A stretch of 64,000 nucleotides of DNA from Pseudomonas brassicacearum (GTDB lineage Bacteria; Pseudomonadota; Gammaproteobacteria; Pseudomonadales; Pseudomonadaceae), in the NCBI RefSeq assembly GCF_000585995.1, contig NZ_CP007410.1:5111430-5175429 (forward strand). Reading direction: 5' to 3'. Below the pieces are notes generated by a model that worked only from the letters and a program-made list of their open reading frames with translations, searched no databases and was not told where the DNA came from. The number at the start of each line of letters is the position of its first letter. Position 1 is the first letter of the stretch. Below, piece after piece: positions 1 to 64,000 of this stretch. A program made the translations under genes and the position numbers.

Positions 1-45
1 CAGTTGCAGCGCGAAGCCCGGCGTTTCGATAAAGACGACCTCTGA
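1..45 (+). CDS. C-terminal end of an unidentified protein
   Basis: An open frame enters from the left edge and ends at a TGA at 43-45; the visible tail is 14 residues, charged (QLQREARRFDKDDL). It is followed directly by a strong terminator, which supports it being a real gene end. The protein cannot be identified from so few residues. Confidence 0.55.
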   Translation, partial: QLQREARRFDKDDL

Positions 46-59
46 TCTTCTTCACGCCA

Positions 60-105
60 TGAAAAAAACGGGCAGTCCCTTGCGGTGACTGCCCGTTTTT
101 TTATG
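60..105. terminator. Bidirectional Rho-independent terminator
   Basis: A GC-rich hairpin (arms around ACGGGCAGTC and GACTGCCCGT) is flanked by A-run on the left and T-run on the right, so it can terminate both the rightward gene ending at 45 and the leftward MFS gene ending at 112. Confidence 0.85.
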
Positions 106-111
106 GCTGAC

Positions 112-1485
112 TCAAGGCCTGGCCTGAGTGAAATCGGGGCTCGTCGGCTCGTCGCTTGCCTCTTCGGCGGCAGCTTCCTCCATGACCGGTTCTTCGTCGA
201 CCGGCTCTTCCGTCGGCACAGGATCGACGTGCATCTGCTCCTGCACCACCTGTTCGTCCACCCGGGGATCGAGGCACGCCACCAGAGGCGAACTGGACAT
301 GCTGTCCGGCATCGCCACGTGATGCAGCGGTGCGTCGTCGACCTGGTGCAGGTTGGTCACCGCCTTCGGCCGGATTCGCCACACCAGCACCAAGGCGAAG
401 AAGGCAAAAAAGGCATAGAGCATCTGGCTGCCGAACATTTTCATCAGCACCCCTGCTACCAGCGGTCCGATACTGGCGCCAACCCCATAGGTCACCAGCA
501 GCATCGCGGTCAGGGATACCCTTCGATCAGCTTCGACGTGGTCATTGGAAAATGCCACCGCCAGCGGATAAAGGCAGAACTGCACCAGCGAACAGAAGAA
601 CCCCGCGACAAACAGCACTTCCAACGGCACCGTCGGCAGGATCGCCAGCGGCAGCGCACAGACCGTCAGGACCAGCGCAAAGCAGCGGATCAGCAGCGCC
701 CGGTCATATCGATCGGACAGCCAGCCCAGGGGCCACTGAACCAGCAACCCAGCAAAGATGCAGCTACCCATGAACAGACCCACCTGCTCGGTCGACAGCC
801 CCTGCTGAGAGGCATACAAAGGCGCCAGGCCATAGAACGAGCCGACGATCAGTCCCGAGCCCAGCACCGTACTCAATGACTGCGGCACGCGCTTGATGAA
901 AAAGCGCGGCTCCATGGGCGCCGGATGCAGCGCCGCCGGGTGAATTCGCCGGGTCAGTGTCACCGGCACCAGACACAAGGCAAAGCACAGCGCCACCAGC
1001 ATCAGCAGCTCCAGGCCAAGGGCCGGGTGCATGACCAGGATCAGTTGACCCAGCACTAGCCCCAGGTACGAGGCGATCATGTAGCCGCTGAACACCGCTC
1101 CGCGCTGTTTGGCATCGGCCTGCTCGTTGAGCCAGCTCTCGATGACCATGTACTGGCACATCATGCCCAGGCCGACAATCATCCGCAGCACGATCCAGGC
1201 CGGCAGCCAGTTCACCAGGCCATGGCCCAGCACCGCCGCACCGACGATCCCGGCGCAGGCCGAATAGGCGCGGATATGCCCGACCCGGGCAATCAGCCGA
1301 TGGCCGATTTTGCCGCCCAACACCAGGCCGAAATAGTTGGCGGCCATCAGCGCACCGACCCACAGGCTGTCCACGTGGTCGGCGGCCAGACGCAAGGCCA
1401 GGTAAGTACTCAAGAGGCCGGAGCCGATCAACATCATCAGCGAGGCGAAATAAAGCGCTCGAAAAGGTTTCCAGATTTGGCGCAT
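112..1485 (-). CDS. MFS transporter, YcaD/YfcJ-like
   Basis: A 457-residue inner-membrane protein with about twelve hydrophobic helices over residues 10-390, starting MRQIWKPFRALYFASLMMLI. The GWLSDRYDR stretch near residue 255 is the MFS loop motif between helices. The family uses proton or solute gradients to move small molecules; the substrate cannot be read. Residues after about 390 form a long acidic cytoplasmic tail rich in Glu, Pro and Val, which is longer than usual for the family and probably not part of the transport core. It lies downstream of a glutamine-synthetase-like gene on the same strand with a 69-base gap containing a hairpin, so co-transcription is uncertain. Confidence 0.85.
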   Translation of the reverse strand: MRQIWKPFRALYFASLMMLIGSGLLSTYLALRLAADHVDSLWVGALMAANYFGLVLGGKIGHRLIARVGHIRAYSACAGIVGAAVLGHGLVNWLPAWIVLRMIVGLGMMCQYMVIESWLNEQADAKQRGAVFSGYMIASYLGLVLGQLILVMHPALGLELLMLVALCFALCLVPVTLTRRIHPAALHPAPMEPRFFIKRVPQSLSTVLGSGLIVGSFYGLAPLYASQQGLSTEQVGLFMGSCIFAGLLVQWPLGWLSDRYDRALLIRCFALVLTVCALPLAILPTVPLEVLFVAGFFCSLVQFCLYPLAVAFSNDHVEADRRVSLTAMLLVTYGVGASIGPLVAGVLMKMFGSQMLYAFFAFFALVLVWRIRPKAVTNLHQVDDAPLHHVAMPDSMSSSPLVACLDPRVDEQVVQEQMHVDPVPTEEPVDEEPVMEEAAAEEASDEPTSPDFTQARP

Positions 1486-1516
1486 CGGCGTTCCGAGCGG
1501 CTCCTTGAGGTAAGTA

Positions 1517-1540
1517 AGGGCTATCGGTGACGATAGCCCT
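1517..1540 (-). terminator. Hairpin between GS-like gene and MFS gene
   Basis: A perfect stem AGGGCTATC / GATAGCCCT with a six-base loop lies just after the stop of the GS-like gene. The following tract is T-poor, so it is at best a weak terminator or an mRNA-stabilising structure. Confidence 0.5.
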
Positions 1541-1554
1541 AATGCGACGGTTCG

Positions 1555-2898
1555 TTATGCCTGGGCCGCTAGAACACGCCGCTCCCAGGGCGTGATTTCA
1601 TCAAAGAAGCTGGTCAGTTCCAGGGTCTTCGAGGCGATGTAGCCTTCGATGAACTCCGTCCCGAACAGTTCCTTCGCCAAATGACTACGCTTCAGACGCT
1701 CCAGGGCAGCATGCAAGGTACATGGCAGCGACAGATTATCTGGCACTTCGAACTCACCCTGGATCGCGGCGCTCGGTTCCAGCCGGTGTTCAATGCCATA
1801 AAGGCCGGCTGCCAGACTGGCGGCAATCGCCAGGTACGGGTTGGCATCCGCCCCCGGCAAACGGTTCTCGACCCGACGGGCAGCTGGCGAGCTGGCGGGA
1901 ATGCGCAAGCCGGCCGAGCGATTGTCATGGGACCAACAGGCATTGTTCGGTGAAGCAAACGGATGACACAGGCGCTGGTAGGAATTCACGTTCGGCGCGA
2001 ACAGCGCCGTAAAATCCGCCATGCCAGCCTGTTGCCCGCCGATGAAGTGCCTAAAGGCAGCAGTCGGTTCGCCCGCCGCGTCGCTGAACACGTTGTGACC
2101 GCTGTCCAGCTCGACGACGCTCTGATGGATATGCATCGAACTGCCCGGCGTATGGGCCAAGGGCTTGGCCATGCAGACCACGGTCAGGCCATGCTTGAGC
2201 GCCACTTCCTTGAGCAGATGCTTGAACAGGAATGTCTGGTCGGCCAACAACAAGGGGTCGCCGTGAAGCAGATTGATCTCGAACTGGCTCACGCCCATTT
2301 CATGCATGAACGTGTCGCGGGGCAAGCCCAGCGCTGCCATGCATTCATAGACCTCACTGAAAAACGGGCGCAGGCCATTGTTGGAGCTGATGCTGAATGC
2401 CGAATGGCCGTCTTCGCGCCGTCCATCCAGGCCCACCGGCGGCTGGAATGGCTGGGTCGGGTCCGGGTTGGGCGCAAACACAAAGAACTCCAGCTCGGTG
2501 GCCACCACCGGCGCCAGGCCAAGAGCTGCATAGCGAGCGATAACGGCCTTGAGCTGGCCGCGCGTGGAGAGCCGGGAGCTTTCACCGGTCAGCTCATCAG
2601 CATCGCAGATCGCCAGGGCACGCGGTTGTTGGCTCCAGGGCAGGGGGTGGATTTGTTTCGAATCGGCCACCAGTGCCAGGTCACCATCATCGCTGCCGTA
2701 GAAACGTGACGGCGGATATCCCCCCATGATGCATTGCAGCAACACCCCTCGCGCCATCTGCAACCGCCGACCTTCGAGGAAACCCTCGGCCGTCATCACC
2801 TTGCCGCGCGGCACGCCATTCAAATCCGGCGTAACGCATTCAATCTCATCAATGCCCGTCAGTCGCTGCGCGAGTGAACGCTGGCCATCGGTCGTCAT
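1555..2898 (-). CDS. Glutamine synthetase family protein (gamma-glutamylpolyamine synthetase-like)
   Basis: A 447-residue ATP-dependent amide ligase. The N-terminal beta-grasp region (to about residue 110) contains DLNGVPRGK; the catalytic domain contains ATELEFFVF, GVSQFEINL, the SSMHIHQS region (HTPGSSMHIHQS) and NRSAGLRIP, matching the GlnA fold. In pseudomonads, proteins of this length with these motifs are mostly PuuA/PauA-type enzymes that join glutamate to polyamines or amines rather than housekeeping GlnA, which is about 468 residues and has a Tyr adenylylation site. The ATG is preceded by AAGGATTGCGTC, a fair ribosome binding site. The amine substrate is not determined. Confidence 0.85.
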   Translation of the reverse strand: MTTDGQRSLAQRLTGIDEIECVTPDLNGVPRGKVMTAEGFLEGRRLQMARGVLLQCIMGGYPPSRFYGSDDGDLALVADSKQIHPLPWSQQPRALAICDADELTGESSRLSTRGQLKAVIARYAALGLAPVVATELEFFVFAPNPDPTQPFQPPVGLDGRREDGHSAFSISSNNGLRPFFSEVYECMAALGLPRDTFMHEMGVSQFEINLLHGDPLLLADQTFLFKHLLKEVALKHGLTVVCMAKPLAHTPGSSMHIHQSVVELDSGHNVFSDAAGEPTAAFRHFIGGQQAGMADFTALFAPNVNSYQRLCHPFASPNNACWSHDNRSAGLRIPASSPAARRVENRLPGADANPYLAIAASLAAGLYGIEHRLEPSAAIQGEFEVPDNLSLPCTLHAALERLKRSHLAKELFGTEFIEGYIASKTLELTSFFDEITPWERRVLAAQA

Positions 2899-3015
2899 GA
2901 CGCAATCCTTGTTATGTGCGAGCCGCGAACGGCAACCCGTACAAAATAGGCTTCAGCTGTTCGGAATATCAAGCACCCCGAGACAATAAACCCGGAGAGT
3001 GGAAATCAGGATCCA

Positions 3016-3106
3016 GTGTGGGAGCGGGCTTGCTCGCGAATGCGGTGTATCAGTCATACATTCGCTAACTGACAATCCGCATTCGCGAGCAAGCCCGCTC
3101 CCACAG
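3016..3106. repeat. REP pair (GTGGGAGC family), inverted
   Basis: Two copies of the TGTGGGAGCGGGCTTGCTCG unit face each other across about 45 bases between the GS-like gene and the histidine kinase gene. This is the common intergenic palindrome of fluorescent pseudomonads. Confidence 0.9.
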
Positions 3107-3141
3107 GTTTTGTGTTGATAGGGTATTTGCGCACGGCTGGT

Positions 3142-3834
3142 TCAGGGCAGATAAAGCCGGAACACCCCACCGCCGAGCACTCCGCCATTGGCAATCTCAG
3201 TGCGCCCGCACACGCCGCCGCGCTGATGCAGCCCGGCAATCCGCGCTGCAAAGTACAAGCCCAGCCCGGTGCTGCCGCTGCTGTGATTGATGCCCTGCAC
3301 ATAGTCGGCCTGACGCTCGATCATCTCCGGCGGATAACCTTCGCCGTCATCATTGATGGTCAGCACCAGTTGCCCGGCCTCGTCGCTCACACTGATCAGC
3401 AACGTTTGGCGCGCATGGCGAATCGCATTGTTGATGCTGTTGTCGAGCACCGAAGCAATCAGCTCGCGATCGAAAAAGCCCAAGGGGCTGAGCGGATCGA
3501 CTTCGTAGGTGGCCATGATCCCGCGGCTACGGAACACCTCCTGATGGCCAGCCAGTTGCGCCTCGATGAAGTCATCCAGCTCATGGTAGGCCGGATGCAA
3601 CGGCAACTGGTTGACCCCGAGTTTGTACAGCCCCAGCAGTTGCACGAGCAAGCCGTTGAGGTGAGCGAACTCGAACTCCATGACGCCCTGCTCCGAGCTC
3701 TGCCGCTCGGGATCGGGCAAACGCTCGAGCCATTGCGTATGCGCCTGCATGAGCAAGGTCAGGGAGTTCTTCATGTCGTGCACGGTAGATGCGATCACCG
3801 TGGAAAAATCGAGTGCCTGTTCGCTGTCATTCAT
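3142..3834 (-). CDS. Soluble sensor histidine kinase without a sensor domain
   Basis: A 230-residue cytoplasmic kinase. An H-box-like segment STVHDMKNSLTLL puts the probable phospho-acceptor at His19. The ATPase domain shows the N box (NSINNAIRHA), G1 (NDDGEGYP) and G2 (GSTGLGLYFA). There is no membrane helix and no PAS or HAMP, so input must come from a partner. The ATG at 3834 was chosen because it starts directly at the H-box region and overlaps the 3' end of the upstream response-regulator gene by 8 bases, indicating translational coupling. Its cognate partner is almost certainly that regulator. Confidence 0.85.
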   Translation of the reverse strand: MNDSEQALDFSTVIASTVHDMKNSLTLLMQAHTQWLERLPDPERQSSEQGVMEFEFAHLNGLLVQLLGLYKLGVNQLPLHPAYHELDDFIEAQLAGHQEVFRSRGIMATYEVDPLSPLGFFDRELIASVLDNSINNAIRHARQTLLISVSDEAGQLVLTINDDGEGYPPEMIERQADYVQGINHSSGSTGLGLYFAARIAGLHQRGGVCGRTEIANGGVLGGGVFRLYLP

Positions 3835-5434
3835 CGCCAAATGCCTTGCTTCGCAGTTTCTGATAACGCGCAAAACGCGCATCGGTATCGGGCATCATGC
3901 CCACCAGTTTCAGGCAGGCGCGGCATTCCTGCAGCAGCTCCGACTCCACGCTGGTATCGGTGCCATGCAGCAGGGACTGCGCCATGTTCAGGGCAATACT
4001 GATGTTCTTCGGTTGCAGCTTCAGGGCGCGGCGGAACAGGTCCCGCGCCTGCGGCAAGTCGCCGGTCTTGTAGACGCGCACGCCGTCGCGGTTCAGCTCG
4101 GCGGCGGCATTGCCTTGATTGAGGATGTTCGGATCATCGGTCAGCTTGGCGATGCCTTGCATCACCGTCGGGTCGTCGCCGTAGATTTCCGCGCAGTTCT
4201 TGAGCATCGATTCGCCGGCACTGGCCTGGCCGAGCATTTGCAGCTGCTTGGCCACCAGCAACGCGGCTTCGGCACTCATGAACTGCTCCATGCCATCAAG
4301 ACGCTGCATGGCCTGTTCAGTGAGCTTTTCGGCGGTTTCGGCGTCATTGAGCAGCAGGCTCGTGGCCTTCATCAGCCGCGCCCGCACCTGTAGCCCTGGG
4401 TCGTTGAGGTTTTCTTTCGCCACGGCGCTGAGGGTCGTATTGATCTCGAGCCGGGTGCGGGTATCCAGACCTTTCTCACTGCCCTTGCTGATCAGTGCGT
4501 GGGCCAGGCCGAGGTTGCTTTCCGGATCCTTGAAGCGCGACTGCGCGCCCTGCCCGACCGCCTGGCGATAGGCCTTGGACGCCGTCTCGTAATCCTCGTT
4601 GGTCATCGCCAGCTTGCCTAACAGCGATTGCCGTCGCACCGCCAGTGGCGATAGGCGAACGGCTTCTTCCAACACGTGCTGCGCTTGCTTCGTGTCGCCT
4701 TCGGCCACCAGCACTTCGGCCATGCCGTCGTATAACGCAGGCATCATCGGAAATACTTTCAAGGCCTTTTCATAAACGGCCTTGGCTTGCCCCACTTGCC
4801 CGCGCTTGAACATCAACTTGCCCAGGCCAACATAGGCCCACGGCAACGGTCGGTCGGCCAGAATGGTGTTGTACAGACGCTCCAGGGCTTCGTTCTGATT
4901 CAGGTCGCGCAGCGCATCGGCCCGATAACGTAGGCACAACGGCCCGTAGCGCGGGTCCTGCTTGCACAGGGCGATGCAGGCATTGAGCACGTCCATTGGC
5001 TTGCCCCGATCAAGGGCTTGCAAGATCGGCTTGAGCAAAGTCTTGCGCTGCTCGAGTCGCTCCAGCCGCTGAGCCAGGCCGGAGCGATTGAACGGTTTGG
5101 TCAGGTAGGCATCGGGTTCGTGCTCCAGGGCACTGAGGACCATTGCCTGGCTGCTTTCAGCCGTCACCATGAGAAACACACTCTCATGGCTGATCAGCTT
5201 CTCGACCATCAGGTCTTCAAGCACCTGCTGACCGTTCTTGCGGCCGTCGCCCAGGTGATAATCCTGCAAGATGAAGTCATAGCGCTTCTGCGAGCACATG
5301 CGCAGCGCCACTTCACCGGTATCAGCGGTGTCCACATCCTTGACGCCCAGCTCACGCAACATGGACCGAACGGAGCTGCGGAAATCCGAGAAATCATCGA
5401 CGATCAGAAAACTTTTTTGGTGGTACGCCAGCAT
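3827..5434 (-). CDS. Response regulator with C-terminal TPR repeats
   Basis: A 535-residue protein. Residues 7-125 are a receiver domain: acidic pocket VDD (13-14), phospho-acceptor Asp58 in ILQDYHLGDG, Thr in TAESS and Lys in LTKPF. The remainder is helical with TPR-like repeats (for example AYVGLGKLMFKRGQVGQAKAVYEKAL and ALNMAQSLL). There is no DNA-binding or enzymatic output domain, so signalling likely works through protein-protein contacts. An ATG at 5434 (MLAYHQKSF) is preferred over an upstream TTG because the receiver fold begins there. The gene precedes and overlaps the soluble kinase gene. Confidence 0.88.
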   Translation of the reverse strand: MLAYHQKSFLIVDDFSDFRSSVRSMLRELGVKDVDTADTGEVALRMCSQKRYDFILQDYHLGDGRKNGQQVLEDLMVEKLISHESVFLMVTAESSQAMVLSALEHEPDAYLTKPFNRSGLAQRLERLEQRKTLLKPILQALDRGKPMDVLNACIALCKQDPRYGPLCLRYRADALRDLNQNEALERLYNTILADRPLPWAYVGLGKLMFKRGQVGQAKAVYEKALKVFPMMPALYDGMAEVLVAEGDTKQAQHVLEEAVRLSPLAVRRQSLLGKLAMTNEDYETASKAYRQAVGQGAQSRFKDPESNLGLAHALISKGSEKGLDTRTRLEINTTLSAVAKENLNDPGLQVRARLMKATSLLLNDAETAEKLTEQAMQRLDGMEQFMSAEAALLVAKQLQMLGQASAGESMLKNCAEIYGDDPTVMQGIAKLTDDPNILNQGNAAAELNRDGVRVYKTGDLPQARDLFRRALKLQPKNISIALNMAQSLLHGTDTSVESELLQECRACLKLVGMMPDTDARFARYQKLRSKAFGDE

Positions 5435-5708
5435 CGAGGATGTCCAGGCAAGTAAGAAGATAACCCAATGGCAAAACAACGAAACGCCGTGTCACAGCCC
5501 GCAGGGCGCGCAGATGATAGCCACCAGCCACTCCCGATCAAGGGTTTTCCGAACCTCTTGCCCTGGCTGTGTCGTGGCGCACATTGCGAGCCGTTCCTGC
5601 GCGCCGAAACGCCGGAGAAAACAGGGCTCATCAGGTTATCGGCCGCAAATGGCGTTCCGTTAAGCAGAGAGTATGGAAGAGATTGGGCAGGGTTGGCGTC
5701 AGGAAATA

Positions 5709-5785
5709 TGGTGTCCCAGGGCAGGTTCGAACTGCCAACCTTCCCCTTAGGAGGGGGATGCTCTATCCAATTGAGCTACTGAGAC
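5709..5785 (-). tRNA. tRNA-Arg (anticodon CCT)
   Basis: Reading the minus strand gives acceptor GTCTCAG / CTGGGAC, D-arm TAGCTCAATTGGATAGAGC, anticodon loop CTCCTAA with anticodon CCT, T-arm GGCAGTTCGAACCTGCC and an encoded CCA. All arms pair. This tRNA is a frequent island integration site in pseudomonads, but no integrase is adjacent here. Confidence 0.95.
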
Positions 5786-6311
5786 ACAAGTCGACCACGA
5801 GAACCGCGGTGCGAAGGACGGCGTGCATGTTAACGGTCGGCCCTGCGTTTGTCATGTCGTCCATGGCTTTTTAAGTGTAGGCAAATGGTTCAACTCGCCC
5901 GTATCACAGGCCGAAAAGACCACGCATCCGACTGCCACTCATCTACCTCTGGAGGGTTCACGCTAGTAAATCGGCCAATTGCCACTATCCTATACAAACC
6001 AAGGACGCGAACGCCTTTGCCCTGTTCCGATTATCCGCCGGACGGTATGGCACATAGACACGATGCGATGGTCACAGATGCAGACCTGTTGATTTTTCAA
6101 ACCAGTCCGCATTTTTTGATGAAGGGTACTGGCATAACGCCTTTACCCGGATCAATATTTGTCACAGAATTGGCGCCAATGATCTGGCAATTTTGAGGCA
6201 TGATGCGGGCCTCTTAACAATTCAGGTTGAACATTTGGTTACGGGCCTTGTCCTATCGACATCCCGCGGCCAATCCCGAGAACCGCTCCCCTGAACTAAC
6301 CGGTTAAATAT
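5786..6311. other. Long intergenic region upstream of amrZ
   Basis: About 525 bases without a credible gene. The short open frames here have no ribosome binding sites and no recognisable products. The segment is more AT-rich than its neighbours and presumably carries the amrZ control region, including the AlgU-like promoter listed separately. Confidence 0.6.
6229..6255 (+). promoter_or_regulatory. Candidate AlgU (sigma-22) promoter of amrZ
   Basis: GAACAT at 6229-6234, 16 bases, then TCCTA at 6251-6255. This resembles the AlgU pattern GAACTT-N16/17-TCtgA known to drive amrZ in P. aeruginosa. It lies about 55 bases before the ATG. The -35 has one mismatch and the -10 is imperfect. Confidence 0.4.
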
Positions 6312-6638
6312 ATGCGCCCATTGAAACAGGCAGTTTATTCCAGCCGTACGGCTGACAAGTTCGTCGTACGTCTGCCAGACGGAATGCGGGAACGCATTGC
6401 CGAGGTGGCTCGCAATCATCACCGCAGCATGAACTCTGAAATCATCGCGCGCCTTGAGCAAAGCCTTATTCAAGAAGGCGCGTTGGGTGAAGAGCTCAGC
6501 ATGCGCCTGGACAGCCCGGAGCTGTCATTACACGAGCGCGAGCTGCTGCAACGCTTCCGACAACTCTCCCATCGCCAGCAGAACGCTCTTGTTTCGCTGA
6601 TTGCCCATGATGTAGAAATGGCCGCAGACGCGTCCTGA
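6312..6638 (+). CDS. amrZ: AmrZ, ribbon-helix-helix regulator of alginate, motility and biofilm
   Basis: A 108-residue Arc/MetJ-type DNA-binding protein. The ribbon strand is KFVVRLPDG (about residues 18-26), followed by the two helices ending in [13 protein letters not shown], and a C-terminal tetramerisation segment ([20 protein letters not shown]) that is nearly the same as P. aeruginosa AmrZ. Known homologues activate or repress alginate, flagellar and c-di-GMP genes. The gene is monocistronic: a long upstream region precedes it and a terminator follows. Confidence 0.95.
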
Positions 6639-6655
6639 TCGCACCCAAGATCTTA

Positions 6656-6682
6656 AAGCCAGCCTTGTGCTGGCTTTTTTTT
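6656..6682 (+). terminator. amrZ terminator
   Basis: AAGCCAGC / GCTGGCTT stem with a short loop followed by a run of eight T, 18 bases after the amrZ stop. Confidence 0.9.
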
Positions 6683-6721
6683 GCCTGGGGTTTGGCCTCG
6701 AACTGAGTTTTCGAACCCCCA

Positions 6722-6755
6722 TAAAAAAGCCCGCCAGATAGGCGGGCCTTTTTGA
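6722..6755 (-). terminator. mgtE terminator
   Basis: AAAGCCCGCC / GGCGGGCCTT hairpin with A-run on one side and T-run on the other; it lies just beyond the mgtE stop and can work on both strands. Confidence 0.88.
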
Positions 6756-6763
6756 TCTGCGAT

Positions 6764-8206
6764 TCAGAGCAGGAAAATCGTCGCCAGCCCCAGGAAAATA
6801 AAGAACCCGCCGCTGTCGGTCACGGCAGTGATCATCACACTGGCGCCCATGGCAGGGTCACGTCCCATGCGGGCCAGGGTCATGGGAATCAGTACCCCCA
6901 TCAACGCCGCCAACAGCAAGTTGAGTGTCATCGCGGCGGTCATGACCACCCCCAGTGACCAGCTGCCATAGAGCAGATAAGCCACCACACCGATCACCCC
7001 TCCCCAAATCACACCGTTGATCAAGGACACGGCCAGTTCCTTGCGCATCAGTCGCGATGTGTTGCCGGTACTGACCTGATCCAGCGCCATGGCACGGACG
7101 ATCATGGTGATGGTCTGGTTGCCGGAGTTACCACCAATCCCGGCGACGATAGGCATCAGCGCCGCGAGCGCCACCAGCTTCTCGATAGAACCCTCGAACA
7201 GGCCGATGACCCGGGAGGCGACGAAAGCCGTAATCAGATTGATCGCCAGCCAGGCCCAACGGTTACGCAGGGATTTCCAGACCGACGCGAAGATGTCTTC
7301 TTCTTCGCGCAAACCGGCCATGTTGAGGACTTCGCTTTCGCTTTCCTCACGAATCAGGTCAACCATTTCATCGATGGTCAGACGGCCGATCAGCTTGCCG
7401 TTCTTGTCGACCACCGGTGCAGAAATCAAGTCATAACGTTCGAACGCCTGGGCCGCATCATAGGCGTCTTCGTCCGGGTGAAAGCTCACCGGATCGCTGG
7501 CCATGACCTCGGCCACTTGCTTTTCCGGATCGTTGACGAGCAAACGCTTGATGGGCAGCACGCCTTTCAGCACGCCGTCGTAATCGACTACAAAGAGTTT
7601 GTCGGTGTGGCCCGGCAGCTCCTTGAGACGGCGCAGGTAACGCAATACCACTTCAAGGCTGACATCCTCGCGGATCGTCACCATCTCGAAGTCCATCAGC
7701 GCACCGACCTGCTCCTCGTCATAAGACAACGCCGAGCGCACACGCTCACGTTGCTGGCCGTCGAGGGTTTCCATCAGTTCGTGGACGACGTCCCGTGGCA
7801 GTTCGGGCGCCAGGTCGGCGAGCTCGTCGGCGTCCATCTCCTTGGCCGCTGCCAACAGCTCGTGATCATCCATGTCGGCGATCAGGGTTTCACGAACCGA
7901 GTCGGACACTTCGAGCAGGATGTCACCGTCACGGTCGGCCTTGACCAACTGCCAGACCGTCAGACGCTCTTCCAGTGGCAAGGCTTCAAGAATGTAGGCG
8001 ACGTCGGCGGAGTGCAGATCATCGAGCTTGCGTTGCAACTCGACGAGGTTCTGCCGATGGACCAGGTTCTCGACCCGGTCTTGATGCGCGCCTTCCTGGC
8101 GATGCGTCAGGTCTTCAACGACCCGCTGCCGATGCAGCAGCTCAACGACTTGAGCGAGACGGTCCTGAAGGCTTTCCTGCGTTTTTTTTACTTCTACTTG
8201 GGTCAT
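6764..8206 (-). CDS. mgtE: Magnesium transporter MgtE
   Basis: A 480-residue Mg2+ channel. The N-terminal helical superfamily domain (to about residue 150, with LPRDVVHELMETLD) is followed by two CBS domains (about 155-285, including VMASDPVSFHPDEDAYDAA), the plug helix and five membrane helices with the pore motif GNSGNQTITMIVRA near residue 370. This is the canonical arrangement in which cytosolic Mg2+ bound to the N and CBS domains closes the pore. The ATG at 8206 is used because the family begins about there; the frame extends a few codons further upstream without support. The 3' end is closed by a terminator. Confidence 0.95.
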   Translation of the reverse strand: MTQVEVKKTQESLQDRLAQVVELLHRQRVVEDLTHRQEGAHQDRVENLVHRQNLVELQRKLDDLHSADVAYILEALPLEERLTVWQLVKADRDGDILLEVSDSVRETLIADMDDHELLAAAKEMDADELADLAPELPRDVVHELMETLDGQQRERVRSALSYDEEQVGALMDFEMVTIREDVSLEVVLRYLRRLKELPGHTDKLFVVDYDGVLKGVLPIKRLLVNDPEKQVAEVMASDPVSFHPDEDAYDAAQAFERYDLISAPVVDKNGKLIGRLTIDEMVDLIREESESEVLNMAGLREEEDIFASVWKSLRNRWAWLAINLITAFVASRVIGLFEGSIEKLVALAALMPIVAGIGGNSGNQTITMIVRAMALDQVSTGNTSRLMRKELAVSLINGVIWGGVIGVVAYLLYGSWSLGVVMTAAMTLNLLLAALMGVLIPMTLARMGRDPAMGASVMITAVTDSGGFFIFLGLATIFLL

Positions 8207-8528
8207 AGGCGAACTCCACTCCCAGCAGTGGAGCACGCCGGAAGGATCAATCAGTTAATTCATGATTGGCAAAGCAAAATTTTGAGTAACTACTGGGTAA
8301 GTCCATGGATATATTCCAAAGCCCCGGCGGGGCTGACGGGCGCAATGATACACCGCTTGAAGCTTTAAAACGTTAAAAAATCACGGCAAGAACAAGCGCT
8401 TGCGAGACAAACCTGAACGCAGGCTGAACCTGTGTTTTTACGACGACTTATCCTGAAAAGAAAACACACGCCCCGGCAAAAATGTAGCGGCTAGCCTTTT
8501 CCTCTTCATCGTCAAGGAGGACACCCGC
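8207..8528. other. Divergent intergenic region mgtE / secreted protein
   Basis: About 320 bases between divergent genes. It must hold both promoters; no M-box riboswitch, operator palindrome or other recognisable structure was seen. Confidence 0.5.
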
Positions 8529-9032
8529 ATGTCTGTCAGCCATTATCTGTTTTTACTCGCCGCCCTGCCCTGCCTGCCCTTGTGGGCCGCCGGGCAGACC
8601 GTGCATCGCTGTGAAAATAACGCAGGGCACGTGACATTCACGACGTTGAGTTGTGCACCAGGAGAGGATCTGTCGCTTCAGGAAATCCATCCCTTCAACG
8701 TGGGTACAACCGAGCCAAAGACCCATTCAATGCTGCCCGAAGCGGAGTTTCGGCAAACATCCAGCAACAAAACCAAACGCAAGGAACCGACTGTGGTCGG
8801 CCAGTTCGAAGACCGCTGCGGGAATCTGATCAGTGCCAGACAACGCCGCGAAGCGATCATGGACAAGCGAGTCGTCACCGGCATGAGCCAACAGGACGTA
8901 GAGAGCGCCCTGGGTAAGCCAGACTCAATCAAGACCCGCAATTCGAGCACACGGTATACCTACAAGGCGAAGAAAGGCCGCAGCGCCGAGATCGTGTTTG
9001 ATGAAAGAGGGTGTGTAAAAGGCAAATCGTAG
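8529..9032 (+). CDS. Secreted DUF4124-type protein with BamE-like tail
   Basis: A 167-residue exported protein. Residues 1-22 form a signal peptide (hydrophobic core ending LWAAG). The next part, VHRCENNAGHVTFTTLSCAPGE, has the Cys-x-n-Gly-x-TFT pattern of DUF4124. Residues about 112-165 (VVTGMSQQDVESALGKPDSI followed by a YTYK strand and IVFDERGCV) resemble the SmpA/OmlA (BamE) fold. It has no lipobox. The start follows AAGGAGGACACCCGC, a strong ribosome binding site, and a terminator follows the gene. Function unknown, probably periplasmic. Confidence 0.75.
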   Translation: MSVSHYLFLLAALPCLPLWAAGQTVHRCENNAGHVTFTTLSCAPGEDLSLQEIHPFNVGTTEPKTHSMLPEAEFRQTSSNKTKRKEPTVVGQFEDRCGNLISARQRREAIMDKRVVTGMSQQDVESALGKPDSIKTRNSSTRYTYKAKKGRSAEIVFDERGCVKGKS

Positions 9033-9035
9033 ACA

Positions 9036-9070
9036 GCAAAAAGCCCGCGTTAAACGCGGGCTTTTTGGTG
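9036..9070 (+). terminator. Terminator after the secreted DUF4124 gene
   Basis: AAAGCCCGCGTT / AACGCGGGCTTTTT hairpin with T-run; it can act on both strands and so also closes the tRNA cluster read leftward. Confidence 0.88.
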
Positions 9071-9072
9071 TT

Positions 9073-9149
9073 TGGTGCACTCGACAGGATTCGAACCTGT
9101 GACCGCTCGGTTCGTAGCCGAGTACTCTATCCAGCTGAGCTACGAGTGC
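9073..9149 (-). tRNA. tRNA-Arg (anticodon ACG), copy 1
   Basis: Minus strand shows acceptor GCACTCG / CGAGTGC, D-arm TAGCTCAGCTGGATAGAG, anticodon stem CTCGG/CCGAG with loop CTACGAA (anticodon ACG), T-arm and an encoded CCA. It is identical to the second copy about 150 bases away. Confidence 0.96.
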
Positions 9150-9221
9150 AAGTTGTGGTTTTATACCAGATCACAACTGGTTGAAGCCAAGTTATTTGCA
9201 TTGCTGCAAACAACTCTTAAA

Positions 9222-9298
9222 TGGTGCACTCGACAGGATTCGAACCTGTGACCGCTCGGTTCGTAGCCGAGTACTCTATCCAGCTGAGCTACGAGTGC
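9222..9298 (-). tRNA. tRNA-Arg (anticodon ACG), copy 2
   Basis: The same 77-base sequence as copy 1, including encoded CCA; separated from it by 72 bases. Tandem duplication of this gene downstream of rsmA and tRNA-Ser is common in Pseudomonas. Confidence 0.96.
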
Positions 9299-9405
9299 AT
9301 TTGTTGCCGCGCATTATAGGTCGTCAAATCCTTTTGTAAAGCGCTTTATTCTGTAAATTCAATCACTTACTGAACAAGCCGGGTTTTGACGCACTAAACG
9401 AATAA

Positions 9406-9496
9406 TGGCGGAGAACGGGGGATTCGAACCCCCGACACCCTTTTGAGGTGTACTCCCTTAGCAGGGGAGCGCCTTCGGCCACTCGGCCAGCTCTCC
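9406..9496 (-). tRNA. tRNA-Ser (anticodon GCT)
   Basis: A 91-base class II tRNA with long variable arm (TACACCTCAAAAGGGTGT). Acceptor GGAGAGC / GTTCTCC, anticodon loop CTGCTAA (GCT), T-arm GGGGGTTCGAATCCCCC, encoded CCA. Lies just downstream of rsmA. Confidence 0.96.
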
Positions 9497-9558
9497 GCAA
9501 CACGGGGCGTATATTAACCACCTTCATCCCCGTTTGCAAACATAAAAATCGATAAAAA

Positions 9559-9747
9559 TTAATGGCTTGGTTCGTCGTCCTTCTCTTTCTTGATACGCAG
9601 GTAAATTTCCTCCCGGTGCACAGCGACCTCTTTCGGGGCGTTGACGCCAATACGCACTTGGTTTCCTTTGACGCCAAGCACGGTCACGGTGATTTCGCCA
9701 TCACCGATAATCAGGCTTTCTGCGCACCGACGAGTCAGAATCAGCAT
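9559..9747 (-). CDS. rsmA: RsmA/CsrA post-transcriptional regulator
   Basis: A 62-residue RNA-binding dimer that binds GGA loops in mRNA leaders and is sequestered by small RNAs of the RsmY/Z type in the Gac pathway. The sequence begins MLILTRR and holds the conserved [20 protein letters not shown] core with the essential Arg (residue 45 here). The ATG at 9747 is preceded by AGGAGAAAGGT; upstream in-frame codons are not family sequence. Position between lysC and tRNA-Ser is the conserved Pseudomonas location. Confidence 0.97.
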
Positions 9748-9884
9748 ACCTTTCTCCTCACGCGATTCACTTAAGGGACAACAGTCTGCAAAAAAAAGGC
9801 ATTGGACCGACAACCGAAACGGTCGCAGCCTACAGGCCTAGTATTGACCAGCGCGGGCAAAAGAACAGTTTTGGAACGCGCCAT

Positions 9885-9922
9885 TCAAAAAAACAAAGGG
9901 CGCGGTATGACCGCGCCCTCAA
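9885..9922 (-). terminator. lysC terminator
   Basis: AGGGCGCGGT / ACCGCGCCCT stem with T-rich tract on the minus strand (TTTGTTTTTTTG), just after the lysC stop and before rsmA, so rsmA has its own promoter in the 184-base gap. Confidence 0.85.
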
Positions 9923-9931
9923 GGCAACGCT

Positions 9932-11173
9932 TTATTCGCCCTGGCGGGCAGCAGCGTCGAGTTCGAAAGCCGTATGCAGGGCGCGTACGGCCAGTTCCAG
10001 GTACTTCTCTTCAATCACCACGGAAACCTTGATTTCCGAGGTAGAGATCATCTGGATGTTGATGCTTTCCTTGGCCAGGGATTCGAACATGCGGCTGGCC
10101 ACGCCTGCGTGAGAGCGCATGCCGACACCGACGATCGAAACCTTGGCAATCTTGGTATCACCCACCACTTCCCGGGCACCGATCTCGCCAGCCGTCTTCT
10201 TCAATACAGCTTCTGCGGCCTGGTAGTCGTTGCGGTGCACGGTGAAGGTGAAGTCGGTGGTGTTATCGTGCGCGACGTTCTGCACGATCATGTCGACTTC
10301 GATGTTCGCGGCACTGATCGGGCCGAGAATCTTGAACGCCACGCCGGGGGTGTCTGGCACGCCACGGATGGTCAGCTTGGCTTCATCGCGGTTGAAAGCG
10401 ATGCCGGAAATGATCGGCTGTTCCATGGATTCCTCTTCATCAATAGTAATGAGGGTGCCCGGACCCTCTTTGAAGCTGTGCAGAACGCGCAGCGGAACGT
10501 TGTACTTGCCAGCGAATTCAACCGCCCGGATCTGCAACACCTTCGAGCCGAGGCTGGCCATTTCCAGCATCTCTTCGAACGTGATCTTGTCTAGGCGCTG
10601 GGCCACAGGCACCACCCGTGGATCGGTGGTGTAGACCCCATCCACATCGGTGTAGATCTGGCATTCATCAGCCTTGAGGGCCGCTGCCAGCGCCACGCCA
10701 GTGGTGTCGGAGCCGCCACGGCCAAGGGTGGTGATGTTGCCGTGCTCGTCCACGCCCTGGAAACCGGCGACCACTACAACGCGGCCCGCCTTCAGGTCGC
10801 CGCGAATTTTCTGATCGTCGATCTGCAGAATACGCGCTTTGTTGTGCGCGCTGTCTGTCAGGATACGGACCTGATTACCGGTGTAGGACACCGCCGGCAC
10901 ACCGCGCTTGATCAGCGCCATGGCCAGCAAGGCAATGGTCACCTGCTCGCCGGTGGAAACGATCACGTCCAGTTCGCGAGGAACCGGTTGCTGGTCGCCG
11001 CTGATTTGCTTGGCCAGATCGATCAGACGGTTGGTCTCGCCGCTCATTGCCGACAGCACAACCACCAGGTCATCGCCCGCTTCACGGAATTTCTTAACCT
11101 TGTCGGCGACCTGTTCGATTCTCTCGACAGTGCCGACCGAGGTGCCTCCAAATTTCTGTACGATCAAAGCCAT
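9932..11173 (-). CDS. lysC: Aspartate kinase
   Basis: A 413-residue enzyme that phosphorylates aspartate in the first step of lysine, threonine and methionine synthesis. The kinase domain begins with KFGGTSVG (residues 7-14) and has GRGGSDTT near 155; the C-terminal third holds two ACT domains (including GVPDTPGVAFKIL and VGVGMRSHAGVASRMF) for feedback inhibition. The ATG at 11173 starts MALIVQKFGG, as in other pseudomonads; the extra upstream codons are ignored. Downstream of alaS on the same strand with a 89-base gap. Confidence 0.96.
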   Translation of the reverse strand: MALIVQKFGGTSVGTVERIEQVADKVKKFREAGDDLVVVLSAMSGETNRLIDLAKQISGDQQPVPRELDVIVSTGEQVTIALLAMALIKRGVPAVSYTGNQVRILTDSAHNKARILQIDDQKIRGDLKAGRVVVVAGFQGVDEHGNITTLGRGGSDTTGVALAAALKADECQIYTDVDGVYTTDPRVVPVAQRLDKITFEEMLEMASLGSKVLQIRAVEFAGKYNVPLRVLHSFKEGPGTLITIDEEESMEQPIISGIAFNRDEAKLTIRGVPDTPGVAFKILGPISAANIEVDMIVQNVAHDNTTDFTFTVHRNDYQAAEAVLKKTAGEIGAREVVGDTKIAKVSIVGVGMRSHAGVASRMFESLAKESINIQMISTSEIKVSVVIEEKYLELAVRALHTAFELDAAARQGE

Positions 11174-11262
11174 TTCAAAGCCGCCTCTGCCCATGAAGGG
11201 CGCCCAATAATCACTCAACAGCGGCCGGGCTCGCCACTAGACCGCAAGCCCGGAACGCTGTC

Positions 11263-13884
11263 TTAAATACCCTGCTCTACAAATGCAACGGTCTGGGCCA
11301 GTGCCGCGTCCAGTGCGCCGGCGTCGGTACCGCCGCCTTGCGCCATGTCTGGACGACCACCACCCTTACCGCCCACTGCCGCAGCGGCCTGCTTCATCAA
11401 ATCACCGGCCTTGAGTTGGCCAGTCAGGTCTTTGGTCACGCCTGCGACGAGAACGACCTTTTCCTCATGGACACTGCCGAGCAGGATCACTGCGCGGCCG
11501 AGTTTGTTCTTCAGCTGATCGACCAGCGCCAGCAGTGCCTTGCCATCCTGGCCGTCGAGACGCACGGCCAGTACTTTCACGCCCTTGACGTCCACGGCCT
11601 GGGCCGACAGATCGTCGCCCGCGGCGCTGGCGGCCTTGGCCTGCAACTGCTCGAGTTGTTTTTCCAGCAGACGGTTGCGCTCCAGCACAGCCGACAGCTT
11701 GTCGATCAGGTTGTCGCGACTGCCCTTGATCAGGCTCGCCGCTTCCTTGAGTTGTTCTTCGGCGGCGTTGAGGTACGCCAGGGCCGCAGCGCCGGTGACT
11801 GCTTCGATACGCCGCACGCCGGACGCCACGCCGCCTTCACTGATGATTTTCAGCAGGCCGATGTCGCCGGTCCGGTTGGCGTGGATGCCACCGCACAGCT
11901 CCACGGAGAAATCGCCCATGCTCAGCACGCGCACGCTGTCGCCATACTTCTCGCCGAACAACGCCATCGCGCCCTTCTGCTTGGCGGTCTCGATGTCGGT
12001 TTCTTCGGTTTCTACCGGAGAGTTCTTGCGAATCTCGGCATTGACGATGTCTTCCAGCGCCTTGAGTTGCTCAGGCTTGATGGCTTCGAAATGGCTGAAG
12101 TCAAAGCGCAGGCGCTGACTGTCCACCAAAGAGCCTTTCTGCTGGACGTGCTCACCCAGTACCTGACGCAGTGCAGCGTGCAGCAAGTGAGTGGCGGAGT
12201 GGTTCAGCGACGTGGCGTGACGGACCTCGGCGTCGACATGAGCGGCCACCGGGGCGGCGATCATCAGGCTGCCCGACGCCAACACGCCGTGGTGCAGGAA
12301 CGCGCCGCCGGTCTTGGTGGTGTCACGCACGTCAAAACGCGAGCTGCCGGCCTGCAGGTAACCACTGTCACCGATCTGGCCACCGGATTCGGCGTAGAAC
12401 GGCGTCTTGTCCAGCACGATCACGCCTTCCTGGCCTTCACTCAGGATGTCGACCGACTGCCCGTCCTTATAGATCGCAACGATCTTGGCCGAACCGGTGG
12501 TGCCAGCGTAACCGGTGAATTCGGTGGCCACGTCAACCTTGACCAGGCTGTTGTAGTCCATGCCGAAGGAGCTGGCGGAACGCGCACGCACCCGCTGGGC
12601 TTCCATCTCGCGCTCGAAACCTGCCTCGTCGAGGGTCAGGCTGCGTTCGCGGGCGATGTCGCCGGTCAGGTCCATCGGGAAGCCGTAGGTGTCGTACAGC
12701 TTGAACACCACATCGCCCGGTACCACGTCGCCCTTGAGTTCGGCCAGGTCCTGCTCGAGGATCTTCAGGCCTTGCTCCAGGGTCTTGGCAAATTGCTCTT
12801 CTTCAGCCTTGAGCACGCGCTCGATGTGCGCCTGCTGGGACTTGAGCTCCGGGAAGGCCTCGCCCATCTCGGCGACCAGCGCCGCGACGATCTGATAGAA
12901 GAAACTGCCCTTGGCGCCCAGCTTGTTGCCATGGCGGCAGGCGCGACGAATGATCCGGCGCAGCACATAGCCGCGGCCCTCGTTGGACGGCAGCACACCG
13001 TCGGCAATCAGGAAGCCGCAAGAACGGATATGGTCGGCCACCACTTTCAGCGAAGCCTGGTTGTCGTTGGTGCAACCGATGGCCTTGGCCGAAGCGCTCA
13101 GCAGGCTCTGGAACAGATCGATTTCGTAGTTGGAATGAACGTGCTGCAGCACCGCACTGATCCGTTCCAAGCCCATACCGGTGTCGACCGACGGCGCTGG
13201 CAGCGGATGCAACACGCCATCGGCGGTGCGGTTGAACTGCATGAACACGTTGTTCCAGATCTCGATGTAACGGTCGCCGTCTTCTTCCGGCGAGCCAGGT
13301 GGGCCGCCCCAGATGTCGGCGCCGTGATCGTAGAAGATCTCGGTGCACGGGCCACACGGGCCGGTGTCGCCCATGGTCCAGAAGTTATCGGAGGCGTAAG
13401 GCGCGCCTTTGTTGTCGCCGATACGCACCATGCGCTCGGCCGGGACACCGACCTCTTTGGTCCAGATGTCATAGGCTTCGTCATCGCTGGCGTAGACCGT
13501 TACCCAGAGCTTCTCCTTGGGCAGGTTCAGCCACTTGTCGGAGGTCAGGAAGGTCCAGGCGAAAGTGATGGCGTCGCGTTTGAAATAGTCACCGAAGCTG
13601 AAGTTACCCAGCATTTCGAAGAAAGTGTGGTGACGAGCGGTATAGCCGACGTTTTCCAAGTCGTTGTGCTTGCCGCCGGCACGCACGCACTTCTGGCTGC
13701 TTACCGCACGGGTATAAGCACGTTTTTCCTGGCCCAGGAAACAGTCCTTGAACTGGTTCATCCCCGCGTTAGTGAACAGCAGGGTCGGGTCGTTGCCCGG
13801 GATCAAAGAGCTGGAGGCTACTCGGGTGTGGCCTTGCTCTTCGAAGAAGCGAAGGAAGGCTTCACGGATTTCTGCGCTTTTCAT
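11263..13884 (-). CDS. alaS: Alanyl-tRNA synthetase
   Basis: An 873-residue class II synthetase. Order: aminoacylation core ([14 protein letters not shown], motif 1-3 region with [12 protein letters not shown]), tRNA recognition, editing domain with the zinc motif [12 protein letters not shown] near residue 565 and [13 protein letters not shown] near 665, and a C-terminal oligomerisation/C-Ala region ending [14 protein letters not shown]. The length is typical. The ATG at 13884 gives the usual N-terminus. Followed by lysC in the conserved order. Confidence 0.97.
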
Positions 13885-14030
13885 TAGGTTCTTCCACGGA
13901 GGCTGCGGCCAAAGGCCTGTGCAAAACGTCAACAGACGAAGCAACGGCAAAGGGCCGCATTATATCGGCCCTTCGCGTGGGGTACAGCGTGTTTATGCGA
14001 TAGAAACTGTCAATTGGACCGCTAGATGGC

Positions 14031-15035
14031 TCAGTTACGGGAAAAGTCGACGAAAGTGGCGATCACTTGGTCGATTTGCGCCGCGCTCACATCCATGTGC
14101 GTCACCATTCGCAGGCGTGGCGCTGCAACGAGCTTGACGCCCCGCTCGGCGGCAAACGCCTTGATCGCCTCAGCCCGCTCGCCCATTTGCACATACACCA
14201 TGTTGGTCTGCACCGGCTCGACCTCGTAACCCGCCGCACGCAAGCCCTCGGCGAGCCGCTGGGCATTGGCGTGGTCATCGGCCAAGCGCTGGACCTGATG
14301 CTCCAGGGCATACAACCCCGCCGCCGCCAGGATCCCGGCCTGGCGCATGCCGCCGCCGACCATCTTGCGCAGCCGGCGCGCCTTGTCGATCAACTCAGCG
14401 CTGCCGCAAAGGACCGAGCCAATCGGAGCGCCGAGGCCCTTGGACAGGCACACCGAGACTGAATCAAAGTATTGGGTGATTTCCTGGGCATCGACATTCA
14501 GCTTGACGGCGGCGTTGTACAGCCGCGCGCCGTCCAGGTGCAAGGCCAAGCCATGCTCCTGGGTGAAACGTCGGGCCCGGGCCAGGTAATCCAGCGGCAG
14601 GACCTTGCCCTGCATGGTGTTTTCCAGGGCCAGCAGGCGGGTGCGGGCAAAGTGAAAGTCATCGGGTTTGATCGCCGCAGCCACTTGCGCCAGGTCCAGG
14701 GAGCCGTCCGCTTGCACCTCGAGGGGCTGAGGCTGGATCGACCCCAACACCGCCGCCCCGCCACCTTCGTATTTATAGGTATGGGCCTGCTGGCCGACGA
14801 TGTATTCGTCGCCCCGCTCACAATGGGCCATCAACCCCAGCAGATTACTCATGGTGCCCGACGGCACGAACAGCGCCGCCGCGAACCCCAGGCGCCCGGC
14901 CAGTTCGGCCTCGAGACGATTGACGGTCGGGTCTTCGCCATACACATCGTCGCCGGTAGGCGCGCTGGCCATGGCATCCAGCATGGCGGCGGTGGGCTGG
15001 GTGACCGTGTCGCTGCGAAGATCGATAACGCTCAT
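14031..15035 (-). CDS. ltaE: Low-specificity L-threonine aldolase
   Basis: A 334-residue PLP fold-type I enzyme that splits threonine and allo-threonine into glycine and acetaldehyde. It begins [15 protein letters not shown] with the typical ALDOLASE pattern [15 protein letters not shown], and the PLP lysine lies in [14 protein letters not shown] (near residue 200). The start at 15035 matches the family; upstream in-frame codons do not. It sits between alaS and the riboswitch-lumazine synthase pair, a place where P. aeruginosa has no such gene as far as I recall, suggesting a lineage-specific insertion. Confidence 0.92.
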
Positions 15036-15149
15036 GAATCTGGCCTCGGGTTCTGGTGGGGGAATTCCCTTTCGAAGGGCAATTACTGCGGGCATAGCGG
15101 TGAATAATCAAGCCTGATCGAAGGAAAGCCTGAAGATTATCCAGAACTC

Positions 15150-15241
15150 CTGTGGGAGCGAGCTTGCTCGCGATAGCGGTGGTTCAGCTTGCCTTGATGC
15201 TGGCTGCAAAGGCGCCATCGCGAGCAAGCTCGCTCCCACAG
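15150..15241. repeat. REP pair (GTGGGAGC family), inverted
   Basis: Two facing copies of the TGTGGGAGCGAGCTTGCTCG unit, separated by about 40 bases, between the aldolase start and the riboswitch. Confidence 0.9.
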
Positions 15242-15290
15242 GGGGATATGTGTTAAAAATCCCCCGCTGCCACAAACCATGGCGGCAAAA

Positions 15291-15453
15291 CGTTCTCAGG
15301 GCGGGGTGCAACTCCCCACCGGCGGTAATTGCACGCAATGTGCATAGCCCGCGAGCGCTTGGCGGTACACGGTTTTTTATGTGTAACGGCAAGGTCAGCA
15401 GACCCGGTGTGATTCCGGGGCCGACGGTCATAGTCCGGATGAAGAGAGAACGG
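15291..15453 (+). promoter_or_regulatory. FMN riboswitch (RFN element)
   Basis: The conserved aptamer blocks are all visible: cgttctcagggcggggtg at the 5' end, actccccaccggcggtaa, a variable peripheral stem, cagcagacccggtgtgattc and the 3' closing block gccgacggtcatagtccgga with gaagagagaacg pairing with the 5' end. It stands 103 bases before the lumazine synthase start. FMN binding is expected to lower expression. Confidence 0.95.
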
Positions 15454-15526
15454 GATTGGTACCCAAGGGCCGACTGCGACTGTCTTGTACGCGGCGTACC
15501 CTCGAATCCCCTTCGATTCATGACGC

Positions 15527-15548
15527 CCTGTTTTTCACACAAACAGGA
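15527..15548 (+). promoter_or_regulatory. Candidate ribosome-site sequestering hairpin
   Basis: CCTGTTT at 15527-15533 pairs perfectly with AAACAGG at 15541-15547, which contains the ribosome binding site of the next gene (AGGA, 8-9 bases before the ATG). No T-run follows. This suggests the riboswitch controls translation start rather than termination. Confidence 0.6.
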
Positions 15549-15556
15549 ACCAGAAC

Positions 15557-16066
15557 ATGCAACCCACTGCAATCGACAGCAAAATCAAAAGCCATCCGGG
15601 CGAGCGCGTCGCGTTCATCCAGGCCTGCTGGCACAAGGAAATCGTCGACCAAAGCCGTAAAGGCTTCGTCGCTGAAATGCTCATCCAGGGCTATCAGGAA
15701 AGCGATATCGACTTCTTCGAAGTCGGCGGCGCCTTCGAAATCCCGCTGCACGCCAAGCTGCTGGCCAAGTCAGGCCGTTACGCCGGCATCGTCGCCGCCG
15801 GCCTCGTGGTGGACGGCGGCATCTACCGTCATGAGTTCGTCGCCCAATCGGTCATCAGCGGCTTGATGCAGGTTCAACTGGAAACCGAAGTACCGGTGTT
15901 TTCGGTCGTACTCACGCCGCATCACTTCCATGCCGGGGAAGAGCATCAGAAATTCTTCTTCGAGCATTTTGTGCACAAGGGCCAGGAAGCGGCAAAGACC
16001 TGTGCCGACACCCTGCACAAGACCCGAGCGCTGCGTCGTAGTGAGCAGCGGGCGGTAGCGGTCTAA
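15557..16066 (+). CDS. ribH2: 6,7-dimethyl-8-ribityllumazine synthase, type II (RibH2)
   Basis: A 169-residue enzyme of riboflavin synthesis that condenses the pyrimidine intermediate with dihydroxybutanone phosphate. Family marks are FEVGGAFEIPLHAKLLAKSGRY and GLVVDGGIYRHEFVAQSVISGLM. TPHHFH near residue 120 and the length fit the decameric type II (RibH2) group known from Brucella and Mesorhizobium, in contrast to the housekeeping RibH of the nus-rib operon. An FMN riboswitch directly upstream indicates control by the pathway's end product. No other rib genes are adjacent. Confidence 0.93.
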   Translation: MQPTAIDSKIKSHPGERVAFIQACWHKEIVDQSRKGFVAEMLIQGYQESDIDFFEVGGAFEIPLHAKLLAKSGRYAGIVAAGLVVDGGIYRHEFVAQSVISGLMQVQLETEVPVFSVVLTPHHFHAGEEHQKFFFEHFVHKGQEAAKTCADTLHKTRALRRSEQRAVAV

Positions 16067-16081
16067 AAGCCACTAAAAAAC

Positions 16082-16172
16082 CTGTGGGAGCGGGCTTGCT
16101 CGCGATGACGGCGTATCAGTCACCTTCAACTTCGACTGGAACACCGCTATCGCGAGCAAGCTCGCTCCCACA
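16082..16172. repeat. REP pair (GTGGGAGC family), inverted
   Basis: Facing copies in the 123-base gap between the convergent lumazine synthase and aruE genes; the pair can form a long hairpin. Confidence 0.9.
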
Positions 16173-16189
16173 ATGGTTCGGTGTGAGCT

Positions 16190-17197
16190 TCAGGCCAGGT
16201 TTTCATCCGTCGCCGGCACGATCAGAATCCCCGCCCGCAAGCCATTCTTGACCTTGGGGTTCGGGAAGATGATCCGCGCGCCCTCTTCTTCGATGACCCA
16301 GCGGGTCTGGGCGATGTCCTCGGCCAGGACATAGCCTTTGCCCAACTCCGAGAAGTTCTCGACGTCCGCCGGCAGGTTCAGGCGGAAGCTGTCGCTGTGC
16401 TTGATGATTTCCCGCGCCACGCTGAACAGCTGCAGGCCATCCAACCCTTCGTCCAGCTCAGGTTCGTTGCCTTCGATGATCTGGTGAAGACGGGTTTCCA
16501 GAGGGCCGACGTTGACGCCGTCGTTCTCCCCGAACGGCCGGGCCTTGCCCAGTTCGAGGGTGAAGGACTCGGCACCGAGTTGGTCGTAGGTGTAGGCGCT
16601 GAACACGATGGACGGCTTGTTTTGCAGCAACACCGCCTCCATGCCCGCCGCACGCAGGCGCGCCAGTTCCCGGCGTGAATGCTGGCGACCTTCTTTCCAC
16701 GGGTACAAGGCGAACTGCTCGATCTTCGAGCCGCGGATGGCGGTGTGCAGGTCGTAATGCAAGCGACTGCGTTCGGGCCGACTGAAAAAACTGGCGGCCA
16801 GCCGTTCCAGCTCACACGCCCGCAGCGCCTCGGCGCCACCGCTCAGTTCATGGCGGCCATTGAACAGCCGGTTGACGTCCTGTTCGACGAAGCGCTCACC
16901 GCGCCGGATGGCCTCGGGGTTGCCGAACAGAAACAGAATGCGTGCCCGAGGTTTCAAGTTTCCCCGGGCGATGTCATGCAGCAAACGGTCGAGCAATTCG
17001 ATGGGGGCGGTTTCGTTGCCGTGGATACCGGCCGAGAGCAGCAGGTCCAGGCCATTATCCCGAGCCTCGGGCGGCTTGACCTCCAGCGCGCCCTCGCTCA
17101 ACCAGCGCATCCGTACGCCTTCGACAGTCAGTTGAGTCTTCTCCGCCGGTTCACGGCCGGCGAGGGTCAGTTCAAGCAGTTTGCCGAGGGCGAGCAT
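16190..17197 (-). CDS. aruE: Succinylglutamate desuccinylase
   Basis: A 335-residue zinc hydrolase that releases glutamate and succinate in the last step of the AST arginine pathway. The M14-like metal site is visible: GIHGNETAP (His and Glu ligands, about residues 53-62) and HYDLHTAIR (His near 147) . The catalytic Glu lies in [12 protein letters not shown]. It is the last gene of the aru cluster, 12 bases after a small conserved gene. Confidence 0.95.
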
Positions 17198-17209
17198 AGC
17201 GCGGTTTCC

Positions 17210-17497
17210 TTAATGGTCGTGGCCGCAATCCGGGCCATGGACATGGTCATCGTCGCCGACGTCCGCCGGTTCCATTTCCAGTTGCAGGCTGACCAGGTTG
17301 GTCGCCAATGGACGCAACAACAGGTTGGCGTATTCCTCGTCCCCTTCCTCGACGTCCACGCCGATCAGCAACTGACCGCGGCCGTCCTGCTGGATCCACA
17401 ACTCCTTGCCTTGCCACATCACCGCGACGCGGGTGCAGGAGGTTTCCAGTTGGGTACCGTCGGTGTCTTCAAGGATCAGTTGCAGGGTATCGCTCAT
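17210..17497 (-). CDS. Small conserved protein of the aru cluster
   Basis: A 95-residue acidic protein beginning MSDTLQLILEDTDGTQLETSC and ending in a His/Asp-rich tail (DDDHVHGPDCGHDH) that could bind metal. It occupies the place of the small hypothetical PA0900 between aruB and aruE in P. aeruginosa. Tight spacing to aruE indicates co-transcription. Function unknown; the His-rich tail next to a zinc enzyme is suggestive only. Confidence 0.8.
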   Translation of the reverse strand: MSDTLQLILEDTDGTQLETSCTRVAVMWQGKELWIQQDGRGQLLIGVDVEEGDEEYANLLLRPLATNLVSLQLEMEPADVGDDDHVHGPDCGHDH

Positions 17498-17566
17498 GTT
17501 TTACGTTCTCGTCTGGAGATAAAGGCAACGCGCCCTGCTTTGACTGTAGTCAGGTCGCGCGCGCTT

Positions 17567-18913
17567 TCAATTGATCTGGAAAGGATAAACCGCGCCAAGT
17601 TTAAGGATTTGTGTCAGTTCATCCAGTGCCCCACGGCATTCGAGCAGCAATTGCGGGTCCGCCAGATCGTTTTCGGTCATGCGGTCGCGGTAGTGCCGCT
17701 CGACCCATTGGGTCAGTGAATCGTACAACGGCGCGGTCATGATAACCCCTGGATTGACCGCCGCCAGTTCGGTTTCATTGAGGGCCACGCGCAACCTCAG
17801 GCACGCCGGGCCGCCACCGTTCTGCATGCTTTGCTTGAGGTCAAAGACCTTCACTTCGCGAATCACCCCGCCCGCGCCCGTCAGGCCTTGCAGGTATTGC
17901 CAGACGCGCTCGTTGCTGCGGCATTCTTCCGGCACGATCAACAGCATCGAGCCGTCGGGGCGCGACAGCAGCTGGCTATTGAACAGGTAGGAACGTACCG
18001 CATCATCCACCGTCACCGCCGAACGCGGCACACACACCGACTGAAATTTCCCACCGACTTTGGCGAGTTTGCTGCTCAATTCGGCCAACATCTTGTCGGT
18101 CTCGAGAAACGCATCCTCGTGATAGAACAACACTTCGCCATTGCCCACCGCGATCACGTCGTTGTGGAATACGCCCTGATCGATCACCGACGGATTCTGC
18201 TGCGCGTACACCACGCCCTCCTCCCTCAGCCCATGCAAGCGGGCAACGGCCTGGGAGGCTTCCAGTGTCTGGCGCGCCGGGTACTTCTGCGGTGCCGGGT
18301 AACGGCTGTCGAAGGCACTGCGCCCGTACACGAAAAACTCCACGCCAGCTTCGCCGTAGGCGCGGCAGAAACGGGTGTGGTTGGCCGCCCCCTCGTCGCC
18401 GAACTGCGCCACTGCCGGCAACGCGGCGTGGTGGGCGAAGTGCTGCTGATCGGCAAACATCGCCCCCAACACGCGACTGGTGGTCGGGTGTTCGATGCTG
18501 CGGTGGTATTTGCAGTTCAGGTTGGCGGCGGTGAAATGCACGCGACCGTCGGCGGTGTCGGCACTCGGGCTGACAGTGGCGGCGTTGGCCACCCACATGC
18601 TGGAGGCCGAGCAACTGGCGACCAACAGCGGCATCGCTTCTTTCGCAGCCCGCTCAATGACCTGGGCATCGCTGCCAGCAAAGCCCAACCGGCGCAGGGC
18701 CGCCACGTCCGGGCGCTCCTGTGGCGCCAGCACACCTTGCTGGAAACCCATGTCCATCAGCGCTTTCATTTTCGCCAGGCCCTGCAACGCCGCTTCCTTG
18801 GGGTTGGAGGACTGCTGGCTGTTGCTCTGGGACGCGACGTTGCCGTACGAGAGCCCGCCGTAGTTATGGGTCGGCCCCACTAGACCGTCAAAGTTGACTT
18901 CATAGGATTTCAT
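17567..18913 (-). CDS. aruB: N-succinylarginine dihydrolase
   Basis: A 448-residue enzyme that converts succinylarginine to succinylornithine with release of two ammonia and CO2. The N-terminus [21 protein letters not shown] and the segment [11 protein letters not shown] are family hallmarks; the guanidine-modifying fold shows [19 protein letters not shown] (His) and the catalytic Cys in [13 protein letters not shown] near residue 365. It follows aruD with a REP-bearing gap of 131 bases. Confidence 0.96.
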
Positions 18914-18969
18914 CAGCGAGGCTCCACGAGAATCTGTTTTTTATAGGCATCAAATAACAACCGCGGCGC

Positions 18970-19040
18970 GGCTATCGCGAGCAAGCTCGCTCCCACATGG
19001 ATTGCAAAAGGCCCTGTGGGAGCGAGCTTGCTGGCGATCG
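18970..19040. repeat. REP pair, divergent orientation
   Basis: Two GTGGGAGC-family units arranged back to back (CGCTCCCACA then TGTGGGAGCG) between aruD and aruB, inside the transcription unit; this may shape relative mRNA levels. Confidence 0.88.
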
Positions 19041-19044
19041 GGGT

Positions 19045-21536
<2,492 letters not shown>

Positions 21537-21591
21537 GCTATCTCCTCAAACGGGTCGCTCTCGGCCACCCGCGAAACTCAGCTGTAAGGCG

Positions 21592-22611
21592 TTAAACCGC
21601 CACCAGGCGCACGCTGGCACCTTCGCCAACGCCCAAGGCCTCGGCCGCTTCCATGTCCAACGTCACAGGCTTGCCCGGCGCGTAATCGAGCTCGAGCAGC
21701 ACGGCGCGGTAATCCTGCAATTGCGCATTGGCCACCAGGTATTGCCGGCCGGCGCCCTTGACCGGTTCGCCGATCTTCACCGGCACCACGCGGCTCTGGG
21801 CAATCGAACGGATCCCCGAGACACGGGCATGCAGAGTCGGGCCACCGTCAAAGATGTCGATGTAGTGATCGGTCTCGAAACCTTCGCGCATCAGGATGTC
21901 GAAGGTGATCTGCGCGCGCGGATGGACCTGGCCCATGGCTTCCTGGGCGGCGTCCGGCAATAGCGGCACGTAGATCGGGTAATGGGGCATCAGTTCGGCG
22001 AGGAAGGTACGGCTTTTCAGCCCGCACAAGCGCTCGGCGGCGGCGTAGTTGAGGTCGAAGAAGTTGCGACCGATGGCGTCCCAGAACGGTGAATCGCCAT
22101 TTTCATCGCTGTAGCCGACGATCTCGGTCACCACCGAATCGGCAAACCGCTCCGGATGGCTGGCGACGAACAACAGGCGCCCACGGGAATTGAGTTCCGA
22201 CCACGGCGACCCCACCAGCTCCGGCACCACGTAGAAACTGGTCAGCAGGCTGTTGCCGGTCAGGTCGTGGCACTGGGAAAGCACGTGGATCTTGTTGTGG
22301 ATCTTCAGCTCACGGGAGGCGTGAACAAAAGTCTCGTTGCGAAAACTGTAGAAGGGTTCGGAATATCCAGCCGAAGCGACAATCGCCGAACAGCCCGCCA
22401 GCTTGCCGGTCGCAGTGTCTTCAAGGACAAAGAAATAGCTTTCTTCGCCATTGAAGCTGACTTCGGCGGCAAACGAGGCTTCGCTAGCGGCGATCTTGTC
22501 GCTCAGGCGTTCCACGTCATCCGGCAAGGAAGTGACACCGATCGGACTGTCCGCAGCCAGACGCTGTACCTCGCCCAGATCAGCCATTTGCGCGGGGCGC
22601 ATCACCAGCAT
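21592..22611 (-). CDS. aruF: Arginine/ornithine N-succinyltransferase, alpha subunit
   Basis: A 339-residue paralogue of the beta subunit with the same blocks (GRNFFDLNYAAAERLCGLKSRTFLAELMPHYPIY and EGFETDHYIDIFDGGPTL). Start at 22611 is chosen because AAGGAGTGACACC lies just before that ATG and MLVMRPAQMADLGEV matches the family N-terminus. Works with the aruG product to succinylate arginine or ornithine. Confidence 0.95.
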   Translation of the reverse strand: MLVMRPAQMADLGEVQRLAADSPIGVTSLPDDVERLSDKIAASEASFAAEVSFNGEESYFFVLEDTATGKLAGCSAIVASAGYSEPFYSFRNETFVHASRELKIHNKIHVLSQCHDLTGNSLLTSFYVVPELVGSPWSELNSRGRLLFVASHPERFADSVVTEIVGYSDENGDSPFWDAIGRNFFDLNYAAAERLCGLKSRTFLAELMPHYPIYVPLLPDAAQEAMGQVHPRAQITFDILMREGFETDHYIDIFDGGPTLHARVSGIRSIAQSRVVPVKIGEPVKGAGRQYLVANAQLQDYRAVLLELDYAPGKPVTLDMEAAEALGVGEGASVRLVAV

Positions 22612-22698
22612 GGTGTCACTCCTTAACTTGAAATAAACGGTTCGACCATTGGGTCGATACATGAAAAAAAATACCGGACCGACTACCGCATCCGTTCG

Positions 22699-22791
22699 AG
22701 TGTGGGAGCGGGCTTGCTCGCGAAGAGGCCATCACTTTCAACGGAGATGTTGACTGATCGATCGCCTTCGCGGGCAAGCCCGCTCCCACAT
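22699..22791. repeat. REP pair (GTGGGAGC family), inverted
   Basis: Facing copies in the 205-base gap between aruC and aruF, again inside the aru gene series. Confidence 0.9.
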
Positions 22792-22816
22792 TTGGATCCT
22801 GTCCGGCCTTAAGGAA

Positions 22817-24136
<1,320 letters not shown>

Positions 24137-24161
24137 TTATAGCGCCAACCCACGTTTTTCG

Positions 24162-24182
24162 CGGGTTTACGGCAATGCGACA
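24162..24182 (-). promoter_or_regulatory. ArgR half-site B upstream of aruC
   Basis: A second exact TGTCGC-N8-AA on the minus strand, 51 bases further upstream of site A and in the same orientation. Confidence 0.6.
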
Positions 24183-24283
24183 AATAGCGTCGCAAAGGCG
24201 CAGTTTAAACGTTGCCAAGGGATTTGAGGCACCTGCATCCATATTTCCCTGGCCAGCCACAACTGGAACTTGAGAGGAGTTAT

Positions 24284-24415
24284 CTGTGGCGAGGGAGCTT
24301 GCTCCCGCTGGGGCGCGCAGCGTCCCCCAGAAAAGCCCCCGATCAATCTGACGCACCGGTGTTACCGTTTGGGTCCGCTTCGCGGCCCAGCGGGAGCAAG
24401 CTCCCTCGCCACAGG
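24284..24415. repeat. REP pair (GTGGCGAGGGAGC family), inverted
   Basis: Facing copies of the CTGTGGCGAGGGAGCTTGCT unit about 85 bases apart, between argR and aruC. This is a different REP family from the GTGGGAGC type. Confidence 0.9.
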
Positions 24416-24447
24416 TAAGTTGCCTTACCACAAGAGCCTTATCTGCC

Positions 24448-25428
24448 CTAGCCCCGCTCGGACGGCACCGACGACAATTCGAACGGGCTGCTGCTGCGCC
24501 GCTGGTTGCGATCTTCCCGCGGCGTGGCGCCGAAGAAGTTACGGTAGGCGCTGGAGAAATGCGGCCCCGAGGAAAACCCGCAGGACAGGCCGATCTGGAT
24601 GATGGATTTGCTGGTCTGCATCAGCATCTGCCGGGCCTTGTTCAGGCGCAGCTCCAAGTAGTACTGGCTTGGCACGCGGTTGAGGTATTGCTTGAAGATC
24701 CGCTCCAACTGCCGACGAGACACGCACACATGCTGGGCGATCTCATCAGTGGTCAGTGGCTCCTCGATGTTGGCTTCCATCAGCAGCACCGCCTGGGTGA
24801 GCTTCGGATGGCTGGAGCCGAGACGGTTCTGCAACGGGATGCGCTGACGCTCGCCACCTTCACGGATGCGCTCGACCACCAGTTCTTCCGACACGGCACC
24901 GGCCAGCTCCGCGCCATGATCCCGGGCCAGCACCGCCAGCAACAGGTCGAGCACCGACATGCCACCGCACGCGGTCAGGCGATCGCGATCCCAGTCGAAC
25001 AGGTGGCTGGTGGCGATGACTTTGGGGAAACGCTCGGCGAAGTCGTCCTGCCAGCGCCAGTGCACGGCGGCGCGGTAACCATCGAGCAAACCCAGCTGGG
25101 CCAGGGGATAGACACCGGCGGACAAGCCACCAATCACACAACCGGCACGCACCAGTTGCTTGAGGGCGCTGCTCAGGGGCGACGCCAGCGCGGTCGGTGG
25201 CTCATCGGCCAGCAGGAATAACTTCTGGAAACCTTCGAGCTTGCCGGCCCAGGGTTCGCCCGGCAGCTGCCAGGCGCCTTCGACCGGCGCTTCGGCCTGC
25301 AAGAACGACAGTTCGTAGACCACATCCGGATGCACCCGCTGAGCAACACGCAAGGCCTCCTCGGCCAGCGCCAGCGTCAAGGCTTTAGTGCTGGGCCAAA
25401 TCAGGAAACCAATTCGATGGGCAGTCAT
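24448..25428 (-). CDS. argR: ArgR, AraC/GlxA-type arginine-responsive regulator
   Basis: A 326-residue regulator, unrelated to E. coli ArgR. Residues 1-190 form a DJ-1/PfpI (GATase1-like) ligand domain (HRIGFLIWPSTKALTLALAEE); the C-terminal 100 residues are an AraC double HTH (LTTDEIAQHVCVSRRQLERIFK and IIQIGLSCGFSSGPHFSSAYRNFFGATPRE). In P. aeruginosa it activates aot and aru operons with arginine. The ATG at 25428 (MTAHRIGFLI) is preferred over a TTG three codons earlier. It is the last gene of the aot series. Confidence 0.95.
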   Translation of the reverse strand: MTAHRIGFLIWPSTKALTLALAEEALRVAQRVHPDVVYELSFLQAEAPVEGAWQLPGEPWAGKLEGFQKLFLLADEPPTALASPLSSALKQLVRAGCVIGGLSAGVYPLAQLGLLDGYRAAVHWRWQDDFAERFPKVIATSHLFDWDRDRLTACGGMSVLDLLLAVLARDHGAELAGAVSEELVVERIREGGERQRIPLQNRLGSSHPKLTQAVLLMEANIEEPLTTDEIAQHVCVSRRQLERIFKQYLNRVPSQYYLELRLNKARQMLMQTSKSIIQIGLSCGFSSGPHFSSAYRNFFGATPREDRNQRRSSSPFELSSVPSERG

Positions 25429-25541
25429 GGCGGGCAATCCGAAGCGAAAACAGTGTTAAAGCCAAAAGCGGCTGCAACCAAATTAGACCATCTGGCGCGC
25501 CGCGCGCAGCATGACCCAAATCAGGTGCGAAACGGGAGCGA

Positions 25542-26306
25542 TTACTTGAGGCTGCCCGAAAGAAATTGCTGCAGGCGCTCCGATTGCGGATTGACCAGCA
25601 CTTCACGTGGGTTGCCGCTTTCTTCGACGACGCCTTTGTGCAGGAACACCAGCTGGTTCGACACCTCGCGGGCAAAGCCCATTTCGTGGGTCACCACCAC
25701 CATGGTCCGGCCTTCCAGGGCCAGGGCCTGCATCACTTTGAGCACATCGCCCACCAACTCCGGATCGAGGGCCGAAGTGGGCTCGTCGAACAGCATCACT
25801 TCTGGCTCCACCGCCAACGCCCGGGCAATCGCCACCCGCTGCTGTTCACCGCCAGACATATGGCCCGGGTAGGCGTCCTTGCGATGCGCCACGCCGACCT
25901 TGTTCAGGTAATACTCGGCCTTTTCGCGCGCCTCGGCCTTGGCCACGCCCAACACATGCACCGGCGCTTCCATGATGTTTTCCAGCGCGGTCATGTGGGA
26001 CCACAGATTGAAATGCTGGAACACCATCGACAGCCGCGAACGCATGCGCTGCAGCTGCTTGGCGTCCGCGGCCTTCAATGCGCCGTCCTTGCCGGCAACC
26101 AGTTTCAGCTCTTCGTTGTTGAGCAGAATCTTGCCGGCATGGGGTTGCTCGAGCAGGTTGATGCAACGCAGGAAAGTACTTTTGCCAGAGCCACTGGAGC
26201 CGATGATGCTGATCACATCACCGGCGGCGGCTTTCAGGGACACGCCCTTGAGCACTTCGTGACTGCCATAGCGTTTATGCAGGTCTTGGACTTCAAGCTT
26301 GTACAT
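25542..26306 (-). CDS. aotP: Arginine/ornithine ABC transporter, ATP-binding protein
   Basis: A 254-residue HisP-type ATPase. Walker A GSSGSGKST (about 37-45), signature SGGEQQRVAIARAL, Walker B VMLFDEPTSALDPE, H-loop VVVTHEMGFA. It energises the AotQ/AotM permeases. The start at 26306 gives MYKLEVQDLHKRYGSHEV. It directly follows aotM (56 bases); the aotO gene found between them in P. aeruginosa is missing here. Confidence 0.95.
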   Translation of the reverse strand: MYKLEVQDLHKRYGSHEVLKGVSLKAAAGDVISIIGSSGSGKSTFLRCINLLEQPHAGKILLNNEELKLVAGKDGALKAADAKQLQRMRSRLSMVFQHFNLWSHMTALENIMEAPVHVLGVAKAEAREKAEYYLNKVGVAHRKDAYPGHMSGGEQQRVAIARALAVEPEVMLFDEPTSALDPELVGDVLKVMQALALEGRTMVVVTHEMGFAREVSNQLVFLHKGVVEESGNPREVLVNPQSERLQQFLSGSLK

Positions 26307-26362
26307 GCGGTCGGTTCTCACAAAACGTCAGTCGTTGAGCAGTCGATCGGATCGATGCGTTA

Positions 26363-27061
26363 TCAGTGCTTGCGCGGCGCCAGGTAGCCCAGCCAGCGGC
26401 GCTCGGCCAGTTTGAACAGGCGCACCAAGATGAAGGTCAGGCACAGGTAGAAAGCGCCGGCCGTGATGTAGGCCTCGAACGGCAAGTAATACTGCGCATT
26501 CACCGTACGCGCCGCGCCGGTGATGTCGATCAGGGTCACGATGGATGCCAGGCTGGTGGTCTGCAACATCATGATCACTTCGTTGCTGTATTGCGGCAGC
26601 GCCCGACGCAAGGCCGACGGCAGCAGGATCCGGCGATACAGCTTGTAGCGCGACATGCCCATGGCCTTGGCCGCTTCGATCTCACCATTAGGCGTGGCCC
26701 GCAGGCTGCCGGCGATGATTTCGGCGGTGTAGGCGCTGGTGTTGATGGCGAACGCCAGGCACGCACAGAAGGTAGCGCTGGACAGCCACGGCCAGAGGAA
26801 GCTCTCGCGCACAACCGCAAACTGCGCCAACCCGTAGTAGATCAGGAACAGCTGCACCAGCATCGGCGTGCCGCGAATCACGTAGGTGTAGAGCCAGGCC
26901 GTCATGTTGACGAACGGCTGCTTGGACACGCGCATCAGCCCCAGGGGCAGCGCCGCCAGCAGACCGAAGAACAGCGACAGGGCCAGCAGCTTCAAGGTGG
27001 TCAGCAGGCCACCGAAGTACAGCGGCAAGGCTTCATAGATGACGTTGTAGTCGAAGATCAT
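26363..27061 (-). CDS. aotM: Arginine/ornithine ABC transporter, permease AotM
   Basis: A 232-residue inner-membrane permease of the HisM family with about five helices and the EAA loop EIEAAKAMGMSRYKLYRRILLPSALRRALP that contacts the ATPase. Its first codon overlaps the aotQ stop by 4 bases (ATGA), so translation is coupled. Confidence 0.95.
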   Translation of the reverse strand: MIFDYNVIYEALPLYFGGLLTTLKLLALSLFFGLLAALPLGLMRVSKQPFVNMTAWLYTYVIRGTPMLVQLFLIYYGLAQFAVVRESFLWPWLSSATFCACLAFAINTSAYTAEIIAGSLRATPNGEIEAAKAMGMSRYKLYRRILLPSALRRALPQYSNEVIMMLQTTSLASIVTLIDITGAARTVNAQYYLPFEAYITAGAFYLCLTFILVRLFKLAERRWLGYLAPRKH

Positions 27062-27747
27062 AGATCAGCCGCCCTTACGCCTACCGAGTAGCGCTTCTCA
27101 AGGTGACGCAATGCCAGCAACGAGACACTGGTGATCACCAGGTACATCGCCGCCACTGCGAGGAAGAAGGTGAAAGGCTCACGAGTGGCATCCGCCGCCT
27201 GCTTGGCCTTGAACATCATGTCTTGCAGGCCCACCACGGAAATCAGCGCGGTGGCCTTGGTCAATACCAGCCAGTTGTTGGTAAAGCCCGGAATCGCCAG
27301 GCGAATCATCTGCGGCACCAACACCCGGAAAAACACCTGGAAGCCGCTCATGCCATACGCCATGCCCGCCTCGGCCTGCCCCTTGGGGATCGCCATGAAC
27401 GCGCCGCGAAAGGTTTCCGACAGGTACGCACCGAAGATGAAACCCAGGGTACCGATACCGGCCGCCAGCGGGTTCAGGTCGATGTAATCGTCATAACCGA
27501 GCATCGGCGCCACGCGATTGAGCAGGTCCTGGCCACCGTAGAAAATCAGCAGGATCAGCACCAGGTCGGGAATGCCGCGAATGACCGTGGAATACAGGTC
27601 ACCCAGCCACGCCAGCCAACGCACCGGCGAGAGGCGCAACGCGACACCAATCAGCCCCAGGACGATGGCCAGGGCCATGGACGACAAGGCGAGCTGAAGC
27701 GTCAACCATGCGCCATCGAGGATGACAGCCCCGTAGCCTTTCAACAT
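27058..27747 (-). CDS. aotQ: Arginine/ornithine ABC transporter, permease AotQ
   Basis: A 229-residue HisQ-family permease partner of AotM; EAA loop GQAEAGMAYGMSGFQVFFRVLVPQMIRLAIPG, about five helices. It begins MLKGYGAVILDGAWLTLQLA. Follows aotJ with a 90-base gap. Confidence 0.95.
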   Translation of the reverse strand: MLKGYGAVILDGAWLTLQLALSSMALAIVLGLIGVALRLSPVRWLAWLGDLYSTVIRGIPDLVLILLIFYGGQDLLNRVAPMLGYDDYIDLNPLAAGIGTLGFIFGAYLSETFRGAFMAIPKGQAEAGMAYGMSGFQVFFRVLVPQMIRLAIPGFTNNWLVLTKATALISVVGLQDMMFKAKQAADATREPFTFFLAVAAMYLVITSVSLLALRHLEKRYSVGVRAADL

Positions 27748-27837
27748 GATTCAGGTCCTCGAATGTGGGATGAAAAAATGGCGCAAACCGCAGAGATCCT
27801 GTTGCTTGCGCCATTTCGCACGAGTGGCGGGACGGTG

Positions 27838-28611
27838 TTACTTGCCGTAGATGTCGAAGGCGAAGTACTTGTCCTGGATTTGCTTGTATTTGCCGTTCTC
27901 GCGAATGGCAGCGATTGCACTGTTGATCTTGTCCTTCAGCGCATCGCCCTTGCGAACCGCGATACCTACGCCGTCGCCGAAGTATTTGACGTCGGTGAAA
28001 GCCGGACCCACGAACGCAAAGCCTTTGCCAGCGTCGGTTTTCAGGAAACCGTCATCCAGCAGCGTAGCGTCTGCCACGGTGCCGTCGAGACGGCCGGCGG
28101 AGACATCCAGGTAAATCTCGTTCTGCGAACCGTAAGGCTTGATCTCGGCACCCAGCGGAGCCAGGACTTCGCGGGCAAAACGCTCGTGAATCGAACCGCG
28201 CTGCACGCCGATGTTCTTGCCCTTGAGCTCGGTCAGGCCGTCGCTGACCTGGGTACCGGCCTTCATCACCAGACGGGCCGGGGTGTTGTAGTACTTGTTA
28301 GTGAAATCAACGGATTTCTTGCGATCTTCAGTGATCGACATGGACGACAGGATCGCGTCGATCTTGCGCACCTTGAGTGCCGGGATCAGACCGTCGAATT
28401 CCTGCTCGACCCACACGCACTTGACCTTCATCTCTTCGCACAGCGCATTGCCGATGTCGTAGTCGAAACCGACGATGCTGCCATCCGGGGCTTTCGAGGC
28501 AAACGGAGGGTAAGCCGCTTCGATGCCGATCTTCACAGGCTTTTCATCGGCGAATGTCGACAGGGACAGCACGGACAGTGCCAGGGCGCCAAGCAGCACA
28601 AGTTTCTTCAT
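27838..28611 (-). CDS. aotJ: Arginine/ornithine ABC transporter, periplasmic binding protein
   Basis: A 257-residue protein with a signal peptide ([22 protein letters not shown]) and the lysine/arginine/ornithine-binding fold: [27 protein letters not shown] and the CEEMKVKC pair that forms the usual disulfide. First gene of the aot operon; ArgR-type sites are found upstream. Confidence 0.95.
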
Positions 28612-29093
28612 CTTGGGACTCCATCGGTAAAGGGCAAAAACGGCAGAGTGAGCAACAGCCCAATATGCGAATGGGTGGAACGAACTTTGGTGCTGCGTCC
28701 TAGGAAGCCGACGTTTTATTCAACGCGGGCCACGACGAGCGAGTGATCGGCATTCTAACGACAGGCCCGAAGCCGATATTTCTTCAATGCGACAACAAAT
28801 TACAGAAGCACCGAGAAAGCGGATCGAGCACATTGACAGCCCCGCAAATTCATGCAAGAGCAAAAGAAGGGAAACCGATCTATGCTGCAAATAGCGGGCC
28901 CATTATTCGCAAACCCTTCTAATCCGGCAAGCACAGCGTGTCGGCTTATTTTATCCGAGGCCAGGAAAGGCGCTGAAACAGGGCTTCGCGTTTCACATCG
29001 CCCCGTTGTGGCGCCTTTGGTTACACATTTCGAAACATCGGTAACGTTCGGACACCTCCTACTTTAAACGCCGATATTTATTCATCCACCAAA
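28612..29093. other. Intergenic region aotJ / acsA
   Basis: About 480 bases with the aot promoter region and no supported gene; a 71-codon frame at 28852 lacks a ribosome binding site and family resemblance. Confidence 0.55.
28758..28794 (-). promoter_or_regulatory. ArgR site upstream of aotJ
   Basis: Minus strand TGTCGC-N8-AA at 28779-28794 followed 31 bases downstream (toward aotJ) by a near-match TGTCGT at 28758-28763. The first is an exact match to the half-site pattern also found upstream of aruC. Confidence 0.55.
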
Positions 29094-29308
29094 CCTGTGG
29101 TGAGGGAGCTTGCTCCCGCTGGGCTGCGCAGCAGCCCCAAACCAGACCCAACAGTCATTCGAACACCAACCTGTGGCGAGGGGATTTATCCCCGTTGGGC
29201 TGCGAAGCAGCCCCCAAGATCCCCAACTCATTCTTCCTGATACACCGCGTTGCCTGGTTTCAGGGCCGCTTCGCGACCCAACGGGGATAAATCCCCTCGC
29301 CACAGGTT
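29094..29308. repeat. REP cluster (GTGGCGAGG family), three units
   Basis: Three units: TGTGGTGAGGGAGCTTGCTC at about 29096, TGTGGCGAGGGGATTTATCC at about 29172, and an inverted copy ending in CCTCGCCACAGG at about 29307. The last two are a facing pair; the first belongs to the sub-type with CTTGCTCC. Confidence 0.88.
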
Positions 29309-29321
29309 TGGTGCTCGACAG

Positions 29322-29365
29322 CCATAAAAAAGCCCCGCCAGGCAAATGCCAGGCGGGGCTTCTTG
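29322..29365 (-). terminator. acsA terminator
   Basis: AGCCCCGCC / GGCGGGGCT hairpin with inner GGCATTTGCC-type pairing, A-run before and T/C-rich tract after, immediately beyond the acsA stop on the minus strand. Confidence 0.85.
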
Positions 29366-29381
29366 AGATCACAAACCGCCG

Positions 29382-31337
29382 TCAGGCGACGTTCATGGTC
29401 TTGTGCGTCTCGATCAAGTGCGCCACCACACTCGGATCGGCCAGGGTGGAGATATCACCCAACCCGTCGTATTCCGCCGTGGCGATCTTGCGCAGGATAC
29501 GGCGCATGATCTTGCCGGAACGGGTTTTCGGCAGGCCCGGGGCCCACTGGATAACATCCGGCGAAGCAATCGGACCGATTTCCTTGCGCACCCAATTCTT
29601 CAGTTCCAGGCGCAGGGCTTCGCTGGTTTCTTCGCCGGCGTTCAGGGTGACGTAGACATAAATGCCCTGCCCCTTGATGTCGTGCGGCACACCGACCACC
29701 GCCGCTTCGGCGACTTTCGGGTGGGCGACCATGGCGCTTTCGATCTCGGCGGTACCCATGCGGTGGCCGGACACGTTGAGCACGTCATCCACCCGACCAG
29801 TGATCCAGTAGTAGCCGTCCTCGTCGCGACGCGCACCGTCGCCGGTGAAGTACATACCGCTGAAGGTCTTGAAGTAGGTATCGACAAAACGGTCGTGGTC
29901 GCCGTACAGCGTACGAGCCTGGCCTGGCCACGAATCAAGGATCACCAGGTTGCCTTCGGCAGCGCCGTCGATCAGGTTGCCGAGGTTGTCCACCAGCGCC
30001 GGCACCACACCGAAGAATGGACGCGTGGCCGAACCCGGTTTCAACGCCGTAGCGCCCGGCAATGGACTGATCAGCACGCCACCGGTTTCGGTCTGCCACC
30101 AGGTGTCGACGATCGGGCAACGTTCCTTGCCGACATTCTTGTAGTACCAGTCCCAGGCTTCCGGGTTGATCGGCTCACCCACCGAACCCAACAGGCGCAG
30201 GCTGCTGCCATCGGCGCCTTCGACAGCGGCGGTGCCCGAAGCCATCATCGCGCGGATAGCGGTCGGCGCGGTGTAGAGGATGTTGACCTTGTGCTTGTCG
30301 ATGACCTTGGCCACCCGAGTGATATCCGGGTAGTTCGGTACGCCTTCGAACAGCAGCGTGGTCGCGCCGTTGGCCAGCGGGCCGTAGACGATATAACTGT
30401 GGCCGGTGACCCAGCCGACGTCGGCGGTGCACCAGTAGACGTCACCTGGCTTGTAGTCGAACACGCGCTCATGGGTCAGCGCCGCATACAGCAAATAGCC
30501 GGCCGTGGTGTGCTGCACGCCCTTGGGCTTGCCGGTGGAACCGGAGGTGTAGAGGATGAACAGCGCCTCTTCAGCGCCCATTTCCTTCGGCGCACAAACG
30601 GTGCCGGCCACTTTCATCAGGTCTTCGTACCAGATGTCGCGGTGCTGGTTCCACTTGATGCCACCACCGGTGCGCTTGCACACGATGACTTTCTGGATGC
30701 TGCTGGTTTCCGGATTGGTCAACGCGTCATCGACGTTGGCCTTGAGCGGGATCTTCTTGCCGGCGCGAACGCCTTCGTCGGCGGTGATCACCACTTTGGA
30801 TTTGCAGTCGATGATCCGACCGGCCAGCGCTTCTGGCGAGAACCCGCCGAATACCACCGAGTGGATCGCACCGATCCGGGCACAGGCCAGCATGGCGACC
30901 ACGGCCTCGGGGATCATTGGCATGTAGATCGTCACCACGTCGCCGCGATGCACGTCCTGGCCGCGCAGGGCGTTGGCGAACTTGCAGACTTCTTCATGCA
31001 GCTCGCGATAGGTGATGTTGCGGCTCTCGGCAGGGTCATCGCCCTCCCAGATAATCGCCACTTGATCACCGCGCTCGGCCAGATGACGGTCGAGGCAGTT
31101 GTAGGAAACGTTCAAGGTACCGTCGGCGAACCATTTGATATCGACATGGTGATCGTCGAAGGACGTCTGCTTCACCTTGGTGAAAGGCTGGATCCAGTCG
31201 AGGCGCTTGGCCTGCTCGCGCCAAAAGCCATCCGGGTTGACCACCGACTGTTGGTACATGGCCTTGTAGGTTGCCTCGTCAGTCAACGTAGTGGCCGCAA
31301 CCTCGGGGCGAACGGGATACACAGAAGCCGCACTCAT
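29382..31337 (-). CDS. acsA: Acetyl-CoA synthetase
   Basis: A 651-residue AMP-forming ligase making acetyl-CoA from acetate. Motifs: [21 protein letters not shown] (P-loop), WWQTETGG, and near the C-terminus [16 protein letters not shown] with the lysine that is acetylated in regulated homologues. The ATG at 31337 starts [14 protein letters not shown] as in other Pseudomonas. Its place next to aotJ is conserved. Length is typical. Confidence 0.97.
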
Positions 31338-31768
31338 CTTTCTTACCTCGGTGACATAGTTGTTTTTGTATGGTCCCGTTGTAGCCCGGGGCGGGCCTAT
31401 AGAACCATTCGACGATGGTAGTAACAAGTCCCTACAAAATGTCGGTACTAACGTGCAAGGCCCTGCCCGCAGGTATTTTCCCGTGTGGGGGCGAGCTTGC
31501 TCGCGATAGCGGCGGCACCTCCAACATTGATGTCACAGGCAACCACCGGACTCCGCAGCGATTATTACCAGATCAACCAACAGTGTTTATCAAAACCGAG
31601 TCTTTTTGCGCCCACCCCCACCCCCTAAAATCCACCTCGCCAACCGGCAAACACGATTAACGCAACACAGCCCCCACGAAGGCCGTTAATCCAACCTCCC
31701 AAACCTGCTCCACACGCAACCCCAAAAAGGTTGCGTGACCCCACTCGACCTCAAGAAAGGTGAATTAG
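31338..31768. other. Divergent intergenic region acsA / DUF2790 gene
   Basis: About 430 bases holding a single diverged GTGGGGGCGAGCTTGCTCGC REP unit at 31484-31512 and otherwise no recognisable gene, RNA or operator. Promoters for both neighbours must lie here. Confidence 0.5.
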
Positions 31769-32032
31769 ATGAAAGCTTTATGGGTTCTGGTCCTCGGCAG
31801 CCTTTGCGCCACCGCAATGGCAGACGAAGTCCCGACCGATGTCGCACAGCAAAAACCGGCCATTGAGGAGTACACCTACTCCACCCACCTGGACATCGCC
31901 AAAGTCATCTCCATGAGCGACATCCCGAACGTCTGCGAAGTGGTCCCGGCGAAGATGGAATACGACGACTCCAAAGGCCAGCGCCACATCCTGCGCTACA
32001 GCGTCATGGGTAACGGCTGCTCCAACGGCTGA
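31769..32032 (+). CDS. DUF2790 family secreted protein
   Basis: An 87-residue exported protein: signal peptide MKALWVLVLGSLCATAMA|DE, then a short domain with YSTHLDIAKVISMSD and two cysteines (CEVVP and GNGCSNG) likely joined by a disulfide, the DUF2790 pattern found almost only in Pseudomonas. Ribosome binding site AAGAAAGGTG just before the start. The next small secreted peptide gene begins 31 bases downstream. Function unknown. Confidence 0.88.
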   Translation: MKALWVLVLGSLCATAMADEVPTDVAQQKPAIEEYTYSTHLDIAKVISMSDIPNVCEVVPAKMEYDDSKGQRHILRYSVMGNGCSNG

Positions 32033-32063
32033 TCAACGTCTAAACGAACCAGGAGCACCTATT

Positions 32064-32243
32064 ATGAAAATCAAACTGTTCTTCGCCCTGATCCTGTCCG
32101 TACTGGCTGCGCATACCTTTGCCGCCGACGGTTTTGATCGCACCGGTTCCGCCACCGTCGCTGAAGACGGTTACGACAGCACCGGTTCCGCCACCGTCGC
32201 CGCCGACGGCTTCGATCACACCGGTTCAGCTCGCATTGGTTGA
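32064..32243 (+). CDS. Secreted peptide built of three 13-residue repeats
   Basis: A 59-residue ORF preceded by AGGAGCACCTATT. Residues 1-20 are a signal peptide (MKIKLFFALILSVLAAHTFA). The rest is exactly three repeats of pattern [AE]DG[FY]D-x-TGSA[TR][VI][AG] at residues 21-33, 34-46 and 47-59, with matching 39-base DNA repeats. It has no cysteines. Small and acidic; likely periplasmic or secreted. Probably co-transcribed with the DUF2790 gene. Pseudomonas genomes carry other DGFDRTG-type small proteins to my recollection, but no function is known to me. Confidence 0.85.
   Translation: MKIKLFFALILSVLAAHTFAADGFDRTGSATVAEDGYDSTGSATVAADGFDHTGSARIG
32124..32240 (+). repeat. Three tandem 39-base coding repeats
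   Basis: Units at 32124-32162, 32163-32201 and 32202-32240 inside the small secreted peptide gene, each encoding one 13-residue repeat. Unequal crossing over could change copy number. Confidence 0.85.
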
Positions 32244-32732
32244 TCATTAATGGCATTTTCCATGGCCCGGTTTCGACCGGGCCTGGTTGTGTCTGGAGCC
32301 GCCGAAAACCCTCCATAAACACAACATGTAGTGCAAAACCGTAAAAAACGCTCGTTTTTTGATCAAAAAAAACCGCCAGCCGACCCATGCAAAAAAAATC
32401 TTCAGCGGCCAAAGCCTTGTAAACCCTCGCTCCCACGCGGGAATGCCACCCACCAGCTCCTTCGTGGGCCATTTCGCCGCAGCACGTAGGCAAAAAAGTC
32501 CTTATAATGCCGCCTTAAACGGGCCTGCAATATTCCCTTACAGGGGATCACGCCAGCCTGAAGCCTACGCAGAGGCTCATCGCCTCCTTGTGTACACAGC
32601 CGCTTCAGAATGACCCGTACATTTTTCTGTTTATTGCCTGCGTCAGCTGCTGCAACAAACGATTTTTCAAGATCCACCGCGGCCAGTAGGCCTTCATCGG
32701 GCATCTGGCCCTCACGCAGGAGACGACACGTC
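32244..32732. other. Regulatory region upstream of nrdB
   Basis: About 490 bases without a supported gene. It contains a GGCCCGGT/ACCGGGCC hairpin at 32262-32283 (probable end of the small peptide transcript), the NrdR-like box listed separately, a TATAAT at 32513-32518 and a TGTGTACACA palindrome at 32589-32598. Confidence 0.55.
32319..32334 (+). promoter_or_regulatory. Candidate NrdR box
   Basis: ACACAACATGTAGTGC closely resembles the NrdR consensus (ACACWAWATMTWGTGT type). Only one box was found, where tandem boxes are normal, and it lies about 400 bases before the nrdB start. Confidence 0.4.
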
Positions 32733-33980
32733 ATGCTGAGCTGGGACGAATTCGACAAAGAAGACGGCGAAGTTGCTGTAAAAGGCGCCAACGCCGGCCA
32801 CGCTTCTGAAGCCAACATGGACCGCCTCGACAGCGCCGGCGGTGCCGCCGCCCTCGAAGCCCGGGCCGTGACGGCCAGCGACTCGGCCGCGATCATTCGC
32901 GCCAAGGCCGCCCTCGACAAACTCGACGTCGCCGAAGGCCTCGCCGAACTCGAAGGCGCCTCTGCCCGTGTCGCCGTCGATGAAAAGCGCATGATCAACT
33001 GCCGCGCCGACCTCAACCAGCTCGTGCCGTTCAAATACGACTGGGCCTGGCAGAAGTACCTGGACGGCTGCGCAAACCACTGGATGCCGCAAGAAGTCAA
33101 CATGACCGCCGACATCGCCCTCTGGAAAACCCCGGAAGGCCTGACCGACGACGAGCGCCGCATCGTGATGCGCAACCTGGGCTTCTTCTCCACCGCCGAC
33201 TCCCTGGTTGCCAACAACCTGGTCCTGGCCGTGTACCGCCTGATCACCAACCCGGAATGCCGCCAGTACATCCTGCGCCAGGCGTTCGAAGAGGCGATCC
33301 ACACCCACGCCTACCAGTACTGCATCGAATCGCTGGCCATGGATGAAGGCGAAATCTTCAACATGTACCACGAGATCCCATCGGTCGCGAAAAAAGCCGC
33401 CTGGGGCCTGAAATACACCCGTTCGATCTCCGATCCGAAGTTCGAAACCGGCACCCCGGACACCGATAAAGAGTTGCTGCGCAACCTGATCGCCTACTAC
33501 TGCGTCCTGGAAGGCATCTTCTTCTACTGCGGCTTCACCCAGATCCTCTCCATGGGCCGCCGCAACAAAATGACCGGCGTCGCCGAGCAGTTCCAATACA
33601 TCCTGCGCGACGAATCCATGCACCTGAACTTCGGCATCGACGTGATCAACCAGATCAAAATCGAAAACCCGCACTTGTGGGATGCCGAGATGAAGGAAGA
33701 AGCGACCCAAATGATCCTGCAGGGTACGCAGCTGGAGATCGAATACGCCCGTGACACCATGCCTCGTGGGGTATTGGGCATGAACGCGGCGATGATGGAA
33801 GACTATCTGAAGTTCATCGCTAACCGTCGTTTGTCGCAGATTGGTCTGAAGGAAGAGTACCCAGGGACGACTAACCCGTTCCCTTGGATGAGCGAGATCA
33901 TGGACTTGAAGAAAGAGAAGAATTTCTTTGAGACGCGAGTGATCGAGTATCAGACGGGTGGGGCTTTGAGCTGGGATTGA
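32733..33980 (+). CDS. nrdB: Class Ia ribonucleotide reductase, beta subunit
   Basis: A 415-residue diiron-tyrosyl radical subunit that supplies the radical for reduction of ribonucleotides. After an Ala-rich N-terminal extension of about 90 residues (typical of Pseudomonas, longer than E. coli), it shows [17 protein letters not shown] and [15 protein letters not shown] with diiron ligands, and a C-terminal tail ending [10 protein letters not shown] that docks to the alpha subunit. Start at 32733 ([11 protein letters not shown]) follows AGGAGACGACACGTC. No nrdA is in this window, so it is unlinked from its alpha subunit or separated by more than the window. Confidence 0.95.
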
Positions 33981-34023
33981 TTTCGAGAGAGAAATCCTGA
34001 GCTGAACCGCCAGCGACTTAACT

Positions 34024-34051
34024 TAAAACCCCGTGAAAGCGGGGTTTTTTG
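34024..34051 (+). terminator. nrdB terminator
   Basis: AAAACCCCG / CGGGGTTTT stem followed by a T-run, 44 bases after the nrdB stop. Confidence 0.9.
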
Positions 34052-34377
34052 TGTTCTGCAGAACCAAAGCCGCGTTTAACTCTGACGCAGGCGCGCTACC
34101 TTTGCCCTACGAAAAACTCAGAATCGTTCCGCATTGACGCCGTATCGCCTCGTTACTTATCTTAGTCACAGGTGCCTAAGAAACGCCCAACGTAGTAGCT
34201 AATCGCCAAACATAGAAGCGCATGTTGTCTAAGAACATGAGCAATTCTGTGGGGAAATAGCTTGTTGGGATTTTCCTTACATCCTCTACGTCGGGCTCGC
34301 GCCGCCAACTTCGAACGTAGAGGTAGTTATGCCCACAAAAATTTCACCCTGCTCTCCGCATACCCTGGAGACCAGTC
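34052..34377. other. Intergenic region after nrdB
   Basis: About 325 bases with no supported gene or RNA; presumably contains the promoter of the BRO-type gene. Confidence 0.45.
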
Positions 34378-34887
34378 ATGCCTGATGCTTATCTCCCGGG
34401 CTCTTTCACCCGTCACAACCTCCATCTTCATGCCCTATTGGTTGAAAACCAAGCTTGGTTCAGCGCCTCCGACTTGGGACGCTTGATGAGCAAGCACCTC
34501 GATGAGCGCATGACCCGCAAGCTTGACCCTGACCAGCGTCGGATGATGCTCGTGCATGTCCACGGGTTGACCGAAGAGCGTCTGATGCTGAGCGAGTCGG
34601 GTGTTTATGCGTTGCTGGTTTATCACTACTGTCCTGAGTATCGATTGCTGCGTGAGTGGATCACGCATCAGGTGGTGCCTACGCTGCGGGATGAGCGCTG
34701 CTCACATAAGGTGGAGCGTCCTACGTTGAGCGTGTTGGATTGGCCGAAGATGTCGCTCTGCATGCTGCACTGGCAGGATGAGCCGTGGATTCGCTTGCGG
34801 GATATGCCGGCGGTGCTGGTGGATGATCCTTTTGGACAGCATGAGTCCTGGTGGCGGAAGGCGTCGCGGGTTTTGCGGGGGTTTTGA
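34378..34887 (+). CDS. BRO family N-terminal domain protein (phage antirepressor type)
   Basis: A 169-residue protein with the BRO-N pattern WFSASDLGRLM, LTEERLMLSESGVYALLVYHYCPEYRLLREWITHQVVPTLR. In phages, BRO-N proteins bind DNA or counter repressors. GGAG lies 10 bases before the ATG. It stands alone: no repressor, integrase or structural phage genes adjoin, so it is either a domesticated chromosomal gene or a prophage relic. A terminator follows. Confidence 0.82.
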   Translation: MPDAYLPGSFTRHNLHLHALLVENQAWFSASDLGRLMSKHLDERMTRKLDPDQRRMMLVHVHGLTEERLMLSESGVYALLVYHYCPEYRLLREWITHQVVPTLRDERCSHKVERPTLSVLDWPKMSLCMLHWQDEPWIRLRDMPAVLVDDPFGQHESWWRKASRVLRGF

Positions 34888-34899
34888 AGCTCAATCTGA

Positions 34900-34992
34900 A
34901 GCCGTCGTCCGTGTTCGGGCGGCGGTTTTTGGTTGGTGAAATGGGGTTGGGGCTGCTTCGCAGCCCAGCGGGGATAAATCCCCTCGCCACAA
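34900..34992. repeat. Terminator plus REP unit, copy 1
   Basis: A hairpin (CCGTCGTCC / GGGCGGCGG, T-run) that ends the BRO-type gene, then a GGGGCTGC...TCCCCTCGCCACA REP. The whole ~92-base block recurs at 35640-35731 with about 15 differences. Confidence 0.8.
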
Positions 34993-35081
34993 TTCAGCGG
35001 CAGGCTTCATTACTATGTTTTTTAGATCGCGAGCGGGCTCCTGTTGAGTTGCTCAGGAACGAAATTTTTTGGAGATGTGTC

Positions 35082-35273
35082 ATGGCTGAAAAATACAAAA
35101 GTGAAGCTTTCGAATCGATTCACAACTCGGCTGAAGCGCTGCTGAAGATCGGCGCTATCGACACGGCCACTATGCGGGAGTTCGACGAAGCCTGCATTGC
35201 TGAGGTGCCTGCTGAAATCTCAGATCAGGAAAACTCTTCCGAGCTCACGACCGCCCCTCAAAACTCTCGATGA
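35082..35273 (+). pseudogene. Truncated HigA-like (XRE) antitoxin
   Basis: A 63-residue ORF starting MAEKYKSEAFESIHNSAEAL with GAIDTATMREFDEACI, the N-terminal arm of HigA-like antitoxins (usually about 100 residues, with an HTH domain after this arm). The HTH is missing: the frame diverges after about residue 50 and stops. There is a GGAG 12 bases before the ATG. No HigB-type toxin gene precedes it. Best seen as a broken antitoxin gene; a short functional peptide cannot be ruled out. Confidence 0.65.
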
Positions 35274-35457
35274 TGTCCCCGGGGGTGCGGTCAAAATCCG
35301 CCGACGCCCGAATCTTCCCCTTCAACCGACCTGGCTTGCGCATCTGAGGCGTATCGGCATGAGGTAGCAGATCCAGAGGAGGCTTATCGGCCTTAGTGAT
35401 CATCACCCTGTCGCCCTGCCATGCACGCGTACCTACGGATTTTGCGTCATCACTCAT
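35245..35457 (-). pseudogene. Degenerate Phd/YefM-type antitoxin
   Basis: The C-terminal part of a Phd/YefM antitoxin is clear: VMITKADKPPLDLLPH, then KPGRLKGKIRASADFDRTPG and DIIESFEG, the toxin-binding tail seen in antitoxins paired with PIN toxins. The N-terminal DNA-binding strand is unlike the family; the frame continues upstream to 35541 without recognisable sequence. No PIN toxin gene follows. The 3' end overlaps the HigA-like remnant by 29 bases, tail to tail. Confidence 0.6.
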
Positions 35458-35540
35458 TCGAGCCCCCTTGTCATCAACCTTGGCCTTCGCAATGCCTCGC
35501 AGTGTAGCAACGCTCGCTTCTGAAGCAGGCTTGTCCAACA

Positions 35541-35886
35541 TAGTCGGAACTATAATGCCGATTATCTCGGCTCAACCCTTCACTTCCGGCAATATAATTC
35601 CGGTTATGCACGCGCATGGTGAAGCAAGTTGTAATTGCGACGCTGCCGTCCGTGTTCGAGCGACGTTTTTTTGTTGGCTTTATGGATTGGGGCTGCTGCG
35701 CAGCCCAGCGGGGATAAATCCCCTTACCACAGGATCGGCGTCGAGCTGGAGGTGCATCAATAACATCTCGGGCGCTGTCCATGGGCGGGGCATTGCTACA
35801 AATTTGCTCTGATCTGAAAACAGTCAGTGCAACCCATCCCGCCTCCCGCTATTAATACCCTTCCCCCTCAAGGACCCGAGCCCGTC
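35541..35886. other. Intergenic region before the Cys/His-cluster gene
   Basis: About 345 bases containing the second terminator/REP block and nothing else recognisable. No gene on the plus strand ends before that block, so its terminator has no obvious client. Confidence 0.5.
35640..35731. repeat. Terminator plus REP unit, copy 2
   Basis: A near-copy of 34900-34992: shared CCGTCCGTGTTCG core, T-run, TTGGGGCTGC and GCCCAGCGGGGATAAATCCC. The terminator stem is decayed here. The two copies bracket the antitoxin remnants. Confidence 0.8.
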
Positions 35887-36873
35887 ATGAAATTCGACCT
35901 CGCCTACTGCCGCAGCCTCGACGACAAGCTGTCGATCTATGACGTGCGCGATTTGAATTTCGACGAGACGGTGGCGTTCGATTCCGCGAAGGAACAGTTC
36001 CAGTGCCCCAACGACGCCTGTCGAATGGCGTTTGATGCGGCGAATGTGTTGGGGACGTTCAACGCCAAGAATGTGAATTACGTGCGCACCCCGCACTTCA
36101 AGAACATCCCCAGCACGCGGCATGTCGAGGGTTGCCCTTATGTCAGCCTGAAGACACCGGCATCGGGCCTGGAGGCGGATGGGGCGGAATCGGATGACGG
36201 GCGGGAGGAGCATTTCCCTTCGGAGTTGTTGCTGACTCGGCGTGAGTATGTGCGCAAGCCGTCCAACCCGGCGACGGTGGCGGACGTGACACGCGATGAG
36301 CGCCTGCCTTCAACCGCCAATCAGAGCGAGCACCCGGGCCGTGACTCGGCGCCGGACAAGACCCATGTCTTCGCCCATCCGGTGGAGTGTTTTGTGTCGA
36401 ACTTCGCGGACAAGGACCTGCTCAAGCGTATGCCGCTGAAGATTGGCGAGCACACAGCACCCTATGGCTCGTTCTTCAAAAAGATCGAATATTTGCAGGA
36501 CAACAAAGGCTTGATTTACTGGGGCAAGATCAAGGAGATCAAGGATTACACGCTGAGCTTTCGCATCGATTTCGAAGCAAAGGTCTGGTTCAAGCAAGCG
36601 GACGAGGCGAAGAAAAAACCTTACTCAGTCAACGTTTACCTGAGCAAGAAGCTGATCGACAACTACCGCAAGCGCAAAGCGTTCCTGGAAGAGATCAAGC
36701 ACGCCGCCGACAGTGATGCGCCGTTGTATTGCTTCTTTTATGGCGTGACGCCGGAGTTGAAGCAGGTGCCGAGCAAGAAGAACCCCGAACAGACGTTCGG
36801 GGTGTTCAGTGCCAATATCGAGAACCTCGATCACTTCGTTATTCGGGAGGCACCCGGGTTGGCTGAGGGTTAG
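35887..36873 (+). CDS. Unidentified protein with Cys/His cluster
   Basis: A 328-residue cytoplasmic protein without signal peptide or membrane helix. Residues 38-95 hold CPNDAC, then PHFKN, TRHVEGCPY: a Cys-x4-Cys ... His ... His-x3-Cys arrangement reminiscent of the zinc-binding front domain of CoiA-like and related nuclease-associated proteins. A variable acidic linker (about 100-165) leads to a second half rich in aromatic and Lys residues (IYWGKIKEIKDYTLSFRIDF ... YSVNVYLSKKLIDNYRKRK), with no catalytic motif that I recognise. The ATG at 35887 (MKFDLAYCRSL) is favoured over the earlier 35827 ATG, whose extra 20 residues are Pro-rich and unlikely. Its stop overlaps that of the convergent gene by 3-4 bases. 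Confidence 0.7.
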   Translation: MKFDLAYCRSLDDKLSIYDVRDLNFDETVAFDSAKEQFQCPNDACRMAFDAANVLGTFNAKNVNYVRTPHFKNIPSTRHVEGCPYVSLKTPASGLEADGAESDDGREEHFPSELLLTRREYVRKPSNPATVADVTRDERLPSTANQSEHPGRDSAPDKTHVFAHPVECFVSNFADKDLLKRMPLKIGEHTAPYGSFFKKIEYLQDNKGLIYWGKIKEIKDYTLSFRIDFEAKVWFKQADEAKKKPYSVNVYLSKKLIDNYRKRKAFLEEIKHAADSDAPLYCFFYGVTPELKQVPSKKNPEQTFGVFSANIENLDHFVIREAPGLAEG

Positions 36874-38066
36874 TCACCAGTCCCGGGCAATTGAAGTTTG
36901 ACCGCACCGGGGTGTTGTTTTACGACTGCGTATGGCAGCACCGACCAGCCAGGGTCATCACAAACGCGTTGCGCGCGGGCGAAGAACGGTCCCAGGTACA
37001 AACCTTTTTCGGTGAAGTACCAATTGGAATATCCCCAGACGCCTTCATCGGTGTAGTCGCAGCTGTCTTCATCCGTTGGCTTCAGCATCTCGTCGGGGTA
37101 CAGCGTGGTGAATTGCTTGATCAGCCATGGCGCGAATACCTCGCGCTGGTAAGTGTATCGCGCCTGGCTCTCTTCATCGGTCAACGGAGCATCACCCATG
37201 TCGTTGTGGCCGGCGTACAGCGGTGGCTTGCCTGTGCCAACCCAGAGAACATCTTCCAGCGACAAACTGTGGCCGGTGTGAGCATCGAGATTGAGCGGCG
37301 AATTGCCAAAATCCGGATGCACGCCGCCGCAATAGTAACTTGTGGAAATGTTCAGGCTGATCACATCGGGCGATAGGAATTTGGGCGCAACGCCTTGGTC
37401 GAACTCGGCATTATCCGCGCCCTGCAACAGACAGCCGTGGTAGCTGATGACTTCGGTCCAGAGCCGTCCCAACAATTGCCGATTGACCCGTTGTAGTTCG
37501 TCTTTCGAGTAGCCCGACTCGACGCTGAACATGGAAATACCGGAATCTGGCTCCGTCCACCATTGCAAGTCATGCCCCATGAAAGATTCTTTCTTGCCCG
37601 GCTTGAGTTTCAAGCCTTGCAGGCGGAGATACTCATAAGGATCACTTTTTTGCAGCTCGGCGATAACGGGGGAAAGATCAGCCCCAGGTGCTGGGAGCCT
37701 GGCCTCGGTCAACTGTACGGGCAGAACTTTGCCCTTGAGACTTTTCCATTCACCCTGCCACCCGTTGGCCGTTTTTTGCAGCGTCAGGGTTGGCAGCGAT
37801 TGGCCGTCGTCGTAACGGGTACCGCCCTCGACCAGCGTCAGGGTCTTTCCTTGCTGCGAGCCGCTCAATCCCAAGTCACGACGGTATTTCTCATAGAAAT
37901 AACGACCGATGACCTCGTCCTCTTGAGCAGTGTTGAGTCCCAGCACAATCGGCATCTTGCCCAAGGTGCCGGTAAAGACGCCGCTACCACCGTCGGCACT
38001 GGCTGTCGAACAGAGCGCGAGCAGGCACGCGGCGCTGGATGCGAGGAGCAACAGTCCTTTGAACAT
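36870..38066 (-). CDS. Secreted DUF3298-like protein
   Basis: A 398-residue exported protein: signal peptide MFKGLLLLASSAACLLALCSTASA|D (a Cys at position 19 is not in a lipobox). The second half contains NISTSYYCGGVHPDFGNSPLNLDAHTGHSLSLEDVL, the pattern of DUF3298/RsiV-like periplasmic domains. Six cysteines could form disulfides. Monocistronic and convergent with the Cys/His-cluster gene. Function unknown. Confidence 0.75.
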   Translation of the reverse strand: MFKGLLLLASSAACLLALCSTASADGGSGVFTGTLGKMPIVLGLNTAQEDEVIGRYFYEKYRRDLGLSGSQQGKTLTLVEGGTRYDDGQSLPTLTLQKTANGWQGEWKSLKGKVLPVQLTEARLPAPGADLSPVIAELQKSDPYEYLRLQGLKLKPGKKESFMGHDLQWWTEPDSGISMFSVESGYSKDELQRVNRQLLGRLWTEVISYHGCLLQGADNAEFDQGVAPKFLSPDVISLNISTSYYCGGVHPDFGNSPLNLDAHTGHSLSLEDVLWVGTGKPPLYAGHNDMGDAPLTDEESQARYTYQREVFAPWLIKQFTTLYPDEMLKPTDEDSCDYTDEGVWGYSNWYFTEKGLYLGPFFARAQRVCDDPGWSVLPYAVVKQHPGAVKLQLPGTGD

Positions 38067-38191
38067 GGAATCTTCCTGGAAAAAGCGAGCGTCAGCTCAC
38101 GAAATGGGTGGCGCGAAGTATGACGAATCAGCCTCATAGAATCGATATGCCACCCTCTCCTACAAAATTTTGAGCAATGCCACGCAGCAAC

Positions 38192-39007
38192 TTACCGCAC
38201 CGATATGCCCAACATCACGACGATCAACAATCCGATATAGACCCCGGCGTGAAATCGATCCGGTATCCGCCCGATCCATGGCGTAGCTAATCGAATCCCC
38301 ACTAACGAGCCCAGTGTCAAAACCGCGAACGCCTGCAAATCCACATACCCAACAAACCACGGCCCCAAATCAAACTCGGTAAACCCGGCCATGGCCATGT
38401 AAGTCAACGTCCCGGCCACCGCAACCGGCAAACTCAGCGGGTTAGCCATGGACGTCGCGCGCGACATGTTCAGCCCGCAACGACGCAATAACGGCACGGT
38501 CATGACGCTGCCACCCACGCCCAGAAAAGTGGCGATGACGCCGATGCTGATTCCGCCTGCCGATACCTCTGCCCTGCCCAATCGCCGTGGGACTACAGCG
38601 TCAGGCTGCGTCAGAAAACCGCGTCTGAACAAGCAGTCCAAAATGGTCACGCCCAGATAAACGATGAAGGCATAGCGAATGACTTCGCTACTCGCCCACA
38701 TCGCGGCAACGGCTCCGACGATAGCGCCCACGCCGATGAAGCCGCCCAACGGCCACACGTAGTGGCGAATGAGGTTACCGGCGCGGTGATGCTTGGCGGT
38801 GGCGATCAGCGCGCTGACTATCATCACGCAGGTCGAGGTGGCCACGGCAATATGCATCGCCGATTGGCCGATAGGGTCGTCAGTGCCGTGGCTGGCGGTG
38901 AGCATGCGGTATAGCAAGGGCACCACGACGAATCCACCGCCGAAGCCGAACAGCACAGCAGTGATGCCAGTCATGCAACCGAAGAGTGCCAGCAAGAGGT
39001 AGAACAT
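38192..39007 (-). CDS. TSUP (TauE/SafE) family anion exporter
   Basis: A 271-residue inner-membrane protein with about eight helices. The two family motifs are visible: GFGGGFVVVPLL near residue 25 and IATFLGVGGSVMTVPLLRRCG near 155, followed by ATSMANPLSLPVA. Family members export sulfite, sulfoacetate or similar small anions. The start at 39007 (MFYLLLALFGC) is chosen because the membrane domain begins there; the frame extends upstream into non-coding sequence. Divergent from an AraC-type regulator gene. Confidence 0.88.
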   Translation of the reverse strand: MFYLLLALFGCMTGITAVLFGFGGGFVVVPLLYRMLTASHGTDDPIGQSAMHIAVATSTCVMIVSALIATAKHHRAGNLIRHYVWPLGGFIGVGAIVGAVAAMWASSEVIRYAFIVYLGVTILDCLFRRGFLTQPDAVVPRRLGRAEVSAGGISIGVIATFLGVGGSVMTVPLLRRCGLNMSRATSMANPLSLPVAVAGTLTYMAMAGFTEFDLGPWFVGYVDLQAFAVLTLGSLVGIRLATPWIGRIPDRFHAGVYIGLLIVVMLGISVR

Positions 39008-39119
39008 CGCGCAGCATCCGTAAATTGAGAGAGGCCGACGATAGAGCGATGGGTCTTGGCCTGCCTCAGCAAGTAGGCCAATAATGTTTGTGTTTACGCC
39101 AATCGCTGGATACCGCTCG

Positions 39120-39896
39120 ATGCGCAATGTTTCGATTGACCTGCTGGACGACACGCCACGGCCAGTAGTGGCTATCGGCACGGATTACCCCGACGGTCAT
39201 CGGTTGCCGCGCCATACCCACCGTCGGGCACAGTTGCTCTATGGCGCCACGGGTGTGATGCAGGTCAGCACGGCGGAGGGCAATTGGGTGGTGCCGCCGC
39301 AACGGGCGGTTTGGATTCCGCCAGGCGTCGCCCATGAGGTGTTGATGGTGGGCGTCAGTACACGCAGCCTTTATATCGAACCGGCCGCCGTGACGGCCAT
39401 GGACGCGCGTTGCCAGGTCATCAGCGTCTCGCCCCTGATGCGCCAGTTGCTGATGGAAGCCGTGGCGCTTGCCCCGGACTATGACGAGGCTGGACGAGAC
39501 GGCGCATTGATCAGCCTGCTGCTGCACGAATTGTTGCGCAGCACCCATTTACCGCTGCACCTTCCATTGCCGAAGGACCCGCGCCTGCTGGGCCTGTGCC
39601 AGGCATTCCTGAAACATCCCGACGCCCACGCCTCGCCCGCGCAATGGGCCGCGCAGTTGCCGGTCAGCCTGCGTTCGTTCAATCGGCTGTTCAGTCGGCA
39701 GACCACGCTGAGCTTCAGTCAATGGCGACAACGGGCGTGCGTGATGTCGGCGCTGCCTCGCTTGGCTGAGGGCCATTCGGTGACCCGCATTGCCCTCGAT
39801 CTGGGGTACGACAGCCCAGCGGCGTTCTCCACCATGTTTCGCCGGGTGCTGGGTCAAGCCCCAAGCGCCTGGCAGGAAGCAGCCGCTGGTCATTGA
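39120..39896 (+). CDS. AraC family regulator with cupin sensor domain
   Basis: A 258-residue regulator: N-terminal cupin (LPRHTHRRAQLLYGATGVMQV ... WIPPGVAHEVLMVG) and C-terminal double HTH (ASPAQWAAQLPVSLRSFNRLF and VTRIALDLGYDSPAAFSTMFRRVLGQAPSAW). Two starts are possible, 39084 and 39120; neither has a good ribosome binding site. It probably controls the divergent TSUP exporter. Confidence 0.85.
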   Translation: MRNVSIDLLDDTPRPVVAIGTDYPDGHRLPRHTHRRAQLLYGATGVMQVSTAEGNWVVPPQRAVWIPPGVAHEVLMVGVSTRSLYIEPAAVTAMDARCQVISVSPLMRQLLMEAVALAPDYDEAGRDGALISLLLHELLRSTHLPLHLPLPKDPRLLGLCQAFLKHPDAHASPAQWAAQLPVSLRSFNRLFSRQTTLSFSQWRQRACVMSALPRLAEGHSVTRIALDLGYDSPAAFSTMFRRVLGQAPSAWQEAAAGH

Positions 39897-39978
39897 TCAA
39901 AAAAATGAGATTGATCCGGATTCAAAACAACTGTACAAAAACACAGTATTTTTGAACCCGCCGCTTTGGAGAACCCCC

Positions 39979-40296
39979 ATGGCCTCTCTCGCAATCAAAA
40001 CCACCCTGCAACGTATCGCTGTCTATCAATTCACCCCTGCCCATAGCGCGCAGGCCCGAGCCATGCTCGGTTGGAGTGTCGAGGAGTTGTCGCGGCAGTC
40101 CGGCGTCTCAGTCCAGGCCATCCGGCGCTTCGAAGCCGGGGGCGAGTTGCTCGACGTGACCCGCTTGGCCCTGGCCTTTCGGCTGGAATCCGAAGGCCTG
40201 GTGTTCTTTCCCGGCTTCGCGCCGGGGCGTGGCATGAACATCAAGGGCGCCACGCCGGACCCGATGGAGCGGCCAGACTACGCCATGATCGAATGA
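39979..40296 (+). CDS. Small XRE-type HTH protein
   Basis: A 105-residue protein with an HTH of the Cro/CI type: AHSAQARAMLGWSVEELSRQSGVSVQAIRRFEAGGELLDV (about residues 17-57), then FRLESEGLVFFPGFAPGRGM, a short C-terminal strand common in phage-like regulators. GGAG stands 9 bases before the ATG. It lies between the AraC regulator and the convergent MBL-fold gene; no partner toxin is adjacent. Confidence 0.8.
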   Translation: MASLAIKTTLQRIAVYQFTPAHSAQARAMLGWSVEELSRQSGVSVQAIRRFEAGGELLDVTRLALAFRLESEGLVFFPGFAPGRGMNIKGATPDPMERPDYAMIE

Positions 40297-40311
40297 TCGA
40301 TACGTCGGGGG

Positions 40312-41370
40312 TCAGGCCATGTCGGGCTGGTCCTGATAAGCCGAGGGCTCCACGTCCAGCCACCAGGCCCGGCCACGTTGTGGCTGCGTCAGGGTGAATG
40401 TTTCGCCCATTTGCGGCGTGGCGATGCTGACGTTGCGCTCCCAGGCCAGGGCCAGGATGCGATCGAAGGGTTCGTACCAGGCATGCATCGCCAGGTCGAA
40501 CGTGCCGTTGTGAATCGGCAGCAGCCAGCGGCCCTTTAGATCGATATGGGCCTGCAGGGTTTGCTCAGGTTGCATGTGCACATGGGGCCAATCGACGTTA
40601 TAGGCGCCGGTCTCCATCAACGTCAGGTCGAAGGGGCCGTAATGCTCGCCGATGCGTTTGAAACCGTCGAAGTAACCGGTGTCGCCACTGAAGAAAATCC
40701 GGGTGGCGCCATCGATCATCACCCACGACGCCCACAAGGTGCTGTTGCTGTCGAACAAGCCGCGGCCGGAAAAGTGCTGGGATGGCGTGGCAATGAACTC
40801 GATACCGTCGACCTCGGTGCCTTGCCACCAGTCCAGTTGACGGACCTTGCTGGCGTCGACGCCCCATTTGACCAGGGTGTCGCCCACGCCAAGGGGGGCC
40901 AGGAAATGGCGAGTCTTGGCTGCAAGCTTGAGGATAGCCTGATGATCGAGATGGTCGTAATGATCATGGGAAAGGATCACCGCTTCAATCGGCGGCAGCT
41001 CTTCCAGGCTGATGGGCGGCTGATGAAAACGCTTCGGCCCGACCCATTGCACGGGTGAGGCGCGCTCGGAGAAAACTGGATCGGTCAGCCAAAACTTGTC
41101 CCGCAGCTTGAGCAGCACGGTGGAATGACCAAGGCGCCAGACACTGCTGTTCGGCGCAGCCAGCAAAGCAGCGCGCGTCAACGGTTGGACCTCAATGGCG
41201 CCCGCAGGCCGTGTGGCGCGCGGCTTGTGGAAGGTCATGTTCCAGATGATGCGCAAGGTGGTGCCGAACCCTTGCCGCGGAGTGAAGGTGTGATTGCGAT
41301 ACTTGCCCTGTTCATGCCGGGATGAAGGCTGGGCAGACGGGCTGTCGGTCGAAATAGAGGGAGTGGTCAT
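40312..41370 (-). CDS. MBL-fold metallohydrolase, NAPE-PLD/UlaG-like
   Basis: A 352-residue protein with the metallo-beta-lactamase fold: the metal motif HDHYDHLDHQ (His-x-His-x-Asp-His) near residue 150, FSGRGLFD, FFSGDTGYF and a later histidine in IHNGTFDLAMHAW. The layout fits the N-acyl-PE phospholipase D-like subgroup. No signal peptide; a short basic N-terminus. ATG at 41370 follows a fair Shine-Dalgarno. Divergent from the TetR regulator with a palindromic operator between them, so it is probably the regulated gene. Confidence 0.88.
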   Translation of the reverse strand: MTTPSISTDSPSAQPSSRHEQGKYRNHTFTPRQGFGTTLRIIWNMTFHKPRATRPAGAIEVQPLTRAALLAAPNSSVWRLGHSTVLLKLRDKFWLTDPVFSERASPVQWVGPKRFHQPPISLEELPPIEAVILSHDHYDHLDHQAILKLAAKTRHFLAPLGVGDTLVKWGVDASKVRQLDWWQGTEVDGIEFIATPSQHFSGRGLFDSNSTLWASWVMIDGATRIFFSGDTGYFDGFKRIGEHYGPFDLTLMETGAYNVDWPHVHMQPEQTLQAHIDLKGRWLLPIHNGTFDLAMHAWYEPFDRILALAWERNVSIATPQMGETFTLTQPQRGRAWWLDVEPSAYQDQPDMA

Positions 41371-41463
41371 GGTGCGATAACTCCAAGGACGTCGTCGCAA
41401 TTGCGCTTCGCCTTTGTGGGACGCTGGATGGCCGTTGCATGCACGCTCAGCCGCTTGACGCAT

Positions 41464-41487
41464 AAACTACACCGCTCGGTGTAGTTT
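41464..41487. promoter_or_regulatory. TetR-type operator palindrome
   Basis: A perfect inverted repeat: AAACTACACCG, two spacer bases CT, CGGTGTAGTTT. It lies in the 184-base gap between the divergent MBL hydrolase and TetR genes, 94 bases from the former start and 68 from the latter, as expected for shared repression. Confidence 0.75.
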
Positions 41488-41554
41488 CTAGATTGCATGA
41501 ATCTTGTGAGCAAGTAAACTGCTGAGTGTAAGTCCTCCCCTCTCCACCCGACGA

Positions 41555-42169
41555 ATGCACATGACCGTACCGCAGCGCCTTACCGAGCGAAAACGCGAAG
41601 CCATCCTTCAAGCCGCGATTGCCGAATTTCGCAGCAGCGGGTTCGAGATCACCAGCATGGACAAGATCGCGGCGACCGCCGGCGTATCAAAGCGCACGGT
41701 GTATAACCACTTCCCCAGCAAGGAAGCGCTGTTTGCCGAGATTTTGAATCGGTTATGGCACAGCATTACGGCAGAACAGGACGTGTCCTACAGCTGCGAA
41801 AAACCTCTGCGAGAGCAACTGCAGGCTTTGCTGCAAGCCAAGTTGCGCATGCTGGCGGACGAGAATTTCCTCGACCTGGCGCGCATCGCCATTGCCGCAA
41901 CGATTCATTCCCCCGAGCGAGCCCAGGACATGGTTGGGCGCATGGGCGAGCGCGAAGAAGGCTTGACCGTCTGGATTCGCCTGGCCCAGGCCGATGGCCA
42001 GTTGAAGCCCGTGGAACCGGCCTTTGCAGCCCAGCAAATGCACGGACTGCTCAAGACGTTCGCCTTCTGGCCACAGATTTCCATGGGTCAGCCGAGCCTG
42101 ACCGAGGATGAACAGATACACGTGATCGAATCGACCCTCGACATGTTTCTGAGCCGCTACCAGGCCTGA
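41555..42169 (+). CDS. TetR/AcrR family repressor
   Basis: A 204-residue regulator with an N-terminal HTH (ILQAAIAEFRSSGFEITSMDKIAATAGVSKRTVYNHFPSKEALF) and a C-terminal AefR-like ligand domain (FAAQQMHGLLKTFAFWPQI). Start may be 41555 or the ATG two codons later. It presumably represses itself and the divergent MBL-fold gene via the palindrome upstream. Confidence 0.9.
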   Translation: MHMTVPQRLTERKREAILQAAIAEFRSSGFEITSMDKIAATAGVSKRTVYNHFPSKEALFAEILNRLWHSITAEQDVSYSCEKPLREQLQALLQAKLRMLADENFLDLARIAIAATIHSPERAQDMVGRMGEREEGLTVWIRLAQADGQLKPVEPAFAAQQMHGLLKTFAFWPQISMGQPSLTEDEQIHVIESTLDMFLSRYQA

Positions 42170-42212
42170 ACCTCAGTCCCTCCTGAACAAAGCGCTCCCG
42201 CAGAATGAAGGT

Positions 42213-42743
42213 CTATTGCGCCGGCGGACTGCTCACGAATTTCTGGTGCATTTCGGTGGTCAGGCTATCGATACGCTCGGTCAAGGCCTTGGTCATTTCC
42301 GTCAGACGGGTGTTCTGTTCCAACAATTCAAGTAACTGCGCCGTGTTCTGCGCAGCCTGGGCCTGGCGTTCGCTGTTGGCGATGGCCAAGGCTTCGCGAT
42401 GTTGAGCATCGGCTTCCGCTTGGGCCTTGTCCCGCGCAGCCTGGCGGGTTTGCGCCAGCAGGATCAGGGGGGCGGCATAAGCCGACTGCAGGCTGAACGC
42501 CAGGTTAAGCAAAATGAACGGGTAGGCATCGAAATGAAAGACCCCCATCAGGTTCAGGCTGATCCATAGCAGCACGATCAGGGTTTGCGCACCAAGGAAC
42601 ATCGGCGTCCCGAAAAAACGCGCGAAGGCCTCCGCCCGCAGCGCAAAGCGGTCATTGCCGAAAGTCGGTGCCAAATGCGCGTGAGGGCGATGAAAACGTA
42701 AGTGATCAACGGGAGCGGTGGCGGTGGGTTGGGATTTCGTCAT
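42213..42743 (-). CDS. DUF1003 membrane protein
   Basis: A 176-residue protein with two membrane helices (TPMFLGAQTLIVLLWISLNLM and YPFILLNLAFSLQSAYAAPLILLAQ) and a long cytoplasmic coiled coil (about residues 100-170, heptads of Leu/Ala with Glu/Gln). This is the DUF1003 arrangement, function unknown. Confidence 0.85.
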   Translation of the reverse strand: MTKSQPTATAPVDHLRFHRPHAHLAPTFGNDRFALRAEAFARFFGTPMFLGAQTLIVLLWISLNLMGVFHFDAYPFILLNLAFSLQSAYAAPLILLAQTRQAARDKAQAEADAQHREALAIANSERQAQAAQNTAQLLELLEQNTRLTEMTKALTERIDSLTTEMHQKFVSSPPAQ

Positions 42744-42800
42744 CGTGATGTTCTCTGCCAGGACCGGGGCTTAAAGCACTATACGCGCTGCTGGTTAAGG

Positions 42801-43685
42801 TCAGCGTAAACGCAAGTTGCGCCCCAACTCATCGAACAATGTCACCACAGAACGCAGGGCGCGGCAGTCCGGGCGGGTCAGGAGCCAAAGCGCCGTATCA
42901 TAGCCTGCCAGCGGCTCGCCCAAAGGCATCAGGCCCTGGTTCTCATCGATCAGAAAGTCCGGCAGCGCCGCTACCCCCAAGCCGGCCCGCACCAGCTCGG
43001 AGACCGAGAGCATGCTGTTACAGCGATAGGCAGGCACCACGCCAGGTAAATGTTGGCGGCGCCAGGCCACGGTGGGGTGATCAGGGAGGAAATCGTCCGG
43101 CGCAATCCAGGCCATGGCGGCCAAATCATCTGGATTCGTCGAGCGCAAATAGGTGGTGCCGGCACATACCCGGTAAGCCACATCGCCCAGGTTGCGACCG
43201 ACCAGATGCTCCGGCGGTGTGCGGGTCAAGCGCAACGCGATGTCGGCATCACGACGACTCAGGTTGGCGAAATCGTTCGAGGTGCTCAACTCTAGGGTCA
43301 ACGCCGGGTACGCGGGCATGAACCGCGCCAGCGCGGGCAGCAACAAGGCTTGCAGGACCGCGTCAGTGCACGTCAGGCGTACCGTGCCGCTGACGACCTC
43401 GCCACCCTGCTCCACACCGATACGCGCCGCCTCCAAGGCCTGCTCGGCGCGCTCGGCCTGTTCGGCCAGCGCCTGGGCCAGGCTCGTGGGCAAGTACCCG
43501 GCACGACTTTTTTCGAACAAGGGTTGGCCTAGCGCCGCCTCGAGCCGGCGTACCGAGCGGAATACCGTGGACACGTCCACATGCAGCAATCGCGCTGCCC
43601 GGGCCAGCGAGCCGCCACGGACCAGCGCCAGGATCAGGGAAAGATCGGGGTAATCCAGACGATAGTGCGTCGATGCATTGATCAA
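42801..43685 (-). CDS. LysR family regulator
   Basis: A 294-residue regulator: winged HTH (SLILALVRGGSLARAARLLHVDVSTVFRSVRRLEAALGQPLFEKS) and a periplasmic-binding-like effector domain. No ATG exists near the 5' end; the TTG at 43685 is the most economical start, with further in-frame TTG codons at 43700 and 43721. The gene is divergent from the amidotransferase-like gene, with tandem repeats at its 5' end, and is likely its regulator. Start position is uncertain. Confidence 0.85.
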   Translation of the reverse strand: MINASTHYRLDYPDLSLILALVRGGSLARAARLLHVDVSTVFRSVRRLEAALGQPLFEKSRAGYLPTSLAQALAEQAERAEQALEAARIGVEQGGEVVSGTVRLTCTDAVLQALLLPALARFMPAYPALTLELSTSNDFANLSRRDADIALRLTRTPPEHLVGRNLGDVAYRVCAGTTYLRSTNPDDLAAMAWIAPDDFLPDHPTVAWRRQHLPGVVPAYRCNSMLSVSELVRAGLGVAALPDFLIDENQGLMPLGEPLAGYDTALWLLTRPDCRALRSVVTLFDELGRNLRLR

Positions 43686-43722
43686 TTGGGTAAACGCCAA
43701 TATTGATTGCGTGAACGCCAAT
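43685..43722. promoter_or_regulatory. Tandem LysR-type binding repeats
   Basis: ATTGGGTAAACGCCAAT (43685-43701) and ATTGCGTGAACGCCAAT (43706-43722): two 17-base copies spaced 21 bases, each an imperfect ATTG-N-CAAT dyad of LysR type. They lie between the divergent genes. Confidence 0.6.
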
Positions 43723-43762
43723 CTATAGTGGCAACCAGGAATCAACAAGCGGCGAGCCTCCC

Positions 43763-44473
43763 ATGGAAAACCAACGTCCTTTGCACATCGCCCTGGTCGG
43801 CGATCACGACCCACACATCACCGCCCACCGAGCGATCCCCATCGCCCTGGAACTGACCGAAAAACAAACCGGCCAAGAGATTCGCTTCCAATGGCTGGCA
43901 ACCGAGCTCATCACAGACAGCACGGTGCTGAAGGATTTCGATGGCGTCTGGTGCGTGCCCGGCAGTCCTTACCGAAACGAAGACGGCGCCTTGCAAGCCA
44001 TTCGTTTTGCCCGCGAACAACGCCGCCCTTTCCTCGGCACCTGCGGCGGTTTTCAGCACGCGGTGTTGGAATATGCCCGCAATGTGATGGGCTGGGCCGA
44101 CGCCGCCCATGGCGAAACCGCCCCTGAAGCGGAACGGGTATTGTTGACGCCGCTGAGCTGCGCCTTGGTCGAAACCATCGACAGCCTCCAACTCGAGGCG
44201 GATTCCTTGATTGCCAGGGCCTATGGTCGCCAGACGGTATTCGAGGGCTACCATTGCCGCTTCGGGGTCAATCCAGAATTTGAACACGACTTGCTGGGCG
44301 AACGCTTGCACGCCGTGGCCCGGGATTCAGCCGGTGACCTGCGAGCCGTGGAACTGCGCGATCATCCGTTCTTTGTCGCGACGCTGTTCCAGCCTGAGCG
44401 TGCAGCGCTGGAGGGTCGCGTGCCGCCGCTGGTCAGGGCGTTTGTCGAAGCCTGTGCCAGGACAATGCCATGA
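43763..44473 (+). CDS. CTP-synthase-like class I amidotransferase homologue
   Basis: A 236-residue single GATase domain. The nucleophile elbow is intact (FLGTCGGFQHAVLEYARNVMG, Cys94), and GVWCVPGSPYRNEDG matches the CTP synthase glutaminase domain, but the C-terminal catalytic pair reads FVATLFQPE: the histidine is replaced by Gln210, with Glu212 kept. There is no synthetase domain. It belongs to the stand-alone CTP-synthase C-terminal-related group; glutaminase activity is doubtful. It overlaps the next gene by 4 bases. Confidence 0.82.
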   Translation: MENQRPLHIALVGDHDPHITAHRAIPIALELTEKQTGQEIRFQWLATELITDSTVLKDFDGVWCVPGSPYRNEDGALQAIRFAREQRRPFLGTCGGFQHAVLEYARNVMGWADAAHGETAPEAERVLLTPLSCALVETIDSLQLEADSLIARAYGRQTVFEGYHCRFGVNPEFEHDLLGERLHAVARDSAGDLRAVELRDHPFFVATLFQPERAALEGRVPPLVRAFVEACARTMP

Positions 44474-44784
44474 ACCCCCATTATTACGCGGTGATCTTCA
44501 CATCCCTGCGCACGGAGGGGGACCAAGGCTACGCCGAAGCCGCCGAGCGCATGCTGACCCTGGCCCGAGAGCAGCCGGGGTTTCTCGGCGTGGAATCGGC
44601 CCGTGGCGAAGAGGGTCTGGGGATTACGGTGTCATATTGGAGCGATGAAGCTGCGATCCTGGCCTGGAAACAGCATCCCGAACACAGCGCGATCCGCGAG
44701 CGCGGTCGTTCCACCTGGTATGCCCATTGCCATACGCGGGTGTGCAAGGTCGAACGGGAGTATGCCTTCCAACGCCCAATCTAA
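44470..44784 (+). CDS. Antibiotic biosynthesis monooxygenase domain protein
   Basis: A 104-residue ferredoxin-like protein of the ABM family (YAVIFTSLRTEGDQGYAEAAERM, QPGFLGVESARGEEGLGITVSYWSDEAAILAWKQHPEH). Such proteins are small cofactor-free oxygenases or heme-degrading-like enzymes, often with modest, unknown substrates. ATGA overlap with the amidotransferase-like gene shows the two are made together. Confidence 0.9.
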   Translation: MNPHYYAVIFTSLRTEGDQGYAEAAERMLTLAREQPGFLGVESARGEEGLGITVSYWSDEAAILAWKQHPEHSAIRERGRSTWYAHCHTRVCKVEREYAFQRPI

Positions 44785-44800
44785 TGCCAGGACACAAATC

Positions 44801-44889
44801 CTTGTGGGAGCTTACTCGCGATGGCGGTATGAGCAGTCACGGTGATATTGGCTGATCCACCGCTATCGCGAGCAAGCTCGCTCCCACAG
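44801..44889. repeat. REP pair (GTGGGAGC family), inverted
   Basis: Facing copies after the ABM gene; the left copy lacks several bases of the unit (TGTGGGAGCTTACTCGCG), the right copy is complete. Confidence 0.85.
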
Positions 44890-44917
44890 GATTTTTATTC
44901 AACTCAAGATCGGGGGC

Positions 44918-45244
44918 TCAGCCTGCCACCAACTGTCGCACCGCCACGATCTCCGGCAAATCACTGCGGGCCATGTACACGCGCAAGGGTTCGGTGAGGT
45001 TGATCCGGTCGTCGATGTTCTGATCCAGCAACAACTGGATCCGCTCGCGCTTGAGGGCCATGGTGCCGTCTGTCACGGGAGTCCAGACAAATTCGCTGGT
45101 GGGGATGATGCCGTCGTCGGCCACGTCCATGCCGAAGGCGTCTTCGCTGAACCGCACGATGTATTGGCCGGTCTTGCGGTTCAGGCCGACAAAACCCTTG
45201 AGCTGGTCGGCGGCCTGGCAGATGAATGTCGAAGTGGTGCGCAT
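44918..45244 (-). CDS. Conserved protein of unknown function
   Basis: A 108-residue soluble protein beginning MRTTSTFICQAADQLKGFVGLN with RFSEDAFGMDVADDGIIPTSEFVW and a charged C-terminal half. No signal peptide, helices or known motif. ATG at 45244 chosen because the upstream in-frame codons look non-coding. Transcribed alone. Confidence 0.7.
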   Translation of the reverse strand: MRTTSTFICQAADQLKGFVGLNRKTGQYIVRFSEDAFGMDVADDGIIPTSEFVWTPVTDGTMALKRERIQLLLDQNIDDRINLTEPLRVYMARSDLPEIVAVRQLVAG

Positions 45245-45487
45245 GGTAAACCTCATGGATGCGTCCCTCAGGACGTCTGATCGATGGTTTACACACAAGG
45301 CAAGTGAACGCTGGCTTCAGGTTTCCCTCTGCCGGGGAAACTGGTGCGGCCAAGGGTACTGCAAAGCATCCTGAAAAGGCGTGGGAAAAATCTGCTTTGC
45401 ACAAATTTATGTCGGTATAGCGATAGCGCCGGTAGCGTTCAGTTGTTAAAAGAGAGGTCTTTGCAAACCTACGAAAGGATCTCGAGC

Positions 45488-46615
45488 ATGCCTGTCACCT
45501 TCACTCGCGGCGCCTTGATGCTGAGCCTGTTGCTCGGCTTCGGTCAGACCCAGGCCGCCGAGGCCCCGAGCCCCAAGGCCCTGGCGGCCCTTCAAGGCAT
45601 TCCTCATCCAGCGGTCATCGCCCACCGCGGCGCCTCGTTCGACGCGCCGGAATCCACCGCCGCGGCCTACAAACTGGCTCGCGACCTGGGCGCCGATTAC
45701 CTGGAGCTGGACCTGCAACGCAGCAAGGACGGCGTGCTGTTCGTCTTGCATGACGACAGCCTGCTGCGCACCACGGATGTCGCGACGAAATTCCCCGAGC
45801 GCAAGGACAGCACCGCCAACGCGTTCACCATGGCGGAACTCAAGACCCTTGATGCCGGCAGCTGGTTCAACGCCGCCTACCCGGACCGCGCCCGCCCGTC
45901 GTTCGTGGGCCTGAAAATCCTCACCCTTGATGAAGTGATCAACATCGCCGAGGGCAACCCGCAGCAAAAACCGGGGCTGTACATTGAAACCAAGGAGCCG
46001 AAGCTGTTCCCCGGCATCGAGCGCGACCTGAAGGATAAATTGCAGGACCGCGGCTGGCTGAGCCCGTCCGGATCCAAACTGGCCAAGCGCGCCACCGGGG
46101 TCGGCCAAGGCAAGGGCAAGGTGGTCTTGCAGACCTTCGAAAAGAGCAGCCTCGAACTGCTGCACAAGGAGATGCCGAAAGTGCCGAAGATCCTGCTGTT
46201 ATGGGTCGGCGAAGGCAACATCGAGCCCAAGTCCAAGGTGCCGTTTGCCCAATCCGGTGAAACGGACAAAGCGGTTTATTACGCCAAGCAGGAACCCAAG
46301 GACAAGGCCGAATTCGAAAAGTGGATCCAGTACGCCAAGGCCCAGGGCGCCATCGGCACCGGACCGTCCGCAGCGTTGACCCATGGCGGTAGCCAGAGTT
46401 ACTCGGACCTGGTGCAACCCTGGATGAACCGGTACACCCATGACCAGGGTCTGCTGGTGCATGTCTACACCGTGGATGAAGCCGTGGACTTCAAGAAAGT
46501 CATGGATGCCGGCGTCGATGGCATCTTCACCAACCGCGCCAGTGAACTGCTCAAATACTTCAAGCGTCCCGACACGGGCAGCGTGGCGCAGTTGTTGGAG
46601 AAGAACGGTTACTGA
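45488..46615 (+). CDS. glpQ: Periplasmic glycerophosphodiester phosphodiesterase
   Basis: A 375-residue exported enzyme that releases glycerol-3-phosphate from lipid head-group diesters. Signal peptide MPVTFTRGALMLSLLLGFGQTQAA; catalytic motif VIAHRGASFDAPESTAAAYK (His and Arg) and LELDLQRSKDGVLFVLHDDSLLRTT (acid residues and His) of the GDPD family; later EEK-type segment GLYIETKEPKLFP. The ATG at 45488 follows GAAAGGATCTCGAGC. No Pho box is evident upstream. Confidence 0.93.
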   Translation: MPVTFTRGALMLSLLLGFGQTQAAEAPSPKALAALQGIPHPAVIAHRGASFDAPESTAAAYKLARDLGADYLELDLQRSKDGVLFVLHDDSLLRTTDVATKFPERKDSTANAFTMAELKTLDAGSWFNAAYPDRARPSFVGLKILTLDEVINIAEGNPQQKPGLYIETKEPKLFPGIERDLKDKLQDRGWLSPSGSKLAKRATGVGQGKGKVVLQTFEKSSLELLHKEMPKVPKILLLWVGEGNIEPKSKVPFAQSGETDKAVYYAKQEPKDKAEFEKWIQYAKAQGAIGTGPSAALTHGGSQSYSDLVQPWMNRYTHDQGLLVHVYTVDEAVDFKKVMDAGVDGIFTNRASELLKYFKRPDTGSVAQLLEKNGY

Positions 46616-46765
46616 CCCGAACACGCCCATGGAACAACGACGTTAGTCCCATGGGCTTTATCCTGCTTTTCAAAAGTTTTCCGAATTAAGGGTGAATTAA
46701 GTTGCCAGAGATAATCTGAACGCACTTAAACGACTCACCCCTTAATGACACCAAGGAAAGAACTT

Positions 46766-47071
46766 ATGAAAACGTTGACTGCCCTGTTCACCGCTGCTGC
46801 ATTGACCCTCACCGCTGGCCTGGCCCAGGCTGACGTTCGAATCGACCAGATCCCTGACCTGGTCAAAAGCGGCAAGATCAAGTCCCTGGAATCGATGAAC
46901 GCAGAAGCCCTGAAGTTGCACCCAGGTGCCACCATCACCGACACCGACCTGGATAACCACTTCAACGGTTATGAGTATGAAGTCGAATTGAAAACCGCCG
47001 ACGGCAAAGAGTTTGACGTTGACTTCGATGCGACCACTGGCAAAGTGCTGAGCAACAAGCAAGACACTTGA
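46766..47071 (+). CDS. Secreted PepSY-domain protein
   Basis: A 101-residue exported protein: signal peptide MKTLTALFTAAALTLTAGLAQA|D, then one PepSY-like domain (LHPGATITDTDLDNHFNGYEYEVELKTADGKEFDVDFDATTGKVLS). Such domains often inhibit proteases or act in periplasmic signalling. Ribosome binding site AAGGAAAGAACTT. Followed by a strong terminator shared with the convergent chemoreceptor gene. Confidence 0.88.
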   Translation: MKTLTALFTAAALTLTAGLAQADVRIDQIPDLVKSGKIKSLESMNAEALKLHPGATITDTDLDNHFNGYEYEVELKTADGKEFDVDFDATTGKVLSNKQDT

Positions 47072-47079
47072 TTCATCTG

Positions 47080-47121
47080 CAAAAAAGAGCCGCGCAACCT
47101 GAGGGTTGCGCGGCTCTTTTG
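47080..47121. terminator. Bidirectional terminator
   Basis: AAAGAGCCGCGCAACC / GGTTGCGCGGCTCTTTT stem with A-run before and T-run after; closes both the PepSY gene and the convergent chemoreceptor gene. Confidence 0.92.
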
Positions 47122-47150
47122 CGTTTAGCGATAACTACCGCGAACTATCG

Positions 47151-48776
47151 TCAGGCACTCAATCGCGCGGTCACCTCATTCAACTGCCCCGACAAGCCGT
47201 GCAAATCCCGACTGGCGGCTTCGGTGCGCTGCACATTGTCCAGGTTAGTACTGGCAATGCAGGTGATCTCGGTAAGATTGCGCGAAATGTCTTCGGCCAC
47301 GGACGTCTGCTCTTCCGCTGCGGTGGCGATCTGGCGGTTCATGTCGCGAATGGCTTCGACAGCCTGAGTGATGCGCTCGAGCATCACACCAGCCTGGGTC
47401 ACCTGTTCCACACTTTCCTCACTACGGGACTGCCCACTCTCAATGGCGTGGGCCGCGTCCACCGCGCCGGTTTGTACCGTCTGGATGATCTGGTTGATCT
47501 CGATGATAGATGACGCCGTGCGCTGAGCCAGGCTGCGGACCTCATCGGCGACCACTGCGAAACCGCGCCCCGCCTCACCGGCCCGCGCAGCTTCAATAGC
47601 GGCGTTGAGGGCCAGCAGATTGGTCTGCTCAGCGATCCCGCGGATTACCTCCAGCACCTTGCCGATGCGCCCACTGTCGGTTTCCAACTGACGGATGACC
47701 GTGGCCGTGTTGGCGATCTCGCCGCGCATACGAGTAATGGTGTGAATGGTCCCTTGCATGACCTTCTCGCCCTGTTGCGCCGATTGATCGGCATCATCGG
47801 CCGCCCTTGCAGCGTCAGCGGCATGGCGGGCCACTTCCTGGGCCGTGGCGGACATTTCGTTCATCGCCGTCGCCACCTGATCGGTACGTTCGAATTGCTC
47901 GCTGGTGCCCTGGCTCATCAGGCTGGCGATGGCGCTGAGTTCACCGCTGGCACTGTCCAGCTCCGTGGCACTGCGTTGCAGGCGAGTAAAGGTTTCGGCA
48001 AGGAAATCACGCAGGGTGTTGGCCGCCACTGCCAAATTGCCCAGCTCGTCCTGACGGTTGCTCGTCACACGCTCGGCGAAACGCCCATGACTCAGTCGGG
48101 TCACGTATTCGATCAGGTGACGGATCGGCTGAACCAAGTTGCGATTGACCAGCCACAGGCTGAACAACCCAATCAGCACGCCCGACACCAGCATGACCAA
48201 GGTGCCCAGCATAATCGTGCGATCGGCACTGGCACTGATCAGCACCGATTGCTCGGTACCCAGCTTGCGCAACTCCACCACCAGCGCGCTCATTTGCTCA
48301 CTGGCCGCACGGTCCACGCCCTTGACCGCCGCATCGCCCGCCGCGGAATCACCACCAGAGGCGACAAATGCATCACGGCCCTTTTGATAGGCCACGCCCA
48401 GTTGACGATGCTCCTCCCGCAGGACCTCAATACGCGTCTTGATTGCCGTCGGCACCCCTTCATGCCCGATCAAGTCGCCAAGGATGCCCTGGACATCATG
48501 CTGACGCGCCTCGAACTGCTTCCAGTATTTATCCAGTTCCGCTGGCTGCTTACCGCGTAGCAGGACATTTTTCCATTCCTGTACCTGCACCTTGAATTGC
48601 AGATTGGCTTCATCGATCAGTTGCGAGGCACGCAATGGGCCATCGATCAGGTTGCGATAATTCTGAACACCATCAGAAAGGAACTGAAAGGACGCCAGGG
48701 CGATCAACAGCATCGCCAGCAGGCTGCCGCTCAACAGAGCAAGAATCTGGGCTCTTAGGGATTTTTGTAGAAACAT
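47151..48776 (-). CDS. Methyl-accepting chemotaxis protein
   Basis: A 541-residue receptor. TM1 about residues 10-32, a periplasmic four-helix-bundle-like domain of roughly 155 residues, TM2 ([19 protein letters not shown]), HAMP ([21 protein letters not shown]) and a long signalling coiled coil with the conserved tip [37 protein letters not shown]. No C-terminal CheR-binding pentapeptide. ATG at 48776 ([10 protein letters not shown]) has an AAGGAATC-like signal overlapping upstream. Ligand unknown. Confidence 0.93.
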
Positions 48777-49034
48777 GAGGAAGGAATCTCTAGGCAAAAA
48801 ACAACGGGAACAGCGCCCAGACCTCCATGTCCGCAAACGCACGACCTCGCAACCCGAATGCGGGGATATGACATGTCATCGACTCGCCAGTAGCCTTCTT
48901 GAACCTTGGCGACCGTCGGTAACGTCAGCATGGACGGCGCTACACACCTGTCACAAAACCATCAAGAAAGCTTGCGATGATGCCCCTCAAGTGAACCTGT
49001 AGCCGTCACAGGCACTTCCCGCCAGCGAGCCTTC

Positions 49035-50057
49035 ATGAACCACAGCATCGATCAAAGCCACCGCGACCCGGACCTGTTCGGCCTGCTTTACGGGTTTCGT
49101 TTCCAACCCGGCGAACGTGGACAAGAAATCGATTCGGCCCAGGCCCTGCAAAGCCTGCAACACCCCCAAGGCACAGACGAGTTTCTCTGGCTGCACCTGA
49201 ACCTGGCGCATGCCGCGTGCGAGCGCTGGATGAAAAGTCATCTGGCCTTGCCCCAGGAGTTTTTCGAAGCCTTGCACGAAGGTTCGCGCTCGACCCGCAT
49301 CGAGCACGTCGACTCGGCGTTGCTGGCCGTGGTGAACGATGTCGTGTTCAACCTCAGCAACATGGTGTCCTCGGATGTCTCCACCTTGTGGGTTTGCGTC
49401 CACAGTCGATTGATTATCAGCGCGCGGTTGCAACCCCTGCACTCGGTCGACAAGCTGCGCTCATCGGTCAAGGCCGGCGAGCGCTTTCGCTCGCCGCTGG
49501 AGCTGCTCGTGCATTTGCTGCGCGACCAAGGTGAAGTGCTGACCCAGATCGTGCGCAAGACCAGCCTCAGCGTCGATCAGATCGAAGATCAGTTGCTGTC
49601 CTCGCGGCTGTCCACCAACCGCGCCGAGCTGGGCAGCAACCGCCGGGTGCTGGTGCGCCTGCAACGCCTGCTGGCCCTGGAACCGGGTTCGTTGCTGCGC
49701 CTGCTCAACCGCCCGCCGCAATGGCTGCAGAAAGAAGACGTCAAGGAGCTGCGCAAATCCACCGAGGAGTTCGCCCTGATCATCAACGACCTCACCGCGC
49801 TGGGCGAACGGATCAAGCTGCTGCAGGAAGAAATCGCCGCCAACCTCAACGAACAAAGCAACCGCACTTTGTTCACCCTGACAGTGGTCACGGTGTTGGC
49901 GTTGCCCATCAACATCATTGCCGGTTTCTTTGGCATGAACGTCGGCGGCGTGCCGCTTGCCAGCGATCCCGAGGGTTTCTGGATCCTGGTGGCGCTGGTA
50001 GCAACCTTCACGCTGATCGCTGGCCGCTGGGCGTTTCGCAAGCGCCGCGACTATTGA
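49035..50057 (+). CDS. ZntB/CorA-type metal ion transporter
   Basis: A 340-residue pentameric channel or transporter: large N-terminal cytoplasmic domain, then two helices near the C-terminus. The first ends in the signature GMNVGG (variant GFFGMNVGGVPL), the loop and second helix WILVALVATFTLIAGRWAFRKRRDY close the protein. The GMN is followed by VGG as in zinc-linked ZntB proteins. No metal-regulator site seen upstream. Confidence 0.88.
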   Translation: MNHSIDQSHRDPDLFGLLYGFRFQPGERGQEIDSAQALQSLQHPQGTDEFLWLHLNLAHAACERWMKSHLALPQEFFEALHEGSRSTRIEHVDSALLAVVNDVVFNLSNMVSSDVSTLWVCVHSRLIISARLQPLHSVDKLRSSVKAGERFRSPLELLVHLLRDQGEVLTQIVRKTSLSVDQIEDQLLSSRLSTNRAELGSNRRVLVRLQRLLALEPGSLLRLLNRPPQWLQKEDVKELRKSTEEFALIINDLTALGERIKLLQEEIAANLNEQSNRTLFTLTVVTVLALPINIIAGFFGMNVGGVPLASDPEGFWILVALVATFTLIAGRWAFRKRRDY

Positions 50058-50199
50058 ACATGACCTGTCCAGACAACCCCTTTTGTCGGCGCAGCAGGAT
50101 TTAAAAGTCTTTTTGTCATTTCTCCTGGGGTATCCTGCCCACGCTTTGTAAAAGCGCGGATCTACCAGATCTATCCACAGACTTTGCGAGGAGCGCGAT

Positions 50200-50343
50200 A
50201 TGCACGAGATCCCTAATCTCCCCTTCCCAAGCCTGCACGACACTGAGCAGACGACCACGCTACAAGCCGGGGGGCAACCAGACGCCCAGCAACCCGAGCC
50301 GAAAGAAGCCACTGAACGCCGCCAGGCCGACAGCGAAGACTGA
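50200..50343 (+). CDS. Small conserved-type ORF, 47 residues
   Basis: Starts at an ATG after GCGAGGAGCGCGAT, a strong ribosome binding site. Begins MHEIPNLPFPSLHDTEQ and ends in a charged tail (EATERRQADSED). Lacks signal peptide or helices. Likely real because of the ribosome binding site and codon use, but no function can be given. Confidence 0.6.
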   Translation: MHEIPNLPFPSLHDTEQTTTLQAGGQPDAQQPEPKEATERRQADSED

Positions 50344-50363
50344 TTCACCCGCACCACCAGACC

Positions 50364-50395
50364 GTGTGGAAAGCGCTAAGATGCGCTTTCCACAC
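50364..50395. terminator. Perfect 13-base-pair hairpin between two small ORFs
   Basis: GTGTGGAAAGCGC and its exact complement GCGCTTTCCACAC around a six-base loop TAAGAT. No T-run follows, so it may be a processing or stability element rather than a terminator. Confidence 0.55.
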
Positions 50396-50418
50396 TGCCT
50401 GAATCCTGAGCCCGCACC

Positions 50419-50613
50419 ATGACCGACAACACCCCGACCTTCAGCGAAACCCAGGCCAGCGTGCTGATCGGCACCGCCGAGAAAATGGTCGAAATCTGGA
50501 CCCGTCTTTCTCCCGAGAAACAAGCTGCCCTGCTGGCGCGTTTTGGCACTGAAGAAAATGCCCTCGCCGCACTGGTCACCACGCACCTGGTCGCTGGGAA
50601 AGACGACCACTGA
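50419..50613 (+). CDS. Small conserved protein, 64 residues
   Basis: A soluble helical protein (SVLIGTAEKMVEIWTRLSPEKQAALLARFGTEENALAALVTTHL). No known motif. Found between a small ORF and an MFS gene; the start has a weak upstream signal. Function unknown. Confidence 0.7.
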   Translation: MTDNTPTFSETQASVLIGTAEKMVEIWTRLSPEKQAALLARFGTEENALAALVTTHLVAGKDDH

Positions 50614-50715
50614 GTCACCATTCGGCAAATAGTTTTACTTTTCCACGCGCTGTCGCCACGCTCGCCGTTATCATAAGCAGCCTATCTATCCTGCTGCTCC
50701 GTGGACCTTTTCCCC

Positions 50716-51915
50716 ATGTCAGATTCCCAGCGCCCCCTGGCGGTCACGCTGCAAGTCGTTTCCATCGTCCTGTTCACTTTCATTGGCTACCTGAATATCG
50801 GTATTCCCCTGGCCGTGTTGCCTGGGTACGTCCATGGCGAGCTGGGTTTCGGCGCGGTGATCGCCGGACTGGTGATCAGCGTGCAATACCTGGCCACCCT
50901 GCTCAGCCGTCCTTACTCCGGAAGGATCATCGACAACCTGGGGAGCAAGCGCGCGGTCATGTTCGGCCTCGCCGGCTGCGGGCTGAGCGGTGTGTTCATG
51001 CTGGTGTCTGCCTGGACGCCACACCTGCCGACTCTCAGCCTGATCAGCCTGTTGATCGGCCGCCTGGTGCTGGGCAGCGCGGAAAGCCTGGTGGGCTCGG
51101 GTTCAATTGGCTGGGGCATTGGCCGGGTCGGCGCGGCCAATACCGCCAAGGTGATTTCCTGGAACGGTATCGCCAGTTACGGCGCGCTGGCGATTGGTGC
51201 ACCGCTGGGGGTGTGGCTGGTCAATCGCCTGGGGCTGTGGAGCATGGGCGTCAGCATTATCTTGCTGGGTTTGTTGGGGTTGGCACTGGCCTGGCGCAAG
51301 ACCGCTGCGCCCATCGTCGTCGGCGAGCGCCTGCCGTTCATGCACGTGCTGGGGCGCGTCCTGCCGCACGGCTGTGGCCTGGCCCTGGGCTCCATTGGTT
51401 TCGGCACCATCGCTACGTTCATCACGCTGTATTACGCAACGCAGCATTGGGACAACGCGGTGCTGTGCCTGAGCCTGTTCGGCGCCAGCTTCATCGGCGC
51501 GCGTTTGCTGTTCGGCAACCTGATCAACCGCCTGGGCGGCTTCCGCGTGGCGATCGCCTGCCTGTCGGTAGAAACCCTCGGCCTGTTGCTGCTGTGGCTC
51601 GCACCGGATGCCCATTGGGCCTTGGCCGGCGCGGCGTTGAGCGGTTTCGGCTTTTCCCTGGTGTTTCCGGCGCTGGGCGTGGAGGCGGTCAATCTGGTGC
51701 CAGCCTCCAGCCGTGGCGCGGCGGTGGGCGCCTATTCGCTGTTCATCGACTTGTCGCTGGGGATCACCGGGCCACTGGCCGGTGCAGTAGCCGCAGGCTT
51801 CGGCTTTGCCTCGATCTTTTTGTTCGCCGCACTGGCGGCCCTCGGCGGATTGGCACTGAGCGTCTATCTGTACCGGCAGGCGCCGAGGTATCGCGAGGAA
51901 CGGGAGAGAAGCTAA
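50716..51915 (+). CDS. MFS transporter
   Basis: A 399-residue protein with twelve predicted helices; [21 protein letters not shown] is the loop 2-3 motif. Resembles the YhhS/YfcJ set of drug or sugar exporters. ATG at 50716 (MSDSQRPL) is used rather than the GTG five codons upstream. Its 3' end overlaps the convergent arfB by 4 bases. Confidence 0.88.
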
Positions 51916-52325
51916 AAGTCTACCTTGCCGCGCCCGGCCTTGATCGAGCCGCGCTTGGTCTTGGATTCCAGGCGACGCTTTTTCGAGCCCAGGGTTGGTT
52001 TGGTCGGACGGCGCTTCTTTTCGACCTTGGTGGCGCTGAGGATCAGTTCGACCAGGCGCTCCAGGGCATCGGCTCGATTCTGTTCCTGGGTGCGGTATTG
52101 CTGGGCCTTGATGATCAATACGCCGTCGCTGGTAATGCGACTGTCGCGCAGGGCCAGCAAGCGCTCCTTATAGAACTCGGGCAAGGATGAGGCAGGAATG
52201 TCGAAGCGCAGGTGCACCGCGCTGGACACCTTGTTGACGTTCTGCCCTCCGGCACCCTGGGCGCGGATGGCCGTCAGCTCGATCTCGGCGTCCGGGATGT
52301 GCACAGTGTTGGAAATCGCCAGCAT
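51912..52325 (-). CDS. arfB: ArfB (YaeJ) peptidyl-tRNA hydrolase / ribosome rescue factor
   Basis: A 137-residue factor that frees ribosomes stalled without a stop codon. The GGQ motif ([13 protein letters not shown], Gly26-Gly27-Gln28) is intact and the basic C-terminal tail (KKRRPTKPT ... [14 protein letters not shown]) needed to enter the mRNA channel is present. Normal length. Confidence 0.95.
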
Positions 52326-52386
52326 GGGAAAAGGGTCCGCTATCAGGACCCACAGAATACCCCGAATCTCCCAGACAACGCCTACT

Positions 52387-52480
52387 CCTGTGGGAGCGAG
52401 CTTGCTCGCGATTGCAGTGTGTCAGTCACCCTTGATATTGCTGACCCATCGCCATCGCGAGCAAGCTCGCTCCCACAGGG
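52387..52480. repeat. REP pair (GTGGGAGC family), inverted
   Basis: Facing copies just downstream of the AroP-type permease gene, between it and arfB. Confidence 0.9.
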
Positions 52481-52492
52481 TTTCTTTCGTGT

Positions 52493-53911
52493 TTACTTGG
52501 CAGCCGCAGCCACAGCCAATTCCTGCCGGGCAGTGCGCTTGTTCTTGATCACGTAGCACACCCACATGAACACCAGCCACACCGGGATCGCATACACCGA
52601 GACCTGGATGCCGGGGATCAACAGCATCACGCCCAGGATGAACACCACGAACGCCAGGCAGACGTAGTTGCCGTACGGATACCAAAGCGCCTTGAACAGC
52701 GGCGTCTGGCGAGTCTGGTTCATGTGTTGGCGGAACTTGAAGTGCGAGTAGCTGATCATCGCCCAGTTGATCACCAGGGTCGCCACCACCAGCGACATCA
52801 GCAGTTCCAGCGCATGCTGCGGGATCAGGTAGTTCAGCAGCACCGCCACCAGAGTGACCGCAGCCGAAGCGAGGATCGAACGCACCGGCACGCCGCGCTT
52901 GTCGATCTTGGCCAGGACCTTGGGCGCATCGCCCTGCTCGGCCATGCCCAGCAGCATGCGGCTGTTGCAGTAGGTGCCGCTGTTGTACACCGACAATGCC
53001 GCGGTCAGCACCACGAAGTTGAGGATGTGCGCCGCCGTATTGCTGCCCAGCATCGAGAACACCTGCACGAACGGGCTACCGCTGTAGGCATCGCCGGAAG
53101 CATTGAGAGTGGCCAGCAGGCTGTCCCAAGGGGTCAGGGACAACAGCACCACGAGGGCGCCGATGTAGAAAATCAGGATCCGGTAGATCACCTGGTTAAT
53201 GGCCTTGGGGATCACGGTTTTCGGTTTGTCCGCTTCAGCGGCGGTGAAGCCGAGCATCTCCAGGCCACCGAAGGAGAACATGATGATCGCCATGGCCATC
53301 ACCAGGCCGCTGACGCCATTGGGGAAGAACCCACCGTGGGCCCACAGGTTGGTCACCGAGGCTTGTGGCCCGCCATGACCGCTGACCAGCAGGTAGCTGC
53401 CCAAGGCAATCATGCCGACAATCGCCACGACCTTGATGATCGCGAACCAGAACTCGGCCTCGCCGAAGACTTTGACGTTGGCCAGGTTGATGGCGTTGAT
53501 CAGGATGAAAAACGCTGCCGCCGAGGCCCAGGTCGGAATCTCCGGCGCCCAGTAGTGGATGTACTTGCCCACTGCAGTCAGCTCGGACATGCCCACCAGG
53601 ATGTAGAGAATCCAGCAGTTCCAACCGGACAGGAACCCGGCGAAACCGCCCCAGTACTTGTGGGCAAAGTGACTGAAGGAACCGGCCACCGGCTCTTCGA
53701 CGATCATCTCGCCCAACTGGCGCATGATCATGAAGGCGATGAAGCCGCAAATGGCGTAGCCGAGGATCATCGACGGGCCGGCGGATTTCAGCACCCCCGC
53801 CGAACCGAGGAACAGGCCAGTGCCGATGGCGCCACCGAGGGCGATCAATTGAATATGGCGATTTTTCAGGCCGCGTTTCAGCTCGCCTGAATGCGAGTTT
53901 TGTCCACTCAT
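52493..53911 (-). CDS. aroP: Aromatic amino acid permease, AroP/PheP-type
   Basis: A 472-residue inner-membrane symporter with about 12 helices. LKRGLKNRHIQLIALGGAIGTGLFLGSAGV is the APC-family consensus, and long stretches (EEPVAGSFSHFAHKYWGGFAGF; NAINLANVKVFGEAEFWFAIIKV) are very close to E. coli AroP. The ATG at 53911 is selected because MSGQNSHSGELKRG fits the family. Specificity for aromatic amino acids is inferred from that similarity. Confidence 0.88.
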   Translation of the reverse strand: MSGQNSHSGELKRGLKNRHIQLIALGGAIGTGLFLGSAGVLKSAGPSMILGYAICGFIAFMIMRQLGEMIVEEPVAGSFSHFAHKYWGGFAGFLSGWNCWILYILVGMSELTAVGKYIHYWAPEIPTWASAAAFFILINAINLANVKVFGEAEFWFAIIKVVAIVGMIALGSYLLVSGHGGPQASVTNLWAHGGFFPNGVSGLVMAMAIIMFSFGGLEMLGFTAAEADKPKTVIPKAINQVIYRILIFYIGALVVLLSLTPWDSLLATLNASGDAYSGSPFVQVFSMLGSNTAAHILNFVVLTAALSVYNSGTYCNSRMLLGMAEQGDAPKVLAKIDKRGVPVRSILASAAVTLVAVLLNYLIPQHALELLMSLVVATLVINWAMISYSHFKFRQHMNQTRQTPLFKALWYPYGNYVCLAFVVFILGVMLLIPGIQVSVYAIPVWLVFMWVCYVIKNKRTARQELAVAAAAK

Positions 53912-54408
53912 GAAAAGGGTCTCACGCAAGGTTTGATGATGGTCGTTGGACGTTGCCGCTCGAATCGGATCTCAAGCAGCGCCGATCAAACCCCAGCGCA
54001 GGCACCAGGAGTTCAGCGTTTTTACAACGGTCATGCGTCACCTATTTGTTTTTATCTGTGACGAAATTGAACCCGACACGCTTGTGGCGTGGCGGAGTGA
54101 ACAAGGCGGATAACCTTGAAAGTGCGTGGGTACGCGAAGGGTCACAGTAAAACGCGGCGCATTGTACACCGCCGTCCCCTTGCTGCCAGACACATGGGAC
54201 GCATCTCACCCTTCCCGCAGCGTTGAAACAATCGGGCCAAAGCCTCGGTAAGCCCCTTGCGACGGGCGCGGCGGAAGCTTTTTCTTACAAGTTCTGAAAT
54301 CGCGATTTCCAGCCAACTCAACTGGGGGAAATCGTCAGCATTTCTTTACAACCTGTAACGCATCATTTCCAAGTAGGAATTTTCCGTAAGCTGCCTGCAA
54401 ATTGACGG

Positions 54409-54422
54409 TAGGTAGCTACCTA
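54409..54422. promoter_or_regulatory. Perfect 14-base palindrome upstream of the peptide gene
   Basis: TAGGTAGCTACCTA reads the same on both strands and lies directly before an A/T-rich tract (TAATAAAAAA), about 235 bases before the peptide ATG. Candidate operator; no regulator gene is adjacent. Confidence 0.45.
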
Positions 54423-54551
54423 ATAAAAAAAATCGCCAGACAGCTGTTTTTGAATGAGTAATTTCCTCACTGAAAATGGAATAAAAAATTCAAAAGAAAA
54501 AAATGAAATTATTTTTTTGCATTCCAAAATACCCTGGTCTAGGTTTCAGCG

Positions 54552-54578
54552 ACTTGCCAACGCATCGTGTCGGCAAGT
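54552..54578 (+). promoter_or_regulatory. Leader stem-loop before the peptide gene
   Basis: ACTTGCC and GGCAAGT form a seven-base-pair stem with a 13-base loop, 80 bases before the ATG, followed by TTTGGCGG. Could be a 5' leader structure of the transcript. Confidence 0.4.
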
Positions 54579-54657
54579 TTGGCGGTGTCGCTTCCGGTCA
54601 GTTTTCGCTCGCCGAACCGCTCCGCACTTTCCGTAAAAGTCATCTAGGAGATTCACT

Positions 54658-54795
54658 ATGCAAGCACTGGACAAAGACTTGGAAACCGAACTGCAACTGG
54701 ACGAATGGTTTGAAGCACCGACCCATGAAGCCGCCGTTGAAATGATGCAAGCCGACGCCGTCGTTCCGTTCGGCACGGCGATGTGGCCTCTGTAG
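54658..54795 (+). CDS. 45-residue peptide, candidate RiPP-type precursor
   Basis: Starts after TAGGAGATTCACT (AGGAG, 7 bases before ATG). The peptide is acidic in its first half (MQALDKDLETELQLDEWFEA) and ends in a short hydrophobic tail VVPFGTAMWPL, an arrangement typical of a leader plus core in ribosomally made, modified peptides. It has no signal peptide or Cys. The gene is followed by a terminator-like hairpin and then an M29-like enzyme gene. I do not recognise it as a known family. Confidence 0.8.
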   Translation: MQALDKDLETELQLDEWFEAPTHEAAVEMMQADAVVPFGTAMWPL

Positions 54796-54804
54796 ACATG
54801 GCCC

Positions 54805-54840
54805 GGCGGAGGCGATCCGGCCGGTCGACTCCGCCGCTTT
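54805..54840 (+). terminator. Attenuator-like hairpin between peptide and enzyme genes
   Basis: GGCGGAG (54805-54811) pairs with CTCCGCC (54829-54835), with further CGA/TCG pairing inside, then GCTTTTTG. Partial termination here would give more precursor than enzyme transcript, as in pqqA-pqqB and many RiPP loci. Confidence 0.75.
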
Positions 54841-54888
54841 TTGCCGGTTGTCAGGAAAGCCCAATCTACTTGTCAGGGAAGAATAAGC

Positions 54889-55854
54889 ATGGACACACAA
54901 CGAGCCATCTCACATTTCCTTTACTACCTCGAACACCATCCCGCCCTGGCCGGCATCCAGCCCGCCAAGGTGCTGCTCGGCCATACCGCTGACTACGAAG
55001 CACTGACCGGCGCCATCGCCGAACAGGCTGGCAGCGGCTCCCCCTTCCGGTTCAGCGCCATGCGCCTGGACCTTGAGTCCACCGAGCGCCTGTCCAAGGC
55101 CATTGCCGACAGCGATCTCTATATTTTTTTCTACGACTCCTCCACCCTGCCCAACCCGCGCCCCGACGGCCCGGACTTTGTCCGCGCGCTGCAAGGCGTA
55201 ATGGCAGACAACTGGAAGAAATCGCTGCTGTTCAAAGACTATGGCGATTATTTCTATGACACCTTCAGCGTCATTCCCCAGCGTATCGCGGGGCTCAACA
55301 GCCACCTGATCCAGCGGATGTCCCAAGCGACGACCTTGAGCTTCCAGGATGACCTGGGCTCGTATTTCGACACCGACCTCAACAGCGTCAAGAAATGGAC
55401 CGACATCAACGGCCTGGGCAACTATGACCTGGCCCCCGGCGAAATCGCCACCCACAGCGACACCATCAATGGCCAGGTGAAATTCGTCGGTACGTTCCTG
55501 AGCACCATCCCGTTCGCCCGCAAGTACGGTGTGCTGCAATCGCCGCTGGAGTTGTGGATCGAAGACTCCACCATCCAGAAAATCGCCACAGACGTGCCAG
55601 GCCTGGAGCACGACTTCAACAAGTACCTGGACGCCAACCCATCCAACCGCCGTATCGAGGAGTTGGGGATCGGCACCAACGAGGGGGTCAAGAGTCTTTA
55701 TGCCCGCAATGCCGGTTTCGAGGAGCGCCATTGCGGCCTGCACCTGGGGCTGGGTGGTGGGGCCAAGGGCAGCCATCACCTGGACCTGATTTTCGAGAGT
55801 GGCGTGTTGGCGCTGGATAATGAGCGGATGTTTGATGGGCGGTTTGTGCTTTAG
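54889..55854 (+). CDS. M29-aminopeptidase-like protein linked to a small peptide gene
   Basis: A 321-residue protein whose second half follows M29 metallopeptidases (aminopeptidase T, COG2309). Expected metal ligands are all in place: Glu185 (LAPGEIATHSD), Glu258 (RRIEELGIGTN), His285 (RHCGLHLGLGG), His297 and Asp299 (GSHHLDLIF). The N-terminal half (AIADSDLYIFFYDSS) also fits, but the chain is shorter than usual (about 370-415). AGGGAAG lies 9 bases before the ATG at 54889. No signal peptide. Position just after a 45-residue peptide gene suggests the peptide or its processed form is the substrate. Confidence 0.78.
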   Translation: MDTQRAISHFLYYLEHHPALAGIQPAKVLLGHTADYEALTGAIAEQAGSGSPFRFSAMRLDLESTERLSKAIADSDLYIFFYDSSTLPNPRPDGPDFVRALQGVMADNWKKSLLFKDYGDYFYDTFSVIPQRIAGLNSHLIQRMSQATTLSFQDDLGSYFDTDLNSVKKWTDINGLGNYDLAPGEIATHSDTINGQVKFVGTFLSTIPFARKYGVLQSPLELWIEDSTIQKIATDVPGLEHDFNKYLDANPSNRRIEELGIGTNEGVKSLYARNAGFEERHCGLHLGLGGGAKGSHHLDLIFESGVLALDNERMFDGRFVL

Positions 55855-55927
55855 GGGCAGCTTCAAGTTGCGAGCTTCAAGCGGCAAGAAGAGCAAGTAG
55901 CCTCTGGATGGTGGTGGAGCTGCTGGC

Positions 55928-56025
55928 CTCTTCGCGAGCAAGCCCGCTCCCACAATGAAGCGGCGCCGACCCAAATCTTCTATTCACTGGAGATCAAGTG
56001 TGGGAGCGGGCTTGCTCGCGAAGAC
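55928..56025. repeat. REP pair (GTGGGAGC family), divergent orientation
   Basis: Back-to-back copies (GCTCCCACA then TGTGGGAGC) between the M29-like gene and the rluB terminator. Confidence 0.88.
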
Positions 56026-56059
56026 GACTGCACCGGCACCGTATCAATAACGCCAGACA

Positions 56060-56092
56060 CAAAAACGGCAACCCAGTGGTTGCCGTTTTTTC
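56060..56092. terminator. Terminator downstream of rluB
   Basis: AAAAACGGCAACC / GGTTGCCGTTTTTT stem with A- and T-runs on either side; works for rluB on the minus strand and possibly for the plus strand. Confidence 0.88.
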
Positions 56093-56124
56093 TTGCCGCT
56101 TGCAGCTAGAAACTCAAAGCTGCC

Positions 56125-57360
56125 TCACTCCGGCTTACGACGCCCAAACCCCGGACGCTGCCCGGAACCCGCCGGTGCACCACGGCGTTTACCCGATGGG
56201 GTGTCGCGATCGACCAACACAATACCCGGGCGCTTTTTCGGTGCCGGCTTGGCTGGGCGCTTGGTATCGGCCGGGCGATCGGCGACTGGCGTACCACGGC
56301 CAGCCGGGGCACCGCGACCTTCACCGCGCTCAGTCCGACCGTTGGCCGGGCGTGGCGTGCGTGGGCCGCGTTCGCCGTCCTGGCGTGGCGCCGGTTTACG
56401 GGCCGGGCGTTCGCCTTCGATCTGCGGTTCGCGCGAAGGACGTGGGCCGGTCGGCGCACCTTCAGCCGCCGGACGCAGCGTACGCACGCGCTCGGTCTTG
56501 CCCATCGGCCGCGAAGACTTACGCTGCATCCGCTCCAGCTTGTCCTTGCTCTTGGCGGTCATCTGCGGCATCGCCACAGGCTGCAGGCCGACTTCGGCCG
56601 CCAGGATGTCGACCTCGTACTGGCTCATTTCGCGCCAGCGGCCCATCGGCAGGTCGGAATTGAGGAACACCGGGCCGAAACGCACGCGCTTCAGGCGGCT
56701 GACCACCAACCCCTGGGATTCCCACAGCCGCCGCACTTCACGGTTACGGCCTTCCATCACCACGCAGTGGTACCAATGGTTGAAGCCTTCGCCACCCGGC
56801 GCCTGCTTGATGTCGGTGAACCGCGCCGGGCCGTCTTCCAGCACCACGCCGGCCTTCAGGCGCTCGATCATTTCGTCGTCGACTTCACCCCGTACGCGCA
56901 CGGCGTATTCGCGGTCCATCTCGTAGGACGGGTGCATCAAACGGTTGGCCAGTTCACCGTCGGTGGTGAACATCAGCAGACCGGTGGTGTTGATGTCCAG
57001 GCGACCGATGTTGATCCAACGGCCTTCTTTAGGACGCGGCATCTTGTCGAACACGGTCGGACGGCCTTCCGGGTCGTCACGGGTGCAGATCTCGCCGTCG
57101 GGTTTGTTGTACATGATCACGCGGCGCACCGCTTCGGCGGCTTCTTCGCGCTTGATCACCTTGCCATCGATGGTGATGGCGTCATGCATGTCGACACGCA
57201 GGCCCAAGGTGGCATCTTTACCGTTGACCTTGATCCGGCCTTGGGTGATCCAGGCTTCCACGTCGCGGCGCGAGCCGACGCCGATCCGGGCGAGGACTTT
57301 TTGCAGCTTCTCGCCTGCTGGGCCGATTTCCTGGCTGTCGTTCTGGTCTTGGTCTTTCAT
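56125..57360 (-). CDS. rluB: 23S rRNA pseudouridine synthase RluB
   Basis: A 411-residue enzyme making pseudouridine 2605 in 23S rRNA. S4-like domain (EKLQKVLARIGVGSRRDVEAWI), then the catalytic block GRLDINTTGLLMFTTDGELANRLMHP with the active Asp, and YHCVVMEGRNREVRRLWES. After about residue 265 a long Arg/Pro/Gly-rich tail (PAPRQDGERGPRTPRPANGR and similar) follows, low-complexity and likely disordered; E. coli RluB is about 290 residues. The ATG at 57360 (MKDQDQNDSQ) is used since the frame before it is basic and unlike the family. Last of the scpA-scpB group. Confidence 0.95.
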   Translation of the reverse strand: MKDQDQNDSQEIGPAGEKLQKVLARIGVGSRRDVEAWITQGRIKVNGKDATLGLRVDMHDAITIDGKVIKREEAAEAVRRVIMYNKPDGEICTRDDPEGRPTVFDKMPRPKEGRWINIGRLDINTTGLLMFTTDGELANRLMHPSYEMDREYAVRVRGEVDDEMIERLKAGVVLEDGPARFTDIKQAPGGEGFNHWYHCVVMEGRNREVRRLWESQGLVVSRLKRVRFGPVFLNSDLPMGRWREMSQYEVDILAAEVGLQPVAMPQMTAKSKDKLERMQRKSSRPMGKTERVRTLRPAAEGAPTGPRPSREPQIEGERPARKPAPRQDGERGPRTPRPANGRTERGEGRGAPAGRGTPVADRPADTKRPAKPAPKKRPGIVLVDRDTPSGKRRGAPAGSGQRPGFGRRKPE

Positions 57361-57575
57361 TCTGGGCACCTCCCGGTGTGGTCGGGTCAGGCGCTTGGCC
57401 TGACGCTTTGAAAACGGGGTCTTCGGCGAAGGCTTCGCCAAAGGGTCGCGAATCATACGCCTGTTGAGGCGTTTGCGCATCAGAGACTAGCTGATCAGCA
57501 CAGGCTCAGCGCTTTTTCCGCCGATCGGTGGCGTAATGCAGGCTCCTGGCGGAGTTCATGATGCACCGCATTCCC

Positions 57576-57667
57576 CCTGTGGGAGCGGGCTTGCTCGCGA
57601 AGAGGGAGTGTCAGACCAAACAATGTTATTGACCCACCGCTTTCGCGAGCAAGCCCGCTCCCACAGG
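57576..57667. repeat. REP pair (GTGGGAGC family), inverted
   Basis: Facing copies in the gap between scpB and rluB. Confidence 0.9.
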
Positions 57668-57706
57668 GGACGGTGGTGTGTCAGACAGGTTTGCGCACAA
57701 GTTGGA

Positions 57707-58660
57707 TCAGTCGTCGAGCTGGCGCCGTTCGTTTTCAATGGCTTCGGCCAAGGCCCGGGCTTCGCTTTCTTCGTCGCTGAGTTCGGGTTCGGGTTCGTGT
57801 GGCCCAAGGGCGGCGACAGCGGCCAGCAATTTTTCCCGGGCTTCGGCCACGCCGAGGATGTCTTCTTCGGGTTCAGGCTCGGCCTGACGTTCAACGTCGC
57901 GGTCGGCCTCGGGCGGTTCATCCGTCTCGTTTTCCGGGCCAGCACCTTCACGCAGCAAGTCGTCGAAGTCGGTCTTCAGGCCTTCTTCCATGGTGTCCAG
58001 CTCCAGCAACAACGAGTGGAAGCTGGTCTCCTCCTTGGGCTCCTCCGGTTCGGCGCTGGCGTCGGCCAGTTCCTGCAAGCCCTGGGGCACCGGCACGTCG
58101 TCGAACTCCAGCATCGGCTCAGGCTCCAGTTCCCGCAGCTCGGCCAGTGGCGGCAGGTCGTCCAGGTTCTTCAGGTTGAAGTGATCGAGGAAACCCTTGG
58201 TGGTGGCGAACATCGCCGGCTTGCCGGGCACGTCGCGATAGCCGACGACACGGATCCACTCGCGCTCCAGCAGCGTCTTGACGATATGGCTGTTGACCGC
58301 CACGCCACGCACGTCTTCGATCTCGCCCCGGGTGATCGGTTGGCGATAAGCAATCAGTGCCATGGTTTCGAGCATCGCGCGGGAATAGCGCTGCGGCCGC
58401 TCCTCCCAGAGGCGGCCGACCCAAGGCGCGAACTTTTCGCGGATCTGCAGGCGGTAACCGGAGGCCACTTCCTTGAGTTCGAAAGCCCGCCCCTCGCAGG
58501 ATTTACCCAAGAGCGTCAGGGCTTTCTTGAACACGGCCGGCTCAGGCCGTTCGCCTTCTTCAAAGAGTTCGAACAGCCGTTCCATCGATTGCGGCTTTCC
58601 CGAGGCCAACAGGAAAGCTTCAAGCAAGGGCGCCAGCTCGCGGGGTTCAGTCAGATTCAT
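57707..58660 (-). CDS. scpB: Segregation and condensation protein B
   Basis: A 317-residue kleisin-interacting protein of the SMC-ScpAB condensin. The winged-helix core (LAPLLEAFLLASGKPQSMERLFELF, MLETMALIAYRQPITRGEIEDVRGVAV, PAMFATTKGFLDHFNLKNLDDLPPL) occupies residues 1-185; a long acidic tail follows, longer than in Bacillus (about 195 residues). Starts 11 bases after scpA. Confidence 0.94.
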   Translation of the reverse strand: MNLTEPRELAPLLEAFLLASGKPQSMERLFELFEEGERPEPAVFKKALTLLGKSCEGRAFELKEVASGYRLQIREKFAPWVGRLWEERPQRYSRAMLETMALIAYRQPITRGEIEDVRGVAVNSHIVKTLLEREWIRVVGYRDVPGKPAMFATTKGFLDHFNLKNLDDLPPLAELRELEPEPMLEFDDVPVPQGLQELADASAEPEEPKEETSFHSLLLELDTMEEGLKTDFDDLLREGAGPENETDEPPEADRDVERQAEPEPEEDILGVAEAREKLLAAVAALGPHEPEPELSDEESEARALAEAIENERRQLDD

Positions 58661-58671
58661 TGATTTGCTCG

Positions 58672-59502
58672 TTATTCGGCTCGTGCCCGCACGTGGATCG
58701 CTGCGAACGGCTCATTCTGCACCAGCTCGACCAAGGATTCCTTGACCAATTCCAGGACCGCCATAAACGTCACCACCACCCCCAGGCGCCCCTCCTCGGC
58801 GGTGAACAGCTCGACGAAGGGTACAAAACCGCCGCCCTTGAGCCGCTCCAGCACATCACTCATGCGCTCGCGGGTGGACAGCGCTTCGCGGCTGACCTGG
58901 TGACTTTCAAACATATCGCCGCGGCGCAGGACCTCGGCCATGGACATCAGCAACTCTTCCAGGCTGACATCCGGCAGCAACTTGCGTGCCCGCGCCTCCG
59001 GCGCATCGAGCTTGGGCACCACCACATCGCGTCCGACCCGGTTCAAGCCATCGAGGCCTTCGGCGGCGACCTTGAAGCGCTCGTACTCCTGCAAGCGGCG
59101 GATCAACTCGGCACGCGGGTCGTCTTCTTCCGCTTCGACCTCCGCCGAGCGCGGCAGCAGCATCCGCGACTTGATCTCGGCCAGCATGGCCGCCATCACC
59201 AGGTATTCGGCCGCCAACTCCAGGCGCACCGACTGCATCAGCTCGACGTAGCCCATGTATTGGCGGGTGATTTCCGCCACCGGGATGTCGAGGATGTTGA
59301 TGTTCTGTTTACGGATCAGGTACAGCAGCAGGTCGAGCGGGCCCTCGAAGGCCTCGAGGAACACTTCCAGCGCATCCGGCGGAATGTACAGGTCCAGGGG
59401 CATTTCCATGACCGCCTGGCCATAGACCATGGCAAACGGCAGCTCCTGTTGCGCGCCGGCCTGGCTGTCTGCGCCTTCCACGGCGGTTTCCACAGCGGAC
59501 AT
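58672..59502 (-). CDS. scpA: Segregation and condensation protein A
   Basis: A 276-residue kleisin. EVFLEAFEGPLDLLLYLIRKQNINILDIPVAEITRQYMGYVE is the conserved N-terminal block that binds the SMC neck; the C-terminal winged helix (VVVTFMAVLELVKESLVELVQ) contacts the SMC head. Its ATG begins immediately after the stop of the upstream yciO gene, so translation is coupled. Confidence 0.95.
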   Translation of the reverse strand: MSAVETAVEGADSQAGAQQELPFAMVYGQAVMEMPLDLYIPPDALEVFLEAFEGPLDLLLYLIRKQNINILDIPVAEITRQYMGYVELMQSVRLELAAEYLVMAAMLAEIKSRMLLPRSAEVEAEEDDPRAELIRRLQEYERFKVAAEGLDGLNRVGRDVVVPKLDAPEARARKLLPDVSLEELLMSMAEVLRRGDMFESHQVSREALSTRERMSDVLERLKGGGFVPFVELFTAEEGRLGVVVTFMAVLELVKESLVELVQNEPFAAIHVRARAE

Positions 59503-60132
59503 TCAGGCCTCGACCAGGAACGGCGCCGGATCGCCACACCCGACCCGCACCACTTGCGGCTCGCCGTCGGCCAGGTTGATCACCGTGGACGCTGCCATGC
59601 CGCCGAAACCGCCGTCGATGATCAGGTCCACTTGATGTTCGAGCAACTGGCGCATTTCGTAAGGATCGGTCATCGGCTCGATCTCGCCAGGCATGATCAG
59701 CGTCACACTCATCAGCGGCTCACCCAGCTCCGCCAGCAGTGCAAGAGCAATGGGATGGCTCGGCACCCGCAGGCCGATGGTGCGTTTTTTCGGGTGCAGC
59801 AACAGCCGCGGGACTTCCCGGGTGGCGTTGAGAATAAAGGTGTACGGCCCCGGCAAATGCGCCTTGAGCAGGCGGAAGGTGCCGGTGTCGATCTTGGCGA
59901 ACAGGCCCAGCTGCGACAAGTCGCTGCAGATCAAGGCGAAGTTGTGCTTGTCATCCAGCTGACGCAGGCGTCTCACCCGCTCCACGGCATTCTTGTCGCC
60001 GATCTGGCAGCCAATGGCGTAGGCGGAGTCGGTGGGATAAATCACCACACCACCGCCACGGATGATTTCAACCGCCTGTTTGATCAGGCGCGCTTGCGGG
60101 TTCTCCGGATGAATCTGGAAAAATTGACTCAC
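59503..60132 (-). CDS. yciO: Sua5/YciO/YrdC family protein
   Basis: A 209-residue protein with the YrdC-like fold: RGGGVVIYPTDSAYAIGCQIG, RLRQLDDKHNFALICSDLSQ, PGPYTFILNATREVPRLL, KKRTIGLRVPSHPI. This is the YciO subgroup, related to threonylcarbamoyl-AMP synthase but with unclear activity. GTG at 60132 gives the usual N-terminus VSQFFQIHPENPQ; an ATG 13 codons upstream would overlap the preceding gene. Confidence 0.9.
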   Translation of the reverse strand: MSQFFQIHPENPQARLIKQAVEIIRGGGVVIYPTDSAYAIGCQIGDKNAVERVRRLRQLDDKHNFALICSDLSQLGLFAKIDTGTFRLLKAHLPGPYTFILNATREVPRLLLHPKKRTIGLRVPSHPIALALLAELGEPLMSVTLIMPGEIEPMTDPYEMRQLLEHQVDLIIDGGFGGMAASTVINLADGEPQVVRVGCGDPAPFLVEA

Positions 60133-60145
60133 ATGTTCTACCTGT

Positions 60146-61009
60146 TCAGACGGCGGCGGTAACGGGATCATGTTTGAATCTACACCAAAGCGGTGGCAGA
60201 TCTTCCGGCAACGGGCGGTATTCGCCAATCTCGGACCAGCCTCCAGGGCCATGGAAATCACTGCCGGCGGTGACCAGCAGGCCGAACTCTCGGGCCAGAA
60301 TCGCCAGGCTGCCGACCTGCTCGGCCGGCTGATGGCCGTTAACTACCTCGATGGCATGGCCCCCTGCTTGAATATAGTCGGCGACGAGGCGGCGGCGTTT
60401 GCTACGGGTGAAATCATAGTGCCATGGATGCGCCAGGCTGACCCAGGCGCCGGCGGCCCGCAGGGTCTCGACGGTTTCCTCGAGCGTCGGCCAGTGCTGC
60501 TTGACGTCCCCCAGCTTGCCGGCGCCCAACCACTTGCGAAACGCTTCGGCGCGGTCCTTGACGAACCCTTCGCGCACCATCCAGTCGGCAAAGTGTGGCC
60601 GGGCCGGTGCGTTGCCGCTGTCCCCCAGTTCCTGCTGGATCTGCCGGGCGCCTTCCAGCGCCCCGGGCATGCCCTTGAGGGCCAGCTTGCGGCTGATCTC
60701 TTCGGAACGCAGCCAGCGGCCGTCGCGTAATTGGGCGATAGCCTGGACCAGCGCCGGTGCATTCACATCAAAACCGTAGCCCAGCACATGGATGGTCGCC
60801 CCGCCCCAGGTGCAGGACAACTCGACCCCATTGACCAGCTGCATGCCCAGCGCCGTGGCGGCGCTGCGGGCCTCGTCGAGGCCTTCGAGGGTGTCGTGAT
60901 CGGTCAGGGCCAGGACTCGCACGCCGTGCTCGAACGCCCGCGCCACCAGAACCGCGGGCGCCAGGGCGCCATCGGAGGCCGTGCTATGGCAGTGCAAATC
61001 AACATTCAC
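60146..61009 (-). CDS. rnm: PHP-domain 3',5'-nucleoside bisphosphatase / RNase AM
   Basis: A 287-residue PHP phosphoesterase. Metal-binding motifs: [12 protein letters not shown] (residues 3-14), [10 protein letters not shown] (about 35-44), [17 protein letters not shown] and TAGSDFHG near the C-terminus. It is the TrpH/YciV group, which hydrolyses pAp-type nucleotides and trims 5' ends of rRNA precursors. First gene of the rnm-yciO-scpA-scpB-rluB series, divergent from yciB. Confidence 0.93.
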
Positions 61010-61096
61010 GAGAGTTTGTTACCTCAAATCAGCTGGCCCTATCGCGGCCAAGGATGTTTGTTATTATGCCGCCACATCCTGCTTCTGGCTGCCACT

Positions 61097-61693
61097 GTGA
61101 AACAATTCATCGACTTCATCCCGCTCCTGCTGTTTTTCATCGTCTACAAACTTGATCCACGGGCCGTCGATATCGCCGGTCATTCCTTGACTGTAGGCGG
61201 TATTTACAGCGCCACCGCGGTGCTGATCATCAGTTCCCTGGTGGTCTACGGCGCGCTGTTCGTGTCCCAGCGCAAGCTGGAGAAGAGCCAGTGGCTGACC
61301 CTGATCGCCTGCCTCGTGTTCGGCAGCCTGACCCTGGCGTTCCACAGCGAAACCTTCCTTAAATGGAAAGCCCCGGTGGTCAACTGGCTGTTCGCCCTGG
61401 CCTTTATCGGCAGCCACTTCATCGGTGATCGCCTGCTGATCAAGCGCATCATGGGCCACGCCCTGAACCTGCCCGATCTGATCTGGACCCGGCTGAACAT
61501 CGCCTGGATCGCTTTCTTCCTGTTCTGTGGCGCCGCCAACCTGTTCGTCGCGTTCACGTTCCAGGAGTACTGGGTCGACTTCAAGGTCTTCGGCAGCCTG
61601 GGCATGACCCTGTTGTTCCTGATTGGCCAGGGCATCTACCTGTCCCGTCATCTGCATGATGCCGACCCCACCACGCCAAACACCGAGGACTGA
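61097..61693 (+). CDS. yciB: Septation protein A (YciB)
   Basis: A 198-residue inner-membrane protein with about five helices; [21 protein letters not shown] (from a GTG start at 61097), [31 protein letters not shown] and the C-terminal [14 protein letters not shown] are typical of the intracellular septation protein A family. GTG is used because the conserved N-terminus starts there. Followed by yciI with a 1-base gap. Confidence 0.93.
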
Positions 61694-61694
61694 C

Positions 61695-61994
61695 ATGCTC
61701 TACGCAATCATTGCCACCGACGTCGCCAACTCACTGGAAAAACGCCTGGCCAACCGCCCCGCGCACCTGGAGCGCCTGCAACAGCTCAAGGCCGAAGGCC
61801 GCATCGTGCTGGCCGGTCCACTCCCGGCGGTAGACAGCAATGACCCGGGCGCCGCAGGTTTTACCGGCAGCCTGATCGTGGCCGAGTTCGATTCCCTGGT
61901 CGCCGCCCAGGCGTGGGCCGAGGCCGACCCGTTCGTGGCCTGCGGCGTCTATGCCAATGTCGTGGTCAAGCCGTTCAAGCAAGTCCTGCCCTGA
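61695..61994 (+). CDS. yciI: YciI family protein
   Basis: A 99-residue dimeric alpha-beta protein. [44 protein letters not shown] and [21 protein letters not shown] fit the YciI family, with the conserved His (AHLERL) and Asp (ADPF) thought catalytic. Coupled with yciB. Exact reaction unknown. Confidence 0.92.
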
Positions 61995-62100
61995 ATCCCC
62001 AGGTGCAATGAGTCTTGATGGCTCATTGCACACGATTGCTCATTGTTCTCGTTGGCCTGCCGACAACCTGTCTAATCTCGATTGGAATTCAGGAGTTGCA

Positions 62101-62511
62101 ATGCGCAAAGGTCCGTTGTGCCTGTTGTTGGTCACGTTGGCGATCGGGGCTCCCGCCCATGGTGAAGAGAGTACCGAGGGCAGTCATTCGGCGCCCTTGT
62201 CCCTGAGTGCCGGCAGCCATATCGCCGAACTGCAGCAACGCTTGAAAGACAGCGAACGCCAGCGCGAAGAGCTGAGCAAACAATTGCAAAACGCCGATGG
62301 CGAACGTGAGAGCGCTTTGCTGGCCCGGTTGCGCCAGGAGAACCAGCGCCTGAAGCTGCAACTCAAGGAAGCCCAGGCCAGCCCCCTGCCACGCCTGTTG
62401 ACCGATCAACAGCAGTGGTTCGTCATTGGCGGCGGGGTAGCGCTATTGGCCCTGCTCTGCGGTATCTTTGCCAGCGGTGGACGTAGACAACGTCGGCAAT
62501 GGCTAAATTGA
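62101..62511 (+). CDS. Exported coiled-coil membrane-anchored protein
   Basis: A 136-residue protein with signal peptide (MRKGPLCLLLVTLAIGAPAHG|EE), a coiled coil (HIAELQQRLKDSERQREELSKQL ... LRQENQRLKLQLKEAQ) and one C-terminal helix (WFVIGGGVALLALLCGIFA) followed by basic residues. This is the C-terminal arrangement of TIGR04211-type SH3-anchor proteins, but without the SH3 domain. It ends 7 bases before the response regulator gene. Confidence 0.75.
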   Translation: MRKGPLCLLLVTLAIGAPAHGEESTEGSHSAPLSLSAGSHIAELQQRLKDSERQREELSKQLQNADGERESALLARLRQENQRLKLQLKEAQASPLPRLLTDQQQWFVIGGGVALLALLCGIFASGGRRQRRQWLN

Positions 62512-62518
62512 GTGAGTC

Positions 62519-63196
62519 ATGAGCGAGCTGTTACTGATTGATGATGACCAGGAGCTGTGTGAGCTCCTCGGCAGCTGGCTGGGCCAGGAAGGTTTCCAGG
62601 TCCGCGCCTGCCACGACGGCCAGAGTGCTCGCAAAGCCCTGGCCGAAACCGCCCCGGCGGCGGTCGTACTGGATGTGATGCTGCCCGACGGCAGCGGCCT
62701 GGAACTGCTCAAGCAGTTGCGCAACGATCACCCGGAACTGCCGGTGCTGATGCTCTCGGCACGTGGCGAACCGCTGGACCGCATCCTTGGCCTGGAACTG
62801 GGGGCCGACGATTACCTGGCCAAGCCCTGCGACCCACGGGAACTGACCGCCCGCCTGCGCGCCGTCTTGCGCCGCAGTCACCCGGCGGCGGTGTCCAGCC
62901 AGATCGAGTTGGGGGACCTGACCTTCAGCCCGGTGCGTGGCGTGGTCAGCATCGATGAACAGGAACAGACCCTCACCGTTTCCGAAAGCCGCTTGCTCGA
63001 AGCGCTGCTCAAGCAACCGGGCGAGCCGCTGGACAAGCAGGAGCTGGCGCAGATCGCCCTGGGCCGCAAACTCACCCTGTACGACCGCAGCCTGGATATG
63101 CACGTGAGCAACCTGCGCAAGAAAATCGGCCCCCACCCCGACGGCCGTCCACGCATCGTGGCCCTGCGCAGCCGGGGTTATTACTACAGTCTCTAG
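62519..63196 (+). CDS. OmpR family response regulator
   Basis: A 225-residue regulator: receiver with DDD pocket (residues 8-10), phospho-acceptor Asp52 (AVVLDVMLPDGSG), Lys in YLAKPCDPREL, and a C-terminal winged helix (LTFSPVRGVVSIDEQEQTLTVSESRLLEALLKQ ... DMHVSNLRKKIG). Likely partners are the Spy/CpxP-like protein and the kinase beginning at 63976, a Cpx-like envelope stress set. Confidence 0.93.
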   Translation: MSELLLIDDDQELCELLGSWLGQEGFQVRACHDGQSARKALAETAPAAVVLDVMLPDGSGLELLKQLRNDHPELPVLMLSARGEPLDRILGLELGADDYLAKPCDPRELTARLRAVLRRSHPAAVSSQIELGDLTFSPVRGVVSIDEQEQTLTVSESRLLEALLKQPGEPLDKQELAQIALGRKLTLYDRSLDMHVSNLRKKIGPHPDGRPRIVALRSRGYYYSL

Positions 63197-63208
63197 GGCC
63201 CACCAGTC

Positions 63209-63304
63209 CCCTGTGGCGAGGGAGCTTGCTCCCGCTCGGTTGCGCAGCGACCGCAAAATCATGGGGCCGCTTCGCAGCCCAGCGGGAGCAAGCTCCCTCG
63301 CCAC
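63209..63304. repeat. REP pair (GTGGCGAGGGAGC family), inverted
   Basis: Facing copies of the TGTGGCGAGGGAGCTTGCTC unit between the response regulator and the Spy-like gene. Confidence 0.9.
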
Positions 63305-63471
63305 CAGGTCACCCTATCTTCGGTACAACCGTTGTGCAGGCCTACTGGTTTGTAAGCACTCCACCAAACCGTCTTTACCCAAGCTTTACGCCCCGCTGAC
63401 CGCCGCTGACCTTGATCTCCGTAATCTGCACACATCCGGAACTGACCGGGAATGAGACAAGGAGAGACCCC

Positions 63472-63909
63472 ATGCGCAAGACCCTTATCGCTCTGATGTT
63501 CGCTGCCGCCCTGCCTACCGTCGCCATGGCCATGCCCGAAGGCCCCGGCCCGATGGGCCCGATGGACGGCCCGCGCCACGGTGGGATGATGCACGACAAA
63601 GGCCCCTTCAGCGAACTGGACCTGAGCCGCGAACAACGCCAGCAGATCCGCAAGATCATGGGCGAACAGCGCCACGAGCGCCGCGAACTGGTGGAGAAGT
63701 ACCTGGCCAAATTGTCGCCAGCCGATCAGAAAGCCATGAAAGACGAAATGGAAGCCCGGCATGAGAAAGTCGATGCCCAGATCCGTGGCTTGCTGAAGCC
63801 TGAACAGCAAAAAGAGTTCGACGCGATCCAGAAGAAGCAGGCCGAGCGTCGGGCCGAATGGGCTGAGTTCAAGGCCTGGAAAGCGCAACAACCGCAAAAA
63901 GCGCAATAA
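63472..63909 (+). CDS. Spy/CpxP-like periplasmic protein
   Basis: A 145-residue exported protein: signal peptide MRKTLIALMFAAALPTVAMA|MP, a Gly/Pro/Met-rich segment (GPGPMGPMDGPRHGGMM) and a helical domain with LSREQRQQIRKIMGEQRHERRELVEKY and LLKPEQQKEFDAIQKKQAERR, the LTxxQ-type repeats of Spy/CpxP chaperones. GGAGAGACCC precedes the ATG. Placed between a regulator and kinase gene, like cpxP/cpxRA sets. Met/His-rich front part may bind metal. Confidence 0.87.
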   Translation: MRKTLIALMFAAALPTVAMAMPEGPGPMGPMDGPRHGGMMHDKGPFSELDLSREQRQQIRKIMGEQRHERRELVEKYLAKLSPADQKAMKDEMEARHEKVDAQIRGLLKPEQQKEFDAIQKKQAERRAEWAEFKAWKAQQPQKAQ

Positions 63910-63925
63910 TGCATTGAAGGTACCC

Positions 63926-63958
63926 AGCCCAACGGCAAATCGCCGTTGGGCTTTCTTT
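63926..63958 (+). terminator. Terminator after Spy/CpxP-like gene
   Basis: GCCCAACGGC / GCCGTTGGGC stem with loop AAATC and T-rich tract TTTCTTTG. Confidence 0.88.
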
Positions 63959-63975
63959 GTTCTCGAGGATTCAAC

Positions 63976-64000
63976 GTGCGTTCATTGTTCTGGCGCATCC
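63976..64000 (+). CDS. Start of a probable sensor histidine kinase (partial)
   Basis: A GTG after GAGGATTCAAC opens a frame reading VRSLFWRI to the window edge. A short basic, aromatic start like MRSLFWRI is typical of the first transmembrane segment of CpxA-like kinases, and the upstream OmpR-type regulator predicts a kinase here. Only eight residues are visible. Confidence 0.5.

What the first reader, a model, noticed from the sequence alone, without database searches (positions are those of the whole stretch)
54658..55854. Minimal two-gene cassette: 45-residue peptide plus M29-aminopeptidase-like enzyme with a hairpin between
Seen: a small ORF with strong AGGAG signal, acidic first half and hydrophobic C-terminal VVPFGTAMWPL; a GC-rich hairpin with T-run directly after it; then a 321-residue protein with all five ligands expected of M29 metallopeptidases (Glu185, Glu258, His285, His297, Asp299). 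Known: RiPP loci and pqqA-pqqB put an abundant precursor before a partial terminator and then enzymes; M29 enzymes are usually stand-alone aminopeptidases. Inference: the peptide is substrate or product carrier of the enzyme, making a processed small molecule or signal. No radical-SAM, YcaO, or transporter gene is adjacent, so it would be an unusually small system.
Basis: partly seen in the sequence, partly recalled or inferred. Interest (0 to 1): 0.88.

Follow-up and report, generated by a model that had tools for sequence, protein, structure and literature searches.

The report
Two-gene peptide and CgnB-type metalloprotein cassette
A tiny, extremely conserved 45-residue peptide is encoded next to one metal-binding protein related to one that helps build the natural product crocagin, which points to a very small and widespread peptide-modifying system whose product is unknown.

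Summary
The peptide (54658-54795), a covarying hairpin (54805-54835) and a 321-aa M29-like metalloprotein (54889-55854) are real. In 278 genomes of the window's genus the peptide profile matches in 96 and the enzyme profile in 98; the two enzyme-only cases are fragments, and all 96 pairs lie 68-103 nt apart on one strand. The pair recurs in Burkholderia-like, Xenorhabdus-like and Piscirickettsia-like genomes; in 5 Xenorhabdus-like places the peptide lies downstream. Peptide dN/dS is 0.083. In 76 of 77 peptide homologues (the other is truncated) P37, T40 and W43 never vary. The enzyme does not match Pfam M29. Many homologues carry PF26231 (crocagin CgnE/B domain), and the model matches NicX, M29 aminopeptidases, CgnB and CgnE. 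CgnB and CgnE bind a precursor peptide and showed no aminopeptidase activity. Unlike crocagin clusters this locus has one copy and no adjacent oxygenase or hydrolase. Best reading: a minimal RiPP-like system in which the CgnB-type metalloprotein acts on the peptide's P-x-x-T-x-x-W tail. My preferred but unproven chemistry is metal-assisted dehydration of Thr40 with capture by Trp43, which would make a hydroxylase unnecessary.

The parts
54517..54545 (+). promoter-like element TTGCAT-17-TAGGTT
   Evidence: Lies in a block (T-tract, TTTGCA, CTAG) that is nearly invariant in 22 aligned upstream regions; a weak match to the sigma-70 consensus and not listed by the promoter scan; function inferred.
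54552..54578 (.). inverted repeat ACTTGCC...GGCAAGT upstream of the peptide gene (possible operator or 5'UTR hairpin)
   Evidence: CTTGCC is invariant in 22 aligned regions, but the other arm is GGCAAG in only 12 of 22 (GACAAG 3, GGCACG 2, GGCCAG 5); no Rfam match at E<=1.
54646..54650 (+). Shine-Dalgarno AGGAG of the peptide gene
   Evidence: Sequence; AGGAG present in 22 of 22 aligned upstream regions.
54658..54795 (+). 45-aa precursor-like peptide; P37, T40, W43 invariant; proposed recognition part residues 12-34, core AVVPFGTAMWPL
   Evidence: ORF; dN/dS 0.083; 77 homologues by profile, P/T/W in 76 of 77, the other truncated before them.
54805..54835 (+). GC-rich hairpin after the peptide stop, followed by TTTTT (54838-54842); probable partial terminator
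   Evidence: Covariation in 43 sequences: 8 of 13 pairs with changes on both sides.
54889..55854 (+). 321-aa CgnB/CgnE-type M29-like metalloprotein with E185 E258 E279 H285 H297 D299
   Evidence: 25-row alignment, AF2 pLDDT 92.9, Foldseek and VIA matches to NicX, AmpT, AmpS, PepS, CgnB, CgnE, alignment to 6zsv.

Best explanation
This is a minimal RiPP-like cassette. The first gene makes an acidic precursor peptide; its N-terminal two thirds (LxLxxWFxxxTHxxAVxMM) serve as the recognition part and its C-terminal AVVPFGTAxW tail as the part acted on. A partial terminator lowers expression of the second gene, so the peptide is made in excess. The second gene makes a single-copy CgnB-type protein with an intact metal site. 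It binds the peptide and acts on the invariant P-x-x-T-x-x-W tail without a dedicated oxygenase. Shown: exclusive linkage, purifying selection, conserved metal ligands and predicted fold, covarying hairpin, no adjacent co-directional gene in Pseudomonas. Inferred: binding, excess expression, catalysis. Favoured chemistry (speculative): by analogy with the elimination proposed for CgnB, the metal site dehydrates Thr40, which already carries the beta-hydroxyl that the hydroxylase CgnC must install in crocagin, and the Trp43 indole captures the dehydrobutyrine.
For: Peptide in 96 and enzyme in 98 of 278 genus genomes, 96 of 96 intact pairs linked. Of 146 distinct enzyme places read in fetched loci, the peptide is upstream in 140, downstream in 5 and unseen in 1 that ends at a contig end. 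Both genes absent between the same neighbours in 3 of 4 cassette-less stretches fetched. Peptide dN/dS 0.083. P37, T40, W43 in 76 of 77, the other truncated. Metal ligands invariant and five of them aligned to CgnB E252, E274, H280, H291, D293. Precursor binding by CgnB/CgnE, lack of aminopeptidase activity and a proposed metal-assisted elimination are published (PMC10070186). Two relatives sit beside beta-hydroxylase-like genes: a 2OG oxygenase-like gene in L143 and an aKG-HExxH peptide beta-hydroxylase-like gene in L149, both just under the family cut-off.
Confidence: 0.6

Rival explanations
1. Proteolytic maturation: the M29-like protein is a peptidase that trims the peptide, leaving a proline-protected fragment such as VPFGTAMWPL that acts as a signal.
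For: The M29-type ligands are present, the fold matches AmpT, PepS and AmpS, and P37 is invariant.
Against: No Pfam M29 match. CgnB and CgnE showed no aminopeptidase activity (PMC10070186). 27 of 76 tails have no Pro after Trp, 18 of them ending in WA, so a Pro cap at the C-terminus is not general. No exporter gene is adjacent apart from an amino-acid permease.
Confidence: 0.14
2. The peptide is a permanent small subunit, activator or inhibitor of the metalloprotein (including a toxin-antitoxin-like pair) and is not a precursor.
For: Strict pairing and linkage; strong conservation along residues 13-45, not only the tail (dN/dS 0.049 and 0.035); the blocks covering residues 11-30 have mean pLDDT 67-71 in the tethered model.
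Against: The most conserved stretch is the C-terminal tail, as in the precursor of the related CgnB. The hairpin after the peptide suggests excess over the enzyme. No PADLOC match at E<=1. Slow divergence and a shared genome site in Pseudomonas are, from general knowledge, unlike toxin-antitoxin pairs.
Confidence: 0.13
3. A fuller crocagin-like pathway in which a CgnC-type oxygenase, protease and exporter are encoded elsewhere in the genome.
For: Crocagin core formation needs CgnC (PMC10070186). L143 has a 2OG oxygenase-like gene and a TPR-like gene after the enzyme. Three Burkholderia-like genomes have a 34-35% homologue of that oxygenase elsewhere.
Against: The window's genome has no clear relative of that oxygenase (best E 0.4) and 8 of 12 cassette-bearing genomes tested lack one at E<=0.01. 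The precursor lacks the Tyr-Trp pair. Two enzyme matches in one genome are rare: 4 of 65 Burkholderia-like genomes and 3 of 278 in the genus, one of these a split gene and two distant matches.
Confidence: 0.13

Closest known systems
CgnB / CgnE of crocagin biosynthesis (Chondromyces crocatus; PDB 6zsv, 6zsu; Pfam PF26231)
   Same: M29-derived fold, aligned metal ligands (CgnB E252, E274, H280, H291, D293), encoded near a short precursor in which a C-terminal Trp matters.
   Different: Single copy, no CgnC or CgnD at the locus; precursor mostly 38-46 aa (starts uncertain) and acidic instead of 21 aa and basic; tail P-x-x-T-x-x-W plus 1-2 residues instead of Ile-Tyr-Trp; about 13% identity to CgnB in the structural alignment.
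NicX, 2,5-dihydroxypyridine dioxygenase (PDB 7cn3, 7cup)
   Different: Mononuclear Fe enzyme acting on a free pyridine (metal recalled); here six candidate ligands and a peptide partner gene.
M29 aminopeptidases AmpT, AmpS, PepS (2ayi, 1zjc, 4icr)
   Different: No Pfam PF02073 match; some 75-90 residues shorter than these chains; paired with a peptide gene.
pqqA-pqqB, mycofactocin mftA and other RiPP loci (recalled analogies, not tested)
   Same: Short precursor gene near processing enzymes.
   Different: Here only one enzyme gene and no radical SAM gene adjacent.

Membership tests
CgnB/CgnE family (PF26231) | M29-like fold | tested here: met
CgnB/CgnE family (PF26231) | CgnB metal ligands E252, E274, H280, H291, D293 | tested here: met
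   Paired with E258, E279, H285, H297, D299 in a sub-significant profile alignment to 6zsv whose chain numbering fits the paper's after an offset of 8; all invariant in 25 rows.
CgnB/CgnE family (PF26231) | sixth ligand, CgnB E161 | tested here: inconclusive
   E185 is invariant in 25 rows but was not aligned to CgnB.
CgnB/CgnE family (PF26231) | significant sequence or Pfam match | tested here: inconclusive
   PF26231.1 is precomputed for many homologues, among them P0003 at 79% identity, not for the closest, P0001; the local Pfam copy reports none; profile to 6zsv E 1.8.
CgnB/CgnE family (PF26231) | binds the adjacent precursor peptide | not testable with these tools
   A tethered AF2 model did not place the core.
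crocagin-type gene cluster | two CgnB/CgnE copies plus a CgnC oxygenase in the cluster | tested here: not met
   One match in the own genome; no co-directional neighbour in Pseudomonas; no clear relative of the L143 oxygenase in the own genome. The CgnC sequence itself was not searched.
crocagin-type gene cluster | precursor ending x-Tyr-Trp | tested here: not met
   76 of 77 have T-[AS]-[ML]-W plus 1-2 residues, no Tyr before Trp; the other is truncated.
M29 aminopeptidase (PF02073) | match to the Pfam model | tested here: not met
   0 matches in the own genome at E<=0.001 while 4 of 14 control genomes rang; none in hmmscan at E<=10.
M29 aminopeptidase (PF02073) | five metal ligands E, E, H, H, D | tested here: met
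NicX dioxygenase | mononuclear Fe(II) site and ring-cleaving activity | not testable with these tools
   Fold matches; metal content and activity cannot be computed.
known anti-phage defence protein | PADLOC model match | tested here: not met
   0 families at E<=1 for either protein.

The most novel reading that the evidence does not exclude
A two-component, oxygenase-free RiPP class: a CgnB-type metalloprotein dehydrates an unmodified, invariant threonine of a dedicated peptide and the invariant tryptophan three residues on captures it, giving a new indole cross-link made by one enzyme. The cassette is present in about a third of the sampled genomes of the window's genus and in most sampled Burkholderia-like genomes.
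Probability: 0.17. Interest if true: 0.88.

Novelty: new variant of a known kind. Interest (0 to 1): 0.62.

Why it matters
CgnB's own catalytic role in crocagin is only inferred, because CgnC must act too. A natural one-peptide, one-metalloprotein version would isolate that step and make it directly testable in E. coli. The cassette is common in Pseudomonas and Burkholderia-like genomes, its peptide tail is almost unchanged across genera, and my literature searches found no paper on it, so a conserved metabolite or signal may be waiting to be found.

Tried and rejected
Ordinary M29 aminopeptidase: rejected as a filing because PF02073 does not match, though ligands and fold agree. Chance ORF for the peptide: rejected by dN/dS and the 77 homologues. 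The terminator scan did not list the hairpin and a single fold was unremarkable; covariation settled it. Trans-acting oxygenase: the L143 oxygenase has no clear relative in the own genome and matches in 4 of 12 cassette genomes tested, its own included. Rfam: no match for 54060-54960 at E<=1.

Literature: no paper holds the tail motifs; 'crocagin' with Pseudomonas and Burkholderia gives 0 papers; crocagin-like and CgnB-like terms give PMC10070186 and a lichen metagenome paper seen only in the listing; pyrroloindoline, RiPP, genome mining and Burkholderia gives 2 papers, PMC12710340 (passages seen) and one seen only in the listing; a first search with RiPP, Pseudomonas, precursor peptide and leucyl aminopeptidase gave 0. 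PMC10070186: text parts 1-4 of 6 read, plus passages. PMC12710340 and PMC10885120: passages only. The supplement of PMC10070186, which lists RiPPER-predicted precursors for single-copy CgnB/CgnE proteins, could not be read, so this peptide may already be listed there.

Changed on rechecking: my motif count missed seven entries (six places) with slightly different enzyme motifs, among them the whole second subfamily; one search adds them (all with the peptide upstream). The upstream inverted repeat is less conserved than I first wrote.

Full report
What is there. The window (G000, 6.65 Mb, one contig; closest named homologues are Pseudomonas) carries a 45-codon ORF at 54658-54795 with AGGAG at 54646-54650, a hairpin at 54805-54835 followed by five T, and a 321-codon ORF at 54889-55854. 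An amino-acid permease gene lies upstream on the other strand and a pseudouridine-synthase gene downstream, convergent (Pfam; the name rluB is recalled). In 80 Pseudomonas loci (233 relatives matched, best 80 kept) the permease was found in 78 and rluB in 76, each time convergent. Three loci without rluB and two without the permease end too early; in one long locus (L031) rluB was not found. So in Pseudomonas the cassette is two genes.

The peptide is a gene. All 80 loci have it directly upstream, with 36 distinct peptide sequences as the script cut them and 75 distinct DNA sequences (in a few loci the script started at a later ATG). For the 68 distinct 45-codon sequences dN/dS is 0.083, and 0.243, 0.049 and 0.035 for residues 1-12, 13-32 and 33-45. 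A profile of 13 peptides finds 77 relatives at E<=10, 76 of them at or below 2.1e-6; those with a name come from Pseudomonas, Burkholderia, Paraburkholderia, Vibrio, Xenorhabdus, Photorhabdus, Chromobacterium, Serratia, Chania, Klebsiella and Piscirickettsia. Several carry the label mercuric reductase, which nothing here supports. In 76 of 77 (the other is a 30-residue piece cut before them) P37, T40 and W43 are invariant. A34 is kept in 74 of 76 and V35 in 75; position 41 is Ala (71) or Ser (5), position 42 Met or Leu (38 each); the one or two residues after Trp vary (PL 20, A 18, PV 9, PF 8, P 7, others; 27 of 76 without Pro).

The two genes travel together. In a draw of 278 genomes of the window's genus the enzyme profile matches in 98, and in the same draw the peptide profile in 96. 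No genome has the peptide alone. The two enzyme-only genomes hold a fragment with a stop (G1321) and a 29-residue match (G1112); one of the 96 (G1288) has the enzyme in two overlapping pieces. All 96 pairs are on one contig and strand with 68-103 nt between the two matches. Among fetched loci 162 enzyme-bearing entries were read, 146 distinct places: peptide upstream in 140, downstream in 5, not seen in 1, the contig-end locus of G433. Not counted there are the fragments of G552 and the distant relative of G527. The downstream cases are Xenorhabdus-like (L100, L154-L157), whereas L152, L153 and L158 of the same genus have it upstream. In a Burkholderia-like genus 51 of 65 genomes have the enzyme, and the 30 loci read from that call all have the peptide upstream. 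In the Xenorhabdus-like genus 9 of 30 genomes have it. Broader samples, partly overlapping, found it rarely: 12 of 148 in the family, 8 of 398 in the phylum, one of them the weak G527 match, 3 of 369 in the class, one of them (G552) as fragments, 3 of 119 in the family of G433. Ten genus members without a match were searched for rluB and four stretches fetched. Three keep permease and rluB as neighbours with neither gene between and no remnant by tblastn; in the fourth the permease was not in the stretch. Peptide and enzyme distances correlate (Mantel r 0.957 over 39 representatives, 0 of 2000 permutations), which shared descent alone would also give.

The hairpin. In 43 intergenic sequences (of 72 distinct ones among the 80 loci, 41 were used, plus the window and L011) 8 of 13 pairs have changes on both sides; 93.9% of cells pair (shuffled 82.9%), and sliding the partner by 1-3 columns drops this to 31-48%. 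The number of pairs with a double change (8) is reached by 51 of 500 shuffles; the other four measures by none. A hairpin also follows the peptide gene, by eye, in L135, L138, L143, L144 and L150 and after the downstream peptide of L142. I infer a partial terminator that keeps peptide in excess.

What is known. Adam et al. 2023 (PMC10070186) showed that CgnB and CgnE bind the precursor CgnA, saw no aminopeptidase activity, and with the dioxygenase CgnC formed the tetracyclic pyrroloindoline core. They propose that CgnC hydroxylates Tyr and CgnB eliminates water with its metal. They report that genomes with one copy keep the metal site intact and that RiPPER predicted precursors near single copies (supplement, not readable here). 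The main text names neither Pseudomonas nor Burkholderia. So single-copy relatives with predicted precursors are known in outline. The fixed two-gene unit, its invariant P-x-x-T-x-x-W tail and its abundance are what this study adds, within the searches named.

How it may work. The tail and metal site point to the peptide as substrate. Two relatives link the family to beta-hydroxylation: L143 (same peptide family, VIPFATALWA) has a TPR-like protein and a 2OG-Fe(II) oxygenase-like gene directly after the enzyme (PF13640 at 24.2 bits, below its cut-off of 27), and L149 has a distant relative beside an aKG-HExxH peptide beta-hydroxylase-like gene (39.9 bits against a cut-off of 40). Threonine already has a beta-hydroxyl. 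If CgnB-type proteins eliminate water from beta-hydroxy residues, an invariant Thr would spare the hydroxylase and explain the two-gene form. This is inference. A model of peptide, linker and enzyme in one chain (stop codon read as Gly as a modelling device) gave a helix at peptide residues 24-32 at mean block pLDDT 58-67 and left residues 39-75 below 50.

Verdict. Real, conserved, widespread and functionally undefined; a new variant of the CgnB/CgnE kind. Interest 0.62.

Noticed in passing
54517-54578: A promoter-like block (T-tract, TTTGCA, CTAG) and CTTGCC are nearly invariant upstream of the peptide gene in 22 aligned loci; in the window CTTGCC is part of an inverted repeat ACTTGCC...GGCAAGT whose other arm varies among relatives.
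   Followed up: partly
L149:6969-9003 (G527): A distant relative of the enzyme (29% over 122 residues) sits directly before an aKG-HExxH-type peptide beta-hydroxylase-like gene (TIGR04267, E 4.2e-10), with an ORF of about 60 aa just upstream: a possible different RiPP locus.
   Followed up: partly
L143:7743-11372 (G937); L138, L139, L140: A second peptide subfamily (VIPFATALWA) is followed by the enzyme and a protein of about 475 aa with only TPR-like matches (perhaps a glycosyltransferase, from recall); in L143 also a 2OG oxygenase-like gene.
   Followed up: partly
L150:7617-8111: In one Burkholderia-like locus a 164-aa ORF with no Pfam or NCBIfam match at E<=0.01 overlaps the enzyme ORF by four bases, a possible third gene.
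   Followed up: no
G1185:C1:2027857-2028480; G1115:C39:24493-25086: Two genus members have a second, distant match to the enzyme profile (E 1.5e-19 and 5.5e-21) in a longer open frame of 377 and 402 codons, away from the cassette.
   Followed up: no
55925-56026: Short palindromic repeat copies (GTGGGAGCGGGCTTGCTCGCGAAG and its inverse) between the cassette and rluB look like REP/REPIN elements (label recalled); similar stretches occur in cassette-less relatives.
   Followed up: no
P0147, P0151, P0154, P0160, P0163 and others: Several peptide homologues bear the name mercuric reductase, apparently a propagated misannotation of a peptide of about 40 residues.
   Followed up: no
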